Source: Rubrobacter sp.
GTDB taxonomy: Bacteria > Chloroflexota > Chloroflexia > Thermobaculales > Thermobaculaceae
Assembly: GCA_016781735.1 (NCBI GenBank)
Contig: JADDPT010000074.1
Span: forward strand, 1 to 35,277
Reading direction: 5' to 3'
DNA: 35,277 bases
Positions within the stretch are counted from its first letter, which is position 1. Every line of letters starts with the position of its first letter. Shown piece by piece: positions 1-35,277 of the stretch. Under the pieces are notes generated by a model. The model worked only from the letters and a program-made list of their open reading frames with translations, was not told where the DNA came from and did not search any database. The translations under genes were made by a program, and so were the position numbers.

Positions 1-61
1 TCTCAACTTTGAAACCGGCCTGTCACACGGCCCCGCTGAAACCGAAGGAGTCGCGTTCTCT

Positions 62-1087
62 TTGGTCTACCTGCTCGTGTTTGCCTGTACCGCGGCCGTC
101 TCCCTTTTGGTTACACGTGCACTACTACCGCTCGCGCATAGGCACGGATGGCTCGACCAGCCCTCACCACGCCGCATCCACCTCCAGCCGACCCCCCGCC
201 TAGGTGGCCTAGCAATGTACGCAGCCTTGGCCCTCTCGCTCGGCGTCCTCGCGCTCGTACGTCTACTGCCCGCGTACACCGCGGCGGCGATCGTCATCTG
301 CGGCGGCGTGCTCATGCTGGTGGGGTTGGTGGACGACCTGTGGGGTCTGCCGGCTAGCGCGAAGCTGCTCTTCCAGGTGCTCGTTGCAGTGGCGACGGTA
401 GTCGGCTTTCAGATCTCGATCAGGGCGATTACGCTTCCCTGGCTGGGCTCCTTCTATTTGCAGAGCTCCGCGGTGGGCTACGCGCTAACCGTGTTCTGGT
501 TGCTCGGGATGATCAACACCGTCAATCTATCGGACGGTATAGACGGCCTCGCCGCCGGGCTTGCTTCGGTGTTTGCTCTCGTGCTCTTCGTGGTCGGTCT
601 GCGGATTGGGCAGGAGAACCTGCCCCTCTACGCATGCGCGCTCGGGGGAGCTGCTGTAGGGTTCCTTCGCTACAACTTCCCGCCGGCACGGGTGTTCATG
701 GGCGACTCCGGCTCTATGTTTCTCGGATACACCATCGGAGCTCTGTCGGTGCTCGGAACGGCGAAGCTCGCGACGGGCCTTCTGGTTATGGGACTACCGG
801 TTGCCGACGTGGCTTACAGCATCGTGCGCAGGCACAGGACCGGCGCTCCTGTACAGTTGCCCGATAAGGAGCACCTGCACCACAGATTCATCTCTATGGG
901 CATGTCGCAGCGCCAGACGGCCCTGCTCTTTTACGCCCTAGCGCTCGCCTTCGGCAGTGGAGCTCTGGTGCAGCAGCGCGAGGGCCGTCTGGCGGTATTG
1001 GTGCTGCTCGGATGTGTGTCGCTGCTGATTATCTGGTATGTCAACGGGAGGCTGACTGACGCGCGGCGGTCCCGCGGCAAAGTTTAG
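62..1087 (+). CDS. WecA/TagO-type undecaprenyl-phosphate glycosyl-1-phosphate transferase
   Basis: A 341-residue polytopic membrane protein of the MraY/WecA/TagO family. These enzymes move a sugar-1-phosphate (usually GlcNAc-1-P) from a UDP-sugar to undecaprenyl phosphate on the cytoplasmic face, starting synthesis of a cell-surface glycan. Visible motifs are VDDLWG (Asp91-Asp92), [15 protein letters not shown] (about 152-166), [12 protein letters not shown] (about 211-222) and the HLHHR loop (about 272-276), which points to the WecA/TagO branch rather than MraY. About ten hydrophobic segments separate these loops. The start is TTG at 62, with AAGGAG at 45-50. The stop overlaps the convergent uvrA stop by 4 bp. 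The sugar substrate cannot be read from the sequence; GlcNAc is the family default. Confidence 0.9.
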
Positions 1088-3960
1088 CGAGCGGCCGAAG
1101 CAGAGGCTGCGAGCAAAGGTTCCCGCTCTAGGATGGGTCGTAGGAAGCGGGCAGTGTGCGAGCGATCGCTGCGAGCAACCTCCTCCGGCGTGCCTTCGAC
1201 TATTACCCGTCCCCCTCCGTCGCCACCCTCTGGGCCGAGGTCGATCAGCCAATCGGCGCTTTTGATAACGTCGAGGTTGTGCTCGATCACGAGCACGGTG
1301 TTGCCCGTATTCGTGAGCCGCTGCAACACATGCAGCAAGCGTTCTATGTCCGCGAAGTGGAGGCCGGTTGTCGGCTCGTCAAGGATGTACATCGTCCGGC
1401 CCGTAGCCCGACGGGAGAGCTCCGTGGCCAGCTTCACGCGTTGCGCCTCGCCGCCGGAGAGCGTTGTGGCAGGCTGGCCCAGCCTCACGTAGCCCAGGCC
1501 CACCGCGTGCAGCGTCTCAAGCTTGTTGCGGATAGCGGGCACGTTCTCAAAGAAGTGCAACCCCTGCTCCACGGTCATGTCGAGCACGTCAGCGATAGAG
1601 GCGCCCTTGTACTTTATATCCAGCGCCTCACGGTTGTATCGCTTGCCGCCACACACCTCGCAGGGAACGTACACATCCGGAAGAAACTGCATCTCTATCT
1701 GGATGATACCCTCGCCGCGACACGCCTCGCAGCGCCCGCCCTTGACGTTGAACGAGAACCGGCCCGGCATGTAGCCCCTGGCTCGCGCTTCCGGCACCTT
1801 AGCGAAGAGGTCTCGGATGGCGGTGAACGCTCCCGTGTACGTTGCGGGGTTCGACCGGGGGGTCCGGCCAATAGGCGACTGGTCTATGTCTATCACCTTG
1901 TCGAGGTTCTGGACACCCTCGACGGAGGCATGAGCGCCGGGCCTTTCTCGTGCACCGTTCAGCTCATACGCAAGCCTGCGGTGCAGGATGTCGTTCACCA
2001 GGGTGCTCTTGCCCGAGCCGGAAACCCCCGTTACGCAGATGAACCTGCCGAGTGGGAACTCCACGGTCACGTCCTTGAGGTTGTTCTCGCTCGCGCCAGA
2101 CACCTTCACCGTCTTGCCGTTGCCGACCCTGCGCTCTGCAGGTATGCGTATCGCTCGCCTGCCCGAGAGGTATTGCCCTGTGATCGAGGCTTCGGCATGC
2201 TGGATATCCAGCATGCTGCCCTCTGCGACGACGGTGCCGCCATGCTCACCCGCGCCGGGGCCAATGTCGACTATCCAGTCGGCCGCGCGCATAGTGTCTT
2301 CGTCATGCTCCACAACCAAGACGGTATTTCCAAGATCGCGAAGCCGGGTGAGCGTCTTTATCAGACGTTCGTTGTCCCTTTGGTGCAAGCCTATGCTGGG
2401 CTCGTCCAGAATGTATATAACGCCCATCAGGCTGGAGCCGATCTGCGTAGCCAGGCGGATGCGTTGCGCCTCGCCTCCAGCCAGCGTGTTCGCCGACCGC
2501 TCCAGAGTCAGGTAGTCGAGCCCGACGTCCACGAGGAACCCTAGGCGCTCGCGGATCTCCTTGAGGATCGGCGATGCGATGATCAACTCGCGGTGCGTGA
2601 GTACGTACGATGAAAGACTGTCAGCGAACCGGAGGGCGGCTCGGATGCTCATGTGGGTGACCTGATTGATGTTTTTACCGGTCACGGTTACCGCCAGGCT
2701 CTCGGGCCTGAGCCGCGCGCCCTTGCAGACAGGGCACGGCTGCTCGGACATGTAGCGCTCGAGCTCTCCACGCATGTAATCGGAGCTGGTTTCCTTGTAG
2801 CGACGCTTGAGGGTGGGAATCACACCTTCATAGGTCGCCTCGTAGGTACGGCTCCGCTGCCGGAGGCGCACGAGCTGGTCACCCGAGCCGTACAGAACGA
2901 CGTTTAGCTGCTCCACCGAGAGGGAGGCAACCGGTTGGGACATGCTGAAGCCGTACTTATCTCCAACCCCGCGGAGGAGCGCCTTGTAGTATGCCGCTGT
3001 GTTTTGCCCTGTCCGCGTCCACGGCTCGATCGCCCCCTCGTTGATGCTCAATTGAGGGTTCCTTATGATAAGCTCGGGATCGAAGACCTGGGTCAGTCCC
3101 AGGCCGGTACACTCCGGACAAGCTCCGTGAGGGCTGTTGAACGAGAAGGACCGGGGCTCTATCTCGCCAACCGAGATGCCGCAAACAGGGCACGCATTCT
3201 GCTCGGAGAATGTAAGTTCCTCACCGCCGATGACGCTGGCAACGACGAGGCCCTCGCTCAGCCGCGCAGCGGTCTCGACCGAATCAGCCAGCCGCTGTCG
3301 CTCAGTGGCGTCTGCTGCCGAACCGCGTACCACTACCCGGTCGACGACGACCTCGATCGTATGCTGCTTGTACCGCTCCAGGGGGATAGGCTCATCCAGG
3401 CTGTGGATCTCGCCATCGACCCGCACCCGCACGAAGCCCTTCTTGGACAGGTCCTCCAGTAGCGTCGAGTACTCCCCCTTGCGGTCTCGCACCACTGGCG
3501 CCAGTATCATAAGCCTGGTGCCCTCAGGCAGGCGCGATATTGTGTCGGTGATCTCTTCGACACTCTGCTCGGATATCTCGCGTCCGCAGCGCGGACAGTG
3601 CGGGCGACCGATACGAGCGAATAGGAGGCGTAGGTAGTCATAGATCTCGGTCACCGTGCCCACTGTGGAGCGAGGGTTACGCGTGGTGCCCTTCTGGTCG
3701 ATCGAGATTGCCGGCGAAAGCCCCTCAATGAGGTCCACGTCCGGCTTCTCCATCTGCCCAAGGAACTGCCGTGCGTACGCGGAGAGGCTCTCGACGTATC
3801 GTCGCTGCCCCTCGGCGTAGATAGTGTCAAACGCTAGGCTGCTCTTTCCCGAGCCGGAGAGCCCTGTCAAGACGACGAGCCTGTCGCGTGGCAGCTCAAC
3901 GGAGATGTTCTTCAGGTTGTGCTCGCGGGCACCGCGAACGCTTATCTTCTCAAGGGGCAT
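1084..3960 (-). CDS. uvrA: Excinuclease ABC subunit A (UvrA)
   Basis: DNA-damage recognition ATPase of nucleotide excision repair, which loads UvrB onto lesions. The 958-residue length is normal for UvrA. Both ABC modules are complete: Walker [10 protein letters not shown] near the N-terminus and GVSGSGKST in the second half; signatures [12 protein letters not shown] and [12 protein letters not shown]; Walker [11 protein letters not shown] and [10 protein letters not shown]. Zinc-binding CxxC pairs are present, including CPRCG, CPVCG/CPECTG, CPVCKG and the C-terminal [14 protein letters not shown] module. ATG at 3960 begins [18 protein letters not shown], a typical UvrA N-terminus. A promoter lies just upstream (3996-4025). 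I found no LexA box in the short upstream region, so SOS control is not supported here. Confidence 0.98.
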
Positions 3961-3995
3961 GCGGAAATCTCCGGCACTACGATGGAGGGAGTTTC

Positions 3996-4025
3996 ATTCT
4001 ACTCACCGGCCGGTGTCACCGTCAA
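3996..4025 (-). promoter_or_regulatory. Predicted housekeeping promoter of uvrA
   Basis: On the minus strand, TTGACG (4025-4020) and TAGAAT (4001-3996) are separated by 18 bp. The expected start of transcription is near 3989, giving a leader of about 29 nt before the uvrA ATG. A GGAG sits about 9 nt before that ATG. The promoter lies between uvrA and the 3' end of the PRC-barrel gene, so uvrA can be transcribed independently. Confidence 0.55.
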
Positions 4026-4040
4026 CGCACTCGGACGGTG

Positions 4041-4682
4041 TTATGAGACGGGGGTGTCAGGAAGCGCTCGAAAGGACTCCTGGTCCATGTTCACCACAAG
4101 CTCGTCCAGCGCAACATCTCCAAGCTTGTTCGCCGGGATAAGCTTGCCGGAGCCGAACAACTCGTCCGGTCGTACTACCAGTCCGCTAAGACGGTCTCCC
4201 TCGAACACGAGATGCGATACGGTACCGAGAAGGTTGCCGTCGGGGTCCATCGCCTGCTGATCGACGGAAAACGCTACCGACCCCTCGAAGACGTTGCCAA
4301 CGACCTCTTCGAGCATCGGCGGTCCTCCAACCGTCCAAGGGTTCTCCGGGTTCCCGGTCATCAGAGTAGGGGCTGAGCCCCGTACCACGCCAGGAGGATC
4401 GACGGTCTGTGGGGGCTCCATGCCCAACTCCGGGGATATCAATCGGCGCAAGCGAAAGTCGTCGCAGCCCTCAAGCTCCTCGGCGGACATAGTGAGCGCC
4501 ACGATCCCTTCGTTCGTAGAGGCGACGTAGTCGGAGGGGACAAGGATGTCGCGCGCTGCGAAGGCGCCGCGCCGGACTACCAATCCCGATAGCCGGCCCG
4601 AGCCTTCCTCGAACAGCGCGCCGACAATTATCCCGGCGTCTCCCTCATCAGTAGTTGACACCTGTTGGCCGAAGTCAAGCAA
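4041..4682 (-). CDS. Protein with two PRC-barrel-like domains
   Basis: A 213-residue soluble protein made of two related halves. Each carries a PRC-barrel-like pattern: a beta strand, an acidic turn, then L-S-G-L-V-V-R ([11 protein letters not shown] near residues 30-40 and [10 protein letters not shown] near 165-175), followed by a strand with a basic-Pro or Ile-Pro segment. PRC barrels occur in RimM and in photosynthetic reaction-centre H subunits, and in many small proteins without known roles, so no reaction can be assigned. The start is TTG at 4682, supported by an unusually complete Shine-Dalgarno GGAGGTGAT at 4694-4686. It is followed downstream by uvrA, which has its own promoter. Two small acidic proteins (unknown and BON) are encoded upstream on the same strand. 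Confidence 0.75.
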
Positions 4683-4685
4683 AAT

Positions 4686-4694
4686 ATCACCTCC
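4686..4694 (-). promoter_or_regulatory. Extended Shine-Dalgarno that fixes a TTG start
   Basis: GGAGGTGAT on the minus strand is complementary to the whole 16S anti-SD region. It lies 3 nt (7 nt from GGAGG) before TTG 4682, which supports that TTG as the start of the PRC-barrel gene. Confidence 0.75.
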
Positions 4695-4755
4695 GAATCC
4701 GGCGTCACCGCGCCGCTAGTGTCTCCGAATGTAGGCGGTCAGATACCGACCGCAC

Positions 4756-5028
4756 TCAGCCCTGCCTGCGCTTTCCGCAGTACACGATACGTCCGTTCCG
4801 GTCCGCATGATACTCGTACTCGCGTGAAACCGAATCGAGGATTATGAGGTAACCGGGCACTGGTCGCGGCGGGTACGTTGCGGCGGGCTCAGGGCATCCG
4901 AGTCCCTCGTCGGGCCACTCGGCATCCTTCGCCTCGACAACTATAACGTCGTGTTCCTGTACTGCGGAGCGGTACGCAAGATCGGTGCGCGCCGCCGCTA
5001 TCGCGTGTTTGAGTTCCGCCGATGCCAA
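4756..5028 (-). CDS. Small conserved-looking protein of unknown function
   Basis: A 90-residue soluble protein. An N-terminal helix (about 3-20) is followed by a strand (HDVIVVEAKDAEWPD), a conserved-looking LGCPEPA turn, a Pro-rich stretch and then GYLIILDSVSREYEYHADRNG. The layout WPDxxLGCPxP...GYxIxLxxxxxxYxYHxD recurs in small uncharacterised bacterial proteins as I remember them; no function is known to me. The start is TTG at 5028, chosen because GGAGGG lies 6 nt upstream. It sits between the BON gene and the PRC-barrel gene on the same strand with short gaps, so co-transcription is plausible. No signal peptide or membrane segment is visible. Confidence 0.75.
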   Translation of the reverse strand: MASAELKHAIAAARTDLAYRSAVQEHDVIVVEAKDAEWPDEGLGCPEPAATYPPRPVPGYLIILDSVSREYEYHADRNGRIVYCGKRRQG

Positions 5029-5063
5029 TCAGTGCCCTCCGTCGAGCGAATGGACTCCCGGCA

Positions 5064-5603
5064 TTACAAGCCCGAGACCGAAAGTTCTTCCCGGACATCC
5101 GTCACGCCGGGCACCCTCCCCGCAACCGATTCGGCGGCCTCGGCGTCTTCCAGCGTACCTACCTGGCCGCGCAATATTACCACGCCGTTAACTGCAAGCA
5201 CCTCTATGTCGAGGTCGAGAGTGAGAGCATCCCTGCCCAACTCCTCATATACCGCCTGCACGAGTTCGTCATCGGTGATGGCCACTCGCTCGTCCTCTCC
5301 CTCGGCACTCAGCATGATCGTGTCGTCTGCGGCCTCTTCCAGGCCGCCAACTACGCGTGCGCCTCCAAGATCATTGGCCTCCGGCACGATGACGGGGTCG
5401 GTCGGTGGAAAGTACGTCTCGCCTCCCTCCGTCGCCAGCATACTGTTGTTAGTGCCGCCCTCGTCGTTCAGGTCGGGCTCCAGCTCATCCAGACTAAGCA
5501 CCTCCGTCTGGGCAAACACATCTTCGTCCTCGGAATAGACCATTTGATCTGCCGCGGCATCCTCACGGGACGCGGCATTCAGTCTGTCGTCCTCATTACT
5601 CAA
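5064..5603 (-). CDS. BON-domain protein
   Basis: A 179-residue acidic protein. The first 100 or so residues are low-complexity and rich in Asp, Glu and Ala. The last 70 form a BON (OsmY/nodulation) domain: DDELVQAVYEELGRD, then LDIEVLAVNGVVILRGQVG, then a helix rich in Glu/Ala and VPGVTDVREELSV. BON domains are thought to bind phospholipid or other envelope surfaces. There is no signal peptide or membrane segment, so the protein is probably cytoplasmic. TTG 5603 is preceded by AAGGAG at 8 nt spacing. It is divergent from the Ser/Thr kinase. A functional link to the kinase is possible from position only. Confidence 0.85.
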   Translation of the reverse strand: MSNEDDRLNAASREDAAADQMVYSEDEDVFAQTEVLSLDELEPDLNDEGGTNNSMLATEGGETYFPPTDPVIVPEANDLGGARVVGGLEEAADDTIMLSAEGEDERVAITDDELVQAVYEELGRDALTLDLDIEVLAVNGVVILRGQVGTLEDAEAAESVAGRVPGVTDVREELSVSGL

Positions 5604-5681
5604 GGCAAGTACTCCTTCGAATCAGTCGGGGCACAGCCCACGGTGATCTCCTATACAAGTCGGATCGGAGGTGCAAGACAA

Positions 5682-7070
5682 GTGCCAGCAGCCCGTTTGA
5701 CACCTGCCTCGCGGCTTCCTAAGATGGCCGCATGGCTAGTTATTTCTCGGCGGAGGTGTGAGATAGCCCTCGCCGACCTACTACTGAACAACCGCTACGA
5801 GCTACTCCGTCCGCTTGGACAGGGTGGAATGGCACGGGTGTATCTGGCGCGCGACAAGTTCCTCGCACGCCAGGTAGCGATCAAGGTGCTGCACCCGTCC
5901 CTGAGTGACGACAGGCGGTTCCTTTCCCGTTTCCGTCGGGAGGCGGAAGCAGCCGCCGCGCTGAACCATCCTCATATAATTAGCGTGTACGACGTAGGCA
6001 ATGATGGCGACCTGCACTACATCGTGATGGAGTACGTGCAAGGCCTGGACCTGAAGGAATTGCTGCTTCAAAGCGGGGCACTACCGCCGCGTCGAGCCTC
6101 GGACCTGGGGGCTCAGGTGGCCTCTGCGCTGCACTACGCACACCAGCGCGGCCTCGTCCACCGCGACGTGAAGCCACACAACATCATGGTAATGCCCTCG
6201 GGACTGGTCAAGGTGGCCGACTTCGGCATCGCTAAGCTCCTCAGCGAGGTCTCCATCAGCGACGACTCGAGCTTGCTTGGCACCGCGCAGTACATCTCGC
6301 CGGAGCAGGCGCAGAACGGCAGCGTCACCCCGCAGAGCGACATCTACTCGCTCGGTGCAGTGCTCTACGAGGCGGTCACCGGGTTCCTGCCGTTTCCCGG
6401 CGAGAACGCAGTCGCGGTGGCGCTCGCGCACGTGCGCGAGCAGCCGGTCAGACCTAGCACGCTCCACACGGATGTACCGTCCGAGTTGGAAGCGATCATC
6501 CTGCGCGCGATGTCGAAGAACCCGCGTGATCGCTTCTCCTCGGCTGAGGAGATGGCGAGCGCTCTCCAGGACTGGGAGCGGGCAACGTACAGCTATGCTA
6601 CCGTCCCCGCCGGCGCCACGGAACCGGTGCAAGCCGGGGAGCGAAGTGTACAACCGACGCGTACACACCGATCTTCCGGACGCTTAAGCGGCTGTGTCAC
6701 GCGGTTCATCGGGCTGCTCACGCTGCTGGGCGTCCTCGGCTTCGTGCCGTTGGGCATCTGGCTATTGAACTACGCCGAAGACGCCCCGAACGCGGCGCCA
6801 CCAGCCGCGACACCAACCTTCATCATCGAGGAGGCATCTCCGACGGCCGTTCCCGCCACTCCGACCCACACACCCACACCGCTGCCGACCGCCGGCCCCA
6901 CCAACACGGCGACTTCCACCGCGACTCCTCCACCGAAGCCGACGTTCGGCAAGACTCCCACGCCGACGCCCTCCCCAACACCAACTGTAACGCCTACTCC
7001 CACCCCTTCACCGACGAGCGCGCCGCGGCCGACCGCCACGCCCTCTGCTACGCCGACGCCTCGACCGTAG
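5682..7070 (+). CDS. Membrane-anchored serine/threonine protein kinase (start unresolved)
   Basis: A Hanks-type kinase. The nucleotide loop GQGGMARVYLA (from nt 5817), VAIK lysine (about nt 5883), HRDVKPHN (about nt 6160), DFGIAK (about nt 6221) and GTAQYISPEQ are all intact. One transmembrane helix (about nt 6700-6770) follows, then an outer tail of Thr/Pro repeats to the C-terminus; there are no PASTA domains. The family phosphorylates Ser/Thr on envelope, division and translation proteins. The start is uncertain. GTG 5682 has GGAGG 10 nt upstream and is used here. ATG 5724 has no ribosome site and lies inside the -10 of a strong promoter (5697-5725). Downstream of that promoter no in-frame ATG/GTG/TTG precedes the kinase fold. 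See the separate finding. Confidence 0.9.
   Translation: MPAARLTPASRLPKMAAWLVISRRRCEIALADLLLNNRYELLRPLGQGGMARVYLARDKFLARQVAIKVLHPSLSDDRRFLSRFRREAEAAAALNHPHIISVYDVGNDGDLHYIVMEYVQGLDLKELLLQSGALPPRRASDLGAQVASALHYAHQRGLVHRDVKPHNIMVMPSGLVKVADFGIAKLLSEVSISDDSSLLGTAQYISPEQAQNGSVTPQSDIYSLGAVLYEAVTGFLPFPGENAVAVALAHVREQPVRPSTLHTDVPSELEAIILRAMSKNPRDRFSSAEEMASALQDWERATYSYATVPAGATEPVQAGERSVQPTRTHRSSGRLSGCVTRFIGLLTLLGVLGFVPLGIWLLNYAEDAPNAAPPAATPTFIIEEASPTAVPATPTHTPTPLPTAGPTNTATSTATPPPKPTFGKTPTPTPSPTPTVTPTPTPSPTSAPRPTATPSATPTPRP
5697..5725 (+). promoter_or_regulatory. Strong predicted promoter of the Ser/Thr kinase gene
   Basis: TTGACA (5697-5702) and TAAGAT (5720-5725) are 17 bp apart, an almost consensus sigma-70 type promoter. 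Transcription would begin near 5732, where an ATG (5732-5734) sits at or next to the predicted first base. The elements lie inside the open kinase frame, so they conflict with a kinase start at 5682 or 5724. Confidence 0.6.
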
Positions 7071-7094
7071 CGGCGGCTATGGCCGGGCTAACCC

Positions 7095-10001
7095 TCAGAC
7101 GGGGCCGGACGCGGACCTGTTCCTCACGACCTCGCTGGAGCGTTCCGCAACCACCCGGGCACCGAGCCAACTCTCTACCTGTTCCGGCAGCATGTCCGCG
7201 GGACCTTTTCGCAGGGTGCACGGCGGGAGCGAGCGGAGGAACCGGTTGCCGTATCTCTTCGTCAGTAAGCGCCGGTCGAGCGCGACGACGACCCCACGAT
7301 CCGTTGAGCTGCGGATGAGTCTGCCAAAACCCTGCTTCAGCCGGAGTATAGCTTGGGGGACGGAGAAGTCGTTGAAAGGATCATCAAAGCTCTCGCCGCG
7401 TGCCACGAAGACGGGATCTGTAGGCACATCAAAAGGCAGCTTGGCGATAACGAGTAACGAGAGCGCCTCGCCCACTACGTCTACGCCCTCCCAGAAGGAG
7501 CGAGTGCCTAGCAGCACCGTGCGCGGGTTGGACTTGAACTGTTGTAGCAGCCGGTGGCGGGGACCGTCTCCGTGGGCGAGGACCAGGATGTCCTGCTGCG
7601 CGAGCTGACGGTGTATACCCTTGAGCGTCAACTGTACTGCGCTGTGGGATGTGAACAGCACGAGGCACCTCCCGCCGGCGGCGAGCACCAGGTCTACCAG
7701 AGCTGCCTCCAGCGCTCTTTGGTAGCCGGGGCTACCAGGCTCTGGTACATCGTCGGCTATAAGAAGCAGAGTGGACGATCGGTAGTCGAACGGCGAGCCC
7801 ACCACGAGTCGGTGTGGCTCTTCCAGACCCAGCCGGTCCTCAATGTATGCGAAGGACCGGTCCGTCGTCAGCGTCGCGGAAGTAAGGATGACGCTCTTCT
7901 TCTGAGAGTACAAGTGCTCTTGCAGCAGCGCACCAACGTGCAACGGCGCCTGGTGCAGCGAAAGTGCTCCCGTACGGCCCGACAACGAGATCCAGTACAC
8001 GTCCTCGGCGCGCGGATGGGCGAGGATCGCATCCGTGTGGTCGAGCATCTCGCGGTTGGTCTGCTCGATTGCTTGCAGCTCCGCCAGGACCTCGTCGTAC
8101 TGCAGTACATTCAGCCCCTCCATCTCCTCGAATAGCGACCGCGCTTGCTGTATGCCTGCCTGCAGGTCCGTTAATGTAAGCTTGAGGTTGTCCCAGGCGA
8201 CCAGCGTGTGCGTCCAGTTTTCAGTCATGCGCACTTCCGGGGTCAGGCGCACGCGAGCATCATAGCCGTTGGCCTGTTCGCTCCCCGCAGTCGCCCTCGC
8301 AAGAGTAGCGAAAAATTCTTGCGTCCTCGCGCGCACGCTCGCGGTCCAGTCAGCCAACTGTCCTGAAAGCCGAAGGACCTGGTTTGCGGCATCCGTGGAG
8401 ACGCGACTTCCCCTCAGGTGCACCGGCAAGCTACTCGCCAGACCTTCGTGCCGGTCGGGCGGCACGGGCTTACTGATGCGGTCCAAGTGATCGTTCAATG
8501 CGCGTGCGTCCAGAGAGAAGCCGAGTTGATCGGTAGCCTCCGATTCAAGGGTATGGGCCTCGTCAACCACAAGGTAGCTGTAGGAAGGGAGCACCTTACT
8601 GTTCGCCGCAATATCCGAGAGCATCAACGAGTGATTCACAACGATCAGGTGTGAACCCTCGGCCGCCTGGCGCGCGCGATACAGGAAGCAGTGCTTTCCG
8701 TCCGCGAACTGACAGTACCTGCCAGTGCACGTTCCTCTGGTCGCGCATACCTTGAGCCAGTGGATTCGCTCTTCTTGCGAGAGCGGTAGCTCGGCCACAT
8801 CACCTGTCAAAGTATTCGGCAGCCAGAACAGCACCTTAGCGACGAACCGAACCTCATCGGGTGTGAAGTTACCGCTTCGCCGGTAAGCCTCCCACCGCTT
8901 GAGGCACAGGTAGTTACTCCGGCCCTTAACCGGCGTTGCTCGCAGCCCCCTGCCGTCAGTGCCAAGCGCGCGCCGGATGTCCGGAATGTCCTTGTTATAC
9001 AACTGGTCCTGAAGGTTGATCGTATCAGTGGAAATCACGACGCGCTCACCGTTGCGGAGCGCCCAAAGGACGGCAGGGTACAGATAGGCGAGCGACTTGC
9101 CCGTGCCTGTGCCAGCCTCAACTACTAGTGGGTGTTCATCGTTGAACGCCTCAGCGACGGCGCGCATCATCTCTACCTGTTGCGGCCGCTGCTCGTAACC
9201 AGGGAACGAAGACGCGAGCGCCCCGCCAGGAGCGAAGGCACTGCTCAGGTCGCCGGGGTCAAGTGGCGCGGGTTCCGCCGCAGGCTCCAATGCAGGCACT
9301 CGCTCCCGTGGCGCGAGAAGAGAGCGAGTCAGGTCCTCCTCGCTCAGCCCCTTCGCCAGTAGCTGTGCAGCGATACTGCCGGACACAGTGCTGGCAGGAG
9401 TCCGGACAGTCAGATCATCCCGAACTAACGAGAAAAGGGAGTGAAGAGGCCAACCCGATCCCTGAGCCAGCCCGGCAACCTCGTTCAGGAGCTCTGGATG
9501 CAGCTTGCGAAGCTTGGCAAGCAAAGATAGAAACACCCGGCGCGAGAGTTCCGCGTCCGCCATCGCGTCGTGCTCGCTCCCCGATGGCGCAACGCCGAGG
9601 GCTTCCGCCACACCGTGCAGGCTATACGTGGAGAGCGACGGAATAAGCAGGGTAGCAAGCTCCCATGTGTCGTACTCCGGATTGCTGACCGGCATACCCT
9701 TAGCCATCAAAAACCTGCAGTCGTGACCCACGCTATGACCGACGACCGGGTAGCCCCCCAGGAAGTCCGCCAGTTCCGACCGTACGTTCTCGAACAGGGG
9801 AGCGGTCTGCAGGTCTCGCGGGCGAATTCCGGTCAATCTGGTTATCTTGTATGGCACCGAGCGGGGCGGCCTGACCAGTGACTGCCAGCGTCCAAGTACC
9901 CGACGCTCGTCAAACTTAATAGCGCCGATCTGGATGATCTCATCGCGTACATAGTCCTGCCCCGTCATCTCCAGGTCAAGCGCGACGTATACCTGTGCCA
10001 C
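7095..10001 (-). CDS. dinG: DinG-family helicase with N-terminal DnaQ-type 3'-5' exonuclease
   Basis: A 968-residue fusion. Residues from about 5 to 165 are a DEDD exonuclease: ALDLEMTG (Exo I), VGHSVGHDCRF (Exo II) and EHDAMADAE (Exo III). The remainder is an XPD/DinG superfamily 2 helicase: Walker A VEAGTGTGKS, a cysteine cluster suited to a 4Fe-4S cluster (CLKRW ... CATRGTC ... CQFADGKHC), Walker B VVDEAH and motif VI QGFGRLIRS. This architecture is known in Gram-positive DinG proteins; whether the iron-sulfur cluster is assembled here is inference. The start is GTG at 10001, with AAGGAG 5 nt upstream; the longer ATG at 10040 lies inside the predicted -10 of its promoter. It is divergent from lexA and convergent with the kinase gene, 24 nt away. 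Confidence 0.93.
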   Translation of the reverse strand: MAQVYVALDLEMTGQDYVRDEIIQIGAIKFDERRVLGRWQSLVRPPRSVPYKITRLTGIRPRDLQTAPLFENVRSELADFLGGYPVVGHSVGHDCRFLMAKGMPVSNPEYDTWELATLLIPSLSTYSLHGVAEALGVAPSGSEHDAMADAELSRRVFLSLLAKLRKLHPELLNEVAGLAQGSGWPLHSLFSLVRDDLTVRTPASTVSGSIAAQLLAKGLSEEDLTRSLLAPRERVPALEPAAEPAPLDPGDLSSAFAPGGALASSFPGYEQRPQQVEMMRAVAEAFNDEHPLVVEAGTGTGKSLAYLYPAVLWALRNGERVVISTDTINLQDQLYNKDIPDIRRALGTDGRGLRATPVKGRSNYLCLKRWEAYRRSGNFTPDEVRFVAKVLFWLPNTLTGDVAELPLSQEERIHWLKVCATRGTCTGRYCQFADGKHCFLYRARQAAEGSHLIVVNHSLMLSDIAANSKVLPSYSYLVVDEAHTLESEATDQLGFSLDARALNDHLDRISKPVPPDRHEGLASSLPVHLRGSRVSTDAANQVLRLSGQLADWTASVRARTQEFFATLARATAGSEQANGYDARVRLTPEVRMTENWTHTLVAWDNLKLTLTDLQAGIQQARSLFEEMEGLNVLQYDEVLAELQAIEQTNREMLDHTDAILAHPRAEDVYWISLSGRTGALSLHQAPLHVGALLQEHLYSQKKSVILTSATLTTDRSFAYIEDRLGLEEPHRLVVGSPFDYRSSTLLLIADDVPEPGSPGYQRALEAALVDLVLAAGGRCLVLFTSHSAVQLTLKGIHRQLAQQDILVLAHGDGPRHRLLQQFKSNPRTVLLGTRSFWEGVDVVGEALSLLVIAKLPFDVPTDPVFVARGESFDDPFNDFSVPQAILRLKQGFGRLIRSSTDRGVVVALDRRLLTKRYGNRFLRSLPPCTLRKGPADMLPEQVESWLGARVVAERSSEVVRNRSASGPV

Positions 10002-10038
10002 CCATACTCCTTCCGCCCGATGCCGGGCGCGCAGCACC

Positions 10039-10067
10039 ATTTAACCCGGAGGCTGCGGACCCGTCAA
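10039..10067 (-). promoter_or_regulatory. Predicted promoter of dinG
   Basis: On the minus strand TTGACG (10067-10062) and TTAAAT (10044-10039) are spaced 17 bp. Transcription would start near 10031, which rules out the ATG at 10040 and agrees with GTG 10001. The LexA box at 10095-10108 lies about 27 bp upstream of the -35, so direct repression of this promoter is possible but not certain. Confidence 0.5.
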
Positions 10068-10088
10068 CAGCACCGCGGACTAAACCGA

Positions 10089-10118
10089 TTGACACGAACA
10101 TGTGTTCGCAACTATAAT
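10089..10118 (+). promoter_or_regulatory. lexA promoter, consensus -35 and -10
   Basis: TTGACA (10089-10094) and TATAAT (10113-10118) both match the sigma-70 consensus exactly, with an 18 bp spacer. The LexA operator fills most of the spacer. Transcription should begin near 10125, leaving a leader of about 30 nt. Confidence 0.85.
10095..10108. promoter_or_regulatory. LexA operator (Gram-positive SOS box)
   Basis: The sequence is CGAAC-ATGT-GTTCG, a 5+5 bp inverted repeat with a 4 bp centre. It fits the Bacillus-type box CGAACRNRYGTTYC except for the final base. It sits between the -35 and -10 of lexA, so bound LexA would block RNA polymerase. This indicates autoregulation and a standard SOS circuit. 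Confidence 0.88.
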
Positions 10119-10154
10119 CACAAAAAAGATCTGATCTACGAATGGGAGCTTTCC

Positions 10155-10802
10155 TTGAAAACCACGCTGAGTGCCCGACAGGCAACGATACTGAAGTATA
10201 TCCGCGAGTTCACGCTGGAGAACAGCCGACCGCCGACAGTCCGCGAGATCCAGAACGCGCTGCAGATATCTTCCACCTCGGTTGTGGATTACAATTTGAA
10301 CCAACTGGTCGAGAAGGGCGAGTTGCGTCGTAGCAGGAACATAAGCCGCGGGATCGAGCTGACGGAGATGCCGGCGCCTAAGGATGACCGACTTTCAATA
10401 CCGATCGTTGGCACCATCGCCGCAGGTGCTCCGATAGAAGTCCCCGATGACCTGAGTGATCCCCGATCCTGGGGAGACACAGTGGAGGTTAGTCCGTCGC
10501 TCATGAACCTTCGCGGCGAGGGGTTGTTTGCCCTGCGCGTGAAGGGGTACTCGATGGTGGACGCACTTATCGCCGACGGGGACGTAGTCCTCATGCGTTC
10601 CCAGAAGACTGCCGAGAACGGCGAGACCGTCGCCGTCTGGATCGAAGGCGAAAAGACGACCACTCTGAAGAAGTTCTACCGGGAAGGCACACGCGTTCGC
10701 CTCCAGCCAGCGAACGTGACCATGGCGCCCATCTACGTGGATTCCGACGCTGTCCAGGTCCAGGGCAAGCTGATGGGGGTCATTCGACAGGTCGCTCACT
10801 AG
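10155..10802 (+). CDS. lexA: LexA SOS repressor
   Basis: A 215-residue transcriptional repressor and self-cleaving S24 peptidase. The N-terminal winged helix (about 1-68) has SRPPTVREIQNAL and SSTSVVDYNLNQL, typical of LexA. The cleavage site is Ala90-Gly91 in GTIAAGAPIEV. The catalytic Ser133 lies in GYSMVDALIADGD, and Lys172 in TTTLKKF is the likely partner. The start is TTG at 10155, with GGGAG 6 nt upstream. In-frame codons further upstream run through the promoter and cannot be translated from it. RecA-stimulated cleavage is family knowledge. The gene is divergent from dinG and carries a LexA box in its own promoter. Confidence 0.97.
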   Translation: MKTTLSARQATILKYIREFTLENSRPPTVREIQNALQISSTSVVDYNLNQLVEKGELRRSRNISRGIELTEMPAPKDDRLSIPIVGTIAAGAPIEVPDDLSDPRSWGDTVEVSPSLMNLRGEGLFALRVKGYSMVDALIADGDVVLMRSQKTAENGETVAVWIEGEKTTTLKKFYREGTRVRLQPANVTMAPIYVDSDAVQVQGKLMGVIRQVAH

Positions 10803-11039
10803 GGCTCTGGCAACTCGACCTGATCCGACGAACGCGGCTCCGTCCGGGGACGTGAACTTATATCGGCCCGCAGGAGCAGAATCCGCTAGCCCTTGACGCA
10901 TCCTGCGGCTTCAAGGATCGTCCGTCATTATCTTTGAGACAGTCAGAACCGGCTATCCGCGCCCAGTCCCCACAGAAACCATAATGTATACTAGCCCTAA
11001 GACGACGAGGTCCTCGTGGGTTCGGGAGGCAGGTGCTAA

Positions 11040-11615
11040 ATGGAAGGCTTACTCGGTCTGCTGACCAGTCTAACCGTGTCCGCCCCCGCCGGCTTCAACG
11101 CCTATCTCGCCCTCCTCCTGGTTGGTTTCGGTGACCGGGTCGGCTGGATAACACTCGCGGCGCCGTATGACGCGCTTTCCTCTACTCCCGCACTCGTCAT
11201 CCTCGTCGTCATGCTCACGGTGGAGATAGTGGCTGACAAGGTTCCTGCTGTAGACAGCGTGAACGACCTGATCGGCACCATCGTGCGTCCAGCGTCCGGA
11301 GCCGCCATCTTCGCCGGCACGAATCAGTCACTAACCGAGACGGCACCGGTGGCGGTGCTGCTGCTGGGAGCACTTGGCGCTGGCGGGCTGCATGCATTCA
11401 AGGCGGGCACCCGGCCCATCTGGACTGCCAGCACCGGCGGGCTCGCGAACCCGGTGGTAAGTGTCTTCGAGGATCTGTTCGTCGGCGCCACCGTCGTCCT
11501 CGGCATGCTCGCTGCACCCATCGGCATAGCTGTGCTCCTGATCACGCTCATACTGCTCGTTTACGGAGTGATCAGGCTCCGCCGGGGCGTACGGCGCCGG
11601 CTTGGATCTGCCTGA
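11040..11615 (+). CDS. DUF4126 membrane protein
   Basis: A 191-residue protein with about five hydrophobic segments. It opens LLTSLTVSAPAGFNAYLALL and continues with LTVEIVADKVPAVDSVNDLIGTIVRPASGA, the signature stretch of DUF4126 proteins (Ala/Gly-rich, with an acidic VEIVADK-x-P-x-x-D motif). A glycine-rich segment (GGLHAFKAGTRP) and a paired helix region at the C-terminus follow. No function is established for the family. GGGAGG lies 10 nt before the ATG. A TATACT at 10987-10992 could be a -10, but I see no matching -35. The stop is one base away from the ATG of the following phosphatase-family gene, which suggests translational coupling. Confidence 0.8.
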   Translation: MEGLLGLLTSLTVSAPAGFNAYLALLLVGFGDRVGWITLAAPYDALSSTPALVILVVMLTVEIVADKVPAVDSVNDLIGTIVRPASGAAIFAGTNQSLTETAPVAVLLLGALGAGGLHAFKAGTRPIWTASTGGLANPVVSVFEDLFVGATVVLGMLAAPIGIAVLLITLILLVYGVIRLRRGVRRRLGSA

Positions 11616-11616
11616 C

Positions 11617-13404
11617 ATGCTCGCCCCATTTCATCGGTGCATGACCCTGGTTCAGCAGGTGCTCGTTGAGCTGTTCATGATCGTCACGGACACCTTCTAC
11701 CGCACCAAGTACCGGGCCGCAAGCCAGCAGCTCGGCCTGAGTGAAAGGGCCGGCAGCGGACGACGGGGCTTCGTCGTAATCCAGATAGACTCCCTCGCTC
11801 ACGAGCACCTGCTACACGCTATGGAGCATGGTTACGCCCCGTACCTGAAAAAGATGCTCGATCGCGAGCACGTGCTCCAGCCGTACACCTGCGGACTACC
11901 GTCCTCCACCCCGGCGGCGCAGAGCGCGATCATGTACGGCAACTCCTATGGGGTGCCTGCCTTCCGTTGGTACGACAAGGAGCGCGGACGAACGGTAAGC
12001 TGCAAGCTGCCCGCCAATCTTAAAGAATTGGAGGAGAACGTAGGTCAGGGAAGGCGTGGGATCCTAGAGGGCGGCTCGTCATACTCCAACCTCATAAGCG
12101 GTGGCGCGGCGCGCTCCCTGTTCACCCTCAGCACCTTCGGGCAGGGCTCGCTCCTCGACGGCATCAAGGGGATAGGCTTCTTCGTACTCTTCGCCCTAAG
12201 CCCCGTGCGCACGTTGCGCGTCCTGATAATGTCCGTCGTTGAGGCGCTGTATGCCTTTGCCGAGCGCACCGCCTCGTACTGGAAGGACAAGCACAGGGTG
12301 AGGTGGGAGGGTGCGTTCCCCCTCGTGCGCGTGCTCGCACACGTACTGATAAAGGAGATGCAGACCTTCGCGGTCATGGTAGACATGTACCGCGGCATCC
12401 CGAACATCTACACGACGTACAATCTGTACGATAACATGGCGCACCACTTTGGCCCGCTGAGCCGGCCCGCGCTCCGGGCGGTACGGGCGGTCGACCGACA
12501 GGTCCGGCAGATCGACCGGATGCGCCGGCTCTCCGCTGCCCGATACGACCTGTACGTGCTCTCCGATCACGGACAGACACCGGCCATTCCCTTTCGAGCG
12601 TTGCATGGAGAGTCCTTCGGCCAGTACGTAGCACACCTGGTGAGCGAGCCGGTTCTTACCGAGCTGCTGGAGGAGGAGGTCGAGGCGCGCTCCCATATCG
12701 CCTTCCTGGCGGACGAGCTACGTTCGGCACAGGATTCGCTCCCGCCGACCACAGCACGAGCGGTGCGCCGAATACGCGAGTACGTGGAGCGCAGGCACCT
12801 TGGGGATGACGCTGACGAGCTGGTAGCAGCGTCGGACGTGGTGGCCGTAGGATGTAGCGGCATGGCGGGACTGTACTTCAACCAAGCCCCCGGCCACCTC
12901 GATCTCACTCGTATCCAGCGCGGATATCCCGGCTTGATAGACCGATTGGTCGATCACCCGTCGGTGGGACTCGTTATCGGCCGGGAAGGTCACCGAGTCG
13001 TCATTTTGGGCAAGGATGGTCGCCTCCTGTGGGACGGGGAGCCGAGGGTCGTTGGCGTCGACCCGCTTCGATCTCTCGACCCGGCGGGCTGGACACTAGC
13101 TGAGGTGCTGCGAATAGCCGCCTATCCGAAGAGCGCCGACCTGATAATATTCGGCAGCGTGCTTCAGGGCGTCGGAGTGGCTTTCGAGGAGCAGATGGGA
13201 GTTCACGGTGCGTTCGGGGGACCTCAGGCATACCCGTTCATCATCACCCCAAAGAGAACGGCGTCGACCTTCGCAGGTATCGCCACATCGCACGACCTTT
13301 ACACGAGGTTCAGCGCCTACCTGCCCAGAGAGCTCCAAAAATCCGCTCCCCCGAAGCGGCCGAGCGATGCGCGGGCGTTGACAGGGCCGCATCGAGGGCC
13401 GTAG
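11617..13404 (+). CDS. Alkaline-phosphatase-superfamily phosphodiesterase/phosphatase-like protein
   Basis: A 595-residue metalloenzyme-like protein. Metal and nucleophile sites of the alkaline phosphatase/nucleotide pyrophosphatase fold are recognisable: FVVIQIDSL (Asp58), GLPSSTPAAQ (nucleophile Thr98 or Ser97), NLYDNMAHHFGP (Asp and His), VLSDHGQ (Asp-His) and VHGAFGG (His). Between the nucleophile and the second metal site lies an insertion with two hydrophobic helices (GIGFFVLFALSP and LIMSVVEALYAFA), which could embed in or lie on the membrane. No signal peptide is evident, although residues 10-24 are moderately hydrophobic. ATG 11617 follows the DUF4126 stop by one base; TTG 11602 is an alternative. 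Substrate unknown; phosphodiester or phosphomonoester hydrolysis is the family expectation. Confidence 0.82.
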   Translation: MLAPFHRCMTLVQQVLVELFMIVTDTFYRTKYRAASQQLGLSERAGSGRRGFVVIQIDSLAHEHLLHAMEHGYAPYLKKMLDREHVLQPYTCGLPSSTPAAQSAIMYGNSYGVPAFRWYDKERGRTVSCKLPANLKELEENVGQGRRGILEGGSSYSNLISGGAARSLFTLSTFGQGSLLDGIKGIGFFVLFALSPVRTLRVLIMSVVEALYAFAERTASYWKDKHRVRWEGAFPLVRVLAHVLIKEMQTFAVMVDMYRGIPNIYTTYNLYDNMAHHFGPLSRPALRAVRAVDRQVRQIDRMRRLSAARYDLYVLSDHGQTPAIPFRALHGESFGQYVAHLVSEPVLTELLEEEVEARSHIAFLADELRSAQDSLPPTTARAVRRIREYVERRHLGDDADELVAASDVVAVGCSGMAGLYFNQAPGHLDLTRIQRGYPGLIDRLVDHPSVGLVIGREGHRVVILGKDGRLLWDGEPRVVGVDPLRSLDPAGWTLAEVLRIAAYPKSADLIIFGSVLQGVGVAFEEQMGVHGAFGGPQAYPFIITPKRTASTFAGIATSHDLYTRFSAYLPRELQKSAPPKRPSDARALTGPHRGP

Positions 13405-13462
13405 CATGAACGACCAGGCATTCCCAGCCATCCCATACACCTAACGTCTCAGAGAGCGACAC

Positions 13463-14500
13463 GTGGAATACAAGGACTACTACAAAGCCCTTGGCCTCAA
13501 GAAGGGCGCCAGCGAGCAAGAAGTGCGCGCCGCATATCGGAAGCTCGCCCGTCAGCACCACCCTGATGTGAATCCGGGCGATGAGGGTGCGGAGAGACGC
13601 TTCAAGGAGATCAACGAGGCGTACCAGGTCCTCAGTGACCCGGAGAAGCGAGCCAAGTACGATCGCTACGGCGCCGACTGGGAGTGGTTTCAGCAGACTG
13701 CCGGTACTCGGCAGCAGACAGACTTCTCCCGCTGGTATACCGGTGGCACCGAGGGCGTGCAGTACGAACAAGTCGACGATGCCGGCAGCTTCTCAGACTT
13801 CTTCCGCACACTCTTCGGCAATACGGGGACCCGGCGTGCCTCAGGCACAACGACCCGGACCAGGCTGCAGCGTGGCGCAGATATCGAGCAGGAAGTCGAG
13901 CTAACGCTGGAGGAAGCCATTCAGGGTACGGAGCGCACCCTGCAGCTCCAGACCGAGTCCGTCTGCCCCGAGTGCGGCGGTGTTGGTATCAAGCAAACTC
14001 AGCTCTGCAACACCTGCAGGGGCAGGGGCACGGTAGGCGACAGTCGGCGACTGCAGGTGAAGATCCCGGCCGGCGTGTACGAGGGAGCGCGCGTTCGCAT
14101 TGCCGGCAAGGGCGAGCGTGGACTAGGTGGAGCGCCTTCAGGGGACCTTTACCTCCGCATCAGTCTGCGACCCCATGACGAGTTCGTAGTTGACGGAGCT
14201 GATCTCCGTGTGGACGTGCCCGTAGACCTTTACACCTGTATGCTGGGTGGCGAGGTAGAGGTTCCGACTCCCAGTGGACGCAAGCTGGTGCTGACGATCC
14301 CCAAGGGGACCAATAATGGCAGATCCTTTCGACTTAGAGGGCAGGGCATGCCAGTGCTCGGTAATCCTTCCAAACGGGGTGACCTATACGCGACTGTAAC
14401 GGTGCAGCTGCCGGAGAAGCTGACCGCGGAGCAGCGTGACCTGTTTCGCCGGCTGAGGGAGCTGGGGAGCGATGACGCTGCCACGGCGGCAAGCGCATGA
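13463..14500 (+). CDS. dnaJ: DnaJ-type chaperone with a half zinc finger
   Basis: A 345-residue J-domain co-chaperone that stimulates DnaK ATPase. The J domain (about 3-68) has helix II KLARQHHPDVNPG, with HPD at 33-35. A Phe/Gly-rich linker follows, then only two CxxCxGxG motifs (CPECGGVG about 169-176 and CNTCRGRG about 183-190) where classical DnaJ has four. The C-terminal substrate-binding sandwich (VKIPAGVYEGARVRIAGKG, HDEFVVDGADLRV, GKLVLTIPKGTN-like) is complete. The start is GTG at 13463, with AGAGAG upstream. The stop overlaps the hspR start by 4 bp (ATGA). No dnaK or grpE is present in the window. Confidence 0.92.
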   Translation: MEYKDYYKALGLKKGASEQEVRAAYRKLARQHHPDVNPGDEGAERRFKEINEAYQVLSDPEKRAKYDRYGADWEWFQQTAGTRQQTDFSRWYTGGTEGVQYEQVDDAGSFSDFFRTLFGNTGTRRASGTTTRTRLQRGADIEQEVELTLEEAIQGTERTLQLQTESVCPECGGVGIKQTQLCNTCRGRGTVGDSRRLQVKIPAGVYEGARVRIAGKGERGLGGAPSGDLYLRISLRPHDEFVVDGADLRVDVPVDLYTCMLGGEVEVPTPSGRKLVLTIPKGTNNGRSFRLRGQGMPVLGNPSKRGDLYATVTVQLPEKLTAEQRDLFRRLRELGSDDAATAASA

Positions 14501-14856
14501 GCGATATAGGACCGGAGCTCCAACCGCGCTACATCATAAGCGCAGCCGCCAACCTCGCCAACTGCCATCCGCAGACCCTGCGACACTACGAGCGGCTAGG
14601 GTTGATAGCCCCGCTACGTACTCGCGGAAACGTCAGGCTGTACACCGAGCGCGACATAGAGCTCGTGCTGCGGATACAGCGACTGATGAACGAGCTGGGA
14701 GTGAACCTCGCGGCCGTTGAAGTCATCCTGCACATGCGAGAGCAGATCCTATCGCTTCGCGCAGAGATCGAGCGGCTCAGGGCCAATGCCGGTCCCGTAG
14801 ATCAATATGGTGAGCGGAGCATGCATGGCTACAACGAGGGCGCTACGACCCTGTAG
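14497..14856 (+). CDS. hspR: HspR-like MerR-family heat-shock repressor
   Basis: A 119-residue DNA-binding protein. The MerR helix-turn-helix reads YIISAAANLANCHPQTLRHYERLGLIAP, then the wing RTRGNVRLYTERDIE, then LMNELGVNLAAVEVIL, the classic HspR signature. A coiled-coil dimerisation helix with many Glu, Arg and Leu residues (about 80-100) follows. In actinobacteria HspR represses chaperone operons by binding HAIR elements with DnaK as co-repressor. Linkage to dnaJ by a 4 bp overlap supports the same role here. I did not find a HAIR inverted repeat in the short gap upstream of dnaJ. The 3' end overlaps the convergent acyltransferase by 28 bp. Confidence 0.9.
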   Translation: MSDIGPELQPRYIISAAANLANCHPQTLRHYERLGLIAPLRTRGNVRLYTERDIELVLRIQRLMNELGVNLAAVEVILHMREQILSLRAEIERLRANAGPVDQYGERSMHGYNEGATTL

Positions 14857-15746
14857 CTACTCCGCCCGGGCGGCTCCGCCACGTCATCCTTCCATATCGC
14901 TTCGGCAACGACCCACTGCTCCGGATATGAAGCGATGTGACGCTCGAATATGTCCGCAAGCTGCTGCGTGATCGCAGCCACGTCAGCGTCGAAGTAGTTG
15001 GTCCTGGAGTAAGAGATCGGCTCCATCACCCACATATGCACGCCATTTCCCTTAGTACGTCTGTGGAGTGCCGGCACGATGCGAGCGCCCGTACGTAAAG
15101 CCAGCACAGCCGGAGCGGCAGGCAGCACTGCCGTGGAGCCGAACAACATTACAGGCACACCGGTCCCTGTAGCGGTGCGGTCGCCTGCGATTACGAGCAC
15201 GTCTCTTTGGCGCAGCGCCCGAAGTAGGGTTCGCGTGTTTCTGCTACTGGCTGGTATTAGCCGCAGACCCAGGGAGGAGCGAAGGTCGTCCACCAGACGG
15301 CGCAACCGCAGGGGCTGTAAGGGCTCGGCCACAGCAGCGGCGGGGAAGCCGTTCCCGACGGCGGCTTGTACAGCCAGGTTGAACCCCGCCATGTGGAACG
15401 GCACCGCAACCACGCCATACCCATCCCGCCGTGCCTGCCATATATGATCTAAGCCATGCACGGTAACCGCGCTGAGAGCGTCCGCGCCCGGCGCGCAGGC
15501 GGGCAGTAACAGGTCGTAGTAGTCCTTCGTCTGGTGCACGAACGTCCGGCGAGACAGGTGAGCGATCTTTCGCACTGGGACCTCCGTCCCTACTACGCGC
15601 CTTAGCCTGTACTCGATCGTTCGTCGTGCGCGCCGGTTGAACAACCAGAAGAGCGGCCCTAACAGCTCACAAGCTCGGTATGCGGTCGGCCTGGAGACTC
15701 GACGAGCCAGCAGGAGAGCGATACGGATCGCATAGTACATGAGCAT
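14829..15746 (-). CDS. Lysophospholipid/LpxL-type acyltransferase
   Basis: A 305-residue membrane-associated acyltransferase of the LpxL/HtrB/PatA superfamily, which transfers acyl chains to glycolipid or phosphatidylinositol-mannoside acceptors. An N-terminal amphipathic/hydrophobic helix (2-16) is followed by an active-site segment VVAVPFHMAGFN, where the HX4D/E motif reads His118-X4-Asn123. Further motifs are DVLVIAGDRTATGTG-VPVMLFG and APAVLALRTGARIVPA, typical of the family. The C-terminal region has YPEQWVVAE (family YPEQW). In an organism without an obvious LPS pathway the acceptor is more likely a glycolipid; that is inference. The Asn at the acid position is unusual. It is convergent with hspR and overlaps its end. 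Confidence 0.82.
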   Translation of the reverse strand: MLMYYAIRIALLLARRVSRPTAYRACELLGPLFWLFNRRARRTIEYRLRRVVGTEVPVRKIAHLSRRTFVHQTKDYYDLLLPACAPGADALSAVTVHGLDHIWQARRDGYGVVAVPFHMAGFNLAVQAAVGNGFPAAAVAEPLQPLRLRRLVDDLRSSLGLRLIPASSRNTRTLLRALRQRDVLVIAGDRTATGTGVPVMLFGSTAVLPAAPAVLALRTGARIVPALHRRTKGNGVHMWVMEPISYSRTNYFDADVAAITQQLADIFERHIASYPEQWVVAEAIWKDDVAEPPGRSSYRVVAPSL

Positions 15747-15832
15747 CGCTCAGGCAAGCTGTCTCGACGGCCATCGGAGCCCAGCGACATCGGGGCAATG
15801 CAAGCTCGCGCTATTAGGTCGCCGGATACCGC

Positions 15833-18004
15833 TCAAGCGGTTGGGGTCGGCTGACTTCGGGCGGGCGTTCGTCGCCGCACCTCCAGCACGTCCTTGAGCC
15901 GCTCGAGCTTCTGAAGCAGCCGGCTCACATCCGCTACCTGCGTAACATCCGCCGCAAACTGAATCGTCACGGTATGGTCACGATGATCAAAGGTCTGCAC
16001 GTCCCGCATGTTGACTCTCTCCGCCGAGACGACCGTGCTGACATCTCGCAGCACGCCTACGCGGTTGAGTGCGACCACCTGCAGGACGACGGAGTAAACC
16101 TGCTGCTCCGCGCCGTTCCAGCTAACGGGTATCAGTCGCTCACCATCGGCGTTCCGCACGTTCGGGCAGTCAACACGGTGTATCGTCACACCTCGACCCC
16201 GCGTGATGAACCCAGTTATATCGTCGCCGAGCATCGGAGTGCAGCAGCGCGCGAGCGTCGTCAGCAGATCGTCAACGCCCATGACCTGCACGTCGCCGAC
16301 CGCAGCGACGCGCCGGACTGGCTGGGGCTGCGAGAGGATGTCCTTCTCCTCCTGCACAACCAACTTGCCCGCTATCTGCGCGGTAGTGACGGCGCCATAA
16401 CCCACGGCCGCCAGGAAGTCATCGAGCCCTTGGTATATCGGAAAGTGTGCGGCCACGTCCTCGAGCTTGACGTGCTCGAGGCCGAGCCGTTTGAGCTCGC
16501 GCTCCAGCATCTCACGTCCCTGGGCTGTGTTCTCCCCGCGCTCTTGTCGACGGAACCACTGGCGTATCTTCTCGCGCGCCGACGCTGTGGCGACGTACCC
16601 CAGAGAAGGATTGAGCCAGTCACGGCTCGGTCCCTGCTTCGCCTTGCTGGTTCGAATCTTCACCACGTCACCGCTCGCCAGCGCGTGGTCGAGTGGCACC
16701 ATGCGGTCGTTCACGAGCGCTCCCACGCAGTGGTTACCGACCTCGGTGTGTATCCGGTACGCGAAGTCGATGGGGGTGGCGCCGCGAGGTAGCTCTATGA
16801 CGTCTCCGGTAGGCGTGAAAACGTAAATGTGTTCCTGCAACACGTCATTCTTGACCGACTCCACGAACTCGTGGGCGTCCGCGAGGTCGTCTCGCCACTC
16901 GAGCAGCCTGCGTAGCCAGGCCACGCGATACTCGCTGGCGGAGTCGCTCTTGCGGCCCTCCTTGTAGCGCCAGTGGGCTGCGATACCGTGCTCGGCGATC
17001 TCGTGCATCTCTCTGGTGCGGATCTGGATCTCAAGCGGACGTCCATCGAGGGCCAGCACGGCGGTGTGCAGGGAGCGATACATGCTCTGCTTGGGTATGG
17101 CGATATAGTCATCCAGTTCCCCGGGGATGGGGCGCCATAGGTTGTGGATAACGCCGAGCGCCGCGTAGCACTGCATCACCTCATCTGTGATCACTCGCAG
17201 ACCGACTACGTCCCATATCTGCTCGAAGGGTTGCTTCTTGCGCTCCATCTTGCGGTAGATGCTGTAGAGGTGCTTTTGGCGTCCGGTGATCTCCGCCTCA
17301 ATTCCCTCTTCCGCCAGCGCCTGTCGCAAGGTACGGATAACTCGGTCCATGTACTTTCGACGGCTGCCACCGGTCTTGGTGAGGCTGGCGGCGAGCTCTC
17401 TCGCCTTTTCGGGCTGAAGCGCCCTGAACGCGAGGTCTTCCAGCTCGCTCTTCATCTCGCTGATGCCAAGCCTGCTTGCCAGGGGGGCGTATATCTCGAG
17501 CGTCTCTCGCGCCTTCTCTACCTGCTTCTCTCGGGGGAGGGCGCCAATCGTGCGCATGTTGTGCAGCCGGTCGGCGAGCTTTATAAGCACGACACGCGGA
17601 TCCTCGACCATCGCGAGGAACATCTTGCGTAGGTTCTCCGACTGGGCTTCCTGCAACTTACGGTGCCGGTCGTCCTCTGCCGACAGACGGATCTTGCCCA
17701 GCTTGGTCAGCCCGTCCACAAGGCGCGACACCTCGGGTCCGAATGATTCCTCAATGTCCTGCAGCGAGAGCTCGGTGTCTTCCACCGTGTCGTGAAGGAG
17801 CGCGGCAGTGAGCGCCTGGGCGTCCAGTCGGAGGTGCGCAAGTATGGAGGCCACGTGAAGCGGGTGGGCGACGAAGGGCTCGCCCGACTGGCGAGTCATC
17901 CCTCGATGAGCCTGCTCTGCAACCTCGTACGCGCGCTCGACCACTCGCACCTCCTCCTCGGAAAGGTAGGCGGATACAGTATCGAGTAGTTGCTGCAGTT
18001 CCAC
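15833..18004 (-). CDS. relA: Bifunctional (p)ppGpp synthetase/hydrolase (Rel)
   Basis: A 723-residue stringent-response enzyme. The N-terminal HD hydrolase is intact (HPLHVASIL and LLHDTVEDT), so hydrolysis is likely retained. The synthetase domain has DVVGLRVI and YRSLHTAVLALDGRPLEIQIRT. A TGS domain (IYVFTPTGDVIELPRGATPIDFAYRIH) and a C-terminal ACT domain follow. GTG 18004 is chosen because GGAAAG lies 7 nt upstream and because the promoter at 18063-18092 would start the transcript near 18056. The longer GTG at 18082 lies between its -35 and -10 and would be excluded. It is divergent from rpmH. Confidence 0.95.
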   Translation of the reverse strand: MELQQLLDTVSAYLSEEEVRVVERAYEVAEQAHRGMTRQSGEPFVAHPLHVASILAHLRLDAQALTAALLHDTVEDTELSLQDIEESFGPEVSRLVDGLTKLGKIRLSAEDDRHRKLQEAQSENLRKMFLAMVEDPRVVLIKLADRLHNMRTIGALPREKQVEKARETLEIYAPLASRLGISEMKSELEDLAFRALQPEKARELAASLTKTGGSRRKYMDRVIRTLRQALAEEGIEAEITGRQKHLYSIYRKMERKKQPFEQIWDVVGLRVITDEVMQCYAALGVIHNLWRPIPGELDDYIAIPKQSMYRSLHTAVLALDGRPLEIQIRTREMHEIAEHGIAAHWRYKEGRKSDSASEYRVAWLRRLLEWRDDLADAHEFVESVKNDVLQEHIYVFTPTGDVIELPRGATPIDFAYRIHTEVGNHCVGALVNDRMVPLDHALASGDVVKIRTSKAKQGPSRDWLNPSLGYVATASAREKIRQWFRRQERGENTAQGREMLERELKRLGLEHVKLEDVAAHFPIYQGLDDFLAAVGYGAVTTAQIAGKLVVQEEKDILSQPQPVRRVAAVGDVQVMGVDDLLTTLARCCTPMLGDDITGFITRGRGVTIHRVDCPNVRNADGERLIPVSWNGAEQQVYSVVLQVVALNRVGVLRDVSTVVSAERVNMRDVQTFDHRDHTVTIQFAADVTQVADVSRLLQKLERLKDVLEVRRRTPARSQPTPTA

Positions 18005-18062
18005 GGAGTTTCTTTCCTGCCGACGTACCGCTGGTGACAGCGGACGCGCTCTTGTGGTTGGT

Positions 18063-18092
18063 ATTATTCGGCACTTGTTCACATCCTGTCAA
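18063..18092 (-). promoter_or_regulatory. Predicted promoter of the rel gene
   Basis: The minus strand carries TTGACA (18092-18087) and AATAAT (18068-18063), 18 bp apart. The predicted start of transcription is near 18056, about 50 nt before the GTG start at 18004. It is back to back with the rpmH promoter, 32 bp away. Confidence 0.55.
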
Positions 18093-18124
18093 CTCGCGTT
18101 GAGGCTTCGTGGGAGCTCGTATGT

Positions 18125-18154
18125 TTGACAGTGTCTCCGCGTGGCCCCTATAAT
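18125..18154 (+). promoter_or_regulatory. Consensus promoter of the rpmH-rnpA-yidD-yidC-jag operon
   Basis: TTGACA (18125-18130) and TATAAT (18149-18154) are both perfect hexamers with an 18 bp spacer. Transcription should start near 18161, giving a leader of about 40 nt before rpmH. This strength fits a ribosomal protein gene. Confidence 0.85.
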
Positions 18155-18199
18155 TCGCCGTTATCGTTATGGCCACCACGAATCGAGGACTCGACAGAG

Positions 18200-18346
18200 A
18201 TGACTAAGCGTACGTACCAGCCCAAGAAGCGGCCTCGGCTGCGAAAGCACGGCTTTTTGGCCAGGATGAAGACCGCAGCCGGCCGGGCGGTGATCTCGGC
18301 TCGCCGGCGACGGGGTCGCAAGCGCCTCTCGGTCAGCGACTCCTAG
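18200..18346 (+). CDS. rpmH: Ribosomal protein bL34
   Basis: A 48-residue, highly basic large-subunit ribosomal protein. It has the invariant bL34 layout: [39 protein letters not shown] and KRLSVSD. ATG 18200 is preceded by CGAGGA at about 10 nt. It is first in the conserved rpmH-rnpA-yidD-yidC-jag block. dnaA is not found next to it, and I see no DnaA-box cluster in the upstream region, so there is no sign of oriC here. Confidence 0.98.
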
Positions 18347-18355
18347 AGAGCCACT

Positions 18356-18727
18356 GTGCTCAGACGACCGCAGCGGATACGGGCGTCCTCCGAATGGCGT
18401 ACCGTTCGCCGTCGCGGCAGGTGCGTCTCTGATGCCTACAGCACCTTATGTGTCCTCCGCGAGGGCGAGACAACGCGTTTCGGGTTCACCACCGCGAAAG
18501 GGTTCGGAGGCGCTGTTCCCAGGAATAAGGCACGTCGACGCCTACGCGAAGCGCTGCGCATCGTGTACAGCGGTGAAGACGGCGCCTTCCTCCTGATCGG
18601 TATAGCGAAGAAGGAACAGCTAACCGTGGATTTTGCGGCCCTATGCCGTTCTGTCGCGGAGCAGCTGCAGAAGCTCGGACTACACGCCAAGGCACTCAGT
18701 GACGGAGGCGAGCAATGCGTCGGATAG
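18356..18727 (+). CDS. rnpA: Ribonuclease P protein component
   Basis: A 123-residue basic protein that assists the RNase P RNA in 5' maturation of tRNA. The family RNR signature is seen as [15 protein letters not shown] (about 55-69), preceded by the conserved strand [14 protein letters not shown]. The start is GTG at 18356, nine bases after the rpmH stop. The 3' end overlaps yidD by 13 bp, as is common in this operon. Confidence 0.95.
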
Positions 18728-18924
18728 CCCTCTTACTCATCCGAGCATACCAGATCGTACTTTCTCCACTTCTGCCACCGTCCTGCCGCTTCTACCCAAG
18801 CTGCTCGCAGTACGGTTATGAGGCGTTCGAGAAGTATGGTATCTTCAAGGGAGCGTGGCTCACCGCCTGGAGGATACTGCGTTGTAACCCGTGGACAAAA
18901 GGCGGTCTCGATCCCGTCCCATAA
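18715..18924 (+). CDS. yidD: Membrane protein insertion efficiency factor YidD
   Basis: A 69-residue protein with the YidD (DUF37) signature: [34 protein letters not shown] followed by the helix [14 protein letters not shown] and GGLDPVP. Cysteines in SCRFYPSCS and RCNP are all present. It is a membrane-associated peripheral protein thought to help YidC-dependent insertion. ATG 18715 lies inside the end of rnpA. The yidC start is 22 nt downstream. Confidence 0.96.
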
Positions 18925-18946
18925 GTCCGCCGCTTAGGAGTCAAAC

Positions 18947-20005
18947 TTGCCACTCTGGAACCTTCTCGTCAATTTCATCGTCGAGTCCGTCCGCTACCTT
19001 AACGAGCTAACCGGCAATACCGGTCTCGCGATTATTCTACTGACAATAATCGTCAAGACGCTCGTGCTTCCGTTGACCCTGCCGGCTCTCCGCAACTCGC
19101 GGCGCCAGCAGGAGCTCGCGCCAATGGTGCGCGAGATACAAAAGAAACATCCTAAGGACCGCGCCGCAGCTAGCGCCGAGCAGATGGCCCTTTACCGCCA
19201 GTACGGTTTCAACCCGCTGGCAGGCTGCCTCCCGACGCTTGTACAGCTACCGATCTGGCTTGCGTTATACAGCGCACTTCAGCGGCTGCCCAGGGTCGTG
19301 GGACCGAACGAACTGACCGGATTTCTTTGGCTAGAGAGCATCGCACGCCCGGACCCGCTTCACCTGATTCCAGTACTTGCAGCGCTAGCGCAGTTCGTGC
19401 AAACGCGCATGAGCATGCAGACCCCCGCGCAATACCTCGATCCTCAGCAGAAGCAGATGAACACTATGCTGCAGTTCATGCCGCTTCTCGTGATCGTCTT
19501 CGGTTGGGGACTTGCCTCGGGCCTCGTTTTGTACTGGTTCATATCCGCGCTATACAGCGCCGTGCTGCAGTTCTTCGTCACCGGCTGGGGCTCGCTCTCC
19601 GACCTCCTACCGTTCCTGCCGAAGCGGCAACCGAAAAGCTACCTGCCCCAGCGACTACCGGATGGGCACCACGGCAAGCCAGGTTTTATGCAGCGGCTCA
19701 ACGAGCGAATGCTCGAGGCGCAGAGGCAGCAGCAGGAGCTACAGGCTCAGAAGCAAGGCGGCGCACAGAACGTGGTGCCACGTAGCACTGCGGGCGAAGA
19801 GAGAGGCAGTGCCGACCAGTCCGGCCCGGAGTTGGTGCCCACCGAAGGCGTACGGTTCACGGACGACCCGTGGCGCCTGCCAGGGGCGCCGGGCAGCAAC
19901 GGCCGGGCTGTGTACGCTACAAGCAGCCCGGCAACAGAGGACAGGGCTACCCAGATCGGTCCAACGCGCACCCGTCAGAACAACCGCCGACGCAAGCGAA
20001 AGTAG
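18947..20005 (+). CDS. yidC: Membrane protein insertase YidC/Oxa1
   Basis: A 352-residue insertase that places proteins in the inner membrane, alone or with SecYEG. The Oxa1 core is clear: TGLAIILLTIIVKTLVLPLTLPALRNSRR, KKHPKDRAA...MALYRQYGFNPLAGCLPTLVQLPIWLALYSAL, and two later helices (FMPLLVIVFGWGLASGLVLYWFISALYSAVLQF). The hydrophilic C-terminal tail of about 120 residues is rich in Gln, Arg and Lys and ends RQNNRRRKRK, suited to ribosome contact. The length matches Gram-positive type YidC, without the large periplasmic domain of proteobacteria. The start is TTG 18947, with AGGAG 6 nt upstream. Confidence 0.95.
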   Translation: MPLWNLLVNFIVESVRYLNELTGNTGLAIILLTIIVKTLVLPLTLPALRNSRRQQELAPMVREIQKKHPKDRAAASAEQMALYRQYGFNPLAGCLPTLVQLPIWLALYSALQRLPRVVGPNELTGFLWLESIARPDPLHLIPVLAALAQFVQTRMSMQTPAQYLDPQQKQMNTMLQFMPLLVIVFGWGLASGLVLYWFISALYSAVLQFFVTGWGSLSDLLPFLPKRQPKSYLPQRLPDGHHGKPGFMQRLNERMLEAQRQQQELQAQKQGGAQNVVPRSTAGEERGSADQSGPELVPTEGVRFTDDPWRLPGAPGSNGRAVYATSSPATEDRATQIGPTRTRQNNRRRKRK

Positions 20006-20031
20006 CCTCCTGACGAAAGGGAACTAAGACT

Positions 20032-20766
20032 GTGAGCATGGCCGAGAGCGTGGAGATCTCTGCTACCTCCGTGGATGACGCTATAGAGTTGGCGCTCGCC
20101 CAGCTCGGGAGGGAACGAGCAGAGGTAGAGGTGCAGGTCCTGCGGAATCCGGGGGAACCGGACGAGCACGGCTACGCAAGCGACGAGGCTCTCGTTCTCG
20201 TAACTGCTCTTGACGCCACGGCCATGGAGAGCGGAACTTCTCAAGCGCGTGCGCCACGGGCACGCAGGAGGCAGCAACTCTCCCCCGGCGACCGGATGCG
20301 TGTGGCCGAGAGCGCCCAGGAGATGCTCAGTGATCTACTGCACCACCTCGGGATCGTTGCGAGCTGCCACGTTTCTCCGCAAAGCATGAACACAAGCGAC
20401 CCGGAGGCCCCAGTCATCGCTGAGGTCGAGGGTGAGGACCTGGGAGTGCTGATCGGCCGGCGTGGCGACAATCTCGCTGCCCTACAGTATATCCTCGGTC
20501 TAATGGTTCAGAAACAAGTCGGGTTGTGGCCGAATCTTCAGGTCGACGTGGCGGGATACCGCAGGCGGCGCGAGGAAACCCTGGAAGGTCTGGCCCGCAG
20601 GATGGCCCGACGAGTGCTGGAGACTCAGCAACCTTTCACATTCGAACCTATGCCGGCCCGGGAGCGCCGCATCCTGCACGTCACCATTCAGGACGACCGA
20701 CGGGTGGAGACAGAAAGCATCGGCGAAGGCGATGATCGCAGGGTGGTGATCTACCCTGCGGAGTAG
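20032..20766 (+). CDS. jag: Jag/KhpB-type RNA-binding protein
   Basis: A 244-residue cytoplasmic RNA-binding protein. The Jag N-terminal domain (about 5-50) is followed by an acidic/basic linker, a type II KH domain with the GxxG loop in VLIGRRGDNLAALQYILGLM (about 138-160), and an R3H domain (MPARERRILHVTIQDDRRVETESIGEGDDRRVVIYP) at the C-terminus. KhpB proteins bind small RNAs and affect cell-envelope synthesis in Firmicutes. The position after yidC is the usual one. GTG 20032 is used; ATG 20038 is equally possible. The 3' end probably overlaps the PfkB-like gene. Confidence 0.94.
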   Translation: MSMAESVEISATSVDDAIELALAQLGRERAEVEVQVLRNPGEPDEHGYASDEALVLVTALDATAMESGTSQARAPRARRRQQLSPGDRMRVAESAQEMLSDLLHHLGIVASCHVSPQSMNTSDPEAPVIAEVEGEDLGVLIGRRGDNLAALQYILGLMVQKQVGLWPNLQVDVAGYRRRREETLEGLARRMARRVLETQQPFTFEPMPARERRILHVTIQDDRRVETESIGEGDDRRVVIYPAE

Positions 20767-21616
20767 TCCCGTCTCCTCCCATCACGGAGAACCCGACTTC
20801 CTGGCTATAGGACACGTCTCCAAGGACCTGACACCCGACGGCTTCAGAGTTGGTGGAACCGTCACGTACGCAAGCGCCCTGGCCGTCAGGCTGGGACTGC
20901 ACGCAGCCGTCGTAACTAGCTGTGGCGAGGATATGCCCGTCGCGCGAGCGCTGGAAGGGGCGAGCGTGAGCGTCCGGCCCAGCCCTCACACGACCACATT
21001 CCGCAACACGTACTATGGCTTTGCGCGTCAGCAAGTCATTTCCGAACATGCATCCATGATTGGACTCAGTGATGTGCCGCCAGAGTGGAGATCCGCCCCT
21101 GTGGTATTGCTTGGTCCTGTCGCCGGTGAGCTCCGCCAGGACCTCTTCCAATCGTTCCAGAACTCGCTCTTAGGTGTGACTCCCCAAGGAATGATGCGCG
21201 CATGGGCCGGCGAAGGGCTAGTGCATGCCATCCGCTGGACGGAGGCAGAACAGCTGCTGACCGGCGTGGACGTCCTGGTAGTGAGCGAGGAGGACCTACC
21301 CGACCAAAGGGAGCTGGCGAGATATGTCCAATTAGTGGAGATAGTAGCTCTGACCCACAGCGAGCGCGGGGCTACAGTCTATGAGAGGGGCGTGGCCCGC
21401 AAGTTTCCGGCGTATCCGTGCAGTCCGACAGACCCTACCGGGGCGGGGGATGTTTTCGCAGCGGCGTTCTTGCTTGAACTGCACGGCTCCGGCAGCATCG
21501 AGCTAGCGGCTCGGTTCGCCAACAGCGCCGCATCGCACGTCATCGAGGTGGAGGGGCCGGGTGCCCCAACTCGGGAGCAAATAGAAGCTCGCATAGCCGC
21601 AGCCGAGTCACGGTGA
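20756..21616 (+). CDS. PfkB-family carbohydrate kinase-like protein (non-canonical start)
   Basis: A ribokinase-fold protein of about 286 residues. The first beta strand and glycine pair read DFLAIGHVSKDL ... RVGGTVTYASALAVRLG (GG at about 33-34), and the ATP/anion-hole signature is DPTGAGDVFAAAF (Asp232 the likely base). The reading frame is open from 20750, just after a TGA at 20747, but has no ATG, GTG or TTG before 20933. Starting at 20933 would remove the conserved N-terminal region. CTG 20756 (GGTGG 9 nt upstream) is used; CTG 20801 (GGAG 11 nt upstream) is an alternative. It overlaps jag by 11 bp and the next gene by 4 bp. The substrate sugar or nucleoside cannot be named. Confidence 0.8.
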   Translation: MRSSPVSSHHGEPDFLAIGHVSKDLTPDGFRVGGTVTYASALAVRLGLHAAVVTSCGEDMPVARALEGASVSVRPSPHTTTFRNTYYGFARQQVISEHASMIGLSDVPPEWRSAPVVLLGPVAGELRQDLFQSFQNSLLGVTPQGMMRAWAGEGLVHAIRWTEAEQLLTGVDVLVVSEEDLPDQRELARYVQLVEIVALTHSERGATVYERGVARKFPAYPCSPTDPTGAGDVFAAAFLLELHGSGSIELAARFANSAASHVIEVEGPGAPTREQIEARIAAAESR

Positions 21617-21951
21617 ATCATGCTGAAGCTCAAATGGATCACACGCAAGTGGTCAGACGATTGACTGGCGGCATACTGCTGCGGGTATGGGTGCAGCCGG
21701 GCGCTGGACGGACCGAACTCGCAGGGCTCCGAGGCTCCGAGCTCCGAGTTCGGATCGCACAGAGGGCCGTGAAGGGAGCCGCCAACACTGCTTTGGTAGC
21801 TTACCTGGCGGAAGCGCTGAGTGTAGCCAGGGGAGACGTAGAGATAGTTTCCGGACACACGTCGCGTAGCAAGCGGGTACGGATCTACACGCAGGAACCA
21901 CTCACACTGGCATCCAGACTCACCAACCTCGGACGGGTTCCGGTGAGGTAG
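21613..21951 (+). CDS. YggU/DUF167 family protein
   Basis: A 112-residue protein of the DUF167 (YggU) fold. The pattern LLRVWVQPGAGRTELAGLRGSELRVRIAQRAVKGAANTALVAYLAEALSV followed by VEIVSGHTSRSKRVRIY matches the family closely (central KGxAN and SR-x-K motifs). Its function is unknown; a nucleic-acid-related role is sometimes suggested. The start is GTG 21613, overlapping the PfkB stop (GTGA); ATG 21634 is an alternative. It is the last gene of the rpmH-jag direction and convergent with vanW. Confidence 0.9.
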   Translation: MNHAEAQMDHTQVVRRLTGGILLRVWVQPGAGRTELAGLRGSELRVRIAQRAVKGAANTALVAYLAEALSVARGDVEIVSGHTSRSKRVRIYTQEPLTLASRLTNLGRVPVR

Positions 21952-22006
21952 GAACTGGATACGGTCCGCGAACTCGGCGGAACCTAGAGCCGCTCAGAGC
22001 AGAGAG

Positions 22007-23959
22007 CTATGGCTCGGTCATGCCCGTAGGCGTGGCGCCGACATCAAGGCTGCCACGAACGAATATCGTCGGCAGCGGATCGTACCGAGAGAAGAAAGGA
22101 TCCTCCGACTCGTTCTCTCCATCCCGAATTCGGCGGACCACGGTAACGTCTCCACCCGACGCGGCGCGTGCGTACAGAGTCGGCTCGGAAGTCGGAGCCG
22201 CCGAATCTTCCCAGTAGACGTCGCCCTCCGGCTGAATCGTGTTTGCGATCTCTGGGCCTATTATCTCCACGGAGTACGCTGGTCTGCGGCCATATAGCTC
22301 TACGCGCATGTCCCGCTCGCCAACGAGCACCTGGATCAGGATTGCATCGCGCGTGTTGTTATCAAAGCGAAGGTCCTGCCCTGGGAGTGTGACTATGGCC
22401 TCGGTGCCGAGTTTCTGCCCCTCGAGCTCGAAGTACGGCACTCGATGTGGAGCGGGGTGCCGCTCGAGTATGGGCAGGCCGGCCTGCAGGGCGGCTCGGA
22501 ATACCGTCGTGCTGACCTGGCTAATTCCAGCCCACGGTCCGTCAAACCCTCGCTCACCGTTCCCTATCAGTTCCGGCTGGAATCCCCTATCCTCGCTGAC
22601 CCTGCCCAATGCTTCGGTGAAGGAGAACTCCTCCCCTGGCTGCACCACGTAGCCGGTGATGGCGTCGGAGGCACTGCGTATGTTCGCGAGACGCTCCGGA
22701 GGAGAGTCGGCGAAGCCCGAGACGCCCCCCTCGGCAATGAGCTCTTCTACGCCCAGAGTGCTGAGGGAAGCCTCGTCAATTTCGGGTGTGACGCGTCTGG
22801 TGGGGAGCGCCACAAGCCTGTCTTTGCCCGCGGCTGCGTCCTGCACCACCTGCACCGCACGTGGCACGTCCAGCGCTTCTCCGGCCGCGCTCGGTCTCGC
22901 TACCTGTAGCTCACCGTCTACGAACTGGAGTCGGGCGTTCACCGGAGGTTGGTTGATCTGACTGGCAAGTCGCTCCAGATACGTCTGCAGCGCCACAGGG
23001 TCAAGGAATACCTCCACCCAGTTGGTACCCTCTCTGTCCTTGCGCACCTCGCTTCGCAGCCAGTCACCTAACTGCTTCCTAGATAGCTCCCATCTCTGCC
23101 CCCTGGACTCCAGCGCCAGCGGACCCGATAGGATCCGCCTTGCCGTTTCCTCGGAGCGTGCCACCTCCTCGGACGAGACCGGGCCCGCGGAGCTTAGTAT
23201 CTGAACTTCCACGGGCGCGCGGGAGAAAGCACTCAGAGTACGCACGACGCGCGTCTGGGTCTCCGGCTTGAGAAATGTGTAACCGCTACCTCCGCCCTCG
23301 ACGCTCACATCGTTGCCGGTAACACGTACCTGCGGCCCGGCGGGATCCTGGTTTACTTGGCCCCCGATATCCGAGAGATACAGGTCCAACTGGTCGTTAT
23401 CCAGGCTGGCCACGTATGGGACGGTGACGGGTCGCTCTCTGCCAAGCAGCATCCCTATGAGCACCGGTACCGTGCCTCGGTCGCGACCAGCCTTTAGGGC
23501 GCGCTCGACTGTCTCTTCCACGTCAACCGTGAGACCTATTTCCTCCGCCGAGGGTTGCCATGACTTTTCCCCAAGTCGAAGTGTAACCGGCGCCTCTAGA
23601 TACGGCTCTAGTTGCTGCTCAATCTTCTGAGAAGCCTGCACAGGGGTGAGGGAGCCGACAGGCACGTTGCCGGCTACCACTTGAGGCAGTATCCGACCTT
23701 CATAGGCATTGTTGAGCAGCCAGCCGGAGCCGATAAAGGCCACTGCGAGAAGCCCTAGTAGTAGCGTCGCTGCTCGGAGCAGTTTCCCACCCGCGCCGCT
23801 CCGCTTTGGCGCCTGTCCACGTCTGTAACGGGTGGCAGTGCGCCATGAGTCTATATCCTTGGCGACGACGTGCTCCCGGGCCGAACGCCGAGTTTGCTCC
23901 GATGCAGGGTGCCTGCTGTGTGGGCTGGTAGGAAATCTCCAGTCATCGGGGTTGCGCAT
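22007..23959 (-). CDS. VanW-family envelope protein with YoaR-like domains
   Basis: A 650-residue membrane-anchored protein. A basic cytoplasmic N-terminus of about 55 residues precedes one transmembrane helix (about 60-82). The outer part has repeated YoaR-like putative peptidoglycan-binding units (VPVGSLTPVQASQKIEQQL and GLTVDVEETVERAL) and a VanW domain (about 420-560): ERLANIRSASDAITGYVVQPGEEFSF and AGISQVSTTVFRAALQAGLPILERHPAPHRVPY. The Cys of the common GGVCQVSTT reads Ser here. It lies 8 nt downstream of the membrane FHA gene, so it is probably the last gene of the clp-fha operon. The molecular role of VanW is unknown; an envelope function is likely. Confidence 0.87.
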   Translation of the reverse strand: MRNPDDWRFPTSPHSRHPASEQTRRSAREHVVAKDIDSWRTATRYRRGQAPKRSGAGGKLLRAATLLLGLLAVAFIGSGWLLNNAYEGRILPQVVAGNVPVGSLTPVQASQKIEQQLEPYLEAPVTLRLGEKSWQPSAEEIGLTVDVEETVERALKAGRDRGTVPVLIGMLLGRERPVTVPYVASLDNDQLDLYLSDIGGQVNQDPAGPQVRVTGNDVSVEGGGSGYTFLKPETQTRVVRTLSAFSRAPVEVQILSSAGPVSSEEVARSEETARRILSGPLALESRGQRWELSRKQLGDWLRSEVRKDREGTNWVEVFLDPVALQTYLERLASQINQPPVNARLQFVDGELQVARPSAAGEALDVPRAVQVVQDAAAGKDRLVALPTRRVTPEIDEASLSTLGVEELIAEGGVSGFADSPPERLANIRSASDAITGYVVQPGEEFSFTEALGRVSEDRGFQPELIGNGERGFDGPWAGISQVSTTVFRAALQAGLPILERHPAPHRVPYFELEGQKLGTEAIVTLPGQDLRFDNNTRDAILIQVLVGERDMRVELYGRRPAYSVEIIGPEIANTIQPEGDVYWEDSAAPTSEPTLYARAASGGDVTVVRRIRDGENESEDPFFSRYDPLPTIFVRGSLDVGATPTGMTEP

Positions 23960-23967
23960 ATTGGATC

Positions 23968-24405
23968 CTAGCGGGACAGCCGCAGTTGGACACTGCCCAG
24001 TTGCAGCATGTCACCGACACGCACTGGTGACGGAGCTACGACGTCCTGACCGTTGACCAGCGTGCCGTTAGTGCTGCCGGCGTCTCGAACGTACCAGACA
24101 CCGTCACGCAGGTATACGATGGCGTGCTCTCCGGACACCGTACTGTCGTCGAGCACAACCCCGTTGGTCAGCTTACGTCCGAGCGCGGTCGTAGGCTCGA
24201 GCGGGAGCGCGGTGCCGGGCATTATTCCAGTCGTCCCCGGCTGAACCATCACCAGCTTACCGTACGGTGAGTTGGTGGGAGCCTCGGTCGCGGCAGTACG
24301 CAGCTCGCGCAGAACGACTCTCATCACCTCGAACAAGAACAGATAGAGGAGCGCTACAAAACCGATCTGAAGTCCGAGAAGTAGTAGCTCGAACGGTAAT
24401 ACCAT
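23968..24405 (-). CDS. Membrane-anchored FHA-domain protein (FhaB-like)
   Basis: A 145-residue protein. One N-terminal transmembrane helix (about 3-28, ELLLLGLQIGFVALLYLFLFEV) and a short linker lead to a cytoplasmic FHA domain (about 75-145) with TALGRKLTNGVVLDDSTVSGEHAIVYLRDGVWYVRDAGSTNGTLVNG. The phosphothreonine-binding Arg, Ser, His and Asn positions are present (GR, S-x-x-H, TNG). ATG 24405 is chosen because it starts directly at the membrane helix and has AGGAG upstream; longer in-frame versions overlap the FhaA-like gene. The architecture matches actinobacterial FhaB (FipA), which reads Ser/Thr kinase output at division and wall synthesis. Confidence 0.9.
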   Translation of the reverse strand: MVLPFELLLLGLQIGFVALLYLFLFEVMRVVLRELRTAATEAPTNSPYGKLVMVQPGTTGIMPGTALPLEPTTALGRKLTNGVVLDDSTVSGEHAIVYLRDGVWYVRDAGSTNGTLVNGQDVVAPSPVRVGDMLQLGSVQLRLSR

Positions 24406-24440
24406 TGGACGGGGGAGACTCCTGCCACTGCCTACGGGCG

Positions 24441-25184
24441 CTACCTGCGGGAGTGGAAGACGAGCTCCACGCCTCCGAGCGAGACGCGATCCCCGCTCTC
24501 GAGCGCGCGTTCCCGAATGCCGTACCCGTTCACATACGTTCCATTTGTGCTGCCTAAGTCTCGCAGATACCACTCGCTGCCGCGCAGGAAGATCTCCGCG
24601 TGTTGCCGAGAGACCCGCGAGTCGTCAAGCACCACCTGATTCTCCGTACCCCTCCCCAAGCGAACGCGACCGGGAGGCAACTGGTAGCGCTCTCCGTTCT
24701 GACGCCCCGCCACGACTGTGAGCGATGCTGATTGTATATCGCGGGGCTTCGCGCGTTGGCGGAGTATCTCTATTGGCTGCGTGAACTCTACCTGGTTTTC
24801 GCTCTCGACGGACTCGAGATCCTGCAGCCACGACTGCACCTGGACCGAGCCAGGTCGGACGTTTGGCGACGCTACCAGCTTTACCTTGGGTCGAGTTATA
24901 AGGGTCAGGCCTAGCTCGCGGGCCCGCTCGTTGAGATAGGAAGAAAGCTCGCGCTCCAGGGAGACCAGGTAGCGCTCGAATGCCTCGTGGTCCCGCGGGT
25001 TGAGGGCAGCCTCATAGGTGTTCGGCGCAAAGACCTTGCCCACACCTATGGTCTTGTTGCCCTCCATGGATCTTTCAAGCTTGGTGGCTATCTCGGCCGG
25101 CTGGACGCGCGCTCGGAACACCCGATTGAAACCGCCCTCGAAGGTCCGCTCGACCAGATCCTCCAGGTTCCTAAGCAACCTCAT
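24441..25184 (-). CDS. DUF3662-FHA protein (FhaA-like)
   Basis: A 247-residue cytoplasmic protein. The N-terminal DUF3662 domain (about 1-125) begins MRLLRNLEDLVERTFEGGFNRVF and includes RARVQPAEIATKLERSM, as in FhaA. A charged linker leads to a canonical FHA domain (about 165-245): RVRLGRGTENQVVLDDSRVSRQHAEIFLRGSEWYLRDLGSTNGTYVNG. ATG 25184 is used because the protein then starts at the conserved DUF3662 N-terminus and leaves a 29 nt gap to clpX. A longer start at 25253 would overlap clpX. FhaA binds phosphothreonine on kinase targets in mycobacteria; a similar role is inferred from domains. Confidence 0.9.
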   Translation of the reverse strand: MRLLRNLEDLVERTFEGGFNRVFRARVQPAEIATKLERSMEGNKTIGVGKVFAPNTYEAALNPRDHEAFERYLVSLERELSSYLNERARELGLTLITRPKVKLVASPNVRPGSVQVQSWLQDLESVESENQVEFTQPIEILRQRAKPRDIQSASLTVVAGRQNGERYQLPPGRVRLGRGTENQVVLDDSRVSRQHAEIFLRGSEWYLRDLGSTNGTYVNGYGIRERALESGDRVSLGGVELVFHSRR

Positions 25185-25213
25185 CTGCCCGCTCTCGCCT
25201 GCCTGTGCCGCAC

Positions 25214-26494
<1,281 letters not shown>

Positions 26495-26524
26495 GCGCTC
26501 CCTCCGTGCCGTGCGAGTCTATAC

Positions 26525-27151
26525 TTAGGTGGCCGATGCCGCCACAAGCTCTGGTAATTCCTTGGCGCTTGTGAGCACCTCGTCAATGATACCGTACTCC
26601 TTGGCCTCATCCGCCGTCATGAACCGCTCGCGATCGAAGTCCTGCGCGATGCGCTCGATCGGCTGACCGGTGTGGCGCGCGAGAATCTCTCTGGTGCGCC
26701 GCTGCTGGGCGATGTACCAACGAGCCGTCGTTTCGACGTCGGAGGCCAGGCCTTGCGCCCCTCCGCTAGCCGGGTGCATGTGCACCGTGGAGTTCGGCAG
26801 GCAGAGACGCTTACCCTTTGTCCCGCCGGCGAGTAGAGGGGTTGCCATGCTCGCCGCCATCCCGACGCAGATCGTCACGATGTCAGACTTTACGAACTGC
26901 ATTGTGTCGTAGATCGCCAGCCCGGCCGGTACCGAACCGCCAGGACTGTTGATGTAAATATTTATGTCGCGCTCCGAGTCTTCGCTGTCAAGTAGGAGGA
27001 GCTGTGCCACGATCAGGTTTGCGATCTGGTCGTCTATCCCTGTCCCGAGGAAGATGATGCGGTCGCGCAGCAGCCTCGAGTAGATGTCGAAGGAGCGCTC
27101 CCCTCTGTTGGTGCTCTCGATCACCATCGGTATAAGCTGGTTGATGTCCAC
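26525..27151 (-). CDS. clpP: ATP-dependent Clp protease proteolytic subunit ClpP
   Basis: A 208-residue serine peptidase, barrel-forming partner of ClpX. Fold landmarks are [18 protein letters not shown], nucleophile Ser101 in [10 protein letters not shown] and His126 in [12 protein letters not shown]. Numbering offset from E. coli ClpP is +4 at both Ser and His. At the third triad position, where E. coli has Asp171 (ERDRF), this protein has Glu175 in [15 protein letters not shown]. Mature ClpP usually loses an N-terminal propeptide; no clear processing site can be read. ATG 27151 follows tig by 46 nt. It is one of the proteins in the presumed tig-clpP-clpX-fhaA-fhaB-vanW operon. Confidence 0.97.
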
Positions 27152-27197
27152 GTTTGCCTCCCTTGTGTCGCCCGTGCTCGGACTAACGCCCTGTTGC

Positions 27198-28616
27198 CTA
27201 CACCTGCGCGCCGGCGTTCACCGGCTGTATCTCTTCTACCACGGATTCCGCCTCGACCATGGCAACCGCGTCCTCGGTCTCTGCCTCGGCCTCGGTCGCT
27301 GGTGCGTCCTCCCTCGGAGTGTCGAGTGGATCGCCTGTGGCTATCTCGACCACACGATTTATCAGTTTGCGGTCGTATAGCTGCGACCGCATCGAGGACC
27401 GCCACTCGTCGCCCTCTAGTATCTGCTGGGCCTGTGGTTTCTCCTCATCCGCAATCCGTCCGAGGATACGCGCGACCTCGCTATCAATTTCCGAGTCGGC
27501 TACCTCGATACCTTCAGCCTTTGCCACCTCGCTCAGCACCAGACCGCGTGTCACACGCTCCCGCGCCGAGTCGCGCATCTCGCCGCGCATCTCCTGCTCG
27601 GTTTGATTCGTGTACTGAAGGAACTGACTCAGCGAGACACCCTGCGTTCGAAGACGCTCGGAAAAGTGTTCCACCTGGTGTTCCACCTCGCGCTCGACGA
27701 GCACTTCAGGGACGTCAACCTCTGAGCTGTCAACGATCTTCGCAATGACGTCTGCAACGAGCCGGTCACGCTCGCCACTCTCAGCACGTTCCTGCAGGTT
27801 CTGACGGATCTTCTCGCGAAGCTCGGCGGCGGTCGACACTCCTTCTCCCACCCGGGCGGCGAACTCGTCGTTCACCTCAGGCAACAGTGGTTGCTTGATG
27901 CTCTTGACGAAAACCTTGAAGCGCCCTTGCTTACCCGCTACATCCGCCTCCCGGTGATCCTCAGGCAACTGAGCACCGAACTCGTACTGCTGTCCTTCCT
28001 GTACGCCGACCAACTGTCGGTCCAGGCTCTCCATGAGGGGGCCACGACCGAGCACCACGACTACGTCTTCCTGCTTCTCGCCCGTGGGCTCGCCCTCGAC
28101 GAAGTCCTCGATGTCCAGCACAAGCTGATCACCGTCCTCGGCCGGCCTGAGTGGCTCGGGAGTCTCCCACGTCAGCTCCCGTTCTCGTAGCTGCTCGATG
28201 ACCTCCTCCACCTGTTCGTCGGTCACTTCCGCGGGCTGCCGCTCGGCCGTCACGGACTTGTAGTCGCCGAGAGTAACAGTCGGGGCCAGAGGCACGTTGA
28301 CCTCGAACTTTATCGCTTCCGATTCGAGCATGTTGAAGTCTTCAGGCTCGCCTATCACGTCGAGTTGTTCCTGGGCGACCGCGTCAGAGATGGCGGTCGG
28401 GATTAGTTCCCGCGTGGCCTCCTGCAGCACGGCTCCCTCGCCGAGGCTGCGCTCGACAAGCACCCTGGGCGCCTTTCCCCGCCGGAAGCCGGGCACCTGC
28501 ACCCGGTTCGCAAGACGCTTGTACGCGCGCTCCATCTCGCGGTTTACCTGCTCCGGCTCGATCTCGATCTCGAGGCGCGCAAGGCTACCTGGCAGTCTTT
28601 CAGTAGTGACTTTCAA
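27198..28616 (-). CDS. tig: Trigger factor
   Basis: A 472-residue ribosome-associated folding chaperone. The N-terminal ribosome-binding domain begins [20 protein letters not shown] and has the signature [15 protein letters not shown] (about 41-55). A PPIase-like FKBP domain (about 160-245) and a long helical C-terminal domain follow. The tail (about 435-472) is Glu/Ala-rich. The start is TTG 28616 with GGAGAA about 7 nt upstream, which falls in a large inverted repeat (28624-28659). tig followed by clpP and clpX is a widely conserved gene order. Confidence 0.97.
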
Positions 28617-28623
28617 TACATTT

Positions 28624-28659
28624 CTCCGTGATGTGTTCGTGCGAAATTATATCACGGAG
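28624..28659 (-). promoter_or_regulatory. Inverted repeat with TATAAT overlapping the tig ribosome-binding site
   Basis: The arms CTCCGTGAT (28624-28632) and ATCACGGAG (28651-28659) are a perfect 9 bp inverted repeat with an 18 bp centre. The centre carries a smaller TTCG-TG-CGAA repeat (28636-28645). On the minus strand, TATAAT (28651-28646) overlaps one arm and the tig Shine-Dalgarno lies in the other. The -35 region is poor. This could be an operator, or an RNA switch if transcription starts further upstream. Confidence 0.5.
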
Positions 28660-28775
28660 CCCGGCGGCGCGAAAGCGAGACGGCGCGACTTGCTACTGCT
28701 ACTCGGTGGGGCGGCTATAGAGCGCGCGTCGGCGCGGTATCAGCCTGATGGGTTATTAAGTATCCGATGCGCCCG

Positions 28776-28967
28776 TTACGCCGCCATGTTCTGCCATCGG
28801 CGTCGCAGTAGGCGCCGGAGCCGGACGCCGAAGATGATGATTCGGAAGCGCAGGCTGGGGCTCAGCATGGTCGTGCCACACGTGTCGCACTGGTACCACC
28901 GTCCAAGCTCATTCCGTCGCCACCACTCGCTGACTTTGTGTGATGAGTCGCTACCGCAAACAGGCAT
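28776..28967 (-). CDS. Small zinc-ribbon-like basic protein, function unknown
   Basis: A 63-residue basic protein. It begins MPVCGSDSSHKVSEWWRR and has WYQCDTCGTTMLSP (Cys27, Cys30), as in a zinc ribbon. The usual first Cys of a CPxCG knuckle would fall at the initiator Met, so only three cysteines are visible. The C-terminal half (LRFRIIIFGVRLRRLLRRRW) is amphipathic and strongly basic. AGGGAGG sits 6 nt before ATG 28967, which is good support for translation. It lies between prmC and tig on the same strand. Protein or nucleic-acid binding is possible; I do not recognise a named family. Confidence 0.6.
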   Translation of the reverse strand: MPVCGSDSSHKVSEWWRRNELGRWYQCDTCGTTMLSPSLRFRIIIFGVRLRRLLRRRWQNMAA

Positions 28968-29048
28968 ATGGAGCCTCCCTCTCGGAGTGTAGTTGTCTAT
29001 CGAGAAGCAGGTTACACGTAGCGAGTGAACACCGGCTAAAACCAGACC

Positions 29049-29924
29049 TTACCGGTATAAACTCCCCGTGAAGAACGACAGATCCGCCACTCGCGTGCGA
29101 CCGGAGAGATCCTGCAACGGCTTGACCGACCAACCTCGAAGCACTGTGCGTACGATCTCTGTCACCGCTTCATACTGTCGGGGATCAATCTCCAGCAGAC
29201 AGGCGGCAGGTTGCTTTACATGAGAGGGAAGCTGGGTTATGAGCTGCCGAACGAGGTCGAGTCCATCCGGTCCGCCGTCCAGAGCCGGCCGTGGCTCCCA
29301 GCTACTGACCTCTAGCTCCAACTCAGCCAGCTCCTGGGTAGGCACGTAGGGCAAGTTCGCAATGATCACATCCGCTCTCTCGGGAAGAGGGTCGAGCAGG
29401 CTACCCTCCAGGAAGCGTATTCTCCCTTCGGCCCCGAGCTCTGCCGCGTTCAAGCGGGCCACGGCAAGTGCCTCCGGCGATCGATCGGTCGCATAGACAA
29501 CTAGGTCGGGCCGGTCGAGCGCTACGCTAATGGCTATGCAGCCGCTCCCGGTTCCGATATCCGCCACGATGCCTCCCGGTGGCGCTATCTTCAACGCCCT
29601 CTCCACCAAGAGCTCGGTTTCCGGCCTTGGCACGAGCACGCTGGGGTCGACGAGAAAGGGGCGTCCCCAGAACTCGCGCCGACCGACGATGTAAGAAACC
29701 GGCTCGCGTGCCAGACGGCGAAGGAGGAGTGACTCGAAATCCTCTGCCGTCTCACGGAGTACGTATTCACCCAAGTTCGCCAGAAGTTGAGAGCGCGCCT
29801 CACGACGAGCGTGGGCCAGCAGAAGCTCGGTATCCAGGGTAGCGGTCTCTACCCCTGCCCGGAGCAGCCTATCCCGGCCATCCCTGATGAGTTCGCGGAC
29901 GGTGGGCCGAACATATTGTGGCAT
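29049..29924 (-). CDS. prmC: Release factor glutamine methyltransferase PrmC
   Basis: A 291-residue SAM-dependent methyltransferase that modifies the GGQ glutamine of RF1 and RF2. The N-terminal helical domain (about 5-75) binds release factor. The catalytic domain has VADIGTGSGCIAIS (SAM loop, about 120-133) and VLVPRPETE (about 97-104). The substrate motif NPPY reads NLPY (190-193) here. The C-terminal strands are present (RVADLSFF). The length is normal. ATG 29924 has only a weak ribosome site. It is divergent from the small unknown gene at 30079. Confidence 0.94.
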   Translation of the reverse strand: MPQYVRPTVRELIRDGRDRLLRAGVETATLDTELLLAHARREARSQLLANLGEYVLRETAEDFESLLLRRLAREPVSYIVGRREFWGRPFLVDPSVLVPRPETELLVERALKIAPPGGIVADIGTGSGCIAISVALDRPDLVVYATDRSPEALAVARLNAAELGAEGRIRFLEGSLLDPLPERADVIIANLPYVPTQELAELELEVSSWEPRPALDGGPDGLDLVRQLITQLPSHVKQPAACLLEIDPRQYEAVTEIVRTVLRGWSVKPLQDLSGRTRVADLSFFTGSLYR

Positions 29925-29935
29925 TCTTCACAAAC

Positions 29936-29963
29936 TTGACTGCACAGGCGATTAGTGTATGAT
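29936..29963 (+). promoter_or_regulatory. Predicted promoter of the two-gene unit at 30079
   Basis: TTGACT (29936-29941) and TATGAT (29958-29963) are 16 bp apart. Transcription would start near 29970, leaving an unusually long leader of about 110 nt before ATG 30079. The leader contains a short stem (AGTCG/CGACT around 29993-30010). Confidence 0.5.
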
Positions 29964-30078
29964 TTCCACATTCTACACCTCGGTCTGTGGCAAGTCGTTG
30001 TAGCGACTGGGCCGTGCGCTGTAGAATCGGGACCCGCGTCCATCGTAACCACTCGTTGGTTGGAAAGGACATAAAACA

Positions 30079-30324
30079 ATGGGCAAGCTGAGGATACTCT
30101 CCAAGCTCGGTGACACAACCGTACAATGGGACGAGAAGGCAGCCTCTACCGGCGACCCCGGTGCCGAGGCGGCCGTGCGGGAAGCGGAGCGCATCTTCCG
30201 GCAGGAACGCGCCTCCGGCTCCACCGCATTTGTGGTTTCCCCGGACGCACCTGCGCGCCGCACCGAGGCCTTCGACCCACAGGCGGAACAGATAGTCATC
30301 GTGCCGCGCATAGCCGGAGGCTAA
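30079..30324 (+). CDS. Small protein of unknown function
   Basis: An 81-residue soluble protein. It has a beta strand (KLRILSKLGDTTVQWD), a charged helix (AEAAVREAERIFRQERASG), and two strands (STAFVVSPDAPARRTEAFD and AEQIVIVPRIAGG). The AV-REAERIF...GxTAF...FDPxAExIVxVPR layout is consistent with a conserved small protein; I recall similar proteins in Chloroflexota but cannot confirm it. ATG 30079 has GGAAAGGA upstream. The GTG start of the next gene is 4 nt after the stop, so the two are likely translationally coupled. No enzymatic motif is visible. Confidence 0.75.
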   Translation: MGKLRILSKLGDTTVQWDEKAASTGDPGAEAAVREAERIFRQERASGSTAFVVSPDAPARRTEAFDPQAEQIVIVPRIAGG

Positions 30325-30328
30325 GGGC

Positions 30329-30778
30329 GTGGGAGACCTCCTCCCGTACCTGCCGAGCGCCGCTCTCGCACTAATGGTCGTCGGCACCCTGTGCTGGTAT
30401 CTCGGGCATCCTGCGCGCGCCCACGACGTACGTCCGTACCAGCCACATTCCGAATGGCTGGCTGCAAAGAGCCGCGCGGAACAACTGCTCGCCGAGACGC
30501 TCGCTCCGGAAGAGTACGTGCAGCTAAGCCGCCTCGGGTATATCGACGTTCCAAGCCCGAACGTGCCCGGGCGCGTCTACCGCGTGCCCAAGTACAGAGG
30601 ACGTGTGCGCGTTTACGAGGACGGAAGACCGGTGATGAGCCTCTGCGTGCAGCCAGTCGAACTCATCCCGGACGCAGACGTGGTGCTCATCCACAAGCTC
30701 ATGATCGAAGGTAACGAGCAGGAGTATCTGCGCTTGGCGAACCGTTTTGAGATTACGCCGTATCGCCAGTACCTATAG
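30329..30778 (+). CDS. Membrane-anchored small protein of unknown function
   Basis: A 149-residue protein. One N-terminal hydrophobic helix (about 5-26, YLPSAALALMVVGTLCWYLG) anchors a soluble domain. That domain has AEQLLAETLAPEEYVQLSRLGYIDVPSPNVPGRVYRVP, then strands GRVRVYEDGRPVMSLCVQPVELIPDADVVLIHKLMIEGNEQEYLRLANRF. The L-x-x-x-L-x-x-x-x-Y-x-x-L-x-x-x-G-Y ... YRxP ... LCVQP ... DxVLxHKL pattern looks conserved but I cannot name a family. The start is GTG 30329, with GGAGG at 30317-30321. It is paired with the 81-residue gene directly upstream. Confidence 0.78.
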   Translation: MGDLLPYLPSAALALMVVGTLCWYLGHPARAHDVRPYQPHSEWLAAKSRAEQLLAETLAPEEYVQLSRLGYIDVPSPNVPGRVYRVPKYRGRVRVYEDGRPVMSLCVQPVELIPDADVVLIHKLMIEGNEQEYLRLANRFEITPYRQYL

Positions 30779-30905
30779 CACTCTACACGGCTTTGGGGGA
30801 GCGCTGTTGGCTTTCCTGCGCATCGTTGTGTCTACAGCGTCGAGAGAAGGACTTTCGAATCTTAGGCGCCTCGGGACATTGTAGGCGGCACGCGTGATGG
30901 AGCGG

Positions 30906-30995
30906 CGGAGAGGGCGGGATTCGAACCCGCGAGACGGTATAACCGCCTACGCGATTTCCAGTCGCGCGCACTAGGCCAAACTATGCGACCTCTCC
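30906..30995 (-). tRNA. tRNA-Ser (anticodon GGA)
   Basis: A 90 nt class II tRNA on the minus strand. The acceptor arms GGAGAGG and CCTCTCC pair over seven bases. The anticodon arm is CGCGA-CTGGAAA-TCGCG with anticodon GGA, which reads UCC/UCU. A long variable arm and a T arm GCGGG-TTCGAAT-CCCGC are present. The discriminator is G, as expected for Ser. CCA is not encoded. It follows the second tRNA-Ser by about 23 nt on the same strand. Confidence 0.95.
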
Positions 30996-31018
30996 AAACA
31001 GACAACGTGCAGTAGCGG

Positions 31019-31102
31019 CGGAGGGGGTGGGATTCGAACCCACGAGGCTCAACACCTGGTCGCTTTCGAGGCGACTGCACTAGTCCACTATGCGACCCCT
31101 CC
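31019..31102 (-). tRNA. tRNA-Ser (anticodon CGA)
   Basis: An 84 nt class II tRNA on the minus strand. The acceptor arms GGAGGGG and CCCCTCC pair fully. The anticodon arm GTCGC-CTCGAAA-GCGAC gives anticodon CGA, reading UCG. The T arm is GTGGG-TTCGAAT-CCCAC. The variable arm is long and the discriminator is G. It is the upstream member of a tandem pair with tRNA-Ser(GGA); the two share much of the D-arm region. CCA is not encoded. Confidence 0.95.
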
Positions 31103-31353
31103 ACGAGCCCGGAGAGCCGGACCAGCCCCCCGCACAGAGCCGCACCATGTCACCCCTTACGAGGCTATGACGCGTCTCCTGTCGCCAGACAGTAGTATAA
31201 CAAACAGTGCTCCTTCACGGCAGAGGACGAACCTGCACCTGTTTCCAGCGGACAGCGTGTACAGGCAGCAGCGAGCAAAGCGGGGGCTGAGAGTTCCCGA
31301 GGCTAGCGGCGATCTTCGCTGTTAGTCCAGTCCCCTATAACGGGACAGGTCGG

Positions 31354-32127
31354 CTAGGCACCGCCGCCGACGCTCTGCATCAGCCCACCGTCCACGAAGT
31401 ACGAACTGCCCGTCACGTAGCTGCCGTCATCGGATGCGAGGAGGAGCGCAACATTGGCGATCTCCTGTGGCTTCCCCGGCCGTCCCATCGGGATCCGGCT
31501 TGTACTCTGCTGGGCTTGCTCGGGATCCTCTAGCTTCTCAGCCGTCATCGGGGTGGCGATCATCCCAGGGGCGATGTTGTTGACCCGAACGCCTTTCGGG
31601 GCGAGCTCCAACGCCATCGTGCGGGTTACGTTTCGGAGGCCACCCTTCGCCGCGTCGTAAGCGACACCACCGGGCGATGGTATCTCCTCGTGCACGCTCG
31701 TGATGTTGATGATCGAACCGGAACCCCGCTCGGACATGTGCTTTCCCGCGGCCTGCACGAGCGCCCAGGGGCTAACGAGGTCTATGTTGAGGACCCGAAC
31801 GAAGTCGTCAAGTGGAGTGCTGAGCGAGTCCTCGACAGCCGCGCCGGTGCCCGCGCAGTTTACGAGAATATCTAGGCTTCCCAGCCTTTCGAGCGCCTCA
31901 ATGAACAGCATCCTTGCGTTGTTCGGATCGGCGAGGTCGGCCTGCGCCGTGTCGGCCGACGCACCGTTACTGCGTATCTGCTCCGCGGTACTACGCGCGC
32001 CCTCGGCGTCGCTGCCGTAGTGCACCAGCACGTCGGCGCCTTCCCGTCCGAACGTTATCGCGATCGCCTGTCCGATACCACTGTCTGCGCCGGTAACCAG
32101 CGCCTTCTTCCCTTCGAGCTTGCCCAT
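31354..32127 (-). CDS. Short-chain dehydrogenase/reductase
   Basis: A 257-residue classical SDR oxidoreductase. The cofactor site is TGADSGIGQAIA (about 13-24), NCAG replaces the usual NAAG, and catalytic Ser and YxxxK are in NITSVHEE and YDAAKGG. The C-terminal VDGGL and SYVTGSSYFVDGG are family hallmarks. It resembles glucose 1-dehydrogenase and 3-oxoacyl-ACP reductase-like members; the substrate cannot be assigned. An Arg near the second strand is not evident, so NAD(H) or NADP(H) preference is undecided. ATG 32127 has GGGAGG upstream. It is divergent from the protease operon. Confidence 0.92.
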   Translation of the reverse strand: MGKLEGKKALVTGADSGIGQAIAITFGREGADVLVHYGSDAEGARSTAEQIRSNGASADTAQADLADPNNARMLFIEALERLGSLDILVNCAGTGAAVEDSLSTPLDDFVRVLNIDLVSPWALVQAAGKHMSERGSGSIINITSVHEEIPSPGGVAYDAAKGGLRNVTRTMALELAPKGVRVNNIAPGMIATPMTAEKLEDPEQAQQSTSRIPMGRPGKPQEIANVALLLASDDGSYVTGSSYFVDGGLMQSVGGGA

Positions 32128-32248
32128 CTGCGCCTCCCACTCTATGTTGTTTCGGCCCTACGGACGCAAGCGATGTGCCAGTCAGCCTTCGCGCGGGTAG
32201 CGGGTGTGCGTCAAACATCTCCCTGCCCGCACGCGCAGGCCCTCGGCT

Positions 32249-32260
32249 GCCCATATGGGC
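32249..32260. repeat. 12 bp perfect palindrome upstream of the protease operon
   Basis: GCCCATATGGGC is a perfect palindrome in the 209 bp gap between the SDR gene and the first protease gene. It is 77 bp before the protease ATG. It could be an operator half-pair for a dimeric regulator, but palindromes of this length also occur by chance. No convincing -35/-10 pair was found beside it. Confidence 0.35.
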
Positions 32261-32336
32261 GGTGTGCTACCGGGCGCTCAGTCGTATGCTTGTGCCAGTC
32301 GATTTACAACAGGGAATCATATGCGGAGGACTCACT

Positions 32337-33263
32337 ATGACGCAGGAAATGACGGAAGGCAAGACAGGCACGCTGGCGGAGGTTTCAGCGGAGCTTGCGA
32401 GTGCGGTTGAGAGGGCCGGCGCAAGTGTCGTCCGAGTTGAAGCTCGCAGGGGAAATGCAGCAAGCGGCATTGTGTGGTCGGCCGGTGGGCAAATACTCGC
32501 CGCGGACCACACGCTCGAGCGCGATGAGGACATTACTGTAGGGTTTGGCGACGGCCGATCGCTGCCCGCTGCCGTTGTGGCCCGCGACCCCGGCACGGAC
32601 CTGGCGCTGCTCAAGGTGGAGGCGTCCGACCTCTCCCCGGCCATCCACGCGGAGGACGGTAGCGCGAAGATCGGGCACCTAGTCTTGGCGATAGGCCGCC
32701 CCGGTCCGACCGGTCTGATGGCCTCCTTTGGAATCGTCAGCGCGCTCGGCGGCCCTTGGCGCGCCGCCCGCGGAGCACAGGTGGACGGCTTCGTGCGCAC
32801 CGACGCTATGCTATACCCCGGATTCTCAGGCGGGCCACTCGTGAACACCTCGGGGGAGGTTGTAGCCCTCAACAGCTGGACGCTGAGCCAGGGGGCCGGG
32901 CTGGCACTTCCGATCAGCATTGTGGTTTCAGTGGCCAGCGCACTGGCGCGGGGCGGAGTCAAGCGGCCCTACCTCGGGATCGGGACTCAGACGGTTCGCT
33001 TGCCGGCATCCGTGCGGGGCAGGCTGGCATCTCGGCAGGAGAGCGGACTCATGCTGCTGACGGTTGAGCAGGGTGGCCCCGCGGAGAAGAGCGGCCTGAT
33101 GATAGGCGATATCCTGCTGGAGGTAGATGGGAACCTCCTGCACGATACCGATGATCTGCTGGCACAGCTCGCCGGGCGGAAGGCGGGCGCTCAGTTGGCG
33201 ACAAGGGTGGTGCGTGGTGGAGAAGCCAGAGAGATCAGCGTAGTCCTGGGCGAGAGACCATAA
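32337..33263 (+). CDS. HtrA-like trypsin-PDZ protease without signal peptide (first copy)
   Basis: A 308-residue protein with a trypsin-like domain (about 15-215) and a C-terminal PDZ domain (about 225-305, PYLGIGTQTVRL ... GGPAEKSGLMIGDILLEVDG). The triad is His58 (LAADHTLERDE), Asp88 (DPGTDLALLKV) and Ser164 (YPGFSGGPLVN), so it is probably active. The N-terminus has no signal peptide or membrane segment, unusual for HtrA/DegP, so it is probably cytoplasmic. ATG 32337 with GGAGGA 6 nt upstream is preferred over longer in-frame starts. A second protease follows 11 nt later, then a LuxR-type regulator. Confidence 0.87.
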   Translation: MTQEMTEGKTGTLAEVSAELASAVERAGASVVRVEARRGNAASGIVWSAGGQILAADHTLERDEDITVGFGDGRSLPAAVVARDPGTDLALLKVEASDLSPAIHAEDGSAKIGHLVLAIGRPGPTGLMASFGIVSALGGPWRAARGAQVDGFVRTDAMLYPGFSGGPLVNTSGEVVALNSWTLSQGAGLALPISIVVSVASALARGGVKRPYLGIGTQTVRLPASVRGRLASRQESGLMLLTVEQGGPAEKSGLMIGDILLEVDGNLLHDTDDLLAQLAGRKAGAQLATRVVRGGEAREISVVLGERP

Positions 33264-33274
33264 GGGAGCCAGTG

Positions 33275-34162
33275 ATGATTGCACCCATAGAACAAGCTAC
33301 CCGCGCGCACGGCGTGTCGCGGGAAACCGCCGAGGTTGCCGAGAGGTTACTCCGCAGTGTAGTCGTCGTGAGGTCGCGGAATGGAGGTGGCTCCGGCGTC
33401 ATATGGGAGGCGGACGGCCTCATTGTGACGAACAACCATGTGGTGAGGGAGGACACCGCCACGGTGGTGCTCGGCGACACAAGGAAACTGAAGGCGAGGG
33501 TGGTGATGAGGAGCCCTGAGCTCGACCTCGCAGCGCTGCGGGTCGAAGCCGTCGGGCTGACCGCCGCCATCGTCGGTGACTCCTCGCGTGTGCGGGTGGG
33601 ACAGGTAGTCCTCGCGGCTGGCAACCCGCTGGGGCTGCAAGGTGTAGTCACGGCCGGCATCATCACCGGCGCCGGACAGGTATCGGATGGCGAGAGGACT
33701 CGACTCGATGACCTCACCCAGGCTGACGTTTCCCTGGCCCCTGGGAACTCGGGCGGTCCTCTGGCCGACGTGGACGGCAAGGTGCTGGGAATCAACTCCA
33801 TGATCTCGTCCGCGGGCGTAGCTCTCGCAATCCCTTCTCAGGCGGTACTCAATTGGATAACGCCGGAGGTGTACGGTCAGGCGTACGTCGGCCTAAGGCT
33901 CGTCGCCGTACCGACGCCTGGCACGCGTCAGAAGAGAGCCCTGCTGGTACTCGAGGTTGAGGAGGGAAGCCCGGCGGACCGCGCCGGCCTTATGCAGGGC
34001 GACCTACTCACCGGCCTGGGGGATCACTCGGACGGCACGCCGGAAGAGCTGCAGAGGGTGCTCGGCGCTCTGCACCGCGGCAGCGCTGTGACGGTACACG
34101 TTCTTCGCGGCGGCGAACATAGAGAGTTCGCCGTGGTTCCTGCGTTACGCGCGGTGGCGTAA
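33275..34162 (+). CDS. HtrA-like trypsin-PDZ protease without signal peptide (second copy)
   Basis: A 295-residue protein. A short N-terminal helix (about 10-28) is followed by a trypsin-like domain with His55 (LIVTNNHVVRE), Asp84 (PELDLAALRV) and Ser159 (APGNSGGPLAD), closer to classical DegP than the first copy. A C-terminal PDZ domain (about 200-290, AYVGLRLVAVP ... GSPADRAGLMQGDLLTGLG) follows. No signal peptide or membrane helix is present. ATG 33275 is chosen with GGGAG 6 nt before it; GTG 33272 is too close to that site. The stop abuts the GTG start of the LuxR-type gene, so the three genes are probably one transcript. Confidence 0.88.
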   Translation: MIAPIEQATRAHGVSRETAEVAERLLRSVVVVRSRNGGGSGVIWEADGLIVTNNHVVREDTATVVLGDTRKLKARVVMRSPELDLAALRVEAVGLTAAIVGDSSRVRVGQVVLAAGNPLGLQGVVTAGIITGAGQVSDGERTRLDDLTQADVSLAPGNSGGPLADVDGKVLGINSMISSAGVALAIPSQAVLNWITPEVYGQAYVGLRLVAVPTPGTRQKRALLVLEVEEGSPADRAGLMQGDLLTGLGDHSDGTPEELQRVLGALHRGSAVTVHVLRGGEHREFAVVPALRAVA

Positions 34163-34783
34163 GTGATCCGGGTGCTCGTAATCTCCCCCTTTCCGGCGGT
34201 GCGCGCCGGCCTGCGCGCCTTACTCGAGCCTAGCGGAGAGGTAGAGGTCGTCGAGGCAAGAGAGCCGGGCGACGGGCGGTATCTCCGAGGACAGGCTCCA
34301 GACGTGGTTCTTCTCGACGACATCGCTAATGCGAACGCCCTGGATACGCTGCGGAAGGATGCCCCGGACGTGGGGATTGTGCTTTTAGGCGGAAGTCCGG
34401 CGGCGGTTGGGGCGGGAGCCGGTAGAGGGGCGACGGGCTACCTAACACGCGATGCGTCGGCGGAAGAGATACTGGCGGCTATCCGAGGTGTCGCGCGCGG
34501 GCTGACGGTGGTCGACCCTGCGCGCATGTCGGAAGTCTCCCAGGCCGCTATCCGCCCACACGCGGAGCCGGCCTCTCCCACCGACGAGAAGTTGACGCAG
34601 CGTGAGTTGGAGGTGCTTCAGCTCATGGCCGCGGGCCTCCCGAACAAGACGATCGCGCTCCAGCTTGGGATCAGCGACCACACAGCAAAGTTTCACGTCA
34701 GCGCCGTGCTTGCCAAGCTCGGAGCCGCAAGCCGGACTGAAGCGGTCACGACTGCGGCGCGCCGGGGCCTGTTACTGCTATAG
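34163..34783 (+). CDS. LuxR/NarL-family regulator with degenerate receiver
   Basis: A 206-residue protein. The N-terminal receiver-like domain (about 1-115) keeps a possible phospho-acceptor (Asp52/Asp53 in VVLLDDI) but lacks the acidic pair: VLVISPFPAVRAG has Ser8-Pro9. It also has Arg96 in GYLTRDA at the conserved Lys position. The C-terminal LuxR helix-turn-helix is intact: LTQRELEVLQLMAAGLPNKTIALQLGISDHTAKFHVSAVLAKLGAASRTEAV. Phosphorylation control by a histidine kinase is therefore doubtful. GTG 34163 directly follows the protease stop. No kinase gene is nearby. It could regulate its own operon. Confidence 0.88.
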   Translation: MIRVLVISPFPAVRAGLRALLEPSGEVEVVEAREPGDGRYLRGQAPDVVLLDDIANANALDTLRKDAPDVGIVLLGGSPAAVGAGAGRGATGYLTRDASAEEILAAIRGVARGLTVVDPARMSEVSQAAIRPHAEPASPTDEKLTQRELEVLQLMAAGLPNKTIALQLGISDHTAKFHVSAVLAKLGAASRTEAVTTAARRGLLLL

Positions 34784-34922
34784 CCGGTCGAGGGTGATTT
34801 CTGCGTACCACAGCGCGCGTTGCCAGATATGGAGAGCTTCTACCGAGCGACGTCGAGGAGCCAGACTAATGGACGGCCTCACTTCTGGGTAGGACTACTA
34901 CGAAGGATAAGCGGGCGGCCCG

Positions 34923-35277
34923 TCAGCGTCTGCGGAAGCGGCCACCTAAGGTAGGCGGCTCGTGCGGCGCAGATCGGTAGAGAATGACAAGCAAGGCAAG
35001 AACGAAAACGGACACGCTCGACCATAGTGCTGCCTCGTCCCGGATGCCAAGTACGTCAACGACAAACCAGAATACTGCGGCCAGCAGGAAGGCACCAAGG
35101 AGCGCCCTGACAAAAAGCTGATCGCCTTCCGGGTCCGGGGCTCTAAACGTGCGCCCGTCTGGCTCCAGGTCCATTTCGCCGAGATTGTCGCATGACGACT
35201 TCGAAGCGTCAAGCACTTGCCGGAGCCTACCCAGGGCGGTTTCAAAGTCGGTGTCGGTGGGAAGTGGACCTCCTGCA
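34923..35277 (-). CDS. Membrane protein of unknown function, probably 5'-truncated by window edge
   Basis: The minus-strand frame is open from the window edge to a stop at 34923. The portion from GTG 35216 encodes 97 residues. They have an N-terminal hydrophilic part (LEPDGRTFRAPDPEGDQ) and two hydrophobic helices (VRALLGAFLLAAVFWFVVDVLGI and LWSSVSVFVLALLVILY), ending GGRFRRR. Upstream codons to 35277 continue as plausible coding sequence (GGPLPTDTDFETALGRLRQ), and I see no ribosome site at 35216, so the true start probably lies outside the window. No family is recognised. Confidence 0.55.
   Translation of the reverse strand, partial: AGGPLPTDTDFETALGRLRQVLDASKSSCDNLGEMDLEPDGRTFRAPDPEGDQLFVRALLGAFLLAAVFWFVVDVLGIRDEAALWSSVSVFVLALLVILYRSAPHEPPTLGGRFRRR

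Follow-up and report, generated by a model that had tools for sequence, protein, structure and literature searches.

A conserved non-AUG start: probable initiation at AUA in a Ser/Thr protein kinase gene of Thermobaculaceae

The 35,277-nucleotide stretch of DNA analysed here (the window) carries a Ser/Thr protein kinase gene whose reading frame offers no ordinary start codon between its promoter and its kinase domain. Where does translation of this gene begin: at an unusual codon, at a canonical codon further upstream, or in another frame, joined to the kinase through a frameshift or separated from it by an error in the assembly?

The gene (5763..7070, plus strand, 435 aa) is identified by a profile match to PF00069 (E 1e-53, 257 of 263 positions covered) and by orthologues in six relatives. 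The kinase domain is complete and contains its catalytic motifs (G-loop, K41, HRDVKPHN and DFG); C-terminal to it come one probable membrane segment and a Pro/Thr-rich tail. PknB/PrkC-type bacterial Ser/Thr kinases likewise combine a PF00069 kinase domain with a probable single membrane segment, whereas the window kinase gives no match to PASTA repeats and carries the Pro/Thr-rich tail instead. The comparison comprised seven Thermobaculaceae genomes (Chloroflexota) of five genera, among them the window's own genome (1.9 Mb, 78%-complete) and the finished genome of Thermobaculum terrenum (G004). The kinase gene is found in all seven, and its product shares 71–77% identity with the six orthologues; in their alignment conservation begins at residue 2, and A2 and L6 are invariant. 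A convergent DinG-like helicase gene lies behind the kinase in both the window and T. terrenum.

Transcription of the kinase could be directed by a sigma-70-type promoter on the plus strand (-35 TTGACA 5697-5702, -10 TAAGAT 5720-5725, spacing 17), which the original prediction had described as near-consensus. This description is borne out: a promoter scan finds it to be the sole sigma-70-like site within 5000-6000 (10/12 matches; 0.3 sites expected), and the pattern (G)TTTGACAC-N17-TAnnAT is kept in 7/7 genomes. Judged from the promoter, the transcript would start at about 5732, giving a predicted 5' untranslated leader at 5732..5762 (plus strand). The distance from the end of the -10 box to codon 1 is 37 nt in the window and 41, 41, 44, 47, 47 and 47 nt in the relatives, whose leaders contain in-frame stops; the leader peptide is not conserved among the seven genomes. 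An RNA structure masking the start was rejected as a candidate: compared with shuffled sequences, the leaders gave z values from -1.2 to +1.6, none markedly better, and they have no common shape.

The Shine-Dalgarno sequence GGAGG (5752..5756, plus strand) lies 6 nt before ATA 5763..5765 (plus strand), and GGAG(G) is present 6-8 nt 5' of the homologous codon 1 in every genome of the family sample. This codon is ATA in five of them (the window species, T. terrenum and three congeners, so that three of the five ATA species represent one genus), ATC in one (G002) and GTG in one (G003). ATA or ATC therefore occupies the position in 6/7 genomes and ATG in none. The promoter, ATG 5732-5734, GGAGG, TGA 5759-5761 and ATA 5763-5765 are all located where the original prediction had placed them. 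Its statement that the kinase frame lacks a canonical start downstream of the promoter is also confirmed, the first in-frame ATG, GTG or TTG being codon 23 from ATA, inside the glycine-rich loop. A refinement is that the frame contains ATG 5724-5726 (MAAWLVISRRRCEIALAD...), which overlaps the -10 box and is thus located upstream of any transcript from the kinase promoter. In the ATC species, ATG, GTG and TTG are all absent from the upstream in-frame stop to codon 23. Of 98 kinases from outside Thermobaculaceae, Chloroflexia outgroups included, all 98 show a canonical start in frame ahead of the Arg-Tyr pair with which the kinase domain begins. The distance from the start to the Tyr of this pair is mostly 8-11 codons in the Chloroflexia outgroups, and it is 11 codons from the window ATA. 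Kinase translation very probably starts at AUA 5763-5765, as judged from this comparison of homologous codons. The pairing of GGAGG with ATA 5763, one of the options listed in the original prediction, gains support from its recurrence across the family, and the kinase appears well supported by the comparison as a new example of a rare but known class, genes with a conserved non-canonical start codon.

An N-terminally extended kinase could be produced from another promoter, with the true start at ATG 5724 or GTG 5682. The window frame would allow this, as it has no stop in the 251 codons before ATA, where both ATG and GTG occur. In all six relatives, however, a stop ends the frame 2-24 codons before codon 1, and in five of them ATG, GTG and TTG are absent between this stop and codon 1. 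Moreover, the long open frame of the window runs antisense to a conserved BON gene, and ATG 5724 overlaps a -10 box that is itself conserved. An upstream start, including the GTG 5682 start proposed originally, is thus very unlikely. Translation could also begin at codon 7, the first six residues being leader; GTG is found there in T. terrenum and TTG in three species. But the window has CTA at this position, and two relatives likewise lack a canonical codon at it. A Shine-Dalgarno sequence before codon 7 is missing, and in 7/7 genomes the existing one has the spacing that suits codon 1. With A2 and L6 invariant besides, a start at codon 7 is highly improbable.

The mini-ORF MASYFSAEV-stop (5732..5761, plus strand) is a real frame and probably not a functional one. 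An ATG six bases past the -10 box is present in two of the seven genomes, those of the window species and G003, and the peptides that it opens (MASYFSAEV and MQRPRQPAGDSAWR, respectively) are unrelated; the window frame ends just 5' of codon 1, and that of G003 ends 10 nt into the gene. Leaderless translation of MASYFSAEV, after which ribosomes ending at TGA 5759-5761 would reinitiate at ATA one base on, would make use of an ATG at the predicted +1 and of a TGA one base short of ATA, and G003 likewise has an ATG at the same place. The other five species have no such ATG and still lack AUG at the kinase start. A leader mini-ORF opened by ATG, GTG or TTG is absent from 3/7 genomes, and the short frames of T. 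terrenum and G002 bear no resemblance to that of the window; where such an ORF exists, both peptides and frames differ. Neither a short ORF that is conserved and stops close to the start, as in uORF or leader-peptide coupling, nor conserved overlapping frames with a fused product, as in a programmed frameshift, was found in the family, where no upstream peptide is conserved in any frame. The regulated frameshift or mini-ORF coupling suggested by the original prediction consequently fails as a general mechanism. Reinitiation at the window locus, which could do no more than supplement the AUA start locally, is improbable. Judging by its distribution among the genomes, the ATG probably falls on the predicted +1 by coincidence.

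A fused N-terminus (MASYFSAE plus kinase) could be concealed by a programmed frameshift or by a surplus base in the assembly, given that loss of a single base near 5759 would bring the two frames together. When N-termini of the orthologues are aligned, which had been proposed as the check, a MASYFSAEV-like start is found in no relative in any frame. Leader lengths differ by non-multiples of three, the same ATA arrangement is seen in independent assemblies, the finished one of T. terrenum among them, and the kinase sequence is not continued upstream; a fused N-terminus is therefore scarcely credible. The best reading of the locus is an AUA start that neither depends on the mini-ORF nor involves a missing base or frameshift.

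Conservation of the third base of ATA by itself proves little, since ATA is a common isoleucine codon here (26% of Ile codons in the window's genome and 54% in T. terrenum), and it was rejected as stand-alone proof. At four-fold sites compared between the window and T. terrenum, third bases are saturated (24% identity), which means that there was enough time for a change from ATA to ATG. The lack of any species with ATG at codon 1 suggests selection for a weak start. As the non-AUG start is kept across Thermobaculaceae, low and possibly IF3-tuned synthesis of the kinase is probably what is selected. The GTG of G003 counts against this, because a strictly IF3-rejected codon is not universal in the family.

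General laxity of start codons in the lineage was considered and rejected on the basis of a survey of 176 non-overlapping reciprocal-best pairs, for which 529 kb from the window's genome was set against 1.6 Mb from T. terrenum. A rule flagged about three dozen pairs, which were then inspected by eye. Starts are ordinary nearly throughout, and only for the kinase do the two genomes share one and the same non-canonical start; most flags represent alignments that extend over the ribosome-binding site, and the others are candidates seen in just one of the genomes. An adenosylhomocysteinase-like gene of T. terrenum (C1, near 846450, plus strand; identified by eye) has an apparent CTG start behind GAGG, where the window's genome has ATG. 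Met tRNA genes in the sequence read, which is part of the genomes, are of ordinary CAU types, and neither an unusual initiator tRNA nor a UAU tRNA reading AUA was found in it.

The region upstream of the kinase is shared with a divergent BON-domain gene (5064..5603, minus strand; PF04972, 4e-13), and a similar divergent ORF is present in 7/7 genomes. TGGCAC-N5-TTGC, the sigma-54 -24/-12 pattern, is found on the opposite strand, nine bases before the kinase -35 box. This predicted sigma-54-type promoter of the BON gene (TGGCACTTGTCTTGC, 5673..5687, minus strand) is kept ahead of the BON-domain-like ORF in all seven genomes. RpoN is encoded in five of the seven; it was not found in the 78%-complete window genome or in G006. 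The combination of the motif with RpoN in the genome agrees with a sigma-54 promoter. The kinase and the BON gene would thus share a control region with two promoter types. A pattern search of the window yields two sigma-54-type sites against 0.13 expected. The second, a perfect site at 32166-32180 (minus strand), precedes an SDR-type dehydrogenase-like ORF (31354-32127, minus strand) by 39 bases.

Another gene of the window, a PfkB-type gene after jag (20750-21616, plus strand), also has no ATG, GTG or TTG near its conserved N-terminus. The likely start is CTG 20756-20758, which follows GGTGGTGAT within the end of jag. This CTG recurs in 6/7 genomes, which proves little, since the overlapping jag codons also fix it.

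infC, the textbook gene with a start controlled by IF3, was chosen as a positive control for non-canonical starts. In 7/7 Thermobaculaceae genomes it begins with ATC behind GGAGG and has no usable canonical start, so IF3-type start codons are used in this lineage. For the kinase, with the position of the start, the Shine-Dalgarno sequence, the promoter and the lack of AUG established by comparison of the genomes, the most likely course of initiation is as follows. A transcript with a short leader would begin near 5732, and the strong Shine-Dalgarno sequence GGAGG, six bases before AUA, would bring 30S subunits to this codon. The ordinary initiator tRNA could pair with AUA with one mismatch in the third position. 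Because of this mismatch initiation would be weak and expected to be held down by IF3 proofreading. IF3 would reject most of the AUA complexes, leaving a low kinase level that follows IF3 activity. By analogy with infC and sigR, for which it was demonstrated elsewhere, the kinase start is probably under IF3 proofreading, and an excess of the kinase may be harmful. The chances that IF3-limited expression of the kinase is functionally important appear about even. A more tentative proposal, which we consider possible and somewhat doubtful, is that the kinase and IF3, sharing a class of start codon, are linked in such a way that initiation fidelity sets the level of phospho-signalling, and a fall in IF3 activity would raise the synthesis of both.

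With its conserved AUA start, this signalling kinase of a deep and little-studied lineage is one more regulator among the few genes that may be under start-codon proofreading. Since the seven species include a cultured thermophile with a sequenced genome, the claim lends itself to a direct test. Initiation was reportedly obtained from all 64 codons by Hecht et al. in 2017; to our knowledge, very few bacterial genes are on record with an AUA start that is conserved within a lineage.

The start codon of infC is AUU in E. coli, AUC in Streptomyces and AUA in S. aureus (PMC5472188, PMC13009471). Like the kinase, infC of other bacteria has a lineage-conserved AUN start behind a strong Shine-Dalgarno sequence; the kinase, however, is a signalling protein and not IF3, and the direct autoregulatory loop is absent. 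In S. aureus and B. subtilis, ccpN starts with AUA (PMC13009471). In poor medium, non-canonical starts of S. aureus yield about 10% of the output of AUG; in rich medium, the ccpN AUA yields up to 30% (PMC13009471). The kinase resembles ccpN as a regulatory gene with a conserved AUA start and a strong Shine-Dalgarno sequence. It differs in that CcpN is a transcription repressor with experimental initiation data, whereas the kinase start is predicted from sequence comparison and its codon 1 mixes ATA, ATC and GTG. In Streptomyces, IF3 represses the GTC start of sigR, and the circuit is broken when a canonical codon takes its place (PMC5472188). The sigR codon is another one, a longer sigR isoform exists whereas none is conserved for the kinase, and IF3 repression, demonstrated for sigR, is proposed for the kinase. 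Both are regulatory genes with a conserved weak start behind a strong Shine-Dalgarno sequence, of the kind that automatic annotation tends to miss, and gene callers limited to ATG, GTG and TTG will misplace the N-terminus of the kinase.
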